Shown one piece after another: positions 1-64,000 of a DNA stretch of 64,000 bases. Numbering within the stretch: the stretch's first letter is position 1; every line of letters begins with the position of its first letter. Source of the stretch: Deltaproteobacteria bacterium (GTDB lineage: Bacteria > Desulfobacterota > Syntrophia > Syntrophales > UBA5619); contig JAKAFS010000004.1 of NCBI GenBank assembly GCA_021817825.1, forward strand, positions 1 through 64,000. Direction: 5' to 3'. A program made the translations under genes and the position numbers. The notes below the pieces were generated by a model, which searched no databases, had not been told where the DNA came from, and worked only from the letters and a program-made list of their open reading frames with translations.

Positions 1-1144
1 GGGCCGGTTCGCCCAGGGCTTTTAAGGCCGCGACGGTATTGATCTCTTCTCCCCGGACCTTGACCCGGCCTTTCAAGATCGCCGCCACCATCTTTTCCTT
101 GGGGTAGGGGCTGTAGAAGGTCTCGTCGTCCCAGCGGGAGGTGTCGAGCCCGCCGTCCGCTTTGATCGCGTATCCCCCGGTGCGGTTGTTCCAGAGGAAG
201 ATGCGGCTCCGGTCCCCCTTTTGCGAGGCGAGGTAGCCCTCCTGCACCCGCATAAGGAAGCGGCCCCACTCCTCGCGGTTCACGTAGGAAAGGGGAAAGC
301 CGCCTCCGATGTTGATGATCTCGCAACGGCCGCCCGCGGCGTTCAAGAGATGGCCCAGTTCGAGCAACTGCCCGAGGACGGCCAGGTAGGGGGCGAGGTC
401 CGCGATCTGGGAGCCGATGTGGGTGTGGAAGCCGAGGAGCCGGACATGGGGATGGCCCCCCAACGTTTTCAGGAAGGCCGGGATCTCCTCCACGTAGGTC
501 CCGAACTTGGTCCACTTGCCGGCGGTGAAGATCGCCTCGGCCGTGACGCGACCCAGCTCGAAGCCGCTGACCCTCAGGACCACCCGGGGGCTTCTGTTCA
601 TCTCCCTGGCGATCCGGGAAACCAGTTGGAACTCCTCGATGCTGTCGGCCACGATCAGCATGTCCGTCTCGATGGCCTTGGCAATGAGGAAGTCCTCCTT
701 GCAGTTGCCGTTGAGGTCGAGTTCCTCCGGCGGGGCACCGGCTTCCAAGGCGCAGCGCGTCTCATAGGGGGAGGCCACGTCGATGCCGGCCCCTTCCTGG
801 ACGACGATCTTGAATACCGCCGGATGGGCGCAGGCCTTGGCGGCAAAGCGGATGTGGCCTTTGGGGTAGAGGTCCTTGAAGACCTGCTTGAAGGCCCGGA
901 CATTCTGCGCGATGGCGGCGCCGGAGTAGAGGTGCAGGGGAAGCTGATACCGGTTGACCCACCAGGAAAGGGGCCGGTCGGCGATCAACGCCTCCCCAGC
1001 CGCAGGGCTCAGGAGACGCCGCTCGCCCCACTCCTCTTGGGTTGCCGGTTCGGTCCCCGCGGCAGCGATGCCGGATCCCCGCAGGGCCGTGGCGCCCATG
1101 CCGATGACACTGTACTTGATGAAATCCCTGCGGTCGATGGGCAT
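1..1144 (-). CDS. Tat-exported LysA-like PLP decarboxylase (fold type III), 3' end cut by window
   Basis: This reading frame is missing from the ORF track because it runs off the window; I translated it by hand. It begins MPIDRRDFIKYSVIG, a twin-arginine (Tat) signal, followed by a diaminopimelate/ornithine-decarboxylase-type alanine-racemase-fold barrel. The PLP lysine is likely K103 in RFAAKACAHP; the family motif HTHIGSQ and a glycine-rich GGGF phosphate-binding segment follow. About 381 codons are present; the C-terminal part lies outside. The ATG is preceded by AAGGAGG at 6 nt. It starts 9 nt after the C45-family lipoprotein gene, so the two are probably cotranscribed and both act outside the cytoplasm. 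A Tat signal is unusual for LysA relatives; folding with PLP before export would explain it. The substrate is unknown: a diamine, a basic amino acid or a product of the neighbour. Confidence 0.8.
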   Translation of the reverse strand, partial: MPIDRRDFIKYSVIGMGATALRGSGIAAAGTEPATQEEWGERRLLSPAAGEALIADRPLSWWVNRYQLPLHLYSGAAIAQNVRAFKQVFKDLYPKGHIRFAAKACAHPAVFKIVVQEGAGIDVASPYETRCALEAGAPPEELDLNGNCKEDFLIAKAIETDMLIVADSIEEFQLVSRIAREMNRSPRVVLRVSGFELGRVTAEAIFTAGKWTKFGTYVEEIPAFLKTLGGHPHVRLLGFHTHIGSQIADLAPYLAVLGQLLELGHLLNAAGGRCEIINIGGGFPLSYVNREEWGRFLMRVQEGYLASQKGDRSRIFLWNNRTGGYAIKADGGLDTSRWDDETFYSPYPKEKMVAAILKGRVKVRGEEINTVAALKALGEPA

Positions 1145-1153
1145 GTGGCCTCC

Positions 1154-3025
1154 TTATGGAAAGACCTCGGCAAAGGTGAAACGCCGGTAGGTGGTGAAAG
1201 GGGCATCGAGGACCTTTTGAACCAGGTCCTCCTTGGCCAGGGCGAACTCCCGGCTGTTGGGATACCAGAGGAGGCTGAACTCGGTCGTGCCGGAATACTC
1301 CTTGGAGGTGGAGGCGGCACGCAAGAGCTCGATCACCTCCGGGGTGCCCACGGTCCGCCCCTGGTCCCGGTACTGGGCCACCAGGTTCAGCATGTCCCGA
1401 AACCGGTAGTCGGCGGGCTCCACCGTGGCGTGATAGCCGTGGACGTTGCCGACCGCCCGTTCGTTGGGCGGCGTCCCCTGGTATTTGTAGTAATTGTTCG
1501 TCGTCAAGATGCTGTAGGCGTCGCCGGGGGCGAAATCCACGGGCGCTCGCAGGGCCCAGCCGTAGGAATCGGCTTCGTAGGTGGACGAGGGAGCGCTCGG
1601 CTGGCCCGCCAGATAGGGGGTCGAAACAGGGGTATTGAAGCCCACGGCGCGGGTCGCAGGCAGCGCGCCCCAGAGGGCCACCGCCCCGGCCACGGTGCTC
1701 GCGGCCTGTAGGGCTTCCCGGTAGTAGAGCGAGTAGTCCAGGATATTGGCGGCATCCCAATTGGAAATGGAGAGGGAGGACTGGGCCTGGATAACCAGGC
1801 CGTCTTCGTTCATGCCGTGGTAGGTGCCGTAATAGCCCGGCCAGTCGATGCCGACGGTCTTTTTCTTGCCGCTCGCCGCCGGCGGCGTGGTGGCGATGAT
1901 GAGCGCGCTGTTGACGGTCATCTTGTGCAGGTCGTTCTCGCCGTCGTTGTTCTTGCCGTGGATCAGTGCCCCGTTAAGCTCGCTGTTCTGCGTCCAGTCC
2001 CCCCAGAACACGGCGCTCGTGCAGGTGCGATAGTTGAGGCCCTTGCCTTTCTCCGGTGACAGGGACGCCAGGAGAAAGCGGCTTTTCGTCCGCGACGGGG
2101 CGGCGGCCAGGGGCCAGAACGGGGAGCCGTGCAGGACCCAGAACCGCAGGATGGCGATGTTGTTGTGGAGGATCAGGTCGTCCCGGGTGAGCGGCCGTCC
2201 CAAGGCGGCGACGGTGATATTGGCGCCGCCGTCCTGCATGCCCTGGAGCATGGCGTCGGCTTCGCCGGCATAGGGGGCATTGCCGGCGGCATGGGTCTGG
2301 AGGTACTGCAAGACTTCCTCGTAGCGGGAAACGGACTGGGCGAAGTAGGCCAGATCGACGTAGTTGATGAAATCGACGATCTGGGGACCCACCAGATAGC
2401 CGTGGCAGTAGGCCCGCTCGGCAGGCGTCCCCCACAATTGCAGGACCTTCTGCCCCCGGATGGTCGTGAGCTTCCCGCCGCCTGTCCCGTTGGCAACGGT
2501 CCGGTCCGCCGTGGGATAGGGGGTGGGCGAGGTCAGGGTCAGATCGATGCCGGAGGTCGTCTTCCCCTCCGCCACCGTGACAGGGGGCAAGTGAAGATTG
2601 GCGGCCGTTTGGTGCCAGCCCGTAGGCTCGGCGTAATCGGCGTGGTTGACGCCCCCGTCGCCGTTGACGTCCACCCAGGCCCAGACCGCATAGCTGCCCG
2701 GGGCAAGCGCCAGCGTATAGTTTCCCGGTTCGGAAAGCCGGACAGACGCGGCCACCCAGGCCGATTGCGTCGGGCGCGCCTCGGTTTCGACCACCCGGAG
2801 CTTCGCCTTGTTTGCTTCGGGGATGGCCAGGACGTAGATGGTCCCGGTCTGGGAGCCGGGCACCGAGACGGTTCCGGAAATGTAGCCGGGCGCGGACAGG
2901 GAGCCGCTGCAGCCGATCAGCAGTCCCAGGAGCATCAGGGCTGGGACGATGAAGGCGATCCAGGAGCTGCGAGGGGGGAACAAAACCAAGCCGCGTGCAT
3001 GAGTTGCTTCCGAATCGATGTCCAT
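1154..3025 (-). CDS. C45-family (acyl-CoA:6-APA acyltransferase-like) Ntn-hydrolase lipoprotein
   Basis: The protein has 623 residues. A basic N-terminus and hydrophobic helix end in the lipobox LLIGC (Cys39), so it should be a membrane-anchored lipoprotein. Residues about 45-165 form a beta-rich module (GYISGTVSVPGS...) containing a calcium-loop-like stretch DVNGDGGVNHAD. From about residue 195 it resembles peptidase family C45: YCHGYLVG, then RTCTSAVFWGDWT with the putative autocatalytic nucleophile Cys335, then GKNNDGEN and a Gly/Tyr-rich segment. Members cut or form amide bonds to acyl groups after self-cleavage before the Cys. The start has AAAGGCGG upstream. The next gene is a Tat-exported PLP decarboxylase, so this enzyme may release its substrate. 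The family call is reasonably firm; the substrate is unknown. Confidence 0.75.
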   Translation of the reverse strand: MDIDSEATHARGLVLFPPRSSWIAFIVPALMLLGLLIGCSGSLSAPGYISGTVSVPGSQTGTIYVLAIPEANKAKLRVVETEARPTQSAWVAASVRLSEPGNYTLALAPGSYAVWAWVDVNGDGGVNHADYAEPTGWHQTAANLHLPPVTVAEGKTTSGIDLTLTSPTPYPTADRTVANGTGGGKLTTIRGQKVLQLWGTPAERAYCHGYLVGPQIVDFINYVDLAYFAQSVSRYEEVLQYLQTHAAGNAPYAGEADAMLQGMQDGGANITVAALGRPLTRDDLILHNNIAILRFWVLHGSPFWPLAAAPSRTKSRFLLASLSPEKGKGLNYRTCTSAVFWGDWTQNSELNGALIHGKNNDGENDLHKMTVNSALIIATTPPAASGKKKTVGIDWPGYYGTYHGMNEDGLVIQAQSSLSISNWDAANILDYSLYYREALQAASTVAGAVALWGALPATRAVGFNTPVSTPYLAGQPSAPSSTYEADSYGWALRAPVDFAPGDAYSILTTNNYYKYQGTPPNERAVGNVHGYHATVEPADYRFRDMLNLVAQYRDQGRTVGTPEVIELLRAASTSKEYSGTTEFSLLWYPNSREFALAKEDLVQKVLDAPFTTYRRFTFAEVFP

Positions 3026-3139
3026 ATCCGCCTTTCTTGCGGTAACATTTCTGAATCTGAAGCGAAAAAAGCCGAATCGTGAAGATCAAGGATAAAGTTT
3101 CGTCGGAATCCTACCTCAATCCAATGGGTTTGTCCACTG

Positions 3140-4501
3140 TCACGTGCCTTTGCGGGTGAGAACGGCGGCGAAGAAGCCGTCGGCGCCGTGGCGGTGGGGG
3201 AAGGTCCTAAGATCGCCGGCCGCATCGAAGAGGGCGGCGTCGATTTCCCCGGCGGGAGGCGCGACGCGGCTGAACTCCGGACGGTTTTTCAGCAGATCGG
3301 CGACGACCAGCTCGTTTTCCTCGGGCGTGACGGTGCAGACGCTGTAGACGAGCCGTCCCCCCGGCCGCACGCACTCCGCGGCGTTCGCCAGGAGCCGCCG
3401 TTGGGTCTCCATGCATTTTTTCAGATCCCCGGCCGTGATTCGCCAGCGGATCTCGGGGTTCCGCCGAAGGGTGCCGAGGCCCGAGCAGGGGGCGTCCAGA
3501 AGGACCCGGTCGAAGGTCCCGGAGAAGCTCACATGGGGTTCCGCGGCGTCGCCGGCCCGGGTTTCCACGATCGTGACTCCCAGCCGCTTGGCCTCTTCGC
3601 GGAGCATCCGCAAGCGGTCCTCATGGAGATCGAGCGCCGTGATCAGCCCCCGGTTGTTCATCAGGGCGGCCAGGTGCAGGGTCTTGCCTCCTGCCCCGGC
3701 GCAAAGATCGAGAATCCGTTCGCCGGGCTTCGGGGCGACGAGTCGGGCCACGAGTTGGGACGCCTCGTCCTGAATGCGGACCAGCCCGCCTTTGTACGCC
3801 GCCGACTCCCGGAGCGCAGCGCCGGGGGAGGTGAGGCGCAGGCCGTCGGGGGAAAGAGCCGTCGCCTCGGCGGCGATGCCTTCGGCGGCAAGGGCGGCGA
3901 CCGCGTCGGGGCGTGCTGCCTTGAGGCTGTTGACCCGGAGCGCCAGGGGGGCCATGGCGTTGTCGGCGCTACAGATCGCGACGGTTTCCTCGGGGCCGAA
4001 CTGGGCGATCAGCCGCCGGACCAGCCAAAGGGGATGGGAATGGAGGATCGCGATGGCCCCGGCCGCATCGTCGGTCAACGACGGCCACTCAAGAGCGTCT
4101 TTTTGCCGCAGGGTGGTGCGGAGGACCGCATTGACCAAACCGGCGACGGCGGGTTGCAGGGACTTGGCGATCCCGACCGCTTCGTTCAAGACGGCGAAGG
4201 CGGGGATCCGGTCGGTGAACCGAAGCTGATAGACGGCCGTCCTGAGGATGTTCCGGACCGTCGCTTCCAGTGTGTTCGGGTCTCCCCGGTAGAACTGGGC
4301 GATCATCCAGTCGAGCTGTCCCCGCATCCGGAGCGTCCCGTAGACCAGTTCGGTCAGGAGCCGCCGGTCCTGGGGATTGAGCGCCGATCTGTCCGAGAGG
4401 GCGCGGTCCAGAAGGGGCTCCGCATAGGCGCCGGCCGTGTCGATCCGGGTCAGGATTTCGACGGCGATCTGCCGGGGCGAGGATTTCGGGTTGTCTTTCA
4501 G
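3140..4501 (-). CDS. rsmB: 16S rRNA (cytosine-967-C5)-methyltransferase RsmB
   Basis: Uses SAM to methylate C967 of 16S rRNA. The N-terminal part (SPRQIAVEILTRID...) is the NusB-like RNA-binding domain; the C-terminal two thirds are the Rossmann methyltransferase with DLCAGAGGKTLHLA (SAM site), LLDAPCSGLGTLRRNPEI (motif IV Cys) and a second catalytic Cys in YSVCTVTPEENE. The ORF track starts inside fmt, which is not credible. No ATG, GTG or TTG lies between the fmt stop and the conserved domain. The best candidate is a CTG overlapping the fmt TGA (CTGA), giving 453 residues, normal for RsmB. The start is therefore uncertain but the function is not. It is the last gene of priA-fmt-rsmB. Confidence 0.9.
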   Translation of the reverse strand: MKDNPKSSPRQIAVEILTRIDTAGAYAEPLLDRALSDRSALNPQDRRLLTELVYGTLRMRGQLDWMIAQFYRGDPNTLEATVRNILRTAVYQLRFTDRIPAFAVLNEAVGIAKSLQPAVAGLVNAVLRTTLRQKDALEWPSLTDDAAGAIAILHSHPLWLVRRLIAQFGPEETVAICSADNAMAPLALRVNSLKAARPDAVAALAAEGIAAEATALSPDGLRLTSPGAALRESAAYKGGLVRIQDEASQLVARLVAPKPGERILDLCAGAGGKTLHLAALMNNRGLITALDLHEDRLRMLREEAKRLGVTIVETRAGDAAEPHVSFSGTFDRVLLDAPCSGLGTLRRNPEIRWRITAGDLKKCMETQRRLLANAAECVRPGGRLVYSVCTVTPEENELVVADLLKNRPEFSRVAPPAGEIDAALFDAAGDLRTFPHRHGADGFFAAVLTRKGT

Positions 4502-5436
4502 CCCAGGACGGTTCCCGGCGCGATCCGGACGCCCCGGAGAAAGGCTTCGATCGGCAACCGCTTTTTCCCCGCCATTTGGACCTCCCGCAGGAGGACGTAC
4601 CCGCCCGCGGCCGCTATGGGCAACCCGTCCGGCAGCGGCTCCATGATTGTCCCCGGTTTTATCGCGTGTTCCGCCGGTTTTGCTGCGGCGCTGAAAATTT
4701 TCCACTGTTTTTCCTCCCAATACGTATAGGCGCAGGGGTCCGGGGAGAGTCCCCGGACGAGCGAGACGATGCTCCTGCAATTGTTTTTCCAATCGATCCG
4801 GCCGTCTTCCCGGGAAATCCGGGGGGCGAAAGTGGCGAGCCCGTGGTCCTGGGGACGGGGCCGGAGCGTGCCCGACTGGAGCATGGCCAGGGTCATCAGG
4901 AGCAACTCCGCGCCCAGCGCCGCCAGCCGGGCGTGAAGGTCGCCGGAGGTCTCCTCGGCCCCGATGGGTGTCTCCTCCTGTAGGAGGATCGCGCCGGAAT
5001 CGATCCCCTCTTCCATCTGCATGATCGTGACGCCGGTTCGCTCCTCCCCCTGGATCAGGGCCCGCTGGATGGGCGCCGCCCCCCGGTATTGCGGGAGAAG
5101 GGAGGGGTGGATGTTGATGCAGCCGAAGCGCGGGCCGGAGATGATCTCCCGGGGAAGGATCTGCCCGAAGGCGGCCAGGACGACGAGATCCGGCGCGAGG
5201 GAGCGGAAGACATCCAGAAAGGCCGGCTCCCGAACCTTTTCGGGCTGTAGGATCGGGATGCCGAGGCTAAGGGCGCTGTCCTTGACCGGGGGAGCGGCGA
5301 GCGTTCGGCCCCGTCCCTGGGGGCGATCGGGCTGGGTGACGACGCCGATGACCGGGTAACCGTGACCGACCAGGGCTTCCAGGGCGGGGACGGCAAAGGC
5401 GGGCGTACCCATATAAAGGATGCGCGGTTTGACCAT
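4498..5436 (-). CDS. fmt: Methionyl-tRNA formyltransferase
   Basis: Transfers a formyl group from 10-formyl-THF to initiator Met-tRNA. The 312 residues match the usual length. The N-terminal formyltransferase domain has ILYMGTPAFAVPAL, NIHPSLLPQYRGAAPIQRAL (catalytic Asn/His region) and GVTIMQMEEGIDSGAI; the C-terminal OB-like domain binds tRNA. It lies 12 nt downstream of priA and its stop overlaps the proposed rsmB start. In many bacteria def (peptide deformylase) sits between priA and fmt; it is absent here and must be elsewhere. Confidence 0.96.
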   Translation of the reverse strand: MVKPRILYMGTPAFAVPALEALVGHGYPVIGVVTQPDRPQGRGRTLAAPPVKDSALSLGIPILQPEKVREPAFLDVFRSLAPDLVVLAAFGQILPREIISGPRFGCINIHPSLLPQYRGAAPIQRALIQGEERTGVTIMQMEEGIDSGAILLQEETPIGAEETSGDLHARLAALGAELLLMTLAMLQSGTLRPRPQDHGLATFAPRISREDGRIDWKNNCRSIVSLVRGLSPDPCAYTYWEEKQWKIFSAAAKPAEHAIKPGTIMEPLPDGLPIAAAGGYVLLREVQMAGKKRLPIEAFLRGVRIAPGTVLG

Positions 5437-5448
5437 CTCTTGTTCCTC

Positions 5449-7875
5449 CTACATGAAATTGACGGGATCCACGTCCACCAGGATCTCCAGGCCGTCATGG
5501 CCGGTTTTCTCCAGAAGGTTTTGCACCAGTAGCCGAAGCGCGTCGCTCCGGCTGCCGCGCAAAAGGAGCTGCCAGCGGTACCGACCCCTGATCCGGGCCA
5601 GGGGCGATTCGGCAGGGCCGATCACCTCCACGCTTCCCCCGGCCAGGCTCTTGGCGAGTTCCCGGGCGCGCGCCCCGATCCGGGCCACGGCCCTTTTTCC
5701 CTCTTCCTGTTTCAAACTCGAAAAATGGAGCCCCACCAGGCGGGAGAAGGGGGGGTAGTCAAGCTGGCGCCGCAGGGGCAGCTCTTCCGCGTAGAATCCT
5801 TCGTAGTCGTGCAGTTGCGCTTTGGTGATGACGTAGTGGTCCGGGTTGAAGGTCTGGATCACGACCCGTCCGGGCCGATCGCCCCGGCCGCCCCGGCCCG
5901 CCACCTGGGTGAGGATCTGAAAGGTCCGCTCGGCGGCGCGGAAGTCCGGCAGGTTCAGGGAGGCGTCGGCGGCTACGACGCCCACCAGGGTGATGCCCGG
6001 GAAGTCGTGGCCCTTGGTGATCATCTGCGTGCCCACGAGGATATCGATCTCCCGGCGGTCGAGCCGGCGGAGGAACTGCTCCGCTTCTCCCTTCCGGGCG
6101 GTGGTGTCCGAATCCATCCGGGCGATCCGGGCGGCGGGAAACAGCTTCGCCGCCTCTTCCGCGATCCGTTCCGTTCCGGCCCCCTGGCTGCGGATGCGGC
6201 TTCCCCGGCATTTGGGGCAGGATTCGGCATTCCGGATCGTGAAATCGCAGTGGTGGCACTTCAGGAGGCCGATGCCGGCGTGCTGGGTGAGCGCGATGTC
6301 GCAGTTCGGGCAGGCAAAGACGTGACCGCAGTCGGGGCAGAAAAGATAGGTGTGAAATCCCCGCCGGTTGAGAAACAGGAGGGTCTGGTTTCCGGCGGCC
6401 AGATTTTTCCCGATCGCCTCGCAAAGGACGCGGGAAAAAAGCGGCGTCAACCCCTGCTCGTTTCTTTCCTTCCGAAGATCGACCACCTCGATCCGGGGCA
6501 TCGGCCGGTCGTCGATCCGGGCCGGGAGGGTCAGATAGCGGTAGCGGCCTTCGGCGGCATGCCGGTAGCTCTGGATGGCCGGCGTGGCGGAACCGAGGAT
6601 GACCGTGGCCTTCGCCAATTGCCCTTTCACCAGGGCCAGGTCCCGGGCGTTGTAGCGCAGGCGGTCGTCCTGTTTATACGAGGAATCGTGTTCCTCGTCG
6701 GCGATGATCAGCCGGAGGTTCTGCACCGGGGCGAAGAGTGCCGACCGGGCGCCGACGACGACCCGCACCTCGCCGCGCCGGATCCGCCGCCACTGGTCGT
6801 ACCGGGCGCTCAGGGAGATACCGCTGTGGAGGACCGCGATCTCCCGCTCCGGAAAGCGGCTGCGGATCCGGGAGAGGAGCTGCGCCGTCAGGGCGATCTC
6901 GGGGACCAGATAAATGACCCCGCCTTCGCCCCGGAGGACCTCGGCGATGGAACGCAGATAGACCTCCGTCTTGCCGCTCCCGGTCACGCCGTGGAGCAGG
7001 CAGGGGGAAAAGTCGCCCGCGGCGAGGCAGCCGCGGATCTCTTCCAGCGCCGCCTCCTGGGCCTCGTTCAGCGGGAACCAGCTCCCCTCTTTTCCCAGCG
7101 GCGAGGCCGCCCCGGGTCCGCGGGCAACTTCCTTTTCGTAAAGACGGATGAGGCTTTTTTCCGCGAGGGTGCGCAGGCAGGCGGCGGCGTTCTTGCAGCA
7201 GGCGTTGAGCTCCCGGAGGGGCCGGTCGCCCTGGGTTCGGAGCTGGTCGATCAGGGCCGCCTGTTTGGCCGTCAGGGAGGGGGCCGTGGGGAGATCCGCG
7301 GGGAGCAGACCGGCCCATTTTTCCCGGCGCACCCGGACGGCCGAGCGGTTCAGCCGCTCCTGGGACAGGACGAGGCCGGCGTCTTCGAGAAAGCGCAGGT
7401 CTTCGTAAAGGGCGTTTTTTCCCAAGATTTTGCGGAGGCGGCTCAAAGAGAGCCCTGCGGGAAAGCGCTCCAGGCAAGCCAGGATCTCCATCCGGCCCGG
7501 GGAGAGACGCTGTTCGGCCACCGGGGCGTCGGGGGCAAGGCTGATCCACCGGTCGCTCTTGACGTCCAGCCCGCCGGGCAGCAGTTCGCCGAGGACCCTG
7601 CCCAGGGGGTGGAGGTAGTAACGGGAGATCCATTCGTAAAAAGCGAGGTCCCCGGCGTCAAAAAGGGGTTCTTGGTCGGGGATGTCGATAATTTCCTTGA
7701 TGTTCTGATCGCAGGCGGCCTCGGAGAGGACGGCGAGGATGAAACCGGTCACGCGTCGTTTGCCGAAGGGGACCAGGACCCGCTTTCCCACCGCGAGGCC
7801 GGCGGCCAGCGCCTCGGGAACGGCGTAGGTAAAGGTTTTTGCAGAGGGGATTTGGATCGCAACCTTGACGAACAT
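5449..7875 (-). CDS. priA: Primosomal protein N' (replication restart helicase PriA)
   Basis: A 3'-5' SF2 DNA helicase that reloads the replisome at stalled forks. At 808 residues it is somewhat longer than E. coli PriA. The N-terminal 3'BD (KTFTYAVP) and winged-helix regions come first, then Walker A in LLHGVTGSGKTEVYLR, the Walker B box IIADEEHDSSYKQ, and a zinc-binding insert with paired cysteines (CPDCGHVFACPNCD, CHHCDFTI, CPKCRG). The helicase C-terminal motifs QVAGRGGRGDRPG follow. ATG start with GAGGA about 9 nt upstream. It leads the priA-fmt-rsmB unit, insulated upstream by the dksA terminator. Confidence 0.97.
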   Translation of the reverse strand: MFVKVAIQIPSAKTFTYAVPEALAAGLAVGKRVLVPFGKRRVTGFILAVLSEAACDQNIKEIIDIPDQEPLFDAGDLAFYEWISRYYLHPLGRVLGELLPGGLDVKSDRWISLAPDAPVAEQRLSPGRMEILACLERFPAGLSLSRLRKILGKNALYEDLRFLEDAGLVLSQERLNRSAVRVRREKWAGLLPADLPTAPSLTAKQAALIDQLRTQGDRPLRELNACCKNAAACLRTLAEKSLIRLYEKEVARGPGAASPLGKEGSWFPLNEAQEAALEEIRGCLAAGDFSPCLLHGVTGSGKTEVYLRSIAEVLRGEGGVIYLVPEIALTAQLLSRIRSRFPEREIAVLHSGISLSARYDQWRRIRRGEVRVVVGARSALFAPVQNLRLIIADEEHDSSYKQDDRLRYNARDLALVKGQLAKATVILGSATPAIQSYRHAAEGRYRYLTLPARIDDRPMPRIEVVDLRKERNEQGLTPLFSRVLCEAIGKNLAAGNQTLLFLNRRGFHTYLFCPDCGHVFACPNCDIALTQHAGIGLLKCHHCDFTIRNAESCPKCRGSRIRSQGAGTERIAEEAAKLFPAARIARMDSDTTARKGEAEQFLRRLDRREIDILVGTQMITKGHDFPGITLVGVVAADASLNLPDFRAAERTFQILTQVAGRGGRGDRPGRVVIQTFNPDHYVITKAQLHDYEGFYAEELPLRRQLDYPPFSRLVGLHFSSLKQEEGKRAVARIGARARELAKSLAGGSVEVIGPAESPLARIRGRYRWQLLLRGSRSDALRLLVQNLLEKTGHDGLEILVDVDPVNFM

Positions 7876-7889
7876 CCGGTATGGTCCTC

Positions 7890-7934
7890 AAAAAAAACCC
7901 CCTCACCGCTCCCGGGCAAGGGAGATCGAGGGGG
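7890..7934 (-). terminator. Rho-independent terminator of dksA
   Basis: On the minus strand CCCCCTC pairs with GAGGGGG, with an inner CTCCC/GGGAG stem and a 6-nt loop, followed directly by eight T. It lies about 50 nt after the dksA stop and just upstream of priA, so dksA is a separate transcript. Confidence 0.9.
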
Positions 7935-7984
7935 ATCGGAAGAGGCGGCAGCGCCGCCGCTCGGGACTGCGTGAAGTGGGGTGG

Positions 7985-8386
7985 CTATTCGCCCTTGAGT
8001 TTTTCCATCTTCTCCTGCTTCATCTTGCAGTCGATGCAGAGGGTGGTCACGGGTCTTGCCATCAGCCGTTTTTCGGAAATCGGGCCCGCGCAGACATCGC
8101 AGATCCCGAATTCACCGTCGTCGATCCGCTTGATCGCCTCCTGCATCTTCAAGATCAGTTTCCGCTCCCGGTCCCGGATCCGAAGCTCGAAGTTCCGGTC
8201 CGACTCCAGGGAGGCCCGGTCGTTGGGGTCCGGATAGTTTTCCTTCGTTCCGTAGGTCATTTCCGACACGGTTTTCCCCGCTTCGTCCAGGAGTTCGTTG
8301 ATCTTCTGGGAAAGCATATGCCTGAAAAATGCCGCCTTTTCCGGCGTCATTGAAGGTTTCGCTGTCGTTTTGGACACGGCCGCCAT
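7985..8386 (-). CDS. dksA: DksA/TraR-family RNA polymerase-binding transcription factor
   Basis: Small (133 residues) regulator that enters the RNA polymerase secondary channel and works with ppGpp. The coiled-coil tip acidic motif is present (DPNDRASLESD), as is the C4 zinc finger CDVC-x17-CIDC. The ATG at 8386 is preferred over the ORF-track start because AGGAGAGAAA lies directly in front of it. It is monocistronic by its terminator, with the polyamine genes upstream on the same strand. The acidic tip suggests a true DksA, not a short TraR. Confidence 0.93.
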   Translation of the reverse strand: MAAVSKTTAKPSMTPEKAAFFRHMLSQKINELLDEAGKTVSEMTYGTKENYPDPNDRASLESDRNFELRIRDRERKLILKMQEAIKRIDDGEFGICDVCAGPISEKRLMARPVTTLCIDCKMKQEKMEKLKGE

Positions 8387-8476
8387 TTTCTCTCCTGTCC
8401 TGAGGGTCAATTTAAGGGATCACCTCTTACATGATGAAGCTCCATTTGTAAAGAAAAAAATGAAGCCGGTCCCGGT

Positions 8477-9529
8477 TTATTGTTTTCCGGCGGGAATCTC
8501 GCGGCTGAGGCAGTGGAGGGTCCCCAGTCCCCAGATGAGATCGATGGCGCTGATGCCGATCACCTTGCGATCGGGGAACAGCTCGCTGAAAATGCCCAGG
8601 GCCTCGTAATCCCGCGGGTCATTGAAGGTCGGCACCAGCACGGCGCCTTTGACGAAGATGAAATTGACGTAGCTGGCCGGGAGGCGCAGGTCCTCGAAAT
8701 CCAGCCGATCGGGCAGGGGGATGGTCACCACGTTCAGGGCTGCGCCGTTTCCCAGGCGGACGCCCTGCAGCCGTTCCAGATTCTCCGCCAGGTGTTTGCT
8801 GTTCTTGTCCTTGCGGTTGGTTTCCCGGCAGGCGACCACGGTGTGACCGTTCACGAAGCGGCAGATGTCGTCCACGTGGCCGTGCGTATCGTCCCCCGCG
8901 ATCCCCTTGCCCAGCCAAATGACTTGGGTCACGCCGAGATATTCCCGGAAGACCGCTTCGTAATCGCCCTTCGTGAACCCCGGGTTGCGCACCTGAACCC
9001 GGCTGTCGAGCAGGCATTCCTCCGTCGTCACCAGGGCGCCGCAGCCGTTGCCGTCGATGGCGCCGCCCTCCAGAACGACCGGTTTTTCATTGTAGAGGAC
9101 TTGGGTCAGGGGGAGACCGAGACCGTCCGCCACCGCTGAGGGAATCCCTTGGTCTTTCCTGTGGTTGCCGTATTTCGCCCAGCCGTTGAACCGAAATTGC
9201 AGGGCCTCCCGCGTGCCGTCCGGCCGCTTCACGATGATCGGCCCGGAATCGCGCATCCAACTCCGGTTGGTGTCTTTGATGAAGAAACGGACCTGCTCCA
9301 GATCGACGTGGGCCCGGCTGAGGATATCCGCCACTTTGGCCTGCTGTTCCCCGGTCTTGACGACGAGCAGCGCCGGTTCATGGGCGGCGACCTTCTTGAT
9401 GATTTCCGCAAAGGCCCAGACCACGGCGGCATATTTGCCCGGCCAGTCGCGCCCCTCGTAGGGGAACGCCAGGAGCGTCGCCGCGTGCCTTTCCCATTCG
9501 GCGGGCAGTCTGCGTGAGGGTTTCTTCAT
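8477..9529 (-). CDS. aguA: Agmatine deiminase
   Basis: Hydrolyses agmatine to N-carbamoylputrescine and ammonia. Guanidino-modifying (pentein) fold: WERHAATLLAFPYEGRDW at the N-terminus, DTNRSWMRDSGPI, VLEGGAIDGNG, GKGIAGDDTHGHVDD and the C-terminal catalytic Cys in GLGTLHCLSREIP. Trimmed to the ATG at 9529 it has 350 residues, usual for AguA; the ORF-track extension runs into aguB out of frame. It begins 7 nt after the aguB stop, so the two steps from agmatine to putrescine are encoded together. No arginine decarboxylase is visible in the window. Confidence 0.95.
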   Translation of the reverse strand: MKKPSRRLPAEWERHAATLLAFPYEGRDWPGKYAAVVWAFAEIIKKVAAHEPALLVVKTGEQQAKVADILSRAHVDLEQVRFFIKDTNRSWMRDSGPIIVKRPDGTREALQFRFNGWAKYGNHRKDQGIPSAVADGLGLPLTQVLYNEKPVVLEGGAIDGNGCGALVTTEECLLDSRVQVRNPGFTKGDYEAVFREYLGVTQVIWLGKGIAGDDTHGHVDDICRFVNGHTVVACRETNRKDKNSKHLAENLERLQGVRLGNGAALNVVTIPLPDRLDFEDLRLPASYVNFIFVKGAVLVPTFNDPRDYEALGIFSELFPDRKVIGISAIDLIWGLGTLHCLSREIPAGKQ

Positions 9530-9536
9530 GGGGCCT

Positions 9537-10424
9537 CTATACCAGGGAGCGTTTGAGGATCTCGCCGTAGGCGTCGATCCGGCGGTCGCGGAAGAAGGGC
9601 CAGTTGCGGCGCACATCCTCCAGATGGGCCGTGTCGATCTCGGCCATGAGGATTTCTTCCTTGTCGTGCGAGGCCTTGGCCAGGATCTCCCCCTGGGGGC
9701 CGGCGATAAAGGAGCCGCCCCAGAATTCGAGACCCGCCGTATCCTGCACCGGCTGCTCGAAGCCGACGCGATTGGCGGCGGCGACGTAGATGCCGTTGGC
9801 CACGGCGTGGCCGCGCTGGACCGTTTCCCAGGCGTCATGCTGCCTTTGCCCCTCTTGCGCCTTCTCGCGGGGGTGCCAGCCGATCGCCGTGGGATAGAAG
9901 AGCACCTCGGCCCCGTGCAGCGCCGTGATCCGCGCCCCTTCCGGATACCACTGGTCCCAGCAGATCAGCGTCCCGATCCGGCCGAAGGCGGTGTCGAAGG
10001 CCCGAAATCCCCTGTCGCCGGGGGTGAAATAGAATTTTTCATAGTACGCCGGATCGTCGGGGATGTGCATCTTGCGGTACAGGCCCGCCTCGGCGCCGTC
10101 GGCATCGATGACATAGGCGCTGTTGTGGTAGAGGCCCGCCGTGCGCCGCTCGAAAAAAGGGACAATGACGGCGATTTTCAATTCCCGGGCCAGCTCGCTG
10201 AAGGCCAGGAAGGACGGTCCGTGCAGCGGTTCCGCCAGATCGAAATGGTCGGTGTTTTCGCTTTGGCAAAAATAGAAGGAGCCATAAAGCTCCGGGAGGC
10301 AGACGATGTTCGCTCCCTCCCGGGCCGCCTGGCGGACCCGGTCCCGGCATTTGCCCAGGTTTGCCTCCCGGCTGCCGTCGAGGGCGACCTGGAGCACGGC
10401 GATTCGATATGTCCTTGACGTCAT
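9537..10424 (-). CDS. aguB: N-carbamoylputrescine amidase
   Basis: Nitrilase-superfamily amidase converting N-carbamoylputrescine to putrescine, CO2 and ammonia. The Glu-Lys-Cys triad is visible: CLPELYGSFYFC (Glu), YRKMHIPDD (Lys) and LICWDQWYPEGAR (Cys). The chosen ATG at 10424 (MTSRTYRIAVLQ) follows AAGGAG; it gives 295 residues, as in known AguB. First gene of aguB-aguA. Confidence 0.96.
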   Translation of the reverse strand: MTSRTYRIAVLQVALDGSREANLGKCRDRVRQAAREGANIVCLPELYGSFYFCQSENTDHFDLAEPLHGPSFLAFSELARELKIAVIVPFFERRTAGLYHNSAYVIDADGAEAGLYRKMHIPDDPAYYEKFYFTPGDRGFRAFDTAFGRIGTLICWDQWYPEGARITALHGAEVLFYPTAIGWHPREKAQEGQRQHDAWETVQRGHAVANGIYVAAANRVGFEQPVQDTAGLEFWGGSFIAGPQGEILAKASHDKEEILMAEIDTAHLEDVRRNWPFFRDRRIDAYGEILKRSLV

Positions 10425-10506
10425 TGCCTTGCGACTCCTTATCATTCTGCCGGAATATATGCGAACCGTCCGTGCCTGTCAACCGTTGGTTCATCCGGGG
10501 CGTGGA

Positions 10507-10998
10507 TCAGGGATTCCTGTAGACCTGAAGGACCTTCTCCACGATATTCGTCGTCGAGACGCCCGGGATCAAAGGGGCGATGACCACCTTTCCTCCCCAG
10601 GACCGGACCGCGTCCCCTCCTACCACGTCTGCCTCGCTCCAGTCGCCACCCTTGACGAGGCGATCGGGGCGCAGAAATTCGATCAGTTTCAGCGGGGTGG
10701 CTTCATCAAAAAAGGTGACGAAATCGACCGATTCCAGGGAAGCCAATACTTCGGCACGCTCCGCCTGGGGGACGAGCGGCCGCTTTTCTCCTTTGATCGC
10801 CCGGACGGAAGCGTCGCTGTTGAGCCCCAGGACGAGAAGGTCTCCGAGCTTTCTGGCCTCGCGCAGATAGCGGACATGTCCGACATGCAGAATGTCGAAG
10901 CAACCGTTGGTGAAAGCGATTATTTTACCTTCCTGCCGCCGCTTTTCCAACTCCGACTTCAATTCTTCCCAGGAGACGATTTTATTCATGCCTTTCAT
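10507..10998 (-). CDS. rfaE2: D-glycero-beta-D-manno-heptose 1-phosphate adenylyltransferase
   Basis: Cytidylyltransferase-like enzyme that activates heptose-1-phosphate with ATP for LPS inner core, equivalent to the C-terminal half of E. coli HldE. The motif FTNGCFDILHVGH contains the HxGH nucleotide site; VKGGDWSEADVVGG is typical of RfaE2. It stands alone, so the kinase half (RfaE1) must be encoded separately. The start overlaps the comF stop; ATG at 10998 or 10989 are both possible, giving 163 or 160 residues. Its presence implies a Gram-negative outer membrane with heptose-containing LPS. Confidence 0.92.
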   Translation of the reverse strand: MKGMNKIVSWEELKSELEKRRQEGKIIAFTNGCFDILHVGHVRYLREARKLGDLLVLGLNSDASVRAIKGEKRPLVPQAERAEVLASLESVDFVTFFDEATPLKLIEFLRPDRLVKGGDWSEADVVGGDAVRSWGGKVVIAPLIPGVSTTNIVEKVLQVYRNP

Positions 10999-11767
10999 CC
11001 TCGCTTGGGGGAGGGGGAACCGTACCCCCTTTGCTCCCGAAATTGTGGACCGCCCTGGCCAGCGTCAGGAGGGTCACCGTTTTTGCCTCGGCGCGCAACA
11101 AAACGGCGGCGCATTCGTTCAGCGTGCTGCCGGTGGTGCAGACATCGTCCACGAGCAGGATTTTCCGGCCCCGGATCCGCTCCGGGCGACGGACGGCGAA
11201 GGCTCCCCGAACGTTGGTCCTGCGGTCCTTTCGTCCCAGACCGACCTGCGGGTCCGTGCCGACCTCCCGCCGGAGACTCGAAAAATCCAGGGGGAGGGCG
11301 AACCGTTTGGCGATTTCCCGTCCCAGGATCACGGCCTGGTTGAATCCCCGGTTCCGGAGCCGTTTTTTGTGGAGCGGCACCGGCAGGATCAGGTCAAAGG
11401 CCTCCGGGGGCCAGGCCGAAGCGGCAAAATCGGCCATCATCCTTCCCAGGACCCGGCCGATCTCTGTTTTCCCCCGGTACTTGAAAAGGTGAATCGCCGC
11501 AAGGAGGGTCTTGTCGTAGACCCCGACGGAGCGCATGACGTCATAAGGCCTTGATGCGACGAGACATTCCCCGCAGAGATGGTCCTCCCCTGCCGTGCTG
11601 GGGAAAGGAATGCCGCAGCGGGGGCAGAGGGGCGAACGGATGAAGACGATCTCGGCCGTGCAGGGTGAACAGAAAGGGCGTGGGCCGTGTTCTTCCAGAA
11701 GCGCGCCGCAGGTGAGGCAGCGGGGCGGAAAGAGCAGATCGACGATCCCGGCCAGGATCTGGTGCAA
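10982..11767 (-). CDS. comF: ComF-family phosphoribosyltransferase-like protein
   Basis: Related to competence protein ComFC/GntX. An N-terminal zinc-ribbon has CxxC pairs (CLTCGALL, CSPC, CPRCGIPF, CGEC); the C-terminal type I phosphoribosyltransferase domain carries the PRPP motif ILLVDDVCTTGSTLNEC. 261 residues. It begins with TTG, 8 nt after a GAAGGA site, 2 nt after the rsfS stop, and overlaps rfaE2. The role in non-competent bacteria is not settled; DNA uptake or processing is known for family members. Confidence 0.9.
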   Translation of the reverse strand: MHQILAGIVDLLFPPRCLTCGALLEEHGPRPFCSPCTAEIVFIRSPLCPRCGIPFPSTAGEDHLCGECLVASRPYDVMRSVGVYDKTLLAAIHLFKYRGKTEIGRVLGRMMADFAASAWPPEAFDLILPVPLHKKRLRNRGFNQAVILGREIAKRFALPLDFSSLRREVGTDPQVGLGRKDRRTNVRGAFAVRRPERIRGRKILLVDDVCTTGSTLNECAAVLLRAEAKTVTLLTLARAVHNFGSKGGTVPPPPSEDERHE

Positions 11768-11769
11768 GG

Positions 11770-12168
11770 CTACATTCCTTCGCTCAACGCCTTCAGGGAG
11801 ACGGTCTCGTCGGGAACGGCCATCTGGGGCGCCTCCGACCAGAGCCTTTCGAGGTCATAGAAACCCCGGACGCTTTCCAGGAAGATGTGGATGATCACAT
11901 CGTCATAATCCATCAGGACCCAGCTGCCCGTCGCTTCCCCCTCGACGCCCAGGGGCAGGATCCCTTGGCTTTTCAGATTCTCCTGAATGGCGCCGGCGAC
12001 GGCCCGGACCTGCCGATCCGAGGTCCCGCTACAGATGATGAAATAGTCTGCAAAGGCGGAAATCTCGCTTACCTTGAGGATCTTGAGATCCTTGGCTTTC
12101 TTCTCCAGGGCCGCGTTTATGCACAGAAGCGCCCTTTCCCGTGATTCGTCCTTTTTTCGCTTCGCCAA
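11770..12168 (-). CDS. rsfS: Ribosomal silencing factor RsfS
   Basis: Binds ribosomal protein L14 and blocks joining of 30S and 50S subunits when nutrients run low. The conserved core is complete: DLKILKVSEISAFADYFIICSGTSDRQVRA and GSWVLMDYDDVIIHIF. The long ORF-track version carries a basic, low-complexity N-terminus and runs upstream of a likely promoter. A TTG at 12168 behind GGGGGAAGG gives 132 residues, close to the family length. First gene of rsfS-comF-rfaE2. In many bacteria nadD and rlmH flank rsfS; neither is here. Confidence 0.9.
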   Translation of the reverse strand: MAKRKKDESRERALLCINAALEKKAKDLKILKVSEISAFADYFIICSGTSDRQVRAVAGAIQENLKSQGILPLGVEGEATGSWVLMDYDDVIIHIFLESVRGFYDLERLWSEAPQMAVPDETVSLKALSEGM

Positions 12169-12479
12169 CCTTCCCCCTTTTCCTCTTCCTCTCGGGAACC
12201 CCAATTTTACCCGACGGATGTTTTTCCGCCCCTTCCTGCAAAGGAATAAGAAAGCGGAATCGCCTTTTTCTTTCAGTAGCATTAGCGGGCGGTCCCTGTC
12301 AATCATATCCTCCCGGGGGTGGCCGGGTCCCTTGGACATGCAGCGGCTCATGCCGTGCGATTTAAAGGTTTTTTGCTTCCGCCGCTCCTTTTTGTAGATC
12401 TTTGGTTGCCCGGACGATTTGCCCGTTGTGAAACCAAAAAGGTTATGGTAAACCGAGCGCAAATGCGAACTTAGGTGAG
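12169..12479. other. Divergent intergenic region rsfS / sugar isomerase
   Basis: About 310 bases between two divergent genes. Apart from the candidate rsfS promoter I see only out-of-frame shadow ORFs, with no hairpin of terminator quality and no RNA gene. Confidence 0.5.
12274..12302 (-). promoter_or_regulatory. Candidate sigma70 promoter for rsfS-comF-rfaE2
   Basis: On the minus strand TTGACA is followed after 17 nt by CTACTG, a weak -10. Transcription would start near 12267, about 100 nt before the proposed rsfS TTG. This supports the short rsfS start. Confidence 0.4.
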
Positions 12480-13283
12480 ATGCCCATGGGAGAAATACTC
12501 GAAAAAGTGCAGGTTCACGTTCCCTACGCTCTCCTGCGGGAGAAGGTCCTGCCCATGGTGATCCGGGAAGGGATCAACCCGGAGATCGGCATCAGCCATC
12601 TCGATCTCGACCGTTTTTCGCAGGCCGATTTCCGGGAGACGGCGGAACGACTGCACGGGCACGGACTGTCCGTCACCTTTCATGCCCCCTTCCTGGACCT
12701 CCGTCCCGGGGCGATCGATCCCCAGATCCGGCAGGTGACCCTCGATCGGTTTCTCCGCGTCTTCGCGCTGATTCCCTGGTTTTCTCCCCGTTCCGTGGTC
12801 TGCCACCCCTCCTTCGACGAGCGGTACTATGTCTCCACCGGGGAAGCGCAGTGGCTGGAAAACAGCATCGAGACCTGGCGGCGCTTGCTCGCCGAGATCG
12901 GGGGAACGGAGACGATCATCGTCCTGGAAAACGTCTATGAACGTTCGCCCCGGCCCCTCCGGCAGCTCCTGTCGGCGCTCGCCTCGCCCCAGGCGCGGTT
13001 CTGCTTCGACACGGGGCACGCCAATGCCTTCGGGAATACGCCGGTTGCGGAATGGATCGAAAGTCTCGGGGAGTATCTGGGGGAGGTCCATCTCCACGAC
13101 AACCATGGAGCGACCGACGAACACCTGCCGGTGGGCGAGGGGACCTTTCCCTTCCGGGAACTGATGACGCTCCTTCACCAAGGCCGGCGGACCCCCATCC
13201 TGACCCTCGAATCCCATTCGGACGAGAGTCTGAGGCGGATGCTGGAAAACCTCCGGACGATGAAGCTGCTGGAGAATTGGTGA
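12480..13283 (+). CDS. Sugar phosphate isomerase/epimerase (xylose isomerase-like TIM barrel)
   Basis: 267-residue AP-endonuclease-2/xylose-isomerase-like barrel. Metal-site motifs typical of the superfamily can be seen: TFHAPFLDLRPGA, VVCHPSFD, IIVLENVYE, FCFDTGHANAFG and VHLHDNHGATDEHLPVGEG. The family covers isomerases, epimerases and some nucleases; the substrate cannot be named from sequence. It stands alone, divergent from rsfS and convergent with the CorC/HlyC gene. The ATG at 12480 follows TTAGGTGAG; a second ATG is two codons later. Confidence 0.85.
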   Translation: MPMGEILEKVQVHVPYALLREKVLPMVIREGINPEIGISHLDLDRFSQADFRETAERLHGHGLSVTFHAPFLDLRPGAIDPQIRQVTLDRFLRVFALIPWFSPRSVVCHPSFDERYYVSTGEAQWLENSIETWRRLLAEIGGTETIIVLENVYERSPRPLRQLLSALASPQARFCFDTGHANAFGNTPVAEWIESLGEYLGEVHLHDNHGATDEHLPVGEGTFPFRELMTLLHQGRRTPILTLESHSDESLRRMLENLRTMKLLENW

Positions 13284-13356
13284 GCCCTGGGCCTGCTCCG
13301 GCGGAAGACCGCCGCCGCTCACCTCCCTTCGGGAAAGAAAGACGGCGTCGGGGGGA

Positions 13357-14688
13357 CTATTGGGGCGATTCGCCGGTGTCGGGTTTGGCGATCCGGGTGA
13401 TCTTCACCTTCAGGATGGCTGTTTTGGTGACCTCTTCGAAGCTGAGGAGGAAGTCCTGCCATTCCATCTGCTCCCCCTTTTCGGGGAAACGTCCCAACCG
13501 GTCGAGGATCAGGCCGGCCAGCGTATAATAGGGGAGAAAGTCCCCCAAATCCACCCCCAGCAGCTCTTCGAGATCGTTGACGGGAATGAGCGCGTCCACC
13601 AGCAGGCTGCCGTCGGGAAGTTTCTGCACCCTCCGGGTGTCGCCCACGTCATGTTCGTCCTCGATCTCTCCGACCAGTTCCTCCAGCAGATCTTCCGTCG
13701 TGGCCAGACCGCTCAGGATGCCGTATTCATCGACGACGAGCGCCAGCTGGATCCTTTTGCGCTGCATCTCCTTGAGGAGACTGTTGATCTTCTTCCCTTC
13801 CGGGACGAAGAGCGGGTTGCGGACGATGCCGGCCAGGTCGAATTCCCCTTCCGTAAAGATCCGTCCCAGGAGGATGTCTTTGGTATGGACGAAACCGATG
13901 ACATGGTCCAGATCGCCCCGGTAGACGGGATAACGGGTATAGAGATTTTCCCGAACCGTCCGGAGGATCTCGTCGCGGGGAAGTTCCAGGTTCAGGGCGA
14001 CGATCCGGGTCCGGGGGACCATCACCTCCCGGACGCTGGTGTGGGTGAACTCGAAGATATTTTCGATGTAGCGGTGCTCGGTTTCGGTCAGGGCGCCGTT
14101 TTCGCTCCCCTCCGAGAGGACCTGCTGCACCTCCTCGCGGGTGACGAAGGCATGCTCGTCCGCAGGCTTGATCCCGAAAAGGGAAAGGACGGCCCGGTTG
14201 GAGAAGGTGAGAAACCGGACGGCGACGACGGCGATGACGGACAGCAGATGGATCGGCCGCGCGACGACCAGGGCGATGCGGTCGGCGTACTGCAAGCCGA
14301 TGGTCTTCGGGGCCAGTTCGCCGAGGACCAGGAAAAGATAGGAAATTCCGGCCACGACGATGCCGATGGAGAGCGGTTCGGCGAAACGCTGGACGAGGGA
14401 CAGGGGAATCGCCTGCAGCAACGGCGTGAGGTACTGGATAGCGGCGGCCCCGCCCACGGCCGAGGCCAGCGATCCGACGACGGTCACCCCGATCTGGACG
14501 GTGGCCAAAAAGCGGTGGGGATCCTTCTGGATCTTTTCCAGGAGCCTGGCCTGAGCATTGCCGGCGGTGGCCAGGCTGGAGATATGGCTCTTGCGGGCGG
14601 AAATGACGGCCAGTTCCGCTCCGGCAAAAAAGCCGTTGACCAGAATCAGGACCAGAACGATGAAAAATTCACGAAAAATCACTTCCAC
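13357..14688 (-). CDS. CNNM/CorC/HlyC-family transporter-associated protein (DUF21-CBS-CorC_HlyC)
   Basis: 443 residues. The N-terminal DUF21 domain has about four membrane segments ([25 protein letters not shown] at the start). Two CBS domains span about residues 205-330 ([39 protein letters not shown]). The C-terminal FAD-like CorC_HlyC domain ends the protein. Relatives take part in Mg2+/Co2+ efflux; the hemolysin label is historical. It follows the TVP38 gene on the same strand after 185 nt. Confidence 0.92.
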
Positions 14689-14873
14689 GACTGTCTACCT
14701 CCTTGGGGCACTGACGCCGGAGGGGTTTCCCTTCGGACTTTTTTGTTGAACGATTAATAGCTGAACCTCTTCGGATGGCTGCCGGCGTCGCGGGCCGCTG
14801 ATCGCTGCCGGGCGGTCTGCCTCGCAGGGTCAGGGGGCAAAGCGGTTACGGTCGCCGCAGCAGATCCGGAAAA

Positions 14874-15557
14874 TCACTCCCGTTTATGGTGGTGATGTCT
14901 TTTCACCAGCGCAAAAAGTTCGTCGTGGTAATAATAGGCCAGAAGTACGATCAGGGCGCTGCTCACCAGGATGGCCGTCATGGCGATCGGCTGGTTGTTC
15001 CGAGCGCAATGGCCGCTGATGGAGAGCATGAAGGTGCCCAAAAGACGCCCGGCCGTACAGATGGCCATAAAGGTCGTTACCTTCATATGGCTCAGCCCCA
15101 CGATGTAGGAAAGGGCATCCTTGGGAAAGCCGGGAATGAGAAAGAGGATGAAGGTGATGAGCTTCCCGCGGTGTTCCATGAAACAATCGTATTTCTGGAT
15201 GACCTGGGGGCTGAGCACCTTTTCCACAAAGGGCAGGCCGAGCCAACGGGCCAGGACAAAGGCGAGCCAGGAACCGATGGTCAGTCCGATGGTGGAATAG
15301 AGCGTGCCCAGGAAGGGGCCGTAGAGATATCCGCCGATGAAGCCGTTGACTTCCCCGGGAATCGGTGCCAGGATGACCTGCACGATCTGTAGGCCGATGA
15401 AGATCACCACCGAAAGGGGACCGAAAGAGTTGATGAAAGGGACGATTTTCCGGCGGCTGACGAAAAAGGCATAAAGATCGTATTGAAAAAAAAGAATCAC
15501 GCCCGCCAGAAGGAGCAGGACCAGAAGCGTAATTTTGAGGACGGCCTTTCGGTTCAT
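14874..15557 (-). CDS. TVP38/TMEM64 (DedA-like SNARE-associated) membrane protein
   Basis: 227-residue inner-membrane protein with the family signature IVQVILAPIPGEVNGFIGGYLYGPFLGTLYSTIG and FLIPGFPKDALSYIVGLSHM, plus a TM anchor at the N-terminus and a His-rich cytoplasmic tail (KRHHHHKRE). The ORF track gives a 1136-residue frame; the upstream 900 residues are antisense to pckG and tauE and are artefact. The real start is the ATG at 15557 (MNRKAVLKITLL). Family members act in membrane lipid handling; the cargo here is unknown. Confidence 0.9.
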   Translation of the reverse strand: MNRKAVLKITLLVLLLLAGVILFFQYDLYAFFVSRRKIVPFINSFGPLSVVIFIGLQIVQVILAPIPGEVNGFIGGYLYGPFLGTLYSTIGLTIGSWLAFVLARWLGLPFVEKVLSPQVIQKYDCFMEHRGKLITFILFLIPGFPKDALSYIVGLSHMKVTTFMAICTAGRLLGTFMLSISGHCARNNQPIAMTAILVSSALIVLLAYYYHDELFALVKRHHHHKRE

Positions 15558-15707
15558 CGATCGGTGCTGGCATTTTTCTTTTTCCGGGTCACATGTCTTT
15601 GCCCCCGGCCCTTTTCGACACCTGTCTGGAAAGTGTGAAGCCCAAGGTAACAAAAGGGCGGGAGATTGTAAAGAAGGATATTCCAATGGTTGGAAACGGG
15701 GGGTGAG

Positions 15708-16490
15708 ATGGCGGGGCTGCTGGTCGGTTTGATTGCCGGTGCTTTCGGCGGACTTTTGGGGGTGGGCGGCGGGGTGGTCATGGTCCCCCTGATGACGGAG
15801 TTGCTGAAATTCCGGCAGCAGGAGGCGCACGGGACGAGTCTGGTCGCCGTCGTTTTTACCGGGATCGTCGGGACGATCGTCTACCGGCTGCACGGTTCGG
15901 TGGACATGGCGACCGCGGCGGTCCTGATCGGTCTGGCGCTCCTGACGGTCCGCTGGGGCGCCAGGTACAGCTGCTGGCTTCCCGAATGGAAACTGAAGCG
16001 GTGGTTCGGCATTCTTCTGCTTTTCGTGACCGCCCTTCTGCTCCTGAAGCCCTTCCTGCCCCAAGGGGCGGAGGGACCGTTGCCCCTCGGGATTCACTGG
16101 GCCATCCTGGCCCTCTTGGGGGCGATCACCGGTTTCATTTCCGGGATGATGGGGGTGGGCGGCGGGATCTTCCTGGTGCCGATGCTGGTCCTTTGCGCCG
16201 GGATCGATCAGTATACCGCCCAGGGCACCTCCCTGCTGGTGATGATCCCGGGCTCGCTGGTCGGGGCCTGGACCTATTGGAAAGGGGGACAGATCCGGCC
16301 GGGCCGCCTGCCGGGGCTGTTGGTGGGGGTCGTCGCGGGGGTGTACGGCGGCGGAAGCGTGGCCCACCTTTTGCCGGCCAGGGAATTGCGCCTCGCCTTT
16401 GCGTTGCTCCTTGTCGTCACCGCCCTGCGTTACCTGAATGCAAAACCCGACCCGGCGGCGGCCTGTGCGCCGCCGAAAGGATCGGCTTGA
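15708..16490 (+). CDS. TauE/SafE-family anion permease
   Basis: 260-residue integral membrane protein with the internal duplication typical of the family: GLIAGAFGGLLGVGGGVVMVPLM near the start and GFISGMMGVGGGIFLVPMLV at the middle. About eight membrane segments. Relatives export sulfite, sulfoacetate or other organo-sulfur anions. The ATG at 15708 behind GGGGGGTGAG is preferred to the upstream TTG. It precedes pckG by about 90 nt on the same strand, but the two need not be one operon. Confidence 0.9.
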   Translation: MAGLLVGLIAGAFGGLLGVGGGVVMVPLMTELLKFRQQEAHGTSLVAVVFTGIVGTIVYRLHGSVDMATAAVLIGLALLTVRWGARYSCWLPEWKLKRWFGILLLFVTALLLLKPFLPQGAEGPLPLGIHWAILALLGAITGFISGMMGVGGGIFLVPMLVLCAGIDQYTAQGTSLLVMIPGSLVGAWTYWKGGQIRPGRLPGLLVGVVAGVYGGGSVAHLLPARELRLAFALLLVVTALRYLNAKPDPAAACAPPKGSA

Positions 16491-16577
16491 CGCCTCCCTG
16501 CCGGCAAAAGGGGTCTTGAAATATCGCCCGAACAGGTATAGGACAAGCCGACTGCTAACTTCATGGGAGGATCTGCT

Positions 16578-18359
16578 ATGAATGTCCAACATAAAAAACT
16601 GAATGAATGGGTCGGGGAAGTGACGGCCATGTGTCGGCCCCAGTCCGTCTACTGGTGCGACGGCAGTAACGAGGAGTATGACCGGTTGATGCAGCAGATG
16701 GTGGCAGGCGGCATGGCCATCCCGCTTTTGAAACGGCCCAACAGTTTTCTCTTCCGGTCGCAGCCCAGCGATGTCGCCCGGGTCGAGGCGCGCACCTATG
16801 TCAGCACCGAGAAACAGGAAGACGCCGGTCCGACCAACAACTGGGTCGCCCCTGGCGAACTCAAGGCCACCATGAAGGGGCTTTACGCAGGCTGCATGCA
16901 GGGTCGCACCCTCTATGTGATCCCCTTCTCGATGGGACCCATCGACTCCCCGATCGCCAAGATCGGCGTCGAGATCACGGACAGCCCTTACGTGGTCTGC
17001 AACATGCACATCATGACCCGCGTGGGCACGAAAGTCATCGAAAAACTGGGCGCCGACGGCGAATTCGTCCCCTGTCTGCATTCCATCGGCGTGCCGCTCG
17101 CCCCGGGCGAAAAAGACAGTTCCTGGCCCTGCGCCCCCATGGAGAAGAAGTACATCAGCCATTTCCCCGAGGAGAACCTGATCTGGTCCTACGGCAGCGG
17201 CTACGGCGGCAACGCCCTGTTGGGAAAGAAATGCCTGGCCCTGCGGATCGCCTCGGCCATGGCGAAGCGCGAAGGCTGGATGGCCGAGCACATGCTGATC
17301 CTCCGACTGACGAATCCCGCCGGAAAGCAATACCATATCGCGGCCGCCTTTCCCTCGGCCTGCGGCAAGACCAACCTGGCGATGCTCACCCCGACGATCC
17401 CCGGCTGGAAGTGCGAGACCATCGGCGACGACATCGCCTGGATCAAGATCGGTCCCGACGGCCGGCCCTACGCCATCAATCCCGAAAGCGGCTTCTTCGG
17501 GGTGGCGCCGGGGACCTCCTACGAATCGAATCGGGCCGCCATGGAAACGGTCAAGAAAAATACCATCTTCACCAATACCGCCCTGACCGACGACGGGGAC
17601 ATCTGGTGGGAAGGGATGGACGGCGCCCCGCCGGCCCATGCCGTCGACTGGCAGGGCAAGGACTGGACGCCGGCGAGCCAGGAACCGGCGGCCCACGCCA
17701 ACTCCCGGTTCACCGCCCCGGCCAGCCAGTGCCCGGTCATCTGTCCGGACTGGGAGAAACCGGAAGGGGTTCCCATCGACATCTTCATCTTCGGCGGCCG
17801 CCGCACCCGGGTCATGCCGCTCGTCCACGAGGCCACCAGCTGGGATCACGGCGTCTTCATGGGGGCGACCGCCTCTTCGGAAACGACGGCGGCCAACATC
17901 GGCGCCGTGGGGAATCTCCGGCGCGATCCCTTCGCCATGACCCCCTTCTGCGGCTACAATATGGCCGATTACTTCCAGCACTGGCTGGATATGGGCGACC
18001 GGCTGGGCAAGAACGCCCCGCGGATCTTCTACGTGAACTGGTTTAGGAAGAGCCCGGAAGGAAAATGGCTCTGGCCCGGTTTCGGCGACAACAGCCGCGT
18101 GCTCAAGTGGATGTGCGACCGGATCGAGGGCAAGGTCGGGGCCGTCGAGACCCCGATCGGCCTCATGCCCAAGGCGGGCGACATCGATCTTGCCGGCCTG
18201 CCCCTTCCTGCCGCCGACCTGGAGGAGCTGCTCCGCGTCGACAAGGAAGCCTGGAAGGCGGAGCTTACGGACATCGAAAATCATTTCAACAAATTCGGCG
18301 CCCGGCTTCCCGACCGGCTCCGCAAGCAGTTGGAGGCCCTCCGGAAACGGATGGGCTGA
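16578..18359 (+). CDS. pckG: Phosphoenolpyruvate carboxykinase (GTP)
   Basis: Interconverts oxaloacetate + GTP with PEP + CO2 + GDP, linking C4 acids to gluconeogenesis. 593 residues from the ATG behind GGAGGA. Family motifs: [15 protein letters not shown] (kinase-1a P-loop with the reactive Cys), [11 protein letters not shown] (metal site), [18 protein letters not shown] and the NWFRK guanine region. The GTP form, not the ATP form of enterobacteria, is used. It is followed by a strong terminator and convergent with the aconitase-family gene, its metabolic neighbour. Confidence 0.97.
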
Positions 18360-18380
18360 TTTCTCCCGCTTCCCTTACGT

Positions 18381-18415
18381 AAGAAGCCCCCGTCCGGGTC
18401 GGACGGGGGCTTCTT
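18381..18415 (+). terminator. Terminator after pckG
   Basis: AAGAAGCCCCCGTCCG pairs perfectly with CGGACGGGGGCTTCTT around a 3-nt loop, followed by TTGGCTTT. It starts 21 nt after the pckG stop. The 16-bp stem could also stop the convergent transcript, though the minus side lacks a T run. Confidence 0.92.
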
Positions 18416-18485
18416 GGCTTTGCGGAATCTTGCGGGGCCGGAAGCCCTCTCGGAGACGGCCTGTCCGAAGAATCTTTATTTCATT

Positions 18486-20834
18486 TCACCGGGCGTAATA
18501 GTTGATCAGGCAGCCGGCCAGGAGGATCTCCCGGTCGTCGGGGCTGAGTCCTTCCAGTTTCAATTCCAGCGGCGTCCGTTCGCCCCTGCGGATCAGGAAG
18601 GCGGAAATGGTTTCGACCCCTCCGCTCACGGCCCGGCGGATCCCCGGGACGTAGAGCAGGTCGTCCAGGCGCAGCCGCTCCGCATCCTCCTTGCCGACGA
18701 TGAAGGGCAGCATCCCCCAGTTGATCAGGTTGCTCCGGTAGCGCTTCGTGGCGTATTCGACGGCGATGTTGGCCTGGCCGCCGAGGACCTTCTGGCACGA
18801 GGCCGCCTGTTCCCGGGCGGAACCGTCGCCGGGCTTGACGGCGAAGATGACGCTCCCCAGGCCGGTTTCCCTGATGAATCGGGCAAGTTCCTCCGGGGTC
18901 GGTTTCCCTCCCGGCCAGAAGTCGGCGAGGGCCGCCTCAAGATCTTCCGTGGGGCCCCCTTGGGCCAAAATCGCCAGACGGCGATTCTCCAACGCCTGGA
19001 AGGCCTTGGCGCGGCCCACATAGGCCGGGTCCTTGCGCGACAGGGTGAATTCGGCCATCTTCAGGGGGTTGGACCGGTAGGAGGAGGTTTCGCCCGAAGG
19101 GATCAGTTCGTCCGTGGTCGTGACCGGGTCGCGGATCAGCGCCGTCACCTTGAGGAGCAGGTTCTCGGGCAGGGGTTGCATCCGCGGCCAGTCGGCGATA
19201 TTGGGACCGAAGCACAATCCCTCTTCGGGATGGGCCTGGCCGAAGCCCTGATAGACGCGGCGGGCGTAAACCTGGGGGTCGAAGCGGTAGGGCGCCGTGG
19301 CTTCCTCCGTAAGGCCCAGTTCCGTGGCCGGGGTCAGCAGGCCGCCGTTGAGGGCCGTCGCGGCGATCGAGCGGGCATCCATCAGGCCGACGGAGGCCAA
19401 CTGGTCGTTGGCCGGTTTCGACCCTTCCCGGTTGGGGAAGTTCCGGGTCGCATGGCGGATGGAAAAACCGTTGTTGATCGGTGTTTCCGTGGCCCCGAAG
19501 CAGGGGCCGCAGAAGGCGGTGCGGATGACGGTTCCCGCATCCACGAGTTTGGCGATCGACCCGTTGCGGATGAGCTCCAGATAGACCGGCTGACTCGCCG
19601 GAAAGACGGTCAGGGCAAAGGCGCCGTCACCGATGGATTTGCCGTCCATCATCCCGGCCATGGCGACGATGTTGGCAAAGGTGCCGCCGGCGCAGCCCGA
19701 GACGGACCCCTGGTCGGCCTTGAGACGGCCATTGACGAGTTTGTCGGTGAGGTGCAGCGCCAGGTTGGGGTTTTCGATCTGTTTTTTGGTTTCGACCTCC
19801 ACTTGATGGAGGATATCGCGGCCGTTCCGGTTCAGTTCCGCGATGGGCCAGACGTTGCTGGGGTGGAAGGGCAGGGCGATCATCGGCTCCACCCGGTCCA
19901 GATCCACGGTGACGACGCCATCGTACCAGGCGACCTCTGCGGGCGCGAGGCGCCGATAGTCCTCCGGGCGTCCGTGGGTCTTGTACCAGCCCTCCACCTG
20001 TTCATCGGTTTCCCAGATCGACGAGAGGCAGGCGGACTCGGTGGTCATCGTGTCGATCCCGTTGCGATAATCGATGGGCAGGCAGGCAATGCCGGGACCG
20101 ATGAATTCGAGGACCTTGTTTTTCACATAGCCGTTCGGAAAGACGGCTCCGATGAGGGCCAGCGCGACGTCCTGGGGCCCCACGCCCGGGGCCGGCCGTC
20201 CCTTCAGGTAAACGGCGATCACCTCCGGACTGGTCAACTCATAGGGCTTCTTCAGAAGCTGCTTGGCGATTTCCGGGCCTCCCTCGCCGATCCCCATCGT
20301 TCCCAGGGCGCCGTAGCGGGTGTGGCTGTCGGAAGCCAGGATCATCCTGCCGCCGCCGGCCATCATCTCCCGCAGATACTGGTGGATGACCGCCTGGTGG
20401 GCGGGAACGAAGATGCCGCCGTACTTGCGCGCCGCCGAAAGGCCGAAGAGATGGTCGTCGGCGTTGATGGTGCCGCCCACGGCGCAGAGGCTGTTGTGGC
20501 AGTTGGTCAGGACGTAGGGGACGGGAAATTCGGTTAGACCGCCGCCGGCCCGGGCCGTCTGGATGATTCCCACGTAGGTGATGTCGTGGGAGGCCAGCGA
20601 GTCGAAGCGGATCTTCAACTGGCGCTCGTCCTGCGATTCGTTATGGCCGGCGAGAATTCGGTAGGCCATGGTCCCGGTCCGGGCCTGCTTGCTGTCCGGC
20701 GCCGGTCCCGCCAGCGGCGCCAGGCCGGCTTTTGCCAGCCGTTGATTGATCTGATCCGGGCTCAGCCGGTCTGCTTCCTCGATGACCAGGCGGCCCTGCA
20801 ATACGAACGCCCCTCGATCCGATAATGTGACCAT
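18486..20834 (-). CDS. Aconitase-family hydratase (YbhJ-like)
   Basis: 782-residue [4Fe-4S] hydro-lyase of the aconitase superfamily. Domain 1-3 motifs include GGTINADDHLFGL, ILASDSHTRYGALGTMGIGEGG and SVSGCAGGTFANI (first cluster Cys), then TAFCGPCFGATETPINN with the two further cluster Cys as CxxC; the C-terminal swivel domain carries EYATKRYRSNLINWGMLPF. The arrangement is closer to the YbhJ-type hydratases than to AcnA or AcnB as I recall them. Citrate/isocitrate isomerisation is the likely job, but another 2-hydroxyacid is possible. No second TCA gene is adjacent except the convergent pckG. Confidence 0.82.
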   Translation of the reverse strand: MVTLSDRGAFVLQGRLVIEEADRLSPDQINQRLAKAGLAPLAGPAPDSKQARTGTMAYRILAGHNESQDERQLKIRFDSLASHDITYVGIIQTARAGGGLTEFPVPYVLTNCHNSLCAVGGTINADDHLFGLSAARKYGGIFVPAHQAVIHQYLREMMAGGGRMILASDSHTRYGALGTMGIGEGGPEIAKQLLKKPYELTSPEVIAVYLKGRPAPGVGPQDVALALIGAVFPNGYVKNKVLEFIGPGIACLPIDYRNGIDTMTTESACLSSIWETDEQVEGWYKTHGRPEDYRRLAPAEVAWYDGVVTVDLDRVEPMIALPFHPSNVWPIAELNRNGRDILHQVEVETKKQIENPNLALHLTDKLVNGRLKADQGSVSGCAGGTFANIVAMAGMMDGKSIGDGAFALTVFPASQPVYLELIRNGSIAKLVDAGTVIRTAFCGPCFGATETPINNGFSIRHATRNFPNREGSKPANDQLASVGLMDARSIAATALNGGLLTPATELGLTEEATAPYRFDPQVYARRVYQGFGQAHPEEGLCFGPNIADWPRMQPLPENLLLKVTALIRDPVTTTDELIPSGETSSYRSNPLKMAEFTLSRKDPAYVGRAKAFQALENRRLAILAQGGPTEDLEAALADFWPGGKPTPEELARFIRETGLGSVIFAVKPGDGSAREQAASCQKVLGGQANIAVEYATKRYRSNLINWGMLPFIVGKEDAERLRLDDLLYVPGIRRAVSGGVETISAFLIRRGERTPLELKLEGLSPDDREILLAGCLINYYAR

Positions 20835-20969
20835 GGAAATCCTCCCTCGGTTGATTGAAATGGTTCTTTTCCCTTATCCGATTCCGGGCGGAGATTCAAG
20901 TCCGTTCAGAAATCGGTACTGGATGAGGTGTCGATGGGATGGCAAGCCAGAAGCGGAGCGTCGGTGGTG

Positions 20970-20999
20970 AAAAGAGGGGACCGGCGGTCCGGTCCCCTC
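20970..20999 (-). terminator. Terminator after atpB
   Basis: Perfect 11-bp stem GAGGGGACCGG/CCGGTCCCCTC with a 4-nt loop, followed on the minus strand by TTTT. It lies 8 nt beyond the atpB stop, so the atpZ-atpI-atpB transcript ends here without atpE. Confidence 0.9.
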
Positions 21000-21006
21000 G
21001 GGTAAG

Positions 21007-21672
21007 TCAGTGGGCCTCTTCCATCGCCCCGGCAATGTACATCATGGCCAGGAGCATGAAGACGAGGGTCTGGATGCAGGAGGTGAAGATCATCAGGGCG
21101 AAGACCGGCAGGGGGACGAGCAGCGGAACCAGGAGCAGGACCACCCCCAGGACGATGTCCTCCCCCATGATATTCCCGAAGAGCCGGACGGAAAGGGAGA
21201 GGGGACGGGAGAGATGGCTGATGATCTCGATCGGCAGCATGAGCGGGGTGAGCCACCAGACGGGTCCCATGAACTGTTTGATGTATTTCATTCCGTGGAT
21301 CTTGATCCCGACGATGTGGGTCATGGCGAAGACCACGATGGCCATCGAGACGGTCGTGTTGAGGTTGGCCGTCGGCGATTCGAAGCCGGGGATGAGCCCC
21401 AGGAGGTTCGAGGTGAGGATGTAGAGTCCCAGGGTCGCGATGAGGGGAAAGAACTTCCGCCCCTGGGGGCCCATGGTGTCGGTCAGCAGGGCATCGAACC
21501 CGCCGATGATCACCTCCATGACATTCTGGAATCCGCCGGGAAGGAGCCGGATCCGCCGGGTCGCCAAAAAGGAAACCAAGGCCAGTGCGGCCATGACGAA
21601 CCAGGTGTAGGCGACGACGACGAGATGATGCTCATGAAGCCAATGGGTTTCGAAAAAAAGCAAGGGTTCCAT
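21007..21672 (-). CDS. atpB: F1Fo ATP synthase subunit a
   Basis: 221-residue membrane subunit forming the ion half-channels next to the c-ring. The conserved C-terminal helices are present: [22 protein letters not shown] holds the essential stator Arg, and the last segment is [32 protein letters not shown]. About six membrane segments. It follows atpI directly (ATG next to its stop) and ends at a terminator. atpE is not downstream as in most operons but 4 kb away on the other strand; b and F1 subunits are not in the window. Confidence 0.96.
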
Positions 21673-22071
21673 CTACGATCCGACCTCCTCAAGGCGGTTT
21701 TTTTTGGATAGCACCAAAACGGTGGTAAGGATAATGTTCAAAACGACAATGGAAAGACCGATGACCAGGCCGATCACATCGACGAGCGCCTGGGAAATCA
21801 CCCAGTACAGGATAAGGGCGGTCAGGACCAGGCGCAGGTAATAGCGGACCATGAGCGCGGCCTTGGCCCGGTGCAGATGCTTGGAAAAAACGCTCCGCAG
21901 ATTGCGGTAAAGCCCGTGGAAATTCAAGATGCTGATCAGTCCGCCGCAGAGAACCCCGAGGCTGAAGCGCGGGGACCGGAGCAACAGGCTGAGGACCACC
22001 AATAGGGCCAGGAGGATGACATTCGTCCACTCAAGCCTTTTTTGGAGGGGGTCTTTTTCTGTGAGGTTCAC
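21673..22071 (-). CDS. atpI: ATP synthase subunit I-like protein
   Basis: 132 residues, four predicted membrane helices (NVILLALLVVLSLLLRS, FSLGVLCGGLISILNFHGLY, two C-terminal hydrophobic stretches). It matches ATP synthase subunit I, thought to help c-ring assembly or Mg2+ uptake. It starts with a GTG that overlaps the atpZ end by 41 nt and has no clear Shine-Dalgarno, so it may depend on translational coupling. It lies between atpZ and atpB. Confidence 0.8.
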   Translation of the reverse strand: MNLTEKDPLQKRLEWTNVILLALLVVLSLLLRSPRFSLGVLCGGLISILNFHGLYRNLRSVFSKHLHRAKAALMVRYYLRLVLTALILYWVISQALVDVIGLVIGLSIVVLNIILTTVLVLSKKNRLEEVGS

Positions 22072-22315
22072 TTTTTACACACGTGATGATCGGTTTATCG
22101 TCCATGAAATACTTCTTGATCAGGACGTACAGGTTCCTGAAACCGGCCACGATGCCTACCAAAAGCAGAAGAAGAGTGAAATAGGGCTCGGTTCCCAGCT
22201 TCCGGTCCAGCCAGGCGCCCAAGAAAAGGCATCCGAATATGGCCAAAACCATCGCGATGCCGATGCTGCTGGCATATGCCATCTGGATCGCGGCCTGTTT
22301 CGACTCCTTGTCCAT
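22031..22315 (-). CDS. atpZ: AtpZ/AtpI-family small membrane protein
   Basis: 94 residues, two membrane segments (ASSIGIAMVLAIFGCLFLGAWLD and YFTLLLLLVGIVAGFRNLYVLI) followed by a basic tail. The pattern with an AWLDRKLG turn is that of the AtpZ/AtpI 'putative F0F1-ATPase subunit' family found at the head of atp operons. The ATG at 22315 follows GAGG at 7 nt. First gene of the atpZ-atpI-atpB operon. Confidence 0.85.
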   Translation of the reverse strand: MDKESKQAAIQMAYASSIGIAMVLAIFGCLFLGAWLDRKLGTEPYFTLLLLLVGIVAGFRNLYVLIKKYFMDDKPIITCVKSEPHRKRPPPKKA

Positions 22316-22436
22316 CGAGCGCCTCATAGCATAGAGAGCGTTGCAAAGTCAATTGAAAAGAAGCCCGGAAGCGCCGGTGGGCGCTGCTCGGAAGCGTCTG
22401 GCGGCTTGCCGCGTCCCATTCATCTGTGTCGGCCGA

Positions 22437-23456
22437 TCAGTCCCGGGGGCAGCGGTAGTACTCTCGGTACCAGGCGACAAAGCGGCCGATTCCCGTTGCG
22501 AGCGGGGTTTGGGGGGCAAAGCCCGTGTCGGCCCTGAGCGCCTCGACGTCCGCAAAGGTGGCCGGCACGTCCCCCGCCTGCATGGGAAGGAAGTTCTTTT
22601 TCGCCTTCCGGCCGAGATGGCCTTCCAGGATCGAGATGAAATCCATGAGCGCGGCGGGTTGATGGTTGCCGATATTGTAGATCCGGTAGGGGGCGAAACT
22701 GGTCGCCGGATCGGGGCAATCCCCGTTCCAGGCGGCGTCCGGCGCGGGAGGGCGCGCCATGACCCGGGTGACGCCTTCCACGATGTCGTCGATATAGGTG
22801 AAATCCCGTTTCATTTGCCCTTCGTTGAAGATGTCGATCGGCCGGTCTTCCAGGATGGCCCGGGTGAAGAGGAAAAGGGCCATGTCGGGCCGGCCCCAGG
22901 GGCCGTAGACGGTGAAGAAACGCAGTCCCGTGCAGGGCAGGGCGTAGAGCGCGGCGTAGGAGTGGGCCATCAGCTCGTTCGCCTTCTTGGTGGCGGCGTA
23001 GAGGCTGACGGGATGGTCCACGTTGTCGTGGACCGAAAAGGGCATCCGGGTGTTGCCCCCGTAGACCGAACTGGAGGAGGCGAAGACGAGGTGGCGAACC
23101 TGATGGCGGCGGCATCCCTCCAGGACATTCATGAAACCCACCAGGTTGCTGTCCACGTAGGCATGGGGGTTTTCGAGGGAATAGCGGACGCCCGCCTGGG
23201 CGGCGAGATGGACGACGATCTCGGGCTTCTCGGCCGCAAAGAGGGCCTCCATGGCCTGGCGGTCCGCAAGCTCCGCCCGGACGAAACGGAACCGAGGGTC
23301 CTTCTCCAGGAGTGCCAGACGCGATTCCTTGAGCGTCACGTCGTAGTAGCTGTTCAGGTTGTCCAGGCCGACCACGCTCTCGCCACGCTTCATCAGCAGT
23401 TGCGAAAGGTGGAATCCGATAAAGCCGGCCGCGCCGGTGACGAGAATTTTTCGCAT
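22437..23456 (-). CDS. NAD-dependent epimerase, probable UDP-glucuronate 4-epimerase
   Basis: Short-chain dehydrogenase of the extended type, 339 residues. The NAD site is GAAGFIGFHLSQLL and the catalytic pair is in SLYAATKKANE (YxxxK), with an upstream SSSSVYG serine. The sequence around RRDFTYIDDIVEG-like KRDFTYIDDIVEG and GRPDMALF fits the CapI/LspL group that makes UDP-galacturonate for LPS or capsule. The exact sugar is an inference. The ATG at 23456 is preceded by AAGGA. It stands alone downstream of hemL. Confidence 0.87.
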   Translation of the reverse strand: MRKILVTGAAGFIGFHLSQLLMKRGESVVGLDNLNSYYDVTLKESRLALLEKDPRFRFVRAELADRQAMEALFAAEKPEIVVHLAAQAGVRYSLENPHAYVDSNLVGFMNVLEGCRRHQVRHLVFASSSSVYGGNTRMPFSVHDNVDHPVSLYAATKKANELMAHSYAALYALPCTGLRFFTVYGPWGRPDMALFLFTRAILEDRPIDIFNEGQMKRDFTYIDDIVEGVTRVMARPPAPDAAWNGDCPDPATSFAPYRIYNIGNHQPAALMDFISILEGHLGRKAKKNFLPMQAGDVPATFADVEALRADTGFAPQTPLATGIGRFVAWYREYYRCPRD

Positions 23457-23549
23457 CCGATTTCCTTGGGTGACCATGCCGCTGTTCAGGCTGCCATCCG
23501 GTCGAAATGATCCGGAGGCCCTGGGCCGCAACGGCGATTTTAGAGAGTA

Positions 23550-24821
23550 CTACAAAGTTTTAAGAACCCTTTCGCAGGCCTCCAGGGTCCGGGCGAGCTC
23601 CACATCTCCATGGGCGAAGGAGAGAAAGGCCGCTTCGAACTGCGATGGCGCAAGATAGACCCCCGCGGCCAGCATCCCCTGGAAGAAACGGGCATAGAAC
23701 TGGGTGTCGCTTCCGGAAGCCGACGCGAAATCGGTCACCTCGCCGGCGGTGCAAAAGAGGGTGAAGAGGGAGCCGACGCGGTTGATCCGGACGGGAATCC
23801 CCTTTTGCGAAAAGAGGTCCCGGTAGCCGTTGCAGAGCGCCTCTGCCCTTTGACCCAGTGCCTGATAGGAATTGCCTTTGAGAATATCCAGGGTGGCGAT
23901 GCCGGCGGCCATGGCCACGGGATTGCCCGACAGGGTCCCTGCCTGATAGACGGGCCCCGTGGGAGCCAGCTGTTCCATGACGTCCCGGCGGCCGCCCAGG
24001 GCGCCGACGGGCAGACCGCCGCCGATGATCTTGCCGAGGCAGGTGAGGTCGGGGGCGATGCCGGCGAGGTTCTGCCAGCCGCCGTAGGCGACGCGAAAAC
24101 CGGTGATCACCTCGTCGAAGATCAAAAGGGCGCCGTACTCGCGGGTCAGCTCGCGCAACTCCTCCAGGAAGCCCGGCCGGGGGGCGACGACGCCCATATT
24201 GCCGGCCACGGGTTCGACGATGATGCAGGCGATGTCCGCACCGTGCTGCCGCAGGGCTTCCCGGACCGTTTCGCTATCGTTGTAGGGCAAAGAGAGGGTC
24301 AGTTCGGCCAGTTGCCTGGGGATGCCCGGGCTGCCGGGGATTCCCAGGGTGGCCACGCCCGACCCCGCCTTGACGAGGAGCGAATCGGCATGGCCGTGGT
24401 AACAGCCGGTGAATTTGATGATCTTGTCCCGTCCCGTAAAGCCGCGGGCGAGGCGGATGGCCGTCATCGTCGCTTCGGTCCCGGAGCTGACGGTGCGGAC
24501 CATTTCGACGGAGGGAAAGGCCTCGGTGATCCTCCGGGCCATGGCGATCTCCAGCTCCGTCGGCGCGCCGTAACTGGTTCCCCGTCCCGCCGCTTCCCGA
24601 ATGGCCGCGACGACCTGCGGGTGGCTGTGGCCCAGGATCATCGGTCCCCAGGAACCGACATAGTCGATGTACACCTTTCCTTCCGCATCGGTGATCGTCG
24701 CTCCTTGGGCCTCGCGGATGAAACGGGGGGCTCCCCCGACGGAGCGAAAGGCCCGCACGGGACTGTTGACCCCGCCGGGGATGAGCTTTTGCGCCTCGGC
24801 AAACAGATCCTGATTATCCAT
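23550..24821 (-). CDS. hemL: Glutamate-1-semialdehyde 2,1-aminomutase
   Basis: PLP enzyme forming 5-aminolevulinate in the C5 pathway of tetrapyrrole synthesis. 423 residues from the ATG that directly follows the ahb-like gene. Motifs: [50 protein letters not shown] and the PLP lysine in [15 protein letters not shown]. Paired with the siroheme decarboxylase gene upstream (1-nt gap), so an early and a late step of heme synthesis are coexpressed. Confidence 0.97.
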
Positions 24822-24822
24822 C

Positions 24823-25326
24823 TCAAAAATACTCCATGCTGATTTTTTTGAATTCCTCGCTGCTGCGCAGGACCTTGAAATCGGCGCCCTCTGCAACGGC
24901 CGCGATTTCCCGGAGGCGGGCGGCATCGGCCTCTTCGTGAAAATGGACCATCGTAAAGAGGGTGTATTTCCCCTCGAAGGCGGGGAGCCGCTCATAGCAA
25001 TGGGTGATCTCGGGAAAACGGGCCAGCCGCTCTCCCACTGCCGCGCACTGTGCCGGGGGGACGGCCCAGAGGACCATGACGTTGTGGCGATAACCGGCCA
25101 GCTGATGTCGGGCGATGGCGCCGAACTTGCGGATGACGCCCCGCTCCCGGAGTCCGTCGGCGATCGCCAGGACCTCCGCTTCGGAAAGCCCGATCTCTGC
25201 GCCGATCCGGGCGAAAGGGCGATCCGTGAGGGTCAGATCCGCCAGTCGCCGGGCCACTGCGACTTCCGTGGCCGTCAGTGCCGCGGCCGCGGCGCCTGTT
25301 CTGTCATCTTTTTTGTGTGTCGGCAT
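24823..25326 (-). CDS. AhbA/AhbB-like siroheme decarboxylase subunit (Lrp/AsnC fold)
   Basis: 167 residues with an Lrp/AsnC helix-turn-helix-like N-terminus and a ferredoxin-like C-terminal half. The segment [24 protein letters not shown] and [22 protein letters not shown] mark the AhbA/AhbB/NirDLGH group that decarboxylates siroheme to didecarboxysiroheme on the alternative heme route of sulfate reducers and archaea. It is not a transcription factor in known members. Usually two subunits, AhbA and AhbB, are paired; only one is here, so the partner should be elsewhere. ahbB is the better guess, given the conserved HCY. Confidence 0.85.
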
Positions 25327-25399
25327 GGGCAGGCAACCTTAGGAGCTGATTCATGTTCGTTTCTATACCACAAACCGTCGAGAGGCTGCCAAATATTTC

Positions 25400-25428
25400 T
25401 TGACAACCATTCCCCTTGCCGTTAAACC
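25400..25428 (+). promoter_or_regulatory. Candidate promoter for atpE
   Basis: TTGACA, a 17-nt spacer and TAAACC lie about 130 nt upstream of atpE. The -35 is perfect, the -10 weak. The site is in the 234-nt gap between atpE and the divergent ahb-like gene. Confidence 0.4.
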
Positions 25429-25560
25429 TTTGCAAAAGGGCGAAGTTGTACCTTCTTCCCTGCGCGGAAGAGCCCTGGGAAGAAGGGATGTTGGAAAAGA
25501 AAGGGGGGTGGCTTTTTCTCGGAGTCCGAGAGCAATCAATCAAATTCAAGGAGGTTCATG

Positions 25561-25929
25561 ATGAAAGAAAAATGGAGTACAGGTGTGTTTGTGACGCTTT
25601 CGATCCTGTTGTCGGCCTCTCTGGCCGCGGCAGCCGAGGCAGTCGCTCCGGGGTCTTCGGTGGATTACACGAAGGCCATTGTCGTCGGTTGCAGTCTTCT
25701 CGCCGTCGGCATCGCCATGGGTCTGGGGACCATTGGAACCGGCGTGGGGATGGGGCACGGCCTGAGCGGCGCCACGAATGCCGTTGGCCGCAATCCCGAT
25801 GCTCAGGGAAAAATCCTGCTCACCATGATGGTGGGCTTGGCCATGATCGAATCCCTGGCGATCTACGCCCTGGTCGTCGCGCTGGTCTTGCTCTATGCCA
25901 ATCCGCTGATCAAAGTGATCGGCCTCTAG
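25561..25929 (+). CDS. atpE: F1Fo ATP synthase subunit c with N-terminal signal-like extension
   Basis: 122 residues, against about 80 in typical c subunits. An N-terminal hydrophobic stretch (STGVFVTLSILLSASLAAAAEA) looks like a cleavable signal peptide; then come the two c-ring helices with the polar loop GRNPDAQG and the ion-binding Glu in MIESLAIYALV. A Ser follows the Glu, as in Na+-type rings, but the helix-1 Gln of the Na+ signature is Met here (TGVGMGHG). The ATG at 25561 is chosen for its 6-nt spacing from AAGGAGG. It is monocistronic and separate from atpZ-I-B. Confidence 0.93.
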   Translation: MKEKWSTGVFVTLSILLSASLAAAAEAVAPGSSVDYTKAIVVGCSLLAVGIAMGLGTIGTGVGMGHGLSGATNAVGRNPDAQGKILLTMMVGLAMIESLAIYALVVALVLLYANPLIKVIGL

Positions 25930-25944
25930 TCTTTACGGTATCAT

Positions 25945-25993
25945 AAAAAGAGGGGAGGGGAAGCGCTACCACGACTTTCACTCCCTTTTTTTT
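25945..25993 (+). terminator. Probable terminator after atpE
   Basis: AAAAAGAGGGGAG can pair with CTCCCTTTTTTTT (GGGAG/CTCCC core extended by A/G-T pairs) across a 23-nt loop, ending in eight T. It begins 15 nt after the atpE stop. Confidence 0.65.
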
Positions 25994-26119
25994 ATCTACA
26001 GAACGCCGATCCCTCCCGGAACGTCCCCAGCGTTTTAATGTCCTAACACCTTTCTGGCAATGAAGCATGCGGTCCGCCATGCCGTTCAAAGCGGAGAGTT
26101 TTGCCGATGACTCCTGTTC

Positions 26120-26135
26120 TGTGAGGTGAATCACA
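26120..26135. promoter_or_regulatory. CRP/FNR-family site 1 upstream of ihfA
   Basis: TGTGAGGTGAATCACA is an exact TGTGA-N6-TCACA palindrome, the CRP consensus half-sites. Its centre is 23 bp from that of a second identical-type site. Confidence 0.7.
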
Positions 26136-26142
26136 GTTTAGG

Positions 26143-26158
26143 TGTGAAATGATTCACA
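26143..26158. promoter_or_regulatory. CRP/FNR-family site 2 upstream of ihfA
   Basis: TGTGAAATGATTCACA is a second exact TGTGA-N6-TCACA palindrome. With transcription starting about 7-8 nt after the candidate -10, its centre lies near -62, the position of a class I CRP activator site; that placement is inference. Confidence 0.7.
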
Positions 26159-26176
26159 CATGCCGCCGAGTGACCC

Positions 26177-26206
26177 TTGACAGACCCTCCCGAATGTAAA
26201 TAAATA
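26177..26206 (+). promoter_or_regulatory. Candidate ihfA promoter
   Basis: TTGACA followed after 18 nt by TAAATA, an acceptable -10. It lies just downstream of the two CRP-type sites and about 100 nt before ihfA. Confidence 0.5.
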
Positions 26207-26227
26207 GCCCGCGTAACCGGTTAGCTC

Positions 26228-26267
26228 TCGGTTGGCCCTCAGGGGTTCGCTTTTTTAAGCCAACCGA
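26228..26267 (+). repeat. Inverted repeat in the ihfA leader
   Basis: TCGGTTGGC pairs perfectly with GCCAACCGA (9 bp) across a 22-nt loop that ends TTTTTTAA. It sits about 38 nt before the ihfA start. It could be an RNA leader structure or a protein site; the T run is inside the loop, so it is not a normal terminator. Confidence 0.5.
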
Positions 26268-26305
26268 CCTTATTTCCTATACCCTATTGCAACAGGAGAA
26301 CGCGC

Positions 26306-26593
26306 ATGTCACTGACAAAAATTAATTTGGTGGAGAAAATCTGCGATGAAGTCGGGATGTCGAAAAAGGAAGCCATGAGCGTCGTCGACAGCCTCTTCGA
26401 AATCATGAAAGACGAATTATCCACCGGAAAGCCGGTCATGATTTCCGGATTCGGGAAATGGTCCGTAAAAAGCAAGCGGTCGCGAATCGGTCGAAACCCC
26501 CAGACCGGTGAATCGATTACCGTGGCGGCCCGCAACGTGCTCGTCTTCAAGCTGTCGAATGTGATGAGGAATGCCGTCAACTCCGCTGATTGA
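26306..26593 (+). CDS. ihfA: Integration host factor subunit alpha-like (HU/IHF family)
   Basis: 95-residue DNA-bending protein. MSLTKINLVEKICDEVGMSKKEAMSVVDSLFEIMK forms the helical dimer part; VMISGFGKWSVKSKRSRIGRNPQTGE is the beta-arm with the conserved RxGRNPxTGE tip. These features fit IHF alpha better than HU. CAGGAG precedes the ATG. The gene is alone, with an elaborate upstream region holding two CRP-type palindromes, so it is probably under global control. Confidence 0.9.
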   Translation: MSLTKINLVEKICDEVGMSKKEAMSVVDSLFEIMKDELSTGKPVMISGFGKWSVKSKRSRIGRNPQTGESITVAARNVLVFKLSNVMRNAVNSAD

Positions 26594-26788
26594 CGGGAAC
26601 CGACTTCCGAAATTTTCCCTCTGAAAGCCAACCAGGGGCCTGAGCCTTCGCCGAATGGCCCTCTGCAACGATCTCATCAGCAAGGAATGACCGGGCCGCT
26701 TCCCTGTCCGGGGCAAGGGGAACCATGCCCCGAAGGGCAGCGGATTCTGCTCGGTGTCTGGAGTCCTTCCGGCACCAGGAGAGCGGGT

Positions 26789-28126
26789 TTATTCCCTGTC
26801 CGGACCGTTTCCCTGTCCGGCGGCAGAGGCGGGGCGTCGCCGGCGTCGCCGCCTTTTTTTTCGCTGTCGCGCCGGGGGGGCCTCCCCGGCCGGTTCCGCC
26901 GCGAGGGCGGCCGGTGCGTTCGCCAGAAAAGCTTCCCACCATTTGAGGGGACTCCGGTTTTCCTGTCTCGTTCCCGCCGTGAGCAGCAGGTAGGTCATGG
27001 CTTCCGCGAAGTCGGGCCTGCGGATCATGGCCGTGGGGCGGCGGGGCGGCATGCGGTGCAGCGAGGGCTGAAAGGCCAGGATGCCCCGGAGCCGGCCGCC
27101 GATGCGCACGGGAATGGTGACGGTCTGGCAGATCTCTTTCATGAACTGGGCGCAGGCGGCGTCCAGCGCCTGAAGATGAGGAATCCCGTCGCGCTGCCGT
27201 TCCAGGGCTTCTTCCTCCAGCCGGGGACCGAAGAGCGCCGCCAGGAAGAGCGCCGGGGAGGGCGATGTGTCGCCCAGGACCAGCCGATCGAGCGCGGCGA
27301 GATTGGCCTCGACAAAGGTCCGCCGGACGTCGCTTCCCTGTAGCCAATGACCCAAGCCGGGGAAAAGGGCGGCGAGCAGGCCGCTGCGGCCCAGAAGTCC
27401 GAAGACCGGTCGGGCGGAGCCCTTGAGGAACAGTTTCAGGATCTCCTCATAGAGCCTCGCCGGTGCGGCCCGGGAGATGGTGGACGAAAGGCCGCAGAGG
27501 ACCTCCCAGGTGGCCGGTTCGATGGCGAGGTCATGGGAGGCGGAAAAACGGACGGCGCGGATCATCCGCACCGGATCTTCCGTAAAACGCACATAGGGGT
27601 CGCCGATCGGACGAATGATCCGCTGTTGGAGATCTTCCAGACCGCCGGTGTAGTCGATGATCGTAAAGTCGGCGATGTTGTAGGCCAGGGCGTTGATCGT
27701 GAAGTCGCGACGGAGGGCGTCTTCCTCCGGGGTGCCGAAGACGTTGTCGCGCAGCACCATCCCTTCGTCGTCCTTCAGGTGGCGGGGGGGGCGGTGCTCG
27801 TCGCCCGTCTCCTCCTGGATTTCTTCCTCTTCGGGAGGGGCCAGGGCGCGGAAGGTGGAAACTTCCAGGATCTCGTCCTGAAAATGGAGATGGGCCAACC
27901 GGAAACGGCGACCGACCAGCCGGCAGTTGCGAAAGAGCCGTTTGATCTGCGTGGGCGTGGCGTCCGTGGCGATGTCGAAGTCCTTGGGGGTCCTCTCCAG
28001 CAGCAGATCGCGGACGCAGCCGCCGACCAGATAGGCGATGAAGCCGTTCTCGTGGAGCCGGTAGAGCGTGCGCAGGGTGTTGGGGCTCACCTGCTTGCGG
28101 GAGATATTGTGTTCCTCTCTGGTCAT
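26789..28126 (-). CDS. pcnB: Poly(A) polymerase I
   Basis: Adds poly(A) tails to RNA 3' ends to promote decay. The nucleotidyltransferase core is clear: YLVGGCVRDLLLERTPKDFDIATDATPTQ with the catalytic DxD, RRDFTINALAYN, and ADFTIIDYTGG. The long acidic insert and basic tail (RQRKKRRRRRRRP) identify PcnB instead of a CCA-adding enzyme. The ORF-track start overlaps a possible promoter (TTGCAT, 16 nt, TATGGT), so the ATG at 28126 (445 residues) is preferred, without a clear Shine-Dalgarno. Convergent with ihfA. Confidence 0.92.
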   Translation of the reverse strand: MTREEHNISRKQVSPNTLRTLYRLHENGFIAYLVGGCVRDLLLERTPKDFDIATDATPTQIKRLFRNCRLVGRRFRLAHLHFQDEILEVSTFRALAPPEEEEIQEETGDEHRPPRHLKDDEGMVLRDNVFGTPEEDALRRDFTINALAYNIADFTIIDYTGGLEDLQQRIIRPIGDPYVRFTEDPVRMIRAVRFSASHDLAIEPATWEVLCGLSSTISRAAPARLYEEILKLFLKGSARPVFGLLGRSGLLAALFPGLGHWLQGSDVRRTFVEANLAALDRLVLGDTSPSPALFLAALFGPRLEEEALERQRDGIPHLQALDAACAQFMKEICQTVTIPVRIGGRLRGILAFQPSLHRMPPRRPTAMIRRPDFAEAMTYLLLTAGTRQENRSPLKWWEAFLANAPAALAAEPAGEAPPARQRKKRRRRRRRPASAAGQGNGPDRE

Positions 28127-28220
28127 GATACGTAGCGGCATGGCGCGCACCATAGCACACCGGTCCGAAAATGCAAGGCTCTGGGAACTTGGCGCTATCT
28201 TTTTTTAAAAAACCGCTCCA

Positions 28221-28373
28221 GCAGGGTGTTGAAAACCAATTTGCTTTGCAGGCTGTTCAAAAACGGTTAGGTGCAAGGCGCGCAAAACCTGAGGAATGAG
28301 GCGTACTGTTCGTACGCCGCAGTGACGAAGGTTGCAGCGCAACGCAGCAGATGAACGGTTTTCAACAGCCTGC
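28221..28373. repeat. REP/MITE-like palindromic element
   Basis: From 28248 to 28373 the ends GCAGGCTGTTC-AAAA-CGG and CCGTTTTCAACAGCCTGC are inverted, and the centre GGCGTAC-TGTTC-GTACGCC is a perfect hairpin; between them the two arms are imperfectly complementary over about 30 nt. A third, lone copy of the terminal motif (GCAGGGTGTTGAAAACC) sits just outside at 28221-28237. No ORF lies inside. The element runs up to and includes the first base of the stop of the sfsA fusion gene (TAG read on the minus strand). Confidence 0.75.
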
Positions 28374-29542
28374 TAGAGAAGCGACGGTTCCAGCCGGTCG
28401 ATGCGGAACTGAAGCAGAAGATCGATAAACGGCTGCTTCTGGAGGGGATTTTCGGAAAAGCGGAAAAGATGACCCGGGCAGTCGCAATCGGAAGCGCCGA
28501 AGGCCTCGACCGTATCATCGGCGATGGCCCTCACGGCCTGGGCCAGCGCATGCTCCAGCGGTGCGCTGGACCGGATGGGGATGGCGACGCGTCGGTCGGC
28601 GTGCACCTTGAGATAATCGATATGCCAGTGCCGGGTCGACTGGTTCCGGAGATGCCGCTCCAGGCGCTTGGCCAGGGCGCGCCGGGCCGATCCCACGTAG
28701 AGATAATAGCCGGCGGAAAAGGGAAGCGCGCCCAGGCTCCCCACCGGCACCGTCACGGCCCGGGGAAGGTGGAGCAAAAGAAAGTAGCAGCCCGAATCCT
28801 TTGCCTCCTTGGCGAGGGTCTCCCAGGGGATGACCGCCTCCCGGACCCCGGGGGCGAGGGTGAAGTCGGACCGCCAGGAAAGCGCGACCGCCTTGATGAG
28901 GAGGTCCTCCCGGCATTCGGCGAAGGTCCGGGCGAATGCCGGGTCGGTGTGGTAATCGGGGAGGAAGAAGCGGGCCTTTGGCCAGTGGATCAAAAACAGG
29001 ACCCCGCAGGCGGTGCCCCGGCGATTCAGGGCGGACAGCTCCTCCAGGTGCCTTTTCCCCCGGGCCGTGACGGCGTCGGGGAACATGGCGATCGACCCGT
29101 TGCCGACCAGGGTGCAGGACTTGACCTCCAGGTAGAAAGGTTTGCCGTCCCGTTCCAGGAGAAAATCGAAACGGCTGTTTCCCATCTTCACCTCGGCCCG
29201 GATGAGGGTCGTCTCTTCCAGGCCGGGGATCCTCTTTTGCCTAAGCAGCGCGGCGGCGACCGTATTGTTGGCGTGGGTATGGAGAAGCAGGGGGATTCCC
29301 TCCCGCTCCACGGCCACGGCCGTGTGGTTGAGGGCGCCCGCTCCGCCCGGTCGCTTTTTTTCCAGATAGACGATCCGTCCGGGCAGGAGCAGTTCCCAGA
29401 GCCGGCCCGGGTTCGGCAGATAGGCGTCCAGCACCCCTTCCTCGGTGGCGCATTGGATGACGAACCGGTTGGGACGGCCGATAAAGACCCCCTTGCGAAG
29501 ACCGGTGAAAAGGGGGGTGTCGAAGAGCGACGGATCTCTCAT
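28373..29542 (-). CDS. sfsA: SfsA fused to a DUF123/GIY-YIG domain
   Basis: 389 residues from the ATG at 29542; the ORF track runs 300 residues too far upstream into the methyltransferase gene. Residues 1 to about 240 are SfsA (FIGRPNRFVIQC, YLPNPGRLWELL, nuclease-like FYLEVKSCTLVGNG), a DNA-binding protein linked to sugar fermentation control. The rest is DUF123 (CYFLLLHLPRAV, AGYYLYVGSARRALAKRLERH), a GIY-YIG-type fold. Its start overlaps the methyltransferase stop (ATGA). The stop codon lies at the edge of the repeat, so the last codons may have been altered by insertion. The nuclease function of the fusion is inferred. Confidence 0.88.
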   Translation of the reverse strand: MRDPSLFDTPLFTGLRKGVFIGRPNRFVIQCATEEGVLDAYLPNPGRLWELLLPGRIVYLEKKRPGGAGALNHTAVAVEREGIPLLLHTHANNTVAAALLRQKRIPGLEETTLIRAEVKMGNSRFDFLLERDGKPFYLEVKSCTLVGNGSIAMFPDAVTARGKRHLEELSALNRRGTACGVLFLIHWPKARFFLPDYHTDPAFARTFAECREDLLIKAVALSWRSDFTLAPGVREAVIPWETLAKEAKDSGCYFLLLHLPRAVTVPVGSLGALPFSAGYYLYVGSARRALAKRLERHLRNQSTRHWHIDYLKVHADRRVAIPIRSSAPLEHALAQAVRAIADDTVEAFGASDCDCPGHLFRFSENPLQKQPFIDLLLQFRIDRLEPSLL

Positions 29543-30405
29543 ATCGGCCGGTTCGGGAGCGAATCCGGAGCGGAACCGACGCCGGCCGGCGCCGGCCCGG
29601 CCAATTTCGTGGCGGTGGCCTTGAAAAAGGTGTAGCAAAAGACGCCGTCGGGCTCGGTGGTCCGGTAGAGATCGGCAATGCCTTGGTCGATCCGGGCGGG
29701 ATCGCTCAGTCCGGCCGCGACCGCCGCATTTCTGATCCCCTCGATCATGGCGGTGAAGGTCCTTTTGATGAATCCCTCCACCCATTCCGGACGGCTCGCA
29801 TCCACATAGACCATCCGGGGCGAGACCTTCAGGTCCGCAAAACCGGCGCTCTTGAGCAGCGGGAAGAGCGATCGGCCGATCAGGGCGTTTCCCCCGGCCC
29901 GCCTCTGCAACTCGACCTGGCATTGAATCGCCTGCCTTGCCGCTTCGCTTTCGGGATGAAAACAGGTCGAGCCGTGGTCCCCTTCGATGACCGTCACGGT
30001 GCCGCCCGGTTTGAGCAACTTCTTGAGGGCCAGGAGCGCGGCGACCGGATCGGCCAGGTGTTCGAGGACGAAACAGATGAAAAGATGGTCGAAGGACTCG
30101 GGTGCGCAGGGGAGCGCAAAGAGGTCGCCCTGCCGGAAGGTGACGTTCGTCAGCCCCGCGGCGGAGACTTCCCTTTGGGCCTGGGCCAATGAAGTCTCCG
30201 AAATGTCCACGGCGGTGATGTGCGCGCCGGGACTGTTGCGCGCCAGGGTCACGGTTTGGGCGCCGACGCCGCAACCGGCTTCCAGGACCAGCGCGCCCGG
30301 CGGATAAGCCGTGTCGGCGTGGAGCAATTCCACGAGGGTTTCGGCCTGGTCCTGGAGTCGCGCGCTTTCCCGGCGGTCGTATCCGTGGATGTACGGGATG
30401 GTCAT
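29539..30405 (-). CDS. Class I SAM-dependent methyltransferase
   Basis: 288 residues. Motif I is VLEAGCGVGAQTVTLAR, followed by ITAVDISETSLAQA, RQGDLFALPCAPESFDHLFICFVLEHL and LKKLLKPGGTVTVIEGDHG. The C-terminal half, about 120 residues, has no motif I can name. The substrate (small molecule or lipid) is unknown. Stop and start overlap with the SfsA fusion gene, so the two are translated together; no functional link is known. Confidence 0.88.
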   Translation of the reverse strand: MTIPYIHGYDRRESARLQDQAETLVELLHADTAYPPGALVLEAGCGVGAQTVTLARNSPGAHITAVDISETSLAQAQREVSAAGLTNVTFRQGDLFALPCAPESFDHLFICFVLEHLADPVAALLALKKLLKPGGTVTVIEGDHGSTCFHPESEAARQAIQCQVELQRRAGGNALIGRSLFPLLKSAGFADLKVSPRMVYVDASRPEWVEGFIKRTFTAMIEGIRNAAVAAGLSDPARIDQGIADLYRTTEPDGVFCYTFFKATATKLAGPAPAGVGSAPDSLPNRPI

Positions 30406-30700
30406 CGCTGCTTTCCTTTCTCCTATCCGCTTTCTGAGGTCCGGCGCTGCGCAAGGGTGTCAGAAGGGGCCGACTCTGTCAAACGAAAAAACGACTTGAG
30501 TTCGGCAGCGGCAGTGGACAGAAGGGAAGGGAGAGTCCGCAGGAGGCGGCAGGGCGTGAAAAGGATTGACCCTGCGGGGCAGCCTACGGTACATTGGCGG
30601 CGCCGCGGAGCGGCAGGCGGTGATCGGCGGCCTTCGGGAAGCCAGCCGGCAGCGCGGTAAAGAGCCGGGGCCGCCCGGATCGGGAAGGGATCGAGAAGCG

Positions 30701-31435
30701 ATGGACAGTTCGGGGAGCGATCAAGATGGGATGCCGCCGTATAGGGTCAGGACGTCGCTGCGGGCCATCCATGTCCGGCTACAGGTTTCGCCTGCCGAGG
30801 GACTGACGGTGATCGTCCCCCGGGGGTTCGATCTGAACCGCCTGCCCGCGATCGTGGAGAAAAAGAAAACCTGGGTGGAAACCCATCTTCGGCGTTTCGC
30901 CGCTGCCGCCAAGAGCAGATCCGCGGATCCTCCGGCGCTTCCGGAGACCATCGCGCTTGCGGCCCTTGGCGAGTCCTGGCAGGTGGAGTACCGGCCGGCG
31001 AAAACGGCCCGGGTGGGGGTGCGTTCCGCTGAGCCGGGGCGGCTTGTCGTCTACGGGGCCGTCGACCGCCCGAGCGCCTGCCTTGCGGCGCTGAAACTAT
31101 GGCTGCGGGGCCGGACGCGGGAAACGCTGGTTCCGCAACTGATCCATCTTGCCGACTCCCATGGCTTCAAATTCCGCGAGGCCGTTGTCCGGGGGCAGAA
31201 GACGCGCTGGGCGAGCTGCTCGGCGAGAGGCACGATCAGTCTCAGCTACAAACTCCTCTTTCTGGAAAACGAAGCCGTCCGGTCCGTCTTGCTGCACGAG
31301 CTGTGTCATACGGTGGTCATGGACCATTCCCCCCGCTTCTGGGCGCTCTTGACCCGCTTCGAACCGGAATGCAAAGCCATCCGGAAAGGGATGCGCGGCG
31401 CCGAAAGACGGGTGCCCGCCTGGGCGGAAGGGTAG
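30701..31435 (+). CDS. YgjP-like (DUF45) zinc metallopeptidase
   Basis: 244 residues from an ATG behind GGGAAGG. The zinc site is LLHELCHTVVMDHSPRFWALL (HExxH with a third His), preceded by QKTRWASCSARGTISLSYKLLFL, the hallmark of the YgjP/M48-like family. The first 60 residues resemble the family beta-strand region. Function in the cell is not established; relatives include SprT-type DNA-protein crosslink proteases and YgjP next to restriction systems. It is divergent from the methyltransferase gene and convergent with proB. Confidence 0.88.
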   Translation: MDSSGSDQDGMPPYRVRTSLRAIHVRLQVSPAEGLTVIVPRGFDLNRLPAIVEKKKTWVETHLRRFAAAAKSRSADPPALPETIALAALGESWQVEYRPAKTARVGVRSAEPGRLVVYGAVDRPSACLAALKLWLRGRTRETLVPQLIHLADSHGFKFREAVVRGQKTRWASCSARGTISLSYKLLFLENEAVRSVLLHELCHTVVMDHSPRFWALLTRFEPECKAIRKGMRGAERRVPAWAEG

Positions 31436-31482
31436 TCGGCCGCGCCCCGCTTCCGCATCACGGGACTCGCGTTTCCGGAACG

Positions 31483-32643
31483 TCAGTTGGCCGGTTTTTC
31501 TTTGGCGGGCGCTTTGACCATGACGGCCAGATTGTCTCGGTGGATGACCTCGTCGTAATCCTTGCGGCCCAGGACCTGCTCGATCTTGCCGGTCTTGAGC
31601 CCCATGATCTTGCGGACCTCTTCGGAAGAGTAATTGACCAGCCCCTTGGCGAGCTGATTGCCTTCGCCATCGACGCAGGTGACCGGATCGCCGAGTTCGA
31701 ACTCCCCTTCGACGGCCGTCACGCCCGAGGGAAGGAGGCTCTTGCCTTCTTCGACGATGGCCGTTTTGGCCCCCGCATCGATGACGATCCGTCCTCTCGA
31801 CCTTAAAGTGAAGGCAATCCAGTACTTCCGACTGTTCAGGTGCTCCGCCATGGGCAAAAAGAGGGTGCCCGTTTCCTTGCCGTCCATGATCTCCTGGAGC
31901 ACCCCCAGGCGCCGCCCCGGGGCGATGACATAGGGGATGCCGAAGGCGGTGACCTTTTTGGCGGCCAGGACCTTGCTTTTCATGCCGCCCGTGCCGACCG
32001 AGGTGCCCTCTTCGGTGGCGCAGGTTTCGATCTCCTCGGTGCATTCCGTCACCAGGGGAATGAGTTTCGCCTTTTTGCCCTCCGAGGGATTCCGGTCGTA
32101 GAGGCCGTCGGTGCTCGTCAGGTTGATCACCAGATGGGCCTCGCAGATGTTGGCCATCATGGCGGCGAGATGGTCGTTGTCGCCGAATTTGATCTCGTCG
32201 ACGGCGACCGTATCGTTTTCGTTGATGACCGTGATCACTCCCCATTCCAGCAAGGTGAACAGGGTGTTGCGGATGTTCAGGAAGCGCTTCCGGTCCGTGA
32301 TGTCGCTCATGGTCAAAAGGACCTGACCGACGAAAAGACCGTGTTTCCCGAAGGCGTTGGAATAGACGCGCATCAGCCGCCCTTGGCCGACCGCCGCCGC
32401 CGCCTGTTTCTGGGGGATGCTCTTGAGCTTGCCTTCGATGCCCAGCCGGTGCTTGCCCGAGGCGATGGCGCCCGAACTGACCAGAACGACCTGGTAGCCC
32501 CGTTCTTTCAAGGTGGCGATATCGCCCACCAGCTGTTCGATAACGGTCAGATCCAGGCCATCCTCGCCCGTCAGGACGGCGCTGCCGACCTTGACGAGGA
32601 TCCTGCGGACGTTGGCGAGAGTCTCTTTGCGTGTGGCGGTCAT
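31483..32643 (-). CDS. proB: Glutamate 5-kinase
   Basis: First step of proline synthesis: phosphorylates glutamate on the gamma-carboxylate. 386 residues, so it includes the C-terminal PUA domain. Amino-acid kinase motifs: VKVGSAVLT, LVSSGAIASGKHRLG, NENDTVAVDEIKFGDND, TDGLYDRNP and GTGGMKSKVLAAK. Its ATG overlaps the obgE stop (ATGA) behind GGAGGAGAC. proA is not adjacent. Confidence 0.97.
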   Translation of the reverse strand: MTATRKETLANVRRILVKVGSAVLTGEDGLDLTVIEQLVGDIATLKERGYQVVLVSSGAIASGKHRLGIEGKLKSIPQKQAAAAVGQGRLMRVYSNAFGKHGLFVGQVLLTMSDITDRKRFLNIRNTLFTLLEWGVITVINENDTVAVDEIKFGDNDHLAAMMANICEAHLVINLTSTDGLYDRNPSEGKKAKLIPLVTECTEEIETCATEEGTSVGTGGMKSKVLAAKKVTAFGIPYVIAPGRRLGVLQEIMDGKETGTLFLPMAEHLNSRKYWIAFTLRSRGRIVIDAGAKTAIVEEGKSLLPSGVTAVEGEFELGDPVTCVDGEGNQLAKGLVNYSSEEVRKIMGLKTGKIEQVLGRKDYDEVIHRDNLAVMVKAPAKEKPAN

Positions 32644-33689
32644 GTCTCCTCCGGTGACTCCTCCTCGTGGAACTCCCCGACAGGGGGACGATGCGGCGGA
32701 ATCAGGGCGATCAGCGCCCGGAGGACCTCCGGGATGCCTTCCCCCGTGGCTGCTGAAAAGGTGAGTAATTGTATCCCCTTTTGGGCGAAGATGTCTATGT
32801 CCTTTTTGAGTTTCTCCCGGGTTTCCGCAAGATCGAGCTTGCCGACGGCGACGACCTGCTTTTTTTGCAGCATCTCGGGACTGAAAAGGCCGAGTTCCCG
32901 GTTGATCAATTCATAGTCGTGCCAGGCGCCCTGCGATGCTTCCGCTGAAATATCGATGATATGGAGCAGAACCGAGGTGCGTTCCACATGGCGGAGAAAC
33001 TGCATCCCCATCCCGAGCCCGGCGTGCGCCCCTTCGATCAGCCCCGGGATGTCGGCGATGACGAAGGATTCTCCGTCGCCGTACTGGACGACGCCGAGGT
33101 GGGGCGTAAGGGTCGTGAAGGGGTAGTCGGCGATCTTGGGCCGGGCGGCCGACACCCGGGAAATGAAGGTCGATTTGCCCACATTGGGAAGGCCGATGAT
33201 CCCCACGTCGGCCAGGAGCTTGAGCTCCAGGGTGATCCATTTCTCCTCGCCGGGGATGCCGGGCTGGGCGAAACGGGGCACCTGCCGGGTCGCCGTGGCG
33301 AATCGGGCGTTGCCGCGGCCGCCCATGCCGCCCTTGGCGACGATGAAGGAGGCGCCGTCGGCGTTCAAGTCGGCCAGAAACTCCCCGGTTTCGGCGCTGC
33401 GGATAATGGTTCCCACCGGGACGACGATGGTTACGTCTTCGGAGTCCCGTCCCGTCCGTTTGGCCCCCTCGCCGTGGCCGCCGTGTTTGGCCAGGTAATG
33501 CTGGCGGAACTTCAAATCGATCAGCGTCCTGCGGCTCGATGACGCCTTGAGCACCACGTCGCCGCCGTGGCCGCCGTCGCCCCCGTTGGGGCCTCCGTGA
33601 GGGACGAACTTCTCCCTCCGGAAACTGACGCAACCGCGTCCGCCGTCTCCCGCCTTGACGTAGATTTTTGCCTCGTCGATAAATTTCAT
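32640..33689 (-). CDS. obgE: GTPase Obg/CgtA
   Basis: Ribosome-associated GTPase for 50S maturation and stress control. 349 residues: the glycine-rich Obg fold (KAGDGGRGCVSFRREKFVPHGGPNGGDGG), then the G domain with GLPNVGKSTFISRVSAARPKIADYPFTT, DIPGLIEGAHAG and a NKxD variant VGKLDLAE, then SAATGEG. The start is the ATG at 33689, not the ORF-track one. It belongs to rplU-rpmA-csp-obgE-proB, although a hairpin separates it from the cold-shock gene. Confidence 0.96.
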   Translation of the reverse strand: MKFIDEAKIYVKAGDGGRGCVSFRREKFVPHGGPNGGDGGHGGDVVLKASSSRRTLIDLKFRQHYLAKHGGHGEGAKRTGRDSEDVTIVVPVGTIIRSAETGEFLADLNADGASFIVAKGGMGGRGNARFATATRQVPRFAQPGIPGEEKWITLELKLLADVGIIGLPNVGKSTFISRVSAARPKIADYPFTTLTPHLGVVQYGDGESFVIADIPGLIEGAHAGLGMGMQFLRHVERTSVLLHIIDISAEASQGAWHDYELINRELGLFSPEMLQKKQVVAVGKLDLAETREKLKKDIDIFAQKGIQLLTFSAATGEGIPEVLRALIALIPPHRPPVGEFHEEESPEET

Positions 33690-33738
33690 TGCTTTGTCTT
33701 GAGCCTTTTCACGGGGAGAGGACGGCGAAGGAAAATAC

Positions 33739-33765
33739 ACCGCCGGTGCACAGACAACCGGCGGT
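33739..33765 (-). terminator. Hairpin between the cold-shock gene and obgE
   Basis: ACCGCCGGT and ACCGGCGGT form a perfect 9-bp stem with a 9-nt loop, followed on the minus strand by GTATTTTCC. The T run is short, so it may attenuate more than terminate, giving more csp/L21/L27 than Obg message. Confidence 0.55.
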
Positions 33766-33840
33766 CGTTCTGCGGGAAGATGCCGCTGAAGGCGGCCTCA
33801 ATGGGAGATGAGGACTTAAGTCCAGAAGGAACGGGCGGTG

Positions 33841-34056
33841 TTAAATCTTGCGTACGTCCGCGGCGGCCTGCCCCTTTTGGTCCTGCTTGATCGCGAATTC
33901 GACTCGGTCGCCTTCGGCCAAGCTGCGGAACCCCTCGGCGACGATGGCGCTGTGATGGACAAACACGTCCTGTCCCGAATCGCGGGAGATGAAGCCGTAA
34001 CCCTTCTTGTCGTTAAACCACTTGACAACCCCGGTTTCGCGTCCGATCTCGTCCAT
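33841..34056 (-). CDS. Cold-shock domain protein
   Basis: 71 residues with the CspA fold: [30 protein letters not shown] holds both RNP motifs. RNA chaperone or single-strand binding. It sits between rpmA and obgE, where most bacteria have no gene, with GAGGAG in front of the ATG. This suggests that its expression follows ribosome synthesis. Confidence 0.95.
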
Positions 34057-34091
34057 TTCTCCGACTCCTCGTTATGGTTAGGAAAAAATCC

Positions 34092-34349
34092 CTACGCGGC
34101 TGCGTAGACACTGATCTTCTTCCGCTTCTTGCCGAGTCTTTCGAATTTTACGACGCCTTCGATCTTCGAGAAAATAGTATAGTCCTTGCCCAGGCCGACA
34201 TTCAGGCCGGGATGAAAGACGGTTCCTACCTGACGGACGATAATGGAGCCGGCGCTGATCTTTTCGCCGCCGAAAACCTTGACGCCCCTCCGCTGGGAGT
34301 TGCTGTCTCTACCGTTCCGGGAGCTTCCCTGTCCTTTTTTGTGTGCCAT
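34092..34349 (-). CDS. rpmA: Ribosomal protein L27
   Basis: 85 residues; [24 protein letters not shown] is the typical N-terminus reaching the peptidyl-transferase centre, with no N-terminal extension like the one cleaved in Firmicutes. Follows rplU after 12 nt; GGAGGG precedes the ATG. Confidence 0.98.
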
Positions 34350-34361
34350 CGCGCCCTCCGC

Positions 34362-34673
34362 TTAAATGGTGATTTCTTTGATTTTCATACTGGTCAACAG
34401 CTGGCGGTGACCGTTCTTCTTGCTGAACCCCTTGCGCTTTTTCATCTTGAAGACGATAAGCTTGGGACCCTTGGTCTGGGCAATGATTTCGCCCGTCACT
34501 TTCGCGCCTGCGACGATCGGCCTGCCGATTTGGACATCTCCCTCTTTTTCGACCATCAGGACCTGATCGAAAACAACCGCATCGCCTTTGTCGCCGGTGA
34601 TCTTCTCGATGGCGATCACGTCTCCGACCGAGACCCGATGCTGCTTGCCGCCTGTTTTGATGACTGCATACAT
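34362..34673 (-). CDS. rplU: Ribosomal protein L21
   Basis: 103 residues; [20 protein letters not shown] and [13 protein letters not shown] are diagnostic. First gene of rplU-rpmA-csp-obgE-proB. The 78-nt gap to the radical SAM gene upstream likely contains its promoter or leader; none stood out clearly. Confidence 0.98.
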
Positions 34674-34751
34674 GGCTTATATCATCCTTTTACCTGGAAA
34701 TTTTTTGACTTTGCACCATAACGAAAAGCGGATGCCTTTGTCAATAGATTT

Positions 34752-37295
34752 TTATGAGGGGTCCTGCAAAATTATTTCCCGGGCGGTTCCGCCGGCGTGG
34801 GCGGCAAAAAGGGCGGCGGTCTTCAGGATCCGCACCTCCTGGAGCGCCTCGCTGGTCAGCCCAAGGACGCCGGAAAGGATTTCCGTCGGGCGGACGGTCC
34901 CGCGGGGGCTCATGTGGGCGGAGAGCCGAATCCGCAAGCCGGCGCGGTCGAGGGTCGCATCGGCGACAAAGGGACGGATCTCCTTGACGGCGGGCTTGCC
35001 GTTCGCTTCCCGGACGACGTTGAAATGGTCCGCAGCCAGAAAGGCGCCGAGCGCCGCCTCGATCCGGTCCAGTTCCCCGGCCGGCGTCTCTTCGGGCAGG
35101 ACGAGGTCATAGGTGAATCCCACCACCAGTTCGGCCAGGGAAAAGGCGCGCGGGGGAAGCTCCTGCACCGCCGTGATGGCGACCCCCTCGGGAAGCGCCG
35201 CGTTGATCTTGGCGATCAGCGGGTCGAGCGATCCTTTCGGTTCCCAGATGCGCAGATCGGCGAATTCACAGCGGCTTTCCATGCCGACCGAGGTGGCCCC
35301 GGCAAAGGAGATCCGCGGGTGGGGGTGGTATCCCTGGGAGTAGACAAAGGAAAAACCGCCGATGGTCATCGCCCGGTAGAGGGCCGACGAAAGCTCCAGA
35401 TGGGAGAGAAAACGGGCCGGCCCCAGTTTGGTGAAACGGATCCGGAGCGCCTTTTCGAAATTTCCTTCCCCGGCCCGGTCGGCGTAGCGGGAGGCCAGCG
35501 TCCCGACCGGGGCATCGGCCGGGGCGGTCACGGGACGGATGGTTTTATGGTCGCAGACGCCGCAGTCGCCGCAGGCGCCGGTCCGGCAATCGGGCGTCGG
35601 CTCGCCCTTTTGGGCCCGAGAGGCCTCGGCCAGGAGGAATGCCCGGCTGACGCCGCAATCGACGATCTCCCAGGGGAATCGTTCGGCCGGGTCCCGCTCC
35701 CGCAGGTAGGCGGCCGGGTCGATGCCCGTTTTTCCCAGCGCCTCTTCCCAGAGGTCGAACCGGAAACGGTCGCTCCAGCCGTCGAAACGGCAGCCGAGCC
35801 GGAAGGCCGCTTCAATGAGCGCCCCGGTCTCCTCGCCGCCCCGGGAGAGGACGCCTTCCAGCAGGCTCATCCTAGCGTCGTGCCATTTGACGCTGATGTT
35901 CCGGTGCTTCAGGCGATTCCGGAAAAATTCCTGGCGGCTGGCCGTCTCGGCCATGCCGATCTGGCGCTGCCACTGGAAGGGGGTGTGGGGTTTGGGGACG
36001 AAGGTGGAAAGGCTGACCGTGACCTGGCCCCGGTTGCCGGCCGTCCGGAGGACCTTGTGGGCCAGATCCGCGATCCCTTCGAGGTCCTCTTCCCGCTCGT
36101 CCGGAAGGCCGAGCATGAAGTAGAGCTTCACCGACTTCCAGCCGGCGGCAAAGACCCGTTCCGTGGTGGCCAGGAGTTCGGCTTCCGTATTTCCCTTGTT
36201 GATGACGTCTCTGAGGCGCTGGGTGCCTGCCTCGGGGGCCAGCGTGAAGCTCGTCTTCCGGACCCGCCTTATCGCCTCGATCAGGTTGGGGGTGAGGGTT
36301 TCCGACCGCAGCGACGGGAGGGCCAGGGCGATCCTTTGGGCATAGTACCGGTCCATGAGCGTCTTTAGGAGCGGTTCGATGAGCGAGTAGTCTCCGGAAC
36401 TGAGCGAAAGAAGGGATATTTCGTCATGTCCCGTCGCCTGCAGCATCGCCTCGGCCATTTCCTCCAAGACGGCCGGGGTCCGCTCCCGGACGGGCCGCCA
36501 GACCATCCCGGCCTGGCAGAAGCGGCAGCCGCGGGTGCAGCCCCGGGCGACCTCCAGGGTGATCCGGTCGTGGATCGTCTTCATGAGGGGGACGACGGGG
36601 CACAAAGGGACGCGCCAAGCGTCGAGATCGGCGATGATCCGTTTTTTGATTCGCCTTTCGCCCTCATGAAGGCCGGGCACGTAGACGCCGGGAATCGCGG
36701 CCAGGGCGGCGAGCCGGTCCCGGCGCGTGCCGCTTTTGCTCTTGACCTCCCGGATGGCAGCAGCGATTTCGCCTACGGCCTCCTCTCCTTCGCCGATGAC
36801 GAAGGCATCGATGAAGGGGCTCAGGGGAGCGGGATTGAAGGCCGAAGGACCCCCGGCAATGACCAGGGGGTGCGCCTCGCCGCGTTCGGAGCGGTGCAGG
36901 GGGATGCCGCCCAGCTCCAGCATCGTCAGGACATTGGTATAGGAAAGTTCGTATTGGAGTGAAAAGCCCACGATGTCGAAGGCGGACAGCGGCCGCTGCG
37001 CTTCCAGGGAACAGAGGGGCAAGGAACGCCGGCGCAGTTCCCGCTCCATGTCCGGCCAGGGGGCGTACACGCGCTCGCAGGCGGTGTCGGGAAGGGCGTT
37101 CAGGACGGCGTAGAGGATCTGGAAGCCCAGGTGGGACATGCCGACCTCATAGGCATCGGGGAAGGCCAAACAGAAGTGCAGTTGGCCTTTTGCCTCCTTG
37201 ATGCGCGGGGCGTTTACCTCGCCGCCGGTATAACGGCTGGGTTTTTCCAGGTTGAGCAGCCACCCGCCTAAATCAGTGCATATTTTATCGGTCAT
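34752..37295 (-). CDS. B12-binding radical SAM protein fused to DUF2344 (TIGR03960/TIGR03936-type)
   Basis: 847 residues from the ATG at 37295; the ORF track's N-terminus belongs to another frame. The N-terminal third resembles a cobalamin-binding fold (FPDAYEVGMSHLGFQILYAVLN), then the radical SAM cluster in EVARGCTRGCRFCQAG (CxxxCxxC), a Cys-rich linker (CRTGACGDCGVCDHK) and the C-terminal DUF2344 (LRIRFTKLGPARFLSHLELSSALYRA). Such fusions are common near rplU-rpmA in deltaproteobacteria. A role in tRNA or ribosome modification is suspected for the family; the reaction is unknown. It overlaps the upstream gene stop. Confidence 0.88.
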   Translation of the reverse strand: MTDKICTDLGGWLLNLEKPSRYTGGEVNAPRIKEAKGQLHFCLAFPDAYEVGMSHLGFQILYAVLNALPDTACERVYAPWPDMERELRRRSLPLCSLEAQRPLSAFDIVGFSLQYELSYTNVLTMLELGGIPLHRSERGEAHPLVIAGGPSAFNPAPLSPFIDAFVIGEGEEAVGEIAAAIREVKSKSGTRRDRLAALAAIPGVYVPGLHEGERRIKKRIIADLDAWRVPLCPVVPLMKTIHDRITLEVARGCTRGCRFCQAGMVWRPVRERTPAVLEEMAEAMLQATGHDEISLLSLSSGDYSLIEPLLKTLMDRYYAQRIALALPSLRSETLTPNLIEAIRRVRKTSFTLAPEAGTQRLRDVINKGNTEAELLATTERVFAAGWKSVKLYFMLGLPDEREEDLEGIADLAHKVLRTAGNRGQVTVSLSTFVPKPHTPFQWQRQIGMAETASRQEFFRNRLKHRNISVKWHDARMSLLEGVLSRGGEETGALIEAAFRLGCRFDGWSDRFRFDLWEEALGKTGIDPAAYLRERDPAERFPWEIVDCGVSRAFLLAEASRAQKGEPTPDCRTGACGDCGVCDHKTIRPVTAPADAPVGTLASRYADRAGEGNFEKALRIRFTKLGPARFLSHLELSSALYRAMTIGGFSFVYSQGYHPHPRISFAGATSVGMESRCEFADLRIWEPKGSLDPLIAKINAALPEGVAITAVQELPPRAFSLAELVVGFTYDLVLPEETPAGELDRIEAALGAFLAADHFNVVREANGKPAVKEIRPFVADATLDRAGLRIRLSAHMSPRGTVRPTEILSGVLGLTSEALQEVRILKTAALFAAHAGGTAREIILQDPS

Positions 37296-37747
37296 GCCGT
37301 TGTCTCTTTCTCTTTTCCGACTGCGTAACGGTAAGGGTCCTTCGTGATCTCCCGGTAGCGGGAGCGGGCAAAGCGGCGCGGAAAGTCCGGGCGCGCCAGA
37401 TAGGGGAGCGTGTCCCTGCCAAAGGCGGCGATCAACTCCTGCACCGTCCGCTCTCCCTGGAGATGCGGAACGAAACTCCGCTCCATCCGGTATTCGAAGG
37501 AGGGCTCGGCGCCGAACACCCGTTGCACTTCGGCGTAGTGGTCCGGGAGGTCGAAATCGCCGGGGTGAAGCTCCAGGGTCATCCTGAAGAGGAGTTCCAC
37601 CTTTTGGGTATCGGCGGCGATCGGGCGGGAGAGGTCCCAGACCTCGACCGTCTGCCCGTTGGCCAGGAGGATGCTTTCTCTGAGTTGCATGCGCGAAATC
37701 GATTGCCTCTTTTCCGGAATGGACGCTTTTCGTCGCACCCATATCAC
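37292..37747 (-). CDS. Hypothetical protein, DUF4416-like in context
   Basis: 151 residues if the GTG behind AAGGG is the start; a later ATG (37690) would give 132. I do not recognise it with confidence. It has no membrane segment or signal. The N-terminal part reads LRESILLANGQTVEVWDLSRPIAADTQKVELLFRM and the C-terminus is basic (PRRFARSRYREITKDPYRY). Its stop overlaps the start of the radical SAM-DUF2344 gene, so the two are coupled and may share a job. The DUF4416 label is a weak guess from neighbourhood only. Confidence 0.55.
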   Translation of the reverse strand: MIWVRRKASIPEKRQSISRMQLRESILLANGQTVEVWDLSRPIAADTQKVELLFRMTLELHPGDFDLPDHYAEVQRVFGAEPSFEYRMERSFVPHLQGERTVQELIAAFGRDTLPYLARPDFPRRFARSRYREITKDPYRYAVGKEKETTA

Positions 37748-37822
37748 CTTTGCCCTTGACCTGCAATGCCGTTCCTCATATATATCGCCGCAGCTCTAAA
37801 GATAGGAATGCCCTAAGTCACG

Positions 37823-38644
37823 ATGAACGAACCTTTTCTCCCTCTCTGCCAGCCCGATGGCGGCAAGTCCTGCGGGGCCTGCTGCGGCATCTACAACTAT
37901 GTGGACAGTTCCCGGGAGGCGCTGACCAGCCGTCTGCGCAGCCGGACGGAGCGCTTTTCCCGCACGGTCCGCGGTCCCGAGGATCTTTTGGCCTTCTCCC
38001 GGGCCGTCCGCGCCGAGGAGGATCAGAATAAACGCTTCGAGGTGATCTACTGCTGCGAATACGCCGGGTTTCTCGATGCCGGAGAGCGGCGCGTCGGCTG
38101 CCTGCTCCATCCTGCGCAGAACAACGGCCGCGACATGCGCGACGTTTCCTTTTACGGCCGCGAGCTCTGCGACGGCCATTTCTGTCCCAGCTACCATTTT
38201 CTCAGCCGGACGGAGCAGCGGATCCTCATGGAGCTGCTGGACGACTGGTATCTCTACGGCCTGTGCCTTACGGACATCGACTTTGTCAAAGGGTACTTCC
38301 GCCATCTCGCCGATTCCTTGGGGGAGATGCCGCCTCCGGAGCGGTTTTTGGGGGACGCGGCCCGAAAGATCGCCCTTGCCTTTTTCGGCTTCAAGCTGAC
38401 CTGGCCGTTCCGCTCCACCGACGCGAACCGTTTCGGCCGTTTCTATTTCGACGGCGCCCAGCATATGATTCGACATATCGACTACGAGGCACTGGGGAGC
38501 GAGCGCTCGCGCTATGACGGGATCTTCCTCAGCCTGACCTCGGTGTTTCGGGACCGCGGGGAACTCCTCCTTGCCGAAGAAATGGTCCGGGAAAATATTG
38601 CCGCCCTGGCCGCTGCGGTGGGAAAAGGGCCTGATTTTCGTTGA
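37823..38644 (+). CDS. Cysteine-rich protein, YkgJ-like cluster
   Basis: 273 residues with 10 Cys in the first half: KSCGACCGIYNY (CxxCC), IYCCEYAGFL, VGCLLHP and RELCDGHFCPSYHFL. This spacing resembles YkgJ-type proteins thought to bind a Zn or Fe-S centre. The second half is helical without a known motif. No signal peptide, so cytoplasmic. It is divergent from the radical SAM gene and 110 nt upstream of hpt. Function unknown. Confidence 0.7.
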   Translation: MNEPFLPLCQPDGGKSCGACCGIYNYVDSSREALTSRLRSRTERFSRTVRGPEDLLAFSRAVRAEEDQNKRFEVIYCCEYAGFLDAGERRVGCLLHPAQNNGRDMRDVSFYGRELCDGHFCPSYHFLSRTEQRILMELLDDWYLYGLCLTDIDFVKGYFRHLADSLGEMPPPERFLGDAARKIALAFFGFKLTWPFRSTDANRFGRFYFDGAQHMIRHIDYEALGSERSRYDGIFLSLTSVFRDRGELLLAEEMVRENIAALAAAVGKGPDFR

Positions 38645-38754
38645 CATGGCGTGCGACGTCGTTTAGTGTACGCAGGCGATGCCCGATTGGGGAACCCGCG
38701 ACGGGAAAAATGGCGTCGCGGCAGGGAAAAACCCTTGCACCGGAGGTGGAATCG

Positions 38755-39285
38755 ATGGCGGAGGACGCGCCGGACATTCTCTTGACAAAAGAGCGTATCG
38801 CCCAGCGGGTCGCGGAGTTGGCCGCCCAGATCTCTGCAGAGCACCGGGGGGGCGAGTTGCTGGTTGTCGGCGTGCTCAACGGGGCCTTTGTCTTCATGGC
38901 CGATCTGATCCGCGCCCTGACCGTTCCCTGCTCCGTCGATTTCGTCCGGCTGGCCAGCTACAGCGGCTGCGAGAGTTGCGGGCAGGTCCGGATCACCAAG
39001 GACCTGGAGACGCCGGTCGCGGGGCGGGATCTGCTCGTCGTGGAAGACATCGTCGATACGGGGCTGACCCTCTCCTGGCTTGTGGAGGCCTTGCGGGTGC
39101 GGCAGCCGGCCTCGCTCAAGGTCTGCGCCTTTCTGGACAAGAAGGAGCGCCGGAAGGTTCCCTTCGAGGCCGATTATGTGGGATTTGCCATTCCCGACCG
39201 GTTCATCGTCGGCTATGGGCTCGATTATAACGAACGGTATCGTTATCTCCCGGATGTGTGCGTACTCCGGGATACTGCATCTTAG
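38755..39285 (+). CDS. hpt: Hypoxanthine phosphoribosyltransferase
   Basis: Purine salvage enzyme, 176 residues from the ATG behind CGGAGGTGG. The PRPP site is VVEDIVDTGLTL; VVGVLNGAFVFMADLIR and DYVGFAIPDRFIVGYGLDYNERYR are typical. The longer ORF-track start has no support. It lies 9 nt before the zinc-ribbon protein gene. Confidence 0.95.
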   Translation: MAEDAPDILLTKERIAQRVAELAAQISAEHRGGELLVVGVLNGAFVFMADLIRALTVPCSVDFVRLASYSGCESCGQVRITKDLETPVAGRDLLVVEDIVDTGLTLSWLVEALRVRQPASLKVCAFLDKKERRKVPFEADYVGFAIPDRFIVGYGLDYNERYRYLPDVCVLRDTAS

Positions 39286-39294
39286 GGGGAAACT

Positions 39295-40350
39295 ATGATT
39301 ATCCGGTGTCGGAAATGCGAAACACGGTTTCGATTTGACGAGGCGCTGATCCATGGGGATGGCGTATGGGTGCGTTGCAGCCGCTGCCAGAACGTCTTTT
39401 TTCAGGAGCGGCCCTCCGAGGGCTTTCCCCCTTCCGCCCCGGCCGTCGCCCATGAAGTGCCTTCCGTGCGGATCAGCGATGCCCGGCGTCCTTCCGATGA
39501 CCGCTTTCCCCCGGCCGAGGAGCGTTCCTTCCGGGACGAACTGGACCAGGCCGGGGCCGCGCTTGCCCGTGAAGAGGGAGACCGGGACGGCTTTGAGTCC
39601 GCCCGGAGCGGTCGGTGGGAGAGGGGGGCCGACGAGATCGGCCAGCGGTCTGCTTCCGACGGCGACGAGAGGGATTTGGCGTCCGTTCCGCTCCGCGATG
39701 CCGAGACCGATCTCGATCAGGAGGAGACGGAAGAGGACGACGATCTTTATGACGGCGAACCGGAGCCGAAACGGCGGATGGGGTTGATCCTGAAGATTTT
39801 CGCCCTGCTGCTCTTCACCGTCCTGGTCGTGGGCGGGGTGTATCTCTGGCTCTTTCCGGAGGTCCGGACCATGGCCCTGGGATGGGCGTCCCCCTGGCTG
39901 AAGACCATTCCCGGCATTGAAAAGCTTATCGGGACCGAGGAGGCCAAGAAGAAGGAAAGCATGGTGGCGCCGGTGCGCATCAAGGACATCCGGCAGCGCA
40001 CCGTGGCCAATCTCCTCGCGGGGAACCTCCGCGTTCTGGAGGGGGTGGCGGTCAACCAGTCGCCTTATCCCCTGGCGCGGATCCGGGTCAAACTGGTCAT
40101 TTCCGACGCCTATGACGTCGTTTTGGGCGAAAAGACCGTCTTTGGCGGCAACACCCTGACCGATGTGGAGCTGAGCACCCTGGCGGAGCCCGAGATCCAA
40201 CGGGAACTTTCCAATCCCCAGGGAAGCGATGTGGCCAACGAAAGGGTCCTGCCCAACGGCGAGATCCCCTTCATGATCGTCTTTGGCCAGGAGCAGAACG
40301 GGGCGATCAAGACGGTGGTCATGCCCGCCGGAGCCGACCGGGCCCAGTAA
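39295..40350 (+). CDS. Zinc-ribbon (MJ0042-type) membrane protein with DUF3426
   Basis: 351 residues. The N-terminus MIIRCRKCETRFRFDE...CSRCQNVFF is a CxxC-CxxC MJ0042 finger. An acidic low-complexity linker (residues about 45-155) follows, then one membrane helix (LILKIFALLLFTVLVVGGVYLWLF), then a DUF3426-like beta domain (VAVNQSPYPLARIRVKLVISDAYD). Finger in the cytoplasm and beta domain outside is the expected topology. Function is unknown; it ends at a strong terminator. Confidence 0.87.
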   Translation: MIIRCRKCETRFRFDEALIHGDGVWVRCSRCQNVFFQERPSEGFPPSAPAVAHEVPSVRISDARRPSDDRFPPAEERSFRDELDQAGAALAREEGDRDGFESARSGRWERGADEIGQRSASDGDERDLASVPLRDAETDLDQEETEEDDDLYDGEPEPKRRMGLILKIFALLLFTVLVVGGVYLWLFPEVRTMALGWASPWLKTIPGIEKLIGTEEAKKKESMVAPVRIKDIRQRTVANLLAGNLRVLEGVAVNQSPYPLARIRVKLVISDAYDVVLGEKTVFGGNTLTDVELSTLAEPEIQRELSNPQGSDVANERVLPNGEIPFMIVFGQEQNGAIKTVVMPAGADRAQ

Positions 40351-40381
40351 AGACCATTCTTGCGAATCCCGACAAAACCAA

Positions 40382-40411
40382 AAAGGGCATGGTCTTTCGA
40401 CCATGCCCTTT
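40382..40411 (+). terminator. Terminator after the zinc-ribbon gene
   Basis: AAAGGGCATGGTC pairs with GACCATGCCCTTT (13 bp, 4-nt loop), followed by GGCTTTTTC. It ends the hpt-zinc-ribbon transcript just before tag. Confidence 0.93.
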
Positions 40412-40433
40412 GGCTTTTTCCTCTGTGAGGTTT

Positions 40434-41024
40434 ATGATGACGCGCTGCGGCTGGGTCAATGAAAAGAACGAATTGTACGTGAAATATCACGATCGGGAGT
40501 GGGGCGTGCCGCTGCATGACGACAGAAGGCTCTTTGAAATGCTCACCCTGGAAGGCGCGCAGGCCGGGCTTTCCTGGGAAACCATTTTAAAGAAGAGGGA
40601 AAACTATCGCGTTGCCTTTGACGGCTTTGATCCCCGAATCGTTTCCGGCTATGGGGACAGGGAAGAAAAACAGCTGCTACAGAACCCGGGGATTGTCCGC
40701 AATCGGTTGAAAATCAGCTCCACGATCCTGAACGCCAAGGTCTTTCTCGCGATCCAGAAGGAATTCGGAAGCTTCGATGGCTATCTCTGGAAGTTCGTCG
40801 ATCATTCCCCGATTCAAAATGCTTTAAAAACCATGCAGGACATTCCGCCCAAAACGGAGTTGTCCGATGCCATATCGAAAGATCTGAAGCAGCGGGGCAT
40901 GAAATTCGTGGGATCCACGATCATCTATGCCTTTATGCAGGCCGTCGGCATGGTCAATGACCATACGACGGATTGCTTTCGCTACGAAGAAATCAAGAAC
41001 GGGAAGATTCAAAGAAAAAAGTGA
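40434..41024 (+). CDS. tag: DNA-3-methyladenine glycosylase I
   Basis: Base-excision repair enzyme for alkylated adenine. 196 residues from the ATG behind GTGAGG. RCGWVNEKNELYVKYHDREWGVPLHDDRRLFEML is the typical N-terminus with the first zinc ligand; LTLEGAQAGLSWETILKKRENYR and VNDHTTDCFRYEE (zinc His/Cys) complete it. Codon usage is slightly more AT-rich than the neighbours. Confidence 0.96.
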   Translation: MMTRCGWVNEKNELYVKYHDREWGVPLHDDRRLFEMLTLEGAQAGLSWETILKKRENYRVAFDGFDPRIVSGYGDREEKQLLQNPGIVRNRLKISSTILNAKVFLAIQKEFGSFDGYLWKFVDHSPIQNALKTMQDIPPKTELSDAISKDLKQRGMKFVGSTIIYAFMQAVGMVNDHTTDCFRYEEIKNGKIQRKK

Positions 41025-41130
41025 TCTGACGATCGTTTCAACCTGATTCAGGCGCCGATCGGGTCTATCCCAATACTTTTGTGCCTTTTCTGGAACACCA
41101 CGCGCAGTCGTGACCGCGCATCTGCCGTCG

Positions 41131-41763
41131 CTAGAGGCCGAGGGCGGCGAGGATCCGGTTCTGGGAGATGACCCCTTCGCGCAGGACCACCGGCGGGGTG
41201 ACGGTGACATCGAGGATCGTCGAGCCCCGGCCGCCTTCCGTTTTTCCCCCGGCCACGACGGCATCGAGCGCATCGCCGAAGGTCACCGCGGCATCCCGGG
41301 CAGAGGAGCACTCCGGCCCCCCGGAAAGGTTGGCGCTCGTCGCCGTCAGCGGCCCTTCCAGGCCGGCCGCCAGGAGCCGGGCGACGGGGTGGCTGGAAAC
41401 GCGGATCCCGATCTTGCCGGTGCCGGCCGTGAGACGCGGAAGAACCGCTGCCGAGGCCTTGAAAACCAGGGTCAGCGGTCCCGGCCAGAAGGCTTGCATG
41501 AGGACGCGGGCCGCCGCCGGGATCTCCTCCACGAGGGGTGTAACGGCGCTTTCATCGGCGACGATGACGGCGACGGGATTGCTAAAATCGCGCCCCTTCA
41601 CCTGAAAGAGCCGGTCCACGGCCGACTCGCTCGTCGCGTCGGCGCCGAGGCCGTAGAAGGTCTCGGTGGGAAAGGCCAGGACGCCCCCTCGGCGCAGGAT
41701 CTGCACCGATTCGGCGATGGCGGCGTCGCCCGGATTGATGTCGGCGATGGGCAGCAGGCGCAT
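41131..41763 (-). CDS. L-threonylcarbamoyladenylate synthase (Sua5/YciO/YrdC)
   Basis: Makes threonylcarbamoyl-AMP for the t6A modification of tRNA. 210 residues: GGVLAFPTETFYGLGADATSESAV, VKGRDFSNPVAVIVAD, FWPGPLTLVFKA and IGIRVSSHPVARLL fit the family; ATSANLSGGPECSSARDA is the adenylate region. The C-terminal Sua5 domain is absent, so it is TsaC length. Its ATG overlaps the purE stop (TAATG). A YciO-type protein of unknown role is the alternative. Confidence 0.88.
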   Translation of the reverse strand: MRLLPIADINPGDAAIAESVQILRRGGVLAFPTETFYGLGADATSESAVDRLFQVKGRDFSNPVAVIVADESAVTPLVEEIPAAARVLMQAFWPGPLTLVFKASAAVLPRLTAGTGKIGIRVSSHPVARLLAAGLEGPLTATSANLSGGPECSSARDAAVTFGDALDAVVAGGKTEGGRGSTILDVTVTPPVVLREGVISQNRILAALGL

Positions 41764-42263
41764 TATTTCAAATTCTCGTGCTTTCTCTCCACGTCGCTGG
41801 CCATCTTTTTGATGTAGGCCTGGAGCTTTTTCAGGAGATCCTCGTCCTCCAGGGAGAGGATGCGGACGGCCAGCAACGCGGCGTTTTTCGCCCCTGCCTT
41901 GCCGATCGCCATGGTGGCCACGGGAATCCCCCCCGGCATCTGGACCGTGGCCAGCAGGGCGTCGAGCCCCTTGAGCGACGTGGCGTCGATGGGGACGCCG
42001 ATGACCGGCAGCAGGGTCTGCGACGCGATGACCCCGGCCAGGTGGGCCGCGGCCCCGGCGCCGACGATGATGATCCTCACCCCTCGTTTCGCCGCCCCGT
42101 GGGCGAAGGCGGTGGTCCGCTCCGGCGTCCGGTGGGCCGAAGTCAGGAAGAGTTCGTTGGCAATTCCGAATTCGTTCAGGGTCTTGACCGACTCTTCCAT
42201 GACCGAAAGATCGGAATCGCTCCCCATGACGACGCTGACGAGAACTTCTGACTTTTGCTGCAT
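41763..42263 (-). CDS. purE: N5-carboxyaminoimidazole ribonucleotide mutase
   Basis: 166 residues; VVMGSDSDLSVMEESVKTLNEFGI and TSAHRTPERT hold the substrate site, AGAAAHLAGVIASQTLLPVIGVPI the core. Class I PurE needs PurK, which is not in the window. It overlaps the tsaC-like gene and is separated from purH by a terminator. Confidence 0.97.
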   Translation of the reverse strand: MQQKSEVLVSVVMGSDSDLSVMEESVKTLNEFGIANELFLTSAHRTPERTTAFAHGAAKRGVRIIIVGAGAAAHLAGVIASQTLLPVIGVPIDATSLKGLDALLATVQMPGGIPVATMAIGKAGAKNAALLAVRILSLEDEDLLKKLQAYIKKMASDVERKHENLK

Positions 42264-42300
42264 GTGAACAACTCCTTAGAGATAATAAAGTGGAAAAGCC

Positions 42301-42329
42301 GGGATCGCTCCCGAAACAGGAGCGATCCC
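42301..42329 (-). terminator. Terminator after purH
   Basis: Perfect 11-bp stem GGGATCGCTCC/GGAGCGATCCC, 7-nt loop, followed on the minus strand by GGCTTTTCC. It lies 51 nt beyond the purH stop and makes purD-purH separate from purE. Confidence 0.75.
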
Positions 42330-42380
42330 ACCTTTTGGAAAATCAACTACAGAAAAATTCGGTTTTCAGGCCGCTCTGCT

Positions 42381-43952
42381 CTAGTGTTTGAAATGGCGCA
42401 TCCCCGTGAAGATCATCGCCATCCCGTGTTCGTCGGCGGCCTGGATGACCTCCTCGTCGCGGATCGATCCCCCCGGCTCGATGATCGCCGTGATCCCCGC
42501 CTCGGCGGCCATATCCACGCCGTCCCTAAAGGGGAAGAAGGCGTCGGAGCCCACGACGCAGCCCGCCGTCGGCAGGACCGCCTTCATCTTGGCGATCTTC
42601 ACCGAATCGACGCGGCTCGTCTGACCCGCCCCCACGCCGACCAGCTGGTCCTTGGTCGTATAGACGATGGCGTTGGATTTGACATGCTTGACCATGCGCC
42701 AGGCGAACTCCAGGGCCTGATATTCGGCCTCCGTCGGGACCCTTTTCGAGACCACCTGGGCCTGACGGATGTCGAAGGGGACCAGATCCCGTTCCTGGAC
42801 GAGAAGTCCGCCCATGACGCGGCGGAAGTCGTAGCCCGAGGAGCGCTTCGTGCAGGAGACCGGGATTTCGAGGACCCGGACGTTTTTCTTCGTCCCCAGC
42901 AGCTCCAGCGCCTCGGCGCTGTAGGCGGGGGCAATGATCACCTCGAAGAAGATCTTGACCAGCTCCTCGGCCGCCTTTTTGTCTACCGGGCCGTTGAAGG
43001 CGACGATGCCGCCGAAGGCCGAGACCGGGTCGCCGGCCATGGCCTTCAGGAAGGCCTCGGCCATGTCGCCGCTGGAGGTGGCCGCGCCGCAGGGGTTGGC
43101 ATGCTTGATGATCACGCAGCCGGGAAGGGGGAGATCGGAGGCGACCTGCCAGGCGGCGTCGCCGTCCATGATGTTGTTGTACGACAGTTCCTTGCCCTGG
43201 AGCTGCCGCCCGTTCGAGAGGGCCGAGAGCTGCGGGTCCTTCTCGCGGTAGAAGGCCGCCTTCTGGTGCGGGTTTTCGCCGTAGCGCAGGTCCTGGGCCT
43301 TGGCGAACTGGCAGGAGAAGGTGTCGGGGAAGTCCCGCTTTTCTTCACTGCCGCTGGAAAGGAGCCCCAGGTAGTTCGAGATGGCCCCGTCGTAGCGGGC
43401 CGTCAACTGGAAGGTCTTCTTGGCCAGTGCGAAGTTGGTCGCCTCCGAGATCTTGCCGCCCGTCTCTTTCATTTCCGCGAGGATCTTCGCGTAGTCTTCG
43501 GGATCGGTGACCACCGAGACGAACCGGTAGTTCTTCGCGGCGGCGCGGAGCATCGTGGGGCCGCCGATGTCGATGTTCTCGATGGCGTGGTCCAGAGAGC
43601 ACCCCTCCTTGGCGACCGTGTCCTCGAAGCGGTAGAGGTTGATGACCGCCATGTCGATGAGGCCGATCCCGTGCTCCTTTAAGGCCTGCATGTGGCCCGC
43701 ATTGTCCCGGAGCCCCAGGAGTCCCCCGTGGATCTTGGGATGGAGGGTCTTGAGCCTGCCGTCCATCATCTCCGGAAAGCCCGTGTACTCCGAGACGTCC
43801 TTGACCGTCACGCCGCTCGCCCGCAGCTGGGCCGCGGTGCCGCCCGTGGAAAGGATCTCGACGCCGTAGGCCTGGAGCCCCTGGGCGAAGCCGACGATTC
43901 CCTGCTTGTCCGTCACGCTGATCAGTACCCGTTTGATGTCGTTGAACTGCAT
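42381..43952 (-). CDS. purH: Bifunctional AICAR transformylase/IMP cyclohydrolase
   Basis: Last two steps of IMP synthesis. 523 residues: the N-terminal MGS-like cyclohydrolase domain ([36 protein letters not shown]) and C-terminal transformylase domain ([58 protein letters not shown]). Starts 22 nt after purD behind AGGGAGAC. Confidence 0.98.
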
Positions 43953-43974
43953 AGTTGTCTCCCTGTTAATGGAT

Positions 43975-45300
43975 TTACCCTTTCAAGCGTTTCATGTGGT
44001 CGATTCTCTTCTGGATCAGCGGTTCGGTGCCGATGTCGGAGCGGTGGTCCACGGGACCGCCGATGGCCTTGATCGCCCCTTCGGCGATCCTTTCCGCCTC
44101 AGCCAGGCTGTCGGCGATGCCGACGACGCCCATGGCCCGCGAGGCGGTCATGTAGAGGCCGTCCGCTTTTCGGTCGATCGAGGAATAGTAGAGCCGCGCC
44201 CCCTGGACGTCGCCGATCTCGATCCGGGAAGAGGTCGAGGCGGCGTCGGGATGGTCGGCCGGAAGGCCGTAGCCTTTCGGGACGCAGTACTTGCAGACCG
44301 TCGCCTTTTTTTCAAAGGTCAGGGCGAGCTGATCGAGGGTGCCGTCGATGATCGCCCGGCAAAGGGCGATAAAATCGGTTTTCAGGAGCGGCAGGATGTT
44401 CATCGCCTCGGGATCGCCGAAGCGGGCGTTGTATTCGATGAGCTTCACCCCCGTAGCGGTGATCATGAAGCCGCCGTAGAGGACCCCCTTGTAGGGCTGC
44501 CCGGTCTCGGCCAGGAGCGCGGCCGCGACTTTCTCGGTGATCGCCAGCCCCTGGGCCACGGCATCGGCGTCCAGAAAGGGGAGGAGGTGGTCGGCGCCGG
44601 AGTAGGAGCCCATTCCCCCGGTGTTGGGGCCGCGGTCGCCGGCGAAGCGCCGCTTGTGGTCCTGGACCGGCGGCGTTGCCTTGACCGTCCGGCCGTCGCA
44701 GAGGCACTGGAGGGAAAACTCCTCTCCTTCCAATTTTTCCTCCACCGTGACGCTGGGGTGGCTCCGGAGGATCTCCCGGCAGAGGTCAAGGGCCTCGGCG
44801 CGGGTTTGGAAATGGTCGCCCTGGACCATGACCCCCTTGCCGCCCGTGAGTCCGTCGGGCTTCAGGACAATGCCGGGAAGCTCGTTCAGGAAGGCCTCGA
44901 TCCCTTCGAGGTCCGTGAAGTTCCGGAACCGGGGATTTCCCGGGATGCCGTATTTTTCCAGCAGGTTGCGGGTAAAGGACTTGGAGCTCTCCAGGCGGGC
45001 CAGCGTTTGGGTCGGCCCCACAGCCGGGATGCCCGCCGCGGCCAGGGCATCGACGATGCCGTGGCTCAAGGGGTCCTCGGGGCCGATGACCGCAAAGGCC
45101 ACCTTCGCTTCCTTGGCAAAGGCGATGATCGGCGCCGGATCGTCGTACCGGCCGATCCGGACTTCCGCCGCCAGGGCGGCGATGCCGGGGTTGTCGGTCT
45201 TCATGAAGGCAAACAGCCGGGGGGCCTGCTCCGATCGGGCGATCGCCTCGGCGATCGCATGCTCCCGGGCTCCGTTGCCGACGAGAAGGACATGGGTCAT
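43975..45300 (-). CDS. purD: Phosphoribosylamine-glycine ligase
   Basis: Second step of purine synthesis. 441 residues from the ATG behind GGAAGGAG. ATP-grasp fold: [63 protein letters not shown] and [10 protein letters not shown]. First gene of purD-purH. Confidence 0.98.
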
Positions 45301-45485
45301 AAAAACTCCTTCCATGAACGGTCTGTTGGTGTGGCCCACTCATACCGAAAAAAGAATCGGGAGTCAAACAAATCGAGGGACCAACCTCCCCGCCAGCGGG
45401 CGACTTTTGCCTGCCGGGGAGCCCCCATCTACAGGGGCATGGTTCCGGTCAATTCTTCCGGTTCTCGCCGGTCGGGCAAATTTGT

Positions 45486-45514
45486 TTGACATCGCCAGAG
45501 GCTTTCCCTATACT
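45486..45514 (+). promoter_or_regulatory. Near-consensus promoter of the ABC/ketosynthase operon
   Basis: TTGACA, 17-nt spacer, TATACT: close to a perfect sigma70 promoter. Transcription should start near 45521, giving a leader of about 60 nt before the TTG start of the ABC ATPase gene. It lies in the 282-nt gap divergent from purD, where I see no further gene. Confidence 0.8.
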
Positions 45515-45582
45515 CCGCCTGTCTCTTTTCTGAAAGGTTGTAATAACTTATTGAATGAATTTGTCATATTGCCGGAGATCCG

Positions 45583-46509
45583 TTGATCAGCATCCAGCAT
45601 CTCTACAAATCATACCCCGGGAAAGCCGTCCTGCGCGACATTCAGCTTGACGTGCGACGCGGGTCCATCCTGGGGCTTTTGGGCCCCAACGGGGCGGGAA
45701 AGACGACCCTGATCTCCATCCTGACCGGCCTCATCGAAAAAGACGCAGGCGCGATCGCCATCGGCGGTCTCGATCTCGACCGTGAGCGGGGCCGCATCCA
45801 GTGCCGGTGCAGCTATGTGCCCCAGAACCTCGCCTTCTACAACCGCCTGTCGGCCCGGGAAAACCTGGAGTACTTCGGTTCTCTCTGGGGGCTGAAGGGA
45901 AAGCCGCTGAAGGAACGGATGGCCTTTTGCATCGATGCCGGGAGCCTCGCGGCCTTTGTCGAAAAGCGGGTGGACACCTTCTCCGGCGGGATGAAGCGCC
46001 GTCTCAACCTGGCCATCGGCCTTTTGAACGAGCCGGAGCTCCTCTATCTCGACGAGCCCACGGTCGGCGTCGATGCCCAGTCGCGAAACTACATCCTGGA
46101 GACGATCCGCAGGATCAACCGGGAAAAGGGAACGACGGTCATCTACACGTCTCATTATATGGACGAAATCGAGCAGGTGGCCGACGACATCGCCGTGATC
46201 GATGGGGGAAGGATTGTCCTCCATGACAGTAAAGAGGCCCTCATGAGCCGCGCCGCTGCCGTCGCAATCCGGCTTGCGACGCCGACCGAAGCCGTGGCCG
46301 GGCTGCTGGGAAAGCGCGACGGGCTTGCGGTGGAGGGCGACTGCATCCGGATCGCCCGGGACGAGCGGTTCAATGAAAACATGGCTTACGCATTTACCGT
46401 CCTTGGCGATCAGGGCGCCCAGGTGAAGGACGTCCTCTTCGGCGAGCGGAATCTCGAGGCCCTTTTCCTCGAACTGACCAGCAGCCGGCTGCGGGACGAC
46501 GAGGAGTAA
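45583..46509 (+). CDS. ABC exporter ATP-binding protein
   Basis: 308 residues with Walker A in GLLGPNGAGKTTLISIL, Q-loop, signature FSGGMKRRLNLAIGLL and Walker B LLYLDEPTVGVD, then a C-terminal extension typical of DrrA/CcmA-like drug and lipid exporters. TTG start behind CCGGAG. The ABC-2 permease gene follows after 10 nt. First gene of the ABC-ACP-KS-CLF operon, so it probably exports the product of that pathway or its lipid carrier. Confidence 0.92.
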   Translation: MISIQHLYKSYPGKAVLRDIQLDVRRGSILGLLGPNGAGKTTLISILTGLIEKDAGAIAIGGLDLDRERGRIQCRCSYVPQNLAFYNRLSARENLEYFGSLWGLKGKPLKERMAFCIDAGSLAAFVEKRVDTFSGGMKRRLNLAIGLLNEPELLYLDEPTVGVDAQSRNYILETIRRINREKGTTVIYTSHYMDEIEQVADDIAVIDGGRIVLHDSKEALMSRAAAVAIRLATPTEAVAGLLGKRDGLAVEGDCIRIARDERFNENMAYAFTVLGDQGAQVKDVLFGERNLEALFLELTSSRLRDDEE

Positions 46510-46519
46510 GCGCGCAGAC

Positions 46520-47740
46520 ATGATCAAGCTTTTGTACACCTTGAAAAAAGAATTTCTGCTCATGACCCGCGATGTCCATGCCGTGGCGGTCCTCTTCGTC
46601 ATGCCGGCGGTCTTCATCATGATCATGTCGTTGGCCATGCGGGACCTCTTCGAGCAGCACAACACGGTCCATATCGATGTTCTGGCCGTGAGCCGGGATG
46701 GGGGAAAAGCGGCGCAGGCCTTCCTCAAGGCCATGGAGGATCTTCCGGCTTTCAAGTTCCACCTTATCGAGAAGGAGGTCGCCACCGAGCAGGTGCAGGA
46801 GCAGATGCTCGCTTTGGACTACAAGTTTGCCCTCCTGATCGGCGAGAATTTTTCCGCCTTCGTGGACGACAAGGAAAAGGGGAAGCACCAAAAGCCGCTG
46901 GCCCTTTTCGTCAATCCCTCGGTCAATCGCCAGACCCAGATGATCCTGACGAGCGCCCTGGAGGGAAGGCTCGCCAAGCTGCGGAAGGACGCCCTCGTCG
47001 ACCGTCTCGGGCAGCTTCTGACTGCCGCCGGGATGGACGCGAAGCAATTCAAGGCGCCCGAGGAGGACCAGGTAGAGGTCCGCTACGCCTACAAGGGGAC
47101 GGCGCAGGCCAGCGCTCCCCCCTCGGCCGTCCAGCAGAGCGTCCCGGCCTGGCTGGTCTTTTCCATGTTCTTCATCGTCATCCCGATCTCCAACACCTTT
47201 ATCTCCGAGCGGGGGCAGGGGACCCTGATGCGCCTGAAAAGCATGAACGTGTCGCGGTTTTCGCTGATCCTGGGGAAGATGATCCCCTATCTTTTCGTCA
47301 ATGCCCTACAGGTGCTCCTGATGATCGCCATCGGGGTCTATGCCGTCCCGCATTTGGGCGGCACTTCCCTCACCGTCGGCGATTCCCTGGGGGGCCTTAT
47401 CCTGATCGCCGGTTCCGTGAGCTTCAGCGCCATCTCGGTCGCGCTCCTGATTGCCTCCCTGGCCCGGACCACCGAGCAGGCCACCACCATCGGCGGCGTC
47501 CTGAACATCATCTTCGCCGCCCTGGGCGGGATCATGGTGCCCAAGTTCGTCATGCCCGGCTTCATGCAGGAAATCGCCCGCCTCTCTCCCCTGTCCTGGG
47601 GGCTGGAGGGATTTCTCGATATCTTCCTGCGCCACGGCACTGTCTCCGACGTCCTGCCGGAAAGCCTGTCTCTGCTCCTTTTCGGGGCCGTCATGCTGAC
47701 CTGGACGATCATTGCCTTAAAAAAACAAAGAGGAGTTTGA
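46520..47740 (+). CDS. ABC-2 type exporter permease
   Basis: 406 residues: one membrane helix near the N-terminus (VLFVMPAVFIMIMSLA), a soluble loop of about 190 residues, then five C-terminal helices (SVPAWLVFSMFFIVIPISNTF onward). This is the YhgE/YbhR-like ABC-2 layout used for drugs and lipids. Partner of the upstream ATPase. It stops 5 nt before the proposed ACP start, so coupled. Confidence 0.92.
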   Translation: MIKLLYTLKKEFLLMTRDVHAVAVLFVMPAVFIMIMSLAMRDLFEQHNTVHIDVLAVSRDGGKAAQAFLKAMEDLPAFKFHLIEKEVATEQVQEQMLALDYKFALLIGENFSAFVDDKEKGKHQKPLALFVNPSVNRQTQMILTSALEGRLAKLRKDALVDRLGQLLTAAGMDAKQFKAPEEDQVEVRYAYKGTAQASAPPSAVQQSVPAWLVFSMFFIVIPISNTFISERGQGTLMRLKSMNVSRFSLILGKMIPYLFVNALQVLLMIAIGVYAVPHLGGTSLTVGDSLGGLILIAGSVSFSAISVALLIASLARTTEQATTIGGVLNIIFAALGGIMVPKFVMPGFMQEIARLSPLSWGLEGFLDIFLRHGTVSDVLPESLSLLLFGAVMLTWTIIALKKQRGV

Positions 47741-47745
47741 AATTA

Positions 47746-48012
47746 ATGCGCGGTTCCCTGGATGAAAAACTGAAGCTGGAATTGAAGCGGCTGATCGTCA
47801 AAGAATGCGATCTGGCGATCGACCCCGAATCGATCCACGACGAGGATCCCCTCTTCGGCCCTGCCGCTCCCTTAAGTCTCGATTCGATCGACGCCCTGCA
47901 GATTTCCATTGCCATTCAAAACCGGTACGGCCAATTAATCACCGACAGCAAGCAGATGAGGCAGATTATGGTATCGCTCAACAGCTTTGCCGATTTCATT
48001 CAGCCGGAGTAG
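47746..48012 (+). CDS. Acyl carrier protein
   Basis: 88 residues from the ATG behind GGAG. The four-helix ACP pattern has the phosphopantetheine serine in LSLDSIDALQ (Ser47). It differs from FabC/AcpP in its longer N-terminal helix and the DSID motif with preceding PLFGPAAP, as seen in dedicated secondary-metabolism carriers. It sits just before the ketosynthase pair, so it should carry the growing chain. An activating phosphopantetheinyl transferase is not in the window. Confidence 0.85.
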   Translation: MRGSLDEKLKLELKRLIVKECDLAIDPESIHDEDPLFGPAAPLSLDSIDALQISIAIQNRYGQLITDSKQMRQIMVSLNSFADFIQPE

Positions 48013-48015
48013 GGG

Positions 48016-49191
48016 ATGAAAACAAAATCCTTCGTCACCGGCAAGGCGTTGACCTGCTCGCTCGGCGATTCCCTCACGGGGATAGTCGCGGCCGTCCGCG
48101 AGCCGCGGTTAAAGGTGGAGCAGCTTCCCTTCACCCTCGCCGCATTGCCCTATACCCGGCCCTACTATCTGATCGCTAGAAACGAGGAGGACCGCCTGGA
48201 GAACCGTTCGGAGGCCTACTTTTTCGAGCTGCTCTTTTCCACCGTGTCCCGCGCCCTCGTCGATGCCGGGCTGAGCGACGCCGAGATCCGGGAGATGCCC
48301 CTATTCTTCGGCTCCACCTCCATGGATATGCCCCTTTTCGAGGAGCGGCACCGAAGGAACGCCTCGTCCCTCTCGGAGCTCTTCCTCCAGGATTCCAACG
48401 GGTACGGCAAGATCGCCGGCGCTATCCAGGATCGGTTCCGCATGGCAGGGAAGAGCTACTCCTTCATCACGGCCTGCACCTCAAGCGCCAATGCGCTCCT
48501 CTATGCCGCGGCGACGATCGAGGCGGGGCGCAGCGAAAGGGCGCTGGTCGTGGGCTACGACCTCTACAACAACCTCGGCTTTTACGGCTTCGAGGGGCTC
48601 AAGGCCGTGGCCTCTTCCGAGTACCGGCCCTTCGATCGGGCGAGGGACGGACTGATCCTCGGCGAGGCTTGCGGCGCCGTGGTCCTGGAGGGGAAGAAAA
48701 AGAAAGCCTCCGATTTTGCGTGTTTGGGCGGGGCGAACCTCTGCGATACCTACAGCGTGACCAGCCACGACGAAGCGGGCACCGCCGTTGCGGATACGAT
48801 GCACCGGGCGCTCAAAAGGACGGGGATCGCGCCCGGGGAGATCGTCGCCGTCAAGGCGCACGCCACGGGCACGGAGAACAACGACCGAACCGAAAGCGCG
48901 GCCATGAAGCTGGTCTTCGGGCCCCAGGTCCCGCCCGTCGTGTGTCTGAAGCCTTTCATCGGCCATACCGTCGGCGCCTGCGGCGTCAGCGAACTGGTCC
49001 TCCTGACCGAATCGATCAAGGCGGGGTTCATCCCCGGCACCCCGGGCTTCCGGGACGAGGACGAGGCATTGGGCCTCTCGCCGCTTCGGGAAAACACACC
49101 TGTCGGGGAGGGGGTTTTCATGCTGAACTACTTCGGCTTCGGCGGCAACTGCACGACCCTGATCCTATCCAACAGGGGTGAAAAGGAATGA
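48016..49191 (+). CDS. Beta-ketoacyl-ACP synthase (FabF-like, type II)
   Basis: 391 residues with a full Cys-His-His set: SFITACTSSANALLYA (Cys154), VKAHATGTENNDRTE and LKPFIGHTVGACGVSE (with the Lys). It should extend the chain on the adjacent ACP by decarboxylative condensation. The thiolase fold is complete, slightly shorter than FabF. It starts 3 nt after the ACP stop and overlaps the next gene (ATGA), which fits an obligate heterodimer with that Cys-less partner. No ketoreductase or dehydratase is encoded nearby, so the pathway borrows them or makes a poly-keto product. Confidence 0.9.
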   Translation: MKTKSFVTGKALTCSLGDSLTGIVAAVREPRLKVEQLPFTLAALPYTRPYYLIARNEEDRLENRSEAYFFELLFSTVSRALVDAGLSDAEIREMPLFFGSTSMDMPLFEERHRRNASSLSELFLQDSNGYGKIAGAIQDRFRMAGKSYSFITACTSSANALLYAAATIEAGRSERALVVGYDLYNNLGFYGFEGLKAVASSEYRPFDRARDGLILGEACGAVVLEGKKKKASDFACLGGANLCDTYSVTSHDEAGTAVADTMHRALKRTGIAPGEIVAVKAHATGTENNDRTESAAMKLVFGPQVPPVVCLKPFIGHTVGACGVSELVLLTESIKAGFIPGTPGFRDEDEALGLSPLRENTPVGEGVFMLNYFGFGGNCTTLILSNRGEKE

Positions 49192-50060
49192 AACCAGTGT
49201 ACATTCATAGCTTCTCTTCCTATACGGGCAAACCTTCCGTCGATGCTCAATGGCTGAAGTCGGAGATTGCCCGTTACAGCCCGGTGAGCTTCCGGAGGGC
49301 GAACCGCTTTATTCTCTTGACCCTGCTGGGCGCCTGCCAATGCCTTCAGGGTCGTTCCCTCGCGGCCGATACGGCAGTGTATCTGACGACGGAACACGGC
49401 AATCTCGGCGAGACCGCAACGGTGCTCGATGAGATGGCGACAGACCGCTCCCTGCCCAAGCCTTTCGGATTCATCAACACCATGAGCGGTACGGCCACCT
49501 TTTATCTGGCCCAGACCCTGGGCGCGAAGGGCCGGAACATCACCGTCTCCAGCCAGCATCTCTCCTTCGAGCGGGGGCTGGAACTGCTGGAGTTGGATTT
49601 TGCCGGAGCTTGGGAAGGCGGCGCCCTGATCGGCGGGGTGGACGAGGCCTCTGCTGCCGGGGAAAAGGCGGGGGAGGGGAATCCCCGTGCTTGGCCCATG
49701 GCCGACGGGAGCGCCTGGTTTTACGTCACCTCCGAGCGGGAGGGGGCCTGCGGGGCCTTCAGGGCCAACCGGTCCTTCCGGGATGCCGCCGCCTGTAGCG
49801 ACTGGATCGAAAAACGGGAAGGGGCCACGGTGGACCTTCTCTCCTTCGGCGCCCTGGTCGGCGAAGAGGAGGCCGCGGTCCTGAAGAAGGCTTTGCGTCC
49901 CGCCGCCGAGTTCGAGTACCTTCAGGAAAACGGCTATTGCGGCTCGGCCGCCGCCTGCGGCATCGGCCGGTTCATGGAACGGTTTACAGGCCGGACGCTC
50001 ATCCACATCAACAAGGACCGGCGGGGCAATTACACCCTTCTGGAAGTGGAGCGGTACTGA
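49188..50060 (+). CDS. Cys-less ketosynthase-like protein (chain-length-factor type)
   Basis: 290 residues. The segment FGFINTMSGTATFYLAQTLG aligns with FITACTSSANALLYAAATI of the upstream ketosynthase, with Met in place of the active Cys; I see no equivalent of the two catalytic His. It is shorter than a full KS, resembling the Ketoacyl-synt_2-like partners of type II systems. A role as chain-length factor or structural partner is inferred from the overlap with the KS gene. A role in chain initiation (decarboxylase type) is the alternative. Last gene on the plus strand; the next gene is convergent. Confidence 0.75.
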   Translation: MKPVYIHSFSSYTGKPSVDAQWLKSEIARYSPVSFRRANRFILLTLLGACQCLQGRSLAADTAVYLTTEHGNLGETATVLDEMATDRSLPKPFGFINTMSGTATFYLAQTLGAKGRNITVSSQHLSFERGLELLELDFAGAWEGGALIGGVDEASAAGEKAGEGNPRAWPMADGSAWFYVTSEREGACGAFRANRSFRDAAACSDWIEKREGATVDLLSFGALVGEEEAAVLKKALRPAAEFEYLQENGYCGSAAACGIGRFMERFTGRTLIHINKDRRGNYTLLEVERY

Positions 50061-50075
50061 GGAAAGCGACTTCAC

Positions 50076-51503
50076 CTACCTATTTGATTGTCTACATTCT
50101 TCATCGGTAAACGAAGGCATCCGATGATTTGTCGAAAATACCATACATGCTACTTTGAACTCGGGCGCACCGTTTTGCCTTGAAACATCAACGGCCACAT
50201 ATACGGGCCTAAAATCTTTTTCCCATGGTTGCTTATCTAAACCATATACGGAAACAATATATCTGTAGGGCAAGACCTCTTGTCGCCGAACCTTATAGGT
50301 AGCTACAGAAACACTGCTGACTCCTTTAGCTTTTTGAATGACCTCACTGTGAAAGGCAATGAAGTTCTCAACCAATGAGCGTTCTTTCATAATGACCCAG
50401 TTAAGATGGGCAGGATCCAATTGGCCTTTTTGACAAGGCGGATCGGCTTTGACATACGTTTGTTCAATATCCGGCGCGGCTTGCTTGGCTTTGTTCTCAA
50501 TATCAGATTTTTCAGCGATTAGTTTGGCTTTATACTCACGGAGTCCGGCATAAATTTGTGCTATTTGCTTTTCCGCGCTCTCCGTTTTGGGATTATCTCG
50601 AAAAGGGTTGGGCGTTTTCTTGTCCCATTCCAATACGCTATCCAAAATCCGGCAACAATTTGAAATATCTTGAAATGCATAATTCAATATGGGTGGCCCT
50701 ATGGTCATGCGCATGATTTGTAGTAATTGGCCTCTGTCTTCTTTCTCAAAAGCCAGCTGATACTTAGTACGCAGTTCAGCAGCGAAATACCAAAATACGG
50801 CTTCATCCTTCTTACCTCTTTTATAAAAAACAAAAGCAGGGGCGAAGAGATCCAAAGGCTCTTTCAGTGCACTAGTGCTATGGATAATTTCATTGGCCGC
50901 ATTAATGGCGATGCCAGGATCACAGGACTTCAATCTTTCTTGGGCTGGTATACCAACCTTAACTCCCACCTCGGCAAAGATGACGGGGCTCAGCGTCGTT
51001 ACACTTATTACGTTGGGAAGTTCAGTCATGCCCCGGAACACATCCAATTTGTTTATTCCGAACCAATAATGAAGCGTGGTAAGCAATTGCTTATAGCCCG
51101 TGTGATTCTTATCATACGCACTCGGAAGCCTTACGCGATATCCCTGGGTGAGAGCCGAAGTTGTTACCGTAGGAGTCTCGAGTCCTGAGGCAACGATGCC
51201 CGCGATGGCTGTGGAGGGAGAAGCGGTTACATTCCAATGAATCTGATTAACGTTTTCAAGAATGAGAAGCACCCGGGAGCCGGGACGATTGACCTCGATA
51301 TTGACCACCGTGCCTGTCTCGTTTTTGTTGGCACCTGTATGCCCTGAAATCAAAACGATCTCTGCATCGGCGGCCAACTCCTGTGGCGGCTGTGAAGTGA
51401 ATAAGGGAAGCGAATATTTTGAGGCCTGCGGCATATCCGCCCGTGCCGGGAAATAAAAGAGAAGAAGGAACAAAACAATTATTGGAAGATAACGAGATTT
51501 CAT
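50076..51503 (-). CDS. Exported protein of unknown function, AT-rich gene
   Basis: 475 residues. A signal peptide (MKSRYLPIIVLFLLLFYFPARAD) is clear; no other membrane segment. The N-terminal domain (AEIVLISGHTGANKNETGTVVNIEVNRPGSRVLLIL) is beta-rich, resembling domains of other exported proteins with a VNxDRPG-like pattern; I cannot name it. The middle is helical with coiled-coil character (EKQIAQIYAGLREYKAKLIAEKSDIENKA). The gene has visibly lower G+C than all neighbours and many AT-ending codons, so probable lateral transfer. The ATG at 51503 behind GAGGAT is preferred. It lies right after the truncated btrH-like copy. Confidence 0.75.
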   Translation of the reverse strand: MKSRYLPIIVLFLLLFYFPARADMPQASKYSLPLFTSQPPQELAADAEIVLISGHTGANKNETGTVVNIEVNRPGSRVLLILENVNQIHWNVTASPSTAIAGIVASGLETPTVTTSALTQGYRVRLPSAYDKNHTGYKQLLTTLHYWFGINKLDVFRGMTELPNVISVTTLSPVIFAEVGVKVGIPAQERLKSCDPGIAINAANEIIHSTSALKEPLDLFAPAFVFYKRGKKDEAVFWYFAAELRTKYQLAFEKEDRGQLLQIMRMTIGPPILNYAFQDISNCCRILDSVLEWDKKTPNPFRDNPKTESAEKQIAQIYAGLREYKAKLIAEKSDIENKAKQAAPDIEQTYVKADPPCQKGQLDPAHLNWVIMKERSLVENFIAFHSEVIQKAKGVSSVSVATYKVRRQEVLPYRYIVSVYGLDKQPWEKDFRPVYVAVDVSRQNGAPEFKVACMVFSTNHRMPSFTDEECRQSNR

Positions 51504-51527
51504 GGCGATCCTCATCCGTACAACCAA

Positions 51528-51835
51528 TCAGAGGTTCAGTGATTTGATGGTTTTATAGACCAGCCGCTCCTGGGCCGCGCAGGCGCGCAGGCGCCGCATG
51601 ATCTCGTCCCACTCCGGTTCCTCGGTCTTGTTCTTACACGCCTTGGCGCAGGCCAGGGCGAACTGGCGCCAGAGATTGCCGGCCTCGGTCATCAGTTGCG
51701 ACGCCTCTCCCAGGGCGGCGCTCCCGAACCGTTCACCCGCCTCCTGGAGAAAGGCCGCATACATGAACCGGAAGCCTCCTCCACCCGTGCCTATCTCCTC
51801 CTGCATCCGGACGACGTGGGCCAGAAACAGCCGGT
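51528..51835 (-). pseudogene. Truncated btrH-like 3' end (paralogue remnant)
   Basis: This 308-nt stretch is a diverged second copy of the 3' end of the BtrH-like gene at 54798: both encode HxVRMQEEIGTGGGGFRFMYAAFLQEAGER, EASQxMTEAGNLWRQFAL and end in ETIKSLNL or KTIKSLNL with a stop in the same place. Identity appears to be roughly 80% at DNA level by eye. The N-terminal catalytic part is missing; the ORF's first 25 residues come from the adjoining tandem repeat. It faces the same way as the intact gene, so the kaiC-kaiB-kinase operon is flanked by two direct copies of this end. Confidence 0.85.
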
Positions 51836-51836
51836 A

Positions 51837-51879
51837 CAATTCGACAATTCGGGGCGCAATTCGGGGACAATTCGGGGGG
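51837..51879. repeat. Short tandem repeat CAATTCGGGG
   Basis: Four head-to-tail units, CAATTCGA, CAATTCGGGGCG, CAATTCGGGGA and CAATTCGGGGGG, sit exactly at the truncation point of the btrH-like fragment. Reverse-complemented they read TCCCCGAATTG, a motif often seen beside mobile elements in related genomes as I recall it. Between here and the kinase gene only about 90 nt remain, with a lone GTCCCCAATTA. Confidence 0.7.
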
Positions 51880-51966
51880 CACCATACTAGTTTTTGTGAA
51901 AATATGGACGTCCCCAATTATTACGCTCACAGGGACCATGGGCTGGCAGGCTCCCTTGGTTGCCGG

Positions 51967-52854
51967 TCAGAGGGATGAATCATTCTTCAAGGCGGGAAGC
52001 GTGAAATAAAAAGCGGCCCCTTTGTCCGGTTCACTTTCCGCCCAGATGCGTCCGCCGTGACGGTTGATGATGCGCTGGACGATCGCCAGCCCTACGCCGG
52101 TTCCCTCGTACTCCTCGCCATGGAGTCGTTGAAAGGCCCCAAACAGCTTGTCGTGATAGGCCATATCGAATCCGACGCCGTTGTCCTTCACGCAGTAGAC
52201 GATGTTGCCGGACTCGCAGTAACTGTCGAGTTCAATGACGGCCGGTGTTCTTATCATCGTGAACTTGACGGCGTTGGCGAGGATATTGAAAAGCGCCTGT
52301 CTGATGAGCGGTCGGTCCCCGATGCCGGGCAAGAGTTTCGCGATCCGGACTTCACACTCCCGGTCCGGATTTCCTGCCTGCAAATCTTTCCAAACTTCAT
52401 CGGCCAGCGCTTCCATATCGATCGTCGCAGTGGTCATTTCGTTTCTGGCCACCTTGGAAAAAGAGAGCAGGTCGTCGATCAGGAGTCCCATTTTTTCAGC
52501 ATTGCGGCGAATGACAGCGATCATTCGCCCGGCATCCTCATCGAACGCACTTCCGTATTTCTTCACCAGCATCCGGGAATAGCCGTCAATGGTCCGCAGG
52601 GGCGCCCGGAGGTCATGGGAGACCGAGTAGGAAAAAGATTCGAGTTCCTTATTGGCCGCCTCCAGCTCCCTGACGAGTTTCCCCAAGTCATCGCGCTGTT
52701 TCTTCAGCGCCTCTTCGGTGGCCCGAAGCCGAAGCAGCAGAATATCGCTGGTGCCGACCACCGCATCGACTTCCTGGTTGCGGAGGGCCCTGAGGATTTC
52801 CTCAAGGTCGGCCAGGGTTCCGCTGAGTTCCTCATAACTGGGTTTATGCTCCAT
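51967..52854 (-). CDS. Soluble histidine kinase of the kai operon
   Basis: 295 residues, no membrane segment. Residues 1 to about 75 are helical/coiled coil (LADLEEILRALRNQEVDAVVG, LRATEEALKKQRDDLGKLVRELEAANKELES). Then HisKA with the phospho-acceptor His80 in SYSVSHDLRAPLRTIDGYS and HATPase_c with NILANAVKFT, DNGVGFD and GTGVGLAIVQRI. It has no KaiB-like sensor domain, so it is not a direct SasA homologue, and no receiver domain. The ATG at 52854 overlaps the kaiB end. It is probably the output or input of KaiBC; the partner response regulator is not in the window. Confidence 0.92.
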   Translation of the reverse strand: MEHKPSYEELSGTLADLEEILRALRNQEVDAVVGTSDILLLRLRATEEALKKQRDDLGKLVRELEAANKELESFSYSVSHDLRAPLRTIDGYSRMLVKKYGSAFDEDAGRMIAVIRRNAEKMGLLIDDLLSFSKVARNEMTTATIDMEALADEVWKDLQAGNPDRECEVRIAKLLPGIGDRPLIRQALFNILANAVKFTMIRTPAVIELDSYCESGNIVYCVKDNGVGFDMAYHDKLFGAFQRLHGEEYEGTGVGLAIVQRIINRHGGRIWAESEPDKGAAFYFTLPALKNDSSL

Positions 52855-53167
52855 CTTCAAACCTCAAGCGGAGGGCGGAGACCACCTTCTCTTTGTCGGA
52901 AAGATTGCCCACGATGGTCGATTGCGGTCCGGGGGCCGCAAGAATGAGGGTAGGGGTCACGAATACCCTGTCCTTCAGGGCAGCAGCAAAGTCGGTCAAG
53001 ACATCCACTTCCTCGATCCGGCACCGGTCTTTGAGGTATTCGTCGCAGATCCGGGCGAGGTTCTCCTTGGCGAGCCTGGAGTTCTGTTCGTTGCCTGCCA
53101 CATAGAGCTTGAGAAGATACAGCTGTTTTTGTTCTCCGTCCGGGGTCGCGCCACGAGGGGATTTCAT
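52844..53167 (-). CDS. kaiB: KaiB-family protein
   Basis: 107 residues with the thioredoxin-like KaiB fold: LYLLKLYVAGNEQNSRLAKENLARICDEYL and DFAAALKDRVFVTPTLILAAPGPQSTIVGNLSDKEKV. The VTPTLI cis-Pro strand and the GNLSD turn are typical. Its ATG overlaps the kaiC stop (ATGA), so it is translated with KaiC and should bind it. KaiA is not encoded, so this is a KaiBC system without KaiA, as in many non-cyanobacteria. Confidence 0.95.
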   Translation of the reverse strand: MKSPRGATPDGEQKQLYLLKLYVAGNEQNSRLAKENLARICDEYLKDRCRIEEVDVLTDFAAALKDRVFVTPTLILAAPGPQSTIVGNLSDKEKVVSALRLRFEDGA

Positions 53168-54630
53168 CTTTCGCCCTCCGCCGACGGTTGCGACGGATCG
53201 CCGGCCGATTCGCCAGTGATCGCGATCCCGTGGTCGGTGATCCGGAAATCATGATACTGGGTGGAATGCTTCGAGCCCCGGGACTTGATGACCAGCAATT
53301 TGCGCTTCAGCTTGTTTCCTTCCTCGACAAACCGGAGCCACAGGAGCGCATCGACGATGGATGAGATGCCGATGCCGCTGATGGCCGTCCTGTCGCCGGC
53401 ATCTCCCGGACTCTGGGTCGTCATGATGAGGGTGATGCCTCTGTCCTTGCAGTGGTTGGTGAGACGCATGGCGAACTCGAAGGCCGCCCGGCTGGACCCC
53501 ATGCGCTCGAAGGCAGAGATGGCGTCCACGACCACGTGGTCGGGTTTGAACGCATCGATCAGCGCGAAAGCGAGAACCAGGTGTTTTTCCGTTCCGAAGG
53601 CCTCCGGCATGGCGGTCGCCATCTTCAGCCGCCGCTTTTTCAACGCCGGCCGGAGATCGATGCCCGGGCTGAGCATGGTCGCCACGATGGACGCCTCGGA
53701 TTCCTCGAAGCCGAAAAAAAGCGCTTTTTCGCCACGGTCGCAGGCGGCCTTGACAAAGGTGTTGGCCAGGGTGGTCTTTCCCGTCCCCGATGGCCCGGCG
53801 ATCAGAATGGTCGAGCCGCGGCGGTAGCCGCCGCCCAGCACACGGTCCAGCTGTCCGTTGCCGCTCGATAGGTGAGGACCCAGCGCCCGATGCTGTAGAC
53901 CGAACTCGGAGATGGGGATGACGCTGATGCCGCCCGGTTGAATGACAAAGGGATAGGCGTTGCGGCCGAAGTCGGAGCCGCGGTACTTGATGACCTGAAG
54001 GTCTCGCGTCGCCACCCACTCGCCGGGGCGTTGAATGAGCCGGATGACGCAGTCCGCCATGAACTCCAAAAACTCGTACCGGTCGAAGATGCTGTCGCCC
54101 CCGGAGGCCTTCACCGTCAGGATGGCGGTCATCTTTCGGTCCAGCAGCCACTCGTTGAGCCGGTACATCTCGCTGCGCTCCCGGCTGGGATTGTCAAAAA
54201 GCCGGATGAGAACGTCCAGGGCGTCAAAGACGATGCGCTTTGCGCCGATCGCTTGGGAGTGTCCTTCGATGATGGCCAGGAGCGCCTTGAGATTGAAGTC
54301 CCCCGAAATCACCGTCTCGGGGTCCATCCGGGCCTCGATGATCGCCAGTTTGCCGGTCTTTTCCAGGCCCGCAAGGTCCCAGCCCATGGTGCCGGCGTTG
54401 CGGCGGACCGCCTCGGCCCGCTCTTCGAAGGCGACGAAAATGCCCGGTTCGCCGGCCAGCGCCGCCCTGTACAGGAATTCCAGTCCCACGATGCTTTTTC
54501 CGGTGCCCGGACCGCCTTCCAGAAGCGTGGTCCGTCCCTCCGGCAGGCCTCCGTACAATATTTCGTCGAAACCCGATATGTATGAAGGGGCTTTGGCCAA
54601 CGGTTGAACAGTTGCGCGCCTTCTGTTCAA
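53164..54630 (-). CDS. kaiC: KaiC-family circadian-clock-type ATPase
   Basis: 488 residues with two RecA-like halves. CI: Walker A in GGPGTGKSIVGLEFL (residues about 39-46) and catalytic EE in VAFEERAE; CII: Walker A in AGPSGTGKTTLANTF and EE in FGFEESEAS. The cyanobacterial phosphosites S431/T432 correspond by alignment to GISSIVDA, about S423/S424, so two Ser. The TTG start follows GGAGGTGTTCT. It is transcribed from a near-consensus promoter and overlaps kaiB. It probably works as a phosphorylating timer or ATP-level sensor passing signals to the adjacent kinase; a true clock is not shown. Confidence 0.95.
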   Translation of the reverse strand: MNRRRATVQPLAKAPSYISGFDEILYGGLPEGRTTLLEGGPGTGKSIVGLEFLYRAALAGEPGIFVAFEERAEAVRRNAGTMGWDLAGLEKTGKLAIIEARMDPETVISGDFNLKALLAIIEGHSQAIGAKRIVFDALDVLIRLFDNPSRERSEMYRLNEWLLDRKMTAILTVKASGGDSIFDRYEFLEFMADCVIRLIQRPGEWVATRDLQVIKYRGSDFGRNAYPFVIQPGGISVIPISEFGLQHRALGPHLSSGNGQLDRVLGGGYRRGSTILIAGPSGTGKTTLANTFVKAACDRGEKALFFGFEESEASIVATMLSPGIDLRPALKKRRLKMATAMPEAFGTEKHLVLAFALIDAFKPDHVVVDAISAFERMGSSRAAFEFAMRLTNHCKDRGITLIMTTQSPGDAGDRTAISGIGISSIVDALLWLRFVEEGNKLKRKLLVIKSRGSKHSTQYHDFRITDHGIAITGESAGDPSQPSAEGER

Positions 54631-54706
54631 AGAACACCTCCCGTTCCGGTTAACGACAACGATGTGATATTAAAGGATGTTGCTTGCAGTTGATTGGGAC
54701 AGAGGA

Positions 54707-54735
54707 ATAGTAGGAGGGCGATCTCTGTTTGTCAA
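54707..54735 (-). promoter_or_regulatory. Near-consensus promoter of kaiC-kaiB-kinase
   Basis: On the minus strand TTGACA, 17-nt spacer, TACTAT. Transcription would start near 54700, about 70 nt before the kaiC TTG. The operon is therefore independent of the btrH-like gene upstream. Confidence 0.8.
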
Positions 54736-54797
54736 GCCATATTTGGCATCGAAAGGCCGGAGCGGCAGGCAGGAATATCTTTTTTCGTGACCGCCGA

Positions 54798-55796
54798 TCA
54801 GAGGTTCAGCGATTTGATGGTCTCATAGACGCGCCTCTCCTGGTCGGCGCAGGCGCGCAACCGCGGGACGATCTCTCCCAGATCGGGAGCGGCTTCTTTG
54901 TTCTTACAGGCCCGGGCGCTGACCAGGGCGAACTGGCGCCAGAGGTTCCCGGCCTCGGTCATCATCTGCGATGCCTCCCCCAATGCGGCGCTGCCGAGCC
55001 GTTCCCCCGCCTCCTGGAGAAAGGCCGCATACATGAACCGAAAGCCGCCGCCGCCGGTGCCGATCTCTTCCTGCATCCGGACGATGTGGGCCAAAAGCAG
55101 GCGGGCGTACCGCAGGTCGCCGCGCGCCGGGAGCCCTTCGATTTTTCGGGCCATATAGTGGATGCCCTTGACGCCGATGAAGGGCATCGGGGCATAGAGC
55201 ATCATGTGCACTGTCCGCTTGAGGGCCTTCTTGATCGCCTTTTCCAGATCGATGTTTGGATCGACCCGGACTGGGTAGTAGAGGAAGCCCTTCGGGGCAA
55301 GAGACCCTTTGGCGAAGCGGGCATTCTGGAGATCCTCGGCTTTGATCCGGACGGGGTGGTCGAAAACGGGGTCGCTGACGAGAAACTCGTCTTGCTCCCG
55401 GCCGTAGACGATCAGGTTGTGGGCGTTGAACTGGAAACGCATCTCCGGCGGGAAATAGGGGAGCCAGTAGACCGAGGTCTGTAGGCCGACCATCTCCCCG
55501 CTATCGACGAGGCGTTGGAGCTCGGCCAGGCCCTCTTCCCGGTTCCGGTATCTTTGCATCCGGAAACGGGTATCGAGGTGTTTGACCGCCCCCTTGATGA
55601 TCGCTCCGGGGAACATGCGGTAGGAAATGATGGGCATCCCGGTCATCTTGATGAAGGGCAGATAGGCAAAGGTGAGGCCGCCGGTGATGCCGAAGACCAT
55701 GGGTTCCGAAAGGTCGAGACCCTGGCGCTTCAGAAGCGCGGTGACGACGCCGCTTTCGCAGTGGGCGTATTGTCTGTGTTCCGGCGGTTGCAGCAT
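54798..55796 (-). CDS. BtrH-like cysteine acyltransferase
   Basis: 332 residues from the ATG overlapping the previous stop (TGATG). The N-terminus has the papain-like BtrH pattern: QYAHCESGVVTALLKR with the candidate nucleophile Cys13, then FNAHNLIVYG (His) and VSDPVFDHP (Asp region). The C-terminal 100 residues, duplicated in the fragment at 51528, are helical and may bind carrier or membrane. In butirosin synthesis BtrH moves an acyl chain from ACP to an amino sugar; here the KAS III in the same operon and the ACP/KS operon nearby suggest an ACP-to-amine (or alcohol) transfer of a polyketide or fatty chain. The acceptor is unknown. Confidence 0.8.
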   Translation of the reverse strand: MLQPPEHRQYAHCESGVVTALLKRQGLDLSEPMVFGITGGLTFAYLPFIKMTGMPIISYRMFPGAIIKGAVKHLDTRFRMQRYRNREEGLAELQRLVDSGEMVGLQTSVYWLPYFPPEMRFQFNAHNLIVYGREQDEFLVSDPVFDHPVRIKAEDLQNARFAKGSLAPKGFLYYPVRVDPNIDLEKAIKKALKRTVHMMLYAPMPFIGVKGIHYMARKIEGLPARGDLRYARLLLAHIVRMQEEIGTGGGGFRFMYAAFLQEAGERLGSAALGEASQMMTEAGNLWRQFALVSARACKNKEAAPDLGEIVPRLRACADQERRVYETIKSLNL

Positions 55797-56206
55797 CAAC
55801 AATCGTCCTCACCTGGAAAATGGCGCAGCTCCTCAGCGGATATCCGGAAGATCCGGGCATACTCCCGGAGCGTTTCGTCCTTGAGTTTCCGAAAGACGGC
55901 GGGCTTAAAGTGCCTTTTCACCTGCCAGCGGTAAAATCCCATGGCCTGGGCCAGCGTCAGGGGGTCCATCCACCGTTTGAACATGAAATATTCGATCGGG
56001 GAAGTTTCCTGTTGCCGCACCCGAAGGGCGGCTGCCTTCGCCTTCTCTTCGAAGTCGTCGATCACCTCACGCAGGACGGTCTCTTCCGCATCCCAGCCCT
56101 GCGTCGTGGTCTGGACATAGTGGCCCTGGTCGTCGACGGCAAAGAGGGCCTTCTTTTCGCCATGAAAGGTCTGGATGTCGTCCTGGGGCACTTCGGAGAG
56201 CTTCAT
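55796..56206 (-). CDS. Small conserved-looking protein of the KAS III-BtrH operon
   Basis: 136 residues, soluble, no signal peptide. I do not recognise it. It is acidic at the start and basic in the middle (VKRHFKPAVFRKLKDE), with a C-terminal helix-turn-helix-like stretch ETLREYARIFRISAEELRHFPGED. AGGAGGCCCTC precedes the ATG and its stop overlaps the BtrH-like start, so it should work in the same pathway, for example as a docking or regulatory subunit. DNA binding is possible but weak. Confidence 0.6.
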   Translation of the reverse strand: MKLSEVPQDDIQTFHGEKKALFAVDDQGHYVQTTTQGWDAEETVLREVIDDFEEKAKAAALRVRQQETSPIEYFMFKRWMDPLTLAQAMGFYRWQVKRHFKPAVFRKLKDETLREYARIFRISAEELRHFPGEDDC

Positions 56207-56215
56207 GAGGGCCTC

Positions 56216-57358
56216 CTACACCACGGTCAACAGCATATAGGCGATGGAGAAGCGGCCGCTTTCCGGGATGAAGCAGAGCAGCTTCTGCCCCTTTTGCAGC
56301 CGGTCGGAATGGAACAGCTCCTCCAGGATGACGAAGATGGAGGCGGAGCCGGTATTGCCCTTCCAGGGCAGGTTCGTGAACCACTTCTCGTAGGGAATCG
56401 TAAAATCGATCCCTTTCATGGCCTCATAAATCTTGTCCCGGAAGAAATCCGAGGAGTAGTGGGGCAAAAACCAATCGATGTCCTCTGCCTTGAGTCCTCT
56501 TTTTTTGATCACCTCGGCGAGGGCCCAATCCACCGATACCTTGACGATCTCCTCGTTGAGCAGTCCCGCATCCTGCTTGAGGGCCATATAGTTCTTGTCC
56601 AGGGCCTCCTGGATGCTGTCCAGATGGCGCCAGGAAGAGATGGAGCCGTCTTCGTTTTTCAGCCCCCCGGCGTACATGCAGGTCTCCAGCCGGCCCGCGT
56701 AGGAGATGTGGTCGATCCAGTCCACCCGGAGCGCCTTTTTGCCCGGGTAGACTTGCGGGGACATGAACACCGCCCCTGCCGCGTCGGAAAGCATCCAGCG
56801 CAGGAAATCGGACTCGAAGCCGATAATCGGCAGACGCGCCAGATCGGGATCGCCTTGGAGATGGTCGAAGAAATTGGAGCGGATCACGGCCGAGGCGAGC
56901 TCGGAGCCCGTGGCGACTGCATTTGCGGAAAATCCCAGGGCCACGTTCATGAAGGCGTATTTGAAGGAGGCGATCGCCGACAGGCAGATGCCGGCGTTGG
57001 AGGTGACTTCGCAGGGCGGCGTTCCCAGTTCCCCGTGCACCATGAGGCCGTGGCCCGGGGCCAGCAGATCCGCAATGGTGGTGCCGCAGCAGAGGCATTC
57101 GATCGCTTCGGGGGTGAATCCGGGGTAGGGGGCGAGCCCCCGGACCGCCTCTGCCGTCAGTTGCGCGTTGGTGTGGGTCAGCGCCCCGGTGGCCGGATCG
57201 ATGGCATAGTAGCGCTGGGTGATCCCGTTGTTTTTGAGAATCCGATTCTTGATCCGGGAGGGGATGCCGTGGATGGCGCCGACCACGCTCTCGATGTGGT
57301 CGTTGTCGACCGGGGCGTTGGGCAAGAATGCCGCAACATCGTTGATGAATACTTCCAA
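56216..57358 (-). CDS. KAS III-type ketosynthase (FabH/DarB-like)
   Basis: 380 residues, longer than FabH (about 320). The thiolase-fold Cys-His-Asn triad is visible: TSNAGICLSAIASFKYAF (Cys125), WFLPHYSSDFF (His) and GNTGSASIFVILEEL (Asn). The length and N-terminal part (VDNDHIESVVGAIHGIPSRIKNRIL) recall DarB/StlD or other secondary-metabolism KAS III enzymes, so it may start or finish a chain. TTG start behind AGGAGGGCAC. Second gene of the radical SAM-KAS III-unknown-BtrH operon. Confidence 0.88.
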   Translation of the reverse strand: MEVFINDVAAFLPNAPVDNDHIESVVGAIHGIPSRIKNRILKNNGITQRYYAIDPATGALTHTNAQLTAEAVRGLAPYPGFTPEAIECLCCGTTIADLLAPGHGLMVHGELGTPPCEVTSNAGICLSAIASFKYAFMNVALGFSANAVATGSELASAVIRSNFFDHLQGDPDLARLPIIGFESDFLRWMLSDAAGAVFMSPQVYPGKKALRVDWIDHISYAGRLETCMYAGGLKNEDGSISSWRHLDSIQEALDKNYMALKQDAGLLNEEIVKVSVDWALAEVIKKRGLKAEDIDWFLPHYSSDFFRDKIYEAMKGIDFTIPYEKWFTNLPWKGNTGSASIFVILEELFHSDRLQKGQKLLCFIPESGRFSIAYMLLTVV

Positions 57359-57402
57359 GTGCCCTCCTTTTGGGGGTTGCCGGTAAATTTTCTACAGGTG
57401 CA

Positions 57403-58698
57403 TCATACCTTATCATGGAGCCGGCGGACAAGCTCGGAATAGGCGCTGTAAAAGACCTTTTCCGGCAGGGCCGTCGGGACCACGGCATTGGTAAAAGTAT
57501 AGTAGTCCAGATCGGAAATGGTGATCTGCCCCTTTTGGGCTTCGTAGAGGGGCGTTCCCGGGATGGGGGTCAGGATCGAGAGCACCGGGACCTGGATGCG
57601 GTTCTCGACGATGAAGGCTTCGACGCTTCGGAAGTCCTCCTCTTTGTAGTCGGGGGCCACGATGAAGTCGCCGACGATCAGCAGCCCCAGCTCATGGAGC
57701 ACGGCGATGGCCTGCCGGATGGCGTCCCCATCGTACTTCTTCTCGTAGGTCCTGAGGCGCTCGGGTTGCAGGTCCTCGAAGCCGACGACCACCGCATGGA
57801 GTCCCGCCTCTTTCCAACGCTTCAGAAGCCCCGGGTGGTTCACGATCGTATCGACCCGGACGTCGGCGAAAAAGCGCTTTTTGATGGACGAGGCGAGGAT
57901 CGCCTCGCAGAGTTCCTCGGCAGCCCGGGGATTGCCGAAGGTGTTGGCGTCGAGCAGGCGGATGAAGGGGATGTCGCCGAGGGCCCGGATGTCCCGGAGG
58001 ACCGTTTCCGCCTTATGGGTCAGGTATTGGCCGCCCGTGGTTCCCGGAATGGCGCAGAAGGCGCAGCGATGGGTGCAGCCGTAGGCGGTCACGACGGAGC
58101 CCATGCGCAGCCCCAGGCTCTCGATGACGTACTGATCCCGCCACTGCGCCACGAGGTCGTAGCGGGGAGCGTCGTCTTCCATGAGATCGTCATGGCTGTA
58201 CCGGCGGGGCGTAAAGGCCAGGGGCCGGCCCGGCGAGGTCTTGGCCACGCCGGGAGGGATGGTCTCGCCGTTCCCGCCCCGGGAAAAACCCTCCAGAAGA
58301 TCGGAAAAACTCTTCTTTCCCAGGCCGAGGACGATGTAATCGACCTCGCTGCGGTTGAAGAAGGCAGGATCGAGGGTGGCGTGAATCCCGCCGACCACGA
58401 CCCGGGCATTCCCCCGTTTTTTCACGTCTCTGGCCAGGCGGAGGACCGTATTGGCTTCACAGGTCAAGGCCGTGAGTCCGACCACATCGGGGGCGAAACG
58501 GTCGAATTGGGCCCACAGCGTCGCTTCGTCTACGCACTTCAGGTCCACGATCAGGACGTCATGGGAATGGAGCGGCGCGGCAAGGACCTCGAGACTGAAG
58601 GGTTCGCCCCGAAAGATCTGCCGGATAGAGGTGATGCCGTACTCCTCCTCGGGGATGCTGCGGCCGGCATTGGGAGGATTGACGAGCAAAATCTTCAT
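57403..58698 (-). CDS. B12-binding radical SAM protein
   Basis: 431 residues from the ATG (MKILLVNPPNAGRSI). The cobalamin-binding Rossmann domain occupies about residues 1-135 (DVVGLTALTCEANTV, VVVGGIHATLDP); the radical SAM cluster is GCTHRCAFCAIPG (CxxxCxxC). It belongs to the broad BchE/HpnJ/methyltransferase-like class, which methylates or cyclises unactivated carbons. In this operon it may modify the acyl chain. The reaction is unknown; B12 itself is not required in all members. First gene of the operon. Confidence 0.88.
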   Translation of the reverse strand: MKILLVNPPNAGRSIPEEEYGITSIRQIFRGEPFSLEVLAAPLHSHDVLIVDLKCVDEATLWAQFDRFAPDVVGLTALTCEANTVLRLARDVKKRGNARVVVGGIHATLDPAFFNRSEVDYIVLGLGKKSFSDLLEGFSRGGNGETIPPGVAKTSPGRPLAFTPRRYSHDDLMEDDAPRYDLVAQWRDQYVIESLGLRMGSVVTAYGCTHRCAFCAIPGTTGGQYLTHKAETVLRDIRALGDIPFIRLLDANTFGNPRAAEELCEAILASSIKKRFFADVRVDTIVNHPGLLKRWKEAGLHAVVVGFEDLQPERLRTYEKKYDGDAIRQAIAVLHELGLLIVGDFIVAPDYKEEDFRSVEAFIVENRIQVPVLSILTPIPGTPLYEAQKGQITISDLDYYTFTNAVVPTALPEKVFYSAYSELVRRLHDKV

Positions 58699-58783
58699 GG
58701 TGTTGGCTCTCTGAGGCGTATTTTTGAAGGCGATCTGGCTTATGTCAAAAAAAATATCACCGAAACCCCTTCTTGCATGCTGG

Positions 58784-58812
58784 CTTATACTTGTTTTGCG
58801 CCCCCTTTTCAA
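58784..58812 (-). promoter_or_regulatory. Promoter of the radical SAM-KAS III-BtrH operon
   Basis: On the minus strand TTGAAA, 17-nt spacer, TATAAG, start near 58777. A second possible -35 TTGACA with a weak AAAAAT -10 lies downstream at 58720-58748. Confidence 0.6.
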
Positions 58813-58842
58813 TGAAAACAATGCCTCTGCTTTACAAAGAAA

Positions 58843-58875
58843 AAAACGGCGCTGCCCTCAGGACAGCGCCGTTTC
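58843..58875 (-). terminator. Terminator after htpG
   Basis: AACGGCGCTGTCC pairs with GGGCAGCGCCGTT (one mismatch near the loop), followed on the minus strand by TTTTTTC. It separates htpG from the radical SAM operon downstream. Confidence 0.92.
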
Positions 58876-58912
58876 TCTTTGATTTTCCAGGAAGAGGGTG
58901 TCGCCGTAACTG

Positions 58913-60826
58913 TCAGCCCTCTAGGGCGCCGACCATCAGATCGCCCAGCAACTTGCTGAACCGGGCGGGGTTTTCCAGCTTTCCCCCCTCGGCGATGACG
59001 GCCATGTCGAAGAGCAGGTCCGTGTAGTCCGCAAGCGCGGCGGCCTCCTTGTCCTTTTCGTAGGCCGCCTTGATTTTGCCGAGGAGCGGGTGGTCCATGT
59101 TGAGTTCCAGGACCCGCTTGGTCTTGGGAACGTCCTGTCCGCTTGCTTTCAGGATCTTCTCCAGATAGGCGCTCATGTCGTGGTCTTCTCCGGAAAGGCA
59201 GGCCACCGAATCCTTCAGATGGGTAGAGGGCTTCACCTCCTTGATTTTATCTTCCAGCCGGGTCTTGATGAACGCGAAAAGGGCGGTGTATTCCTCTTTT
59301 TTCGCATCGTCCACCTGCGAAAGATCCAGATCGCCCTTCTCGGCGCTCCGGAAGGTCTTCTTCTCGAATTCGTGGAGGTCCCGGATCACCCATTCGTCGA
59401 TGGGGTCGGTCATGAGGAGGACTTCCAGATCCTTTTCCTTCAGCCGCTCCAGGTGGGGGCTGTTCAGAAGGGCGGTCAGGTTGTCGCCGGTGATGTAGTA
59501 GATCTCCTTCTGGTCCGGCTTCATCCGGCCGACATAGTCCTTGAGCGACACGTACTTCCCGTCCGAATGGGTCGTCTTGTAGCGCAAAAGGGCGGCGATC
59601 TTGTCCTTGTTGTCGAAGTCCTCGGAAATCCCGGACTTGAAGATCGGGCCGAACTCTCCGTAGAAGCTCTCGTATTGGTCCTGCTCCATCTCCGCCAGGA
59701 GTTCCAGGACCTTCTTGACCAGGTTCTTCTTGATGTTCCGGACCAGGACGTCCTGCTGGAGGATCTCGCGGCTGACGTTCAGATTGAGGTCCGGGGCATC
59801 GACGACGCCCTTGACGAAGGACAGATAACGGGGCATCAGCTCCTTGCAGTTTTCCATGATGAACACCCGCTTGGAATAAAGTTGAATCCCGTGCTTTTGC
59901 TCCTGGGTGAAGAGATCGAAGGGGGCCTTGCCGGGGATGTACAGGAGGGCGCTGTATTCCGTCGCCCCTTCCAGCTTCAGGTGGAGATGGGTCAGCGGGG
60001 GATTCCAGTCGTGGCTGATGTGGCTGTAGAATTCGTTATACTCTTCGTCGGTGACCTCGCTTTTGTTCTTGGCCCAGATCGCCTTCATGGAGTTGAGGGT
60101 CTCTTCGCGGATCACCTTTTCGGTTTTTCCCTCCTCCGGTTTGCCGTCCTTGTCGAGGACGGGCTCGCTCCGCTCGACGTCCATGACAATGGGATAGGCG
60201 ACGAAATCGGAATGTTTCTTCACGATGCCGCGGAGGGTCCACTCTTCGGTGAAGTCCTGCTCGTCCTTTTCCGTCTTTTTCAGTTTCAGGAGGATCGTCG
60301 TCCCCCGGGTCGGCTTGTCCGTCGCTTCGATGGTATAGGAGCCGTCCCCGGCGGATTCCCATTTCGTAGCGCTGTCGCTTCCGGCGGCCCGGGTGATCAG
60401 GGTCACCTTGTCGGCGACGATGAAGGCGCTGTAGAAGCCGACGCCGAACTGGCCGATCAACTCGGGCGTCACGACGCCCTCTTTGCTCGCCGCGCCCATG
60501 TTCGCCAGGAACCCTGCGGTCCCGCTCTTGGCGATGGTCCCGATGTTTTCCACCACCTCGTCGTAGGTCATGCCGACGCCGTTATCGCTGATTTCCAGGG
60601 TGCGCTTCTTTTTGTCCACTGTGATCTTGATTTTCAGCTCCGGATCGTCGCCCAGCAGTTCCGGTTCGGTCTGTGCCTTGAACCGGAGTTTGTCGATGGC
60701 GTCCGAGGCGTTGGAGATCAGTTCCCGCAGGAAAATTTCCCGGTGGGAATAGAGAGAGTGGATGATGATGTTCATGAGCTGCTGGACTTCGGTCTTGAAT
60801 TGATGGGTTTCCTTCTTTGCTGCCAT
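58913..60826 (-). CDS. htpG: Molecular chaperone HtpG (Hsp90)
   Basis: 637 residues from the ATG behind GGGAGGAACC. GHKL ATP site: [42 protein letters not shown] and GTTILLKLK; middle domain has [27 protein letters not shown]. Monocistronic with its own promoter and terminator. No heat-shock sigma site or CIRCE element was visible. Confidence 0.98.
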
Positions 60827-60903
60827 GGTTCCTCCCGATCTATTAAATTTGTTTGATTTTGTAAGATTGCACACAGCGGTTCGATCCTTGTGTATCGCGG
60901 CGC

Positions 60904-60932
60904 TATAATTGTCATTATTTCCCAATTGTCAA
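60904..60932 (-). promoter_or_regulatory. Candidate htpG promoter
   Basis: On the minus strand TTGACA, 17-nt spacer, ATTATA, about 75 nt before the htpG start. Confidence 0.5.
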
Positions 60933-61352
60933 GATGCCCTTTCCGGACGAGGCCAAATGGCGTGGATATGAAAGGCATTTTTCGCCATCGCGCTGTGCAG
61001 ACAAAGAGGAGGGAAGAGCCGCCAGGAGCCCGGGACGGCGTCGGGGGAAGGGCCGGCAACCGCCAGGGGAGGGATTCCGAAAGCCGCAGGCGGCCATTTT
61101 TCGGGGATTCTGGGTTCCCGTCCCGCCGGGCAGGATGCCCATCCAGACCGCGGGCAGCGCCGCCGGCACCAGCAACAACAGCACCATGGTGAGACAGGCA
61201 AGGCCGGACCCGGGGGCGGCTCCGGCGGCCTGTTTTTCATTGACACCCCCCGGCCGCTTCTCTATAGTCCCTGCCCGGCAGGGTCGTTCCTTGTCGAGGC
61301 GCCGGCCGTCGAGGCACGGGGCGGGCGAAGAACCGAGGGGGGTGTCGGAAGC
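60933..61352. other. G+C-rich intergenic stretch htpG / amino-acid transporter
   Basis: About 420 bases without a credible gene. All ORFs here are shadow-like and Pro/Arg/Gly-rich with no family motif or ribosome site. The transporter promoter should lie near its right end (TCTATAGTCC at about 61261 resembles a -10), but no clear -35 is present. Confidence 0.5.
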
Positions 61353-63617
61353 GTGGGAAATCGGCAGGCAAACAGGCATTGCGGCCCCGTGGCGTTGCTC
61401 GCCTTGTTTCTCTTGACCCTTTTGTCGGCCTGTTCTACCGAAAACGGCGGCGTCCCAGTTCTCACCGGCTCGGCTGAGTTGAACGCTTCCGGTCATACCA
61501 TCGGCGTGCCCCAGGGGGCGGCTGCGATGACCGCCGTGGAGCGGCAATTCCCCCAATCCCGCATCGAGTATTTCCAATCCCTCTCCGACGGCTACCTGTC
61601 GGTCAAACAGGGGAAGATCGACGCCTTTGCCTTCGACAGGCACTCCCTGCTCCATGTCGTCCGGCAAAATTCCGATCTGGCGATCATGGACGGGAAGATC
61701 GCCGACGAATACATCGGCGTCGGCTCCGCCCTGGGAAGGGAGGCGCTGATGAAAAAGGTCAACGCCTTCATCCGCCAATACCGGGCAGACGGGACCTATC
61801 GGGATATGTATGACCGGTGGATCCTGGGAAAGAATCCCCGCATGCCCGCCCTCGCGGAGCCGAAGCATCCGACGCTGACGCTGAGGATCGGGATCGACGG
61901 CCTGAACGAACCGATGAGCTTCTATAGCGATGGCCAGTTCACGGGATTCGACATCGAGTTCATAAGAAGGCTCGCCCTCTTCCTGAATGCGAAGATCATT
62001 CTCCAGCAGATGGAGTTCTCGGCGCTGATCATTGCCGCCGAGACGGGGAAGATCGACCTGCTCGTGGCGAGCCTGAACAAAACGGAGGAACGGCAGGAGA
62101 AAATGCGCTTCTCCGACCCCTACGTGGATTCGGAGATCTCCCTGCTGGTCCGGAAGGACCGGCTTCCCCCCAAGGCATCCGCTTTGGGGCCGGACGACGA
62201 GGGCTCCCGGTTTGACGGGAAAAAGGTCGGCATCCTCACCGGTTCCTCCTATGAAAGCGTTCTGAGAGAGCAGATGCCGGGGGCCGTCCCCGAGTATTTC
62301 AACAGCTTTTCCGATGAAACGGGGGCTCTCAAGGCCGGCAAGATCGAAGGCTTCCTTGTCGACGAGCCGATCGCCCGGGACATCGTGAACAGCAACCCCG
62401 GAGTGACCTATCTCAAGAAAATCCTGCGCTCCGACGGCTACGCCTTTGCCTTTCCCAAGGAGCAGGCGGCCCTCCGCGACGAGGTCAATGCCGCGCTTAA
62501 GGATCTGGAAGAAGGCGGCGAGATCGAGAAGATCGACGCCCGCTGGTTCGGCAGGGACGAGGCGGCCAAGGTCCTGCCCGACCTCAAGCGGGAAGGAAGC
62601 AATGGGGTGATCCGCCTGGCGACCAACAGCAGCAGCCCCCCCTTCGTCTATCACCAGAACGGAAAACTGGTCGGATACGATATCGCGCTTGCGATGAAAA
62701 TCGCCGAGAAACTGGGGCGCAGGCTCGAGGTTGCCGACATGGACTTCGGGGCGCTCATCCCGTCGCTGGTGAGCGGCAAGAGCGACATGGCCGCGTCGTG
62801 CATTACCGTCACCGAAGAGCGGGCCCGATCGATCCTCTTCAGCAAACCCTACTACAGGGGCGGCGTCGTGGTCCTCGTGGCCGAACGCGGCTCCCGGCAA
62901 GTCGGTAACTTCTGGCTGGGGCTCCGGGAGAGTTTCCGGCGGACCTTTCTGGTCGAAGACCGCTACCGGCTGGTCCTACAGGGGTTGTGGGTGACCCTCG
63001 TCATCACCCTCTTTTCGGCGCTCATCGGCACCGGGCTCGGCTTCGGCGTCTGCCTGATGCGCCGGGCGAAAACGCCCTGGGCGGTCATTCCGGCCCGGGT
63101 CTTCATCCGGGCGATCCAGGGAACGCCCATTGTCGTTTTTTTGATGATTCTTTACTACATCGTTTTCGGCCAGGTGGATATCGACGGGATCCTGGTGGCC
63201 ATCGTCGGTTTTTCGATCAACTTTGCCGCCTATGTGTCGGAGATGATGCGGGCCGGCATCGAAGCGGTGGACAAGGGGCAGCACGAGGCCGCGGCGGCCC
63301 TCGGCTTCAACCGGCTCCAGACCTTCACCCGGATCACCTTCCCCCAGGCGGCCCGCTATGTCCTGCCCGTTTTCAAGGGCGAATTCATCTCCATGCTCAA
63401 GATGACCTCCGTGGTCGGCTACATCGCCATCCAGGATCTGACCAAGATGAGCGACATCATCCGCAGCCGCACCTACGAAGCCTTCTTTCCGCTCATCGTT
63501 ACGGCCCTGATCTACTTTGCCGTCGCCTATCTCCTGACCCACCTGCTGGCGTTGCTGGAGGCGAAAGTCGATCCCCAGCGGAGGAAAAGGATGGTGAAAG
63601 GGGTGGCGCAGCCATGA
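61353..63617 (+). CDS. Amino-acid-type ABC importer: fused substrate-binding and permease subunit
   Basis: 754 residues. A lipoprotein signal with LLSAC (Cys27) is followed by a lobe-2-like half of a SBP_bac_3 domain (residues about 45-160), a complete SBP (about 170-410: LRIGIDGLNEPMSFYSDGQFTGFDIEFIRRLA to EEGGEIEKIDARWFG), a lobe-1-like half (about 417-510: RLATNSSSPPFVYHQNGKLVGYDIALAMKIAE) and then a HisM/GlnP-type permease (about 538-745, EAAAALGFNRLQTFTRITFPQA is the EAA loop). The GTG start has GGAA upstream. The ATPase gene overlaps the stop. The substrate is likely a polar amino acid; the family call is firm, the lobe order is my reading. Confidence 0.9.
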   Translation: MGNRQANRHCGPVALLALFLLTLLSACSTENGGVPVLTGSAELNASGHTIGVPQGAAAMTAVERQFPQSRIEYFQSLSDGYLSVKQGKIDAFAFDRHSLLHVVRQNSDLAIMDGKIADEYIGVGSALGREALMKKVNAFIRQYRADGTYRDMYDRWILGKNPRMPALAEPKHPTLTLRIGIDGLNEPMSFYSDGQFTGFDIEFIRRLALFLNAKIILQQMEFSALIIAAETGKIDLLVASLNKTEERQEKMRFSDPYVDSEISLLVRKDRLPPKASALGPDDEGSRFDGKKVGILTGSSYESVLREQMPGAVPEYFNSFSDETGALKAGKIEGFLVDEPIARDIVNSNPGVTYLKKILRSDGYAFAFPKEQAALRDEVNAALKDLEEGGEIEKIDARWFGRDEAAKVLPDLKREGSNGVIRLATNSSSPPFVYHQNGKLVGYDIALAMKIAEKLGRRLEVADMDFGALIPSLVSGKSDMAASCITVTEERARSILFSKPYYRGGVVVLVAERGSRQVGNFWLGLRESFRRTFLVEDRYRLVLQGLWVTLVITLFSALIGTGLGFGVCLMRRAKTPWAVIPARVFIRAIQGTPIVVFLMILYYIVFGQVDIDGILVAIVGFSINFAAYVSEMMRAGIEAVDKGQHEAAAALGFNRLQTFTRITFPQAARYVLPVFKGEFISMLKMTSVVGYIAIQDLTKMSDIIRSRTYEAFFPLIVTALIYFAVAYLLTHLLALLEAKVDPQRRKRMVKGVAQP

Positions 63618-64000
63618 TCAGTCTTCGACACCTGGCCAAAAGCTTCGGCCCCTTGGCGGTGCTCCGGGACGTGAATGCGGAGATCGAAAAGGGCGAAGTG
63701 ATTTCGATCATCGGGCCCTCCGGCTGCGGCAAAAGCACGCTCCTGCGCTGCCTCAACCTGCTGGAAAAACCGACGGGCGGCGAGATCGTCGTCGACGGGA
63801 TTCCTCTGCTCGACAGGAAGACCAATGTCTTTCAACTTCGCCGGAAGATGGGCATGGTCTTCCAGTCCTTCAATCTCTTCTCCCATTTGATGGCGGTCGA
63901 AAACATCATGCTCGGGCCGGTCGATCTCCTGAAACTGAGCCGTCCGGCCGCCTTTGCAGAGGCCATGAAATGGCTGACCATGGTGGGGCTCGCGGAAAAG
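63614..64000 (+). CDS. Amino-acid ABC importer ATP-binding protein (3' end cut by window)
   Basis: Not in the ORF track because it leaves the window; translated by hand. MISLRHLAKSFGPLAVLRDVNAEI, Walker A IIGPSGCGKSTLLRCLN and Q-loop MVFQSFNLF fit the GlnQ/HisP group. It overlaps the permease stop (ATGA). The signature and Walker B lie beyond the end. Confidence 0.95.
   Translation, partial: MISLRHLAKSFGPLAVLRDVNAEIEKGEVISIIGPSGCGKSTLLRCLNLLEKPTGGEIVVDGIPLLDRKTNVFQLRRKMGMVFQSFNLFSHLMAVENIMLGPVDLLKLSRPAAFAEAMKWLTMVGLAEK

Follow-up and report, generated by a model that had tools for sequence, protein, structure and literature searches.

Periplasmic PLP chemistry, as currently known, consists mainly of pyoverdine tailoring and of racemases. 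The racemases include the periplasmic broad-spectrum enzyme BsrV of V. cholerae, which has the alanine-racemase fold, and the pyoverdine-tailoring enzymes PvdN and PtaA are of another PLP fold (type I). Both are Tat-exported periplasmic enzymes of pyoverdine maturation that act downstream of the Ntn-type acylase PvdQ, and their export through Tat requires PLP binding or carries PLP along (PMC6206403). P. putida Alr is likewise a periplasmic broad-spectrum racemase of the alanine-racemase fold (PMC6034422). A preliminary description of the locus studied here held that PLP enzymes of this fold are normally cytoplasmic, a statement that needs qualifying in view of Tat-exported PvdN/PtaA and of the periplasmic racemases of this fold (PMC6206403, PMC6034422). 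Our search of the literature accessible without subscription for Tat-exported decarboxylases of this fold returned only engineered fusions or unrelated work.

Several decarboxylases share the alanine-racemase fold. D-ornithine/D-lysine decarboxylase (DokD) and DAPDC both act on D-centres, and we know of no Tat signal in DokD and of no export signal in the siderophore enzymes FigC, SbnH and AcsE. The latter three are citryl-amino-acid decarboxylases (PMC7857480). Here we describe a pair of genes at the edge of a 64,000-nucleotide stretch of DNA (the window) from a Syntrophales MAG, encoding a putative Tat-exported decarboxylase of this fold and a C45-type Ntn-hydrolase lipoprotein.

Gene coupling and the C45-type lipoprotein

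Both genes were confirmed on the minus strand (Table 1), where exactly 9 nt lie between the C45 hydrolase gene and the decarboxylase gene, as described previously. The minus-strand junction has the sequence TTTCCATAAGGAGGCCACATG, and because the TAA that ends the hydrolase gene shares bases with the decarboxylase's Shine-Dalgarno AGGAGG, we read the two genes as translationally coupled. As the first base of the window is also the first base of its contig (C96), the decarboxylase gene is truncated. Its missing C-terminal part was found on contig C100 of the same genome (G000:C100), with 158 of 159 bp identical in the overlap, and the joined protein comprises about 529 aa, about 150 of which are contributed by C100. 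Further downstream on C100, past a VapBC-like pair, a gene encodes a lipoprotein that weakly matches a carbon-nitrogen hydrolase domain (L038:8052-9203; 23.3 bits) and is a candidate for another extracytoplasmic amidase.

Table 1. Features of the window locus and genes adjoining the decarboxylase in other lineages.
Feature	Position	Strand	Details
Tat-signal alanine-racemase-fold PLP decarboxylase, N-terminal 381 aa	2..1144	(-)	PF02784 120.4 bits; TIGR01048 156.6 bits, below cut-off
Predicted Tat signal peptide MPIDRRDFIKYSVIGMGATAL	1081..1144	(-)	RR = residues 5-6, bases 1127-1132; from sequence
PLP-binding lysine Lys103 (FAAKACAHP)	836..838	(-)	invariant column K104 of alignment A4
Shine-Dalgarno AGGAGG of decarboxylase	1149..1154	(-)	overlaps C45 stop TAA (1154-1156); from sequence
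C45-type Ntn-hydrolase lipoprotein, 623 aa	1154..3025	(-)	lipobox, N-terminal beta-rich region, C45 domain from about residue 183
Predicted autoproteolytic nucleophile Cys335 (CTSAVFWGD)	2021..2023	(-)	invariant in alignment A6
Lipobox cysteine Cys39 (LLIGC-SGS)	2909..2911	(-)	from sequence; lipobox also in G001 and G006 homologues
Neighbour in L054 (Syntrophales)			S33-type lipoprotein
Neighbour in L055 (Syntrophales)			U32 peptidase, overlaps decarboxylase start
Neighbour in L059			Na:alanine symporter
Neighbour in L064 (Desulfocapsa MAG)	L064:457-1923		Tat-signal alanine racemase, TIGR00492 192.6 bits, above cut-off; overlaps Tat decarboxylase gene
Neighbour in L065			secreted class-C beta-lactamase-like hydrolase
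Neighbours in L067/L068 (Holophagaceae)	about 5318-9371		M14 carboxypeptidase, then isoaspartyl dipeptidase IadA, then non-Tat decarboxylase
Neighbour in L072			Amidohydro_3
Neighbour in Bauldia			5'-nucleotidase

The hydrolase begins with a hydrophobic stretch followed by the lipobox LLIGC, which fits the rule [LVI][ASTVI][GAS]C (LIGC), and its profile matches are confined to the C45 autoproteolytic hydrolase model NF040521 (residues 199-457; 50.8 bits, E 1.5e-13), where it remains under the curated cut-off of 85. The homologue from the related genome G001 (67% identity) likewise stays under this cut-off (50.3 bits), and the homologue from G006 is about 44-45% identical to the window protein. 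The pattern C335-T-S ... N359 is invariant among the C45 homologues of alignment A6 (G001, G006 and three distant ones), and the invariant Cys and Asn would be expected of a Cys-nucleophile Ntn-hydrolase. The protein thus shares with the NF040521 family the nucleophile motif CTS and the conserved Asn region that follows it, and differs from the family in its sub-cutoff score, an extra N-terminal domain and the lipobox. The label C45-type lipoprotein, given in the preliminary description, is reasonable for what is formally a divergent member. A search of the PDB found no sequence relative of the protein, and structure prediction from its single sequence gave an uninformative pLDDT of 32. In G013, a broken homologue (L042:7607-8334, contig G013:C59) adjoins a gene for an exported M20-like amidohydrolase.

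The decarboxylase clade and its Tat signal

Export signals had been claimed for both gene products, and a twin-arginine signal on the decarboxylase was found alongside the lipobox on the C45 protein. The decarboxylase N-terminus carries an (S/D)RRxF(I/L)K motif followed by a hydrophobic stretch, a feature conserved among relatives, and TatC is encoded in the window genome. The Pfam TAT_signal model scores the window protein below its threshold (11.3 versus 22.7 bits), and an Arg lies inside the hydrophobic stretch (ALRGSG), which is free of such a residue in the relatives.

A survey of related genomes plus a single scan covering about 85,000 species genomes yielded about 21 members of this protein clade besides the window protein, with 43-100% identity to the query. 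Their hosts belong to about eight phyla and comprise Syntrophales and other Desulfobacterota, Alphaproteobacteria (Bauldia, Methyloceanibacter), WOR-1/Saganbacteria, Methylococcus, Eremiobacterota, Bacteroidales and Holophagaceae. Annotated plasmids contained no clade member and only relatives at 23-25% identity (LysA, Y4yA family), and Y4yA, considered as a family name, was not adopted at this level of identity. In a maximum likelihood tree of 21 clade members, including the window protein, and nine LysA-type sequences, all 21 members form one deep clade outside the LysA-type sequences (branch 2.7, support 100/100). A Tat signal is present in 12 of the 21, from Desulfobacterota and Alphaproteobacteria, and the N-termini of the other nine begin directly at the catalytic domain. 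The signal-bearing members fall into two groups of the tree, which would be consistent with one or two origins of the signal. Homologues lacking the twin-arginine signal, which the preliminary description regarded as speaking against its reading, do therefore exist, but Tat export of the window decarboxylase survives as the reading of its own N-terminus.

The AlphaFold2 model of the full-length Syntrophales homologue L051 (pLDDT 83, pTM 0.85) is closest in fold to D-ornithine/D-lysine decarboxylase and DAPDC (best match E 8e-35, TM 0.67/0.77). DokD (NF052544; PDB 8d4i, 9cpz) provides the best fold match, but sequence identity is only about 20% and the NF052544 score of 129 bits is far from its cut-off of 700. 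The score with the FslC model NF041039 is only 56 bits, with a cut-off of 500. LysA is the best NCBIfam match of the decarboxylase, with TIGR01048 scores of 232.7 bits for L051 and 156.6 bits for the window fragment against a cut-off of 297.9. The fold, the PLP lysine, EPGR and the catalytic Cys are common to both. Unlike LysA, the decarboxylase has about 75 extra residues before EPGR and a Tat signal, contains CFSGD in place of CESGD, has lost the Arg and Tyr of the specificity helix and falls in the separate, fully supported clade. The description as a Tat-exported, LysA-like decarboxylase thus stands with respect to signal and fold, but LysA identity was rejected.

All catalytic positions are kept across the 20 aligned clade members: K104, H241, GGG, E386, R389, C459, D463 and Y490 are invariant, and the PLP lysine, both histidines, the glycine loop, EPGR and the catalytic Cys, Asp and Tyr are retained in every one. 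By its residues, the window gene product is a catalytically complete member of a clade distinct from LysA. The positions that read the substrate tell a different story, as the specificity-helix Arg is found in 0/20 clade members versus 7/7 LysA-type sequences, and next to the catalytic Cys all 20 carry Phe or Tyr (Glu in 0/20) where the LysA-type sequences carry Glu (7/7). The helix arginine is assigned to binding of the carboxylate of DAP, and the acid beside the Cys to contact with the side-chain amino group of the substrate (PMC7857480). FigC also lacks this acid, M355 taking its place, where the window clade has Phe (PMC7857480). Because both the helix Arg and the acid are lost, DAP, lysine, ornithine and arginine are predicted to be unlikely substrates, and lysine and diaminopimelate, the substrates suggested in the preliminary description, are further disfavoured by a separate LysA or near-LysA in five of the six carrier genomes checked (residue roles from PMC7857480).

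Neighbourhoods of the decarboxylase and competing readings

The C45/decarboxylase pair was seen in the window genome only. No C45 protein was found near the decarboxylase in about 21 other decarboxylase loci, several of them limited by contig ends, and no decarboxylase was found beside the C45 relatives in G001, G006 (where the contig ends at the C45 gene) and G013 (the broken copy). Genes matching the C45 model in G003, G015, G067 and G489 are located on contigs other than that of the decarboxylase. With adjacency absent in the relatives of either gene, this co-occurrence survey led us to reject the pair as a conserved operon. Lack of conservation was the other outcome that the preliminary description named as counting against its reading.

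Other enzymes occupy the neighbouring position in other lineages (Table 1). In the two Holophagaceae loci, IadA and the decarboxylase overlap by 4 nt, and M14, IadA and decarboxylase genes form an apparent operon. In Desulfocapsa, the overlapping genes possibly encode a Tat-exported racemase/decarboxylase pair. Some neighbours are unrelated housekeeping genes (lysS, dus, gdhA). Amide or peptide hydrolases account for 5/15 decarboxylase-adjacent genes versus 2/30 control genes drawn from the decarboxylase loci themselves (Fisher p 0.03), and exported partners for 6/8 units with a Tat decarboxylase versus 0/6 non-Tat units (p 0.0097), an enrichment which is suggestive only, both comparisons being post hoc, with few independent units and with signals called by simple rules.

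We propose, with a probability of roughly 0.5, that the window gene encodes an enzyme that Tat delivers to the periplasm and that decarboxylates a non-basic amino acid, possibly D-configured or N-modified, in partnership with interchangeable hydrolases including the C45 lipoprotein. The enzyme would bind PLP and fold in the cytoplasm, and the folded protein would then cross the membrane by Tat, for which PvdN and PtaA provide a precedent (PMC6206403). In the periplasm, it might act on a non-basic amino acid or on a modified compound at its amino-acid end. In the same compartment, the C45 lipoprotein would hydrolyse an amide or N-acyl bond, and it may provide or complete the decarboxylase substrate. 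More generally, hydrolases or racemases of the same compartment would supply the decarboxylase substrate, C45 being the partner in the window lineage. A D-configured substrate is possible, as the nearest relatives, DAPDC and DokD, act on D-centres. PvdQ and PvdN, likewise an Ntn-hydrolase and a Tat-signal PLP enzyme, are the closest functional parallel, and pyoverdine gene clusters are unrelated to the window pair. P. putida Alr and V. cholerae BsrV share their fold with the window enzyme, but are racemases and not decarboxylases. Joint action of the two proteins outside the cytoplasm, as envisaged in the preliminary description, fits both export signals and the tight coupling, but a pathway specific to this pair is not supported, and the pair is not conserved.

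The two proteins might also both be exported without a common substrate, their adjacency being recent and due to chance and each having other partners. The absence of the pair from all of the roughly 21 other decarboxylase loci is consistent with this, as are the other genes found beside C45 relatives, among them one for a class-C beta-lactamase-like protein in G001, and the C45 genes on other contigs of carrier genomes. We nevertheless consider it rather unlikely, given the 9-nt gap, the stop/Shine-Dalgarno overlap, the matching export and the exported enzymes that also adjoin other Tat members.

Turnover of D-amino acids in the periplasm, with substrates derived from a periplasmic racemase or from peptidoglycan, is improbable as an explanation of the locus. 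The Tat-exported alanine-racemase homologue that overlaps the decarboxylase in Desulfocapsa would suit it, as would the nearest structures, D-ornithine/D-lysine decarboxylase and DAPDC, and the existence of a periplasmic racemase of this fold in P. putida (PMC6034422). However, that racemase neighbour is the single one seen, and the loss of the residues that read basic side chains makes D-Lys and D-Orn unlikely. Maturation of a lipopeptide or siderophore-like compound, in which removal of an acyl anchor by C45 would expose an amino acid for tailoring by the Tat PLP enzyme, has a close functional analogue in PvdQ with Tat-exported PvdN/PtaA (PMC6206403), and the fold includes other acyl-amino-acid decarboxylases (FigC, SbnH, AcsE; PMC7857480). 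We give it little credence, as no peptide synthetase was recognized beside the pair when ORF N-termini were read by eye and C45 is not kept with the decarboxylase elsewhere. An ordinary cytoplasmic LysA with a spurious signal, which LysA as best NCBIfam match and the failure to find another, canonical LysA in the window MAG (G000, 95.5% complete) would favour, is highly implausible given the score under the LysA cut-off, the loss of the DAP-binding residues in 20/20, the separate LysA or near-LysA of five other carriers, the Tat-type N-terminal extension in 12 members and a MAG that is only about 95% complete.

Under the preferred reading of a Tat-delivered periplasmic decarboxylase, the interchangeability of the partner between lineages makes the exported decarboxylase, and not the pair, the conserved element. 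Interest centres on the clade of exported decarboxylases, a variant within an established fold family. Tentatively, and at somewhat less than even odds, this would be an undescribed clade of Tat-delivered periplasmic alanine-racemase-fold decarboxylases that produce an amine from a non-basic amino acid, which may be D-configured or N-modified, with exported hydrolases or racemases differing by lineage. A best family match to LysA can hide the loss of DAP-binding residues, and where these are lost, counting such sequences as lysine-pathway genes is wrong. With an exported PLP decarboxylase, it also becomes a question how the cofactor is supplied and kept. If true, Tat-signal decarboxylases of one clade, occurring in two groups far apart, would extend the extracytoplasmic chemistry of bacteria to the formation of amines.
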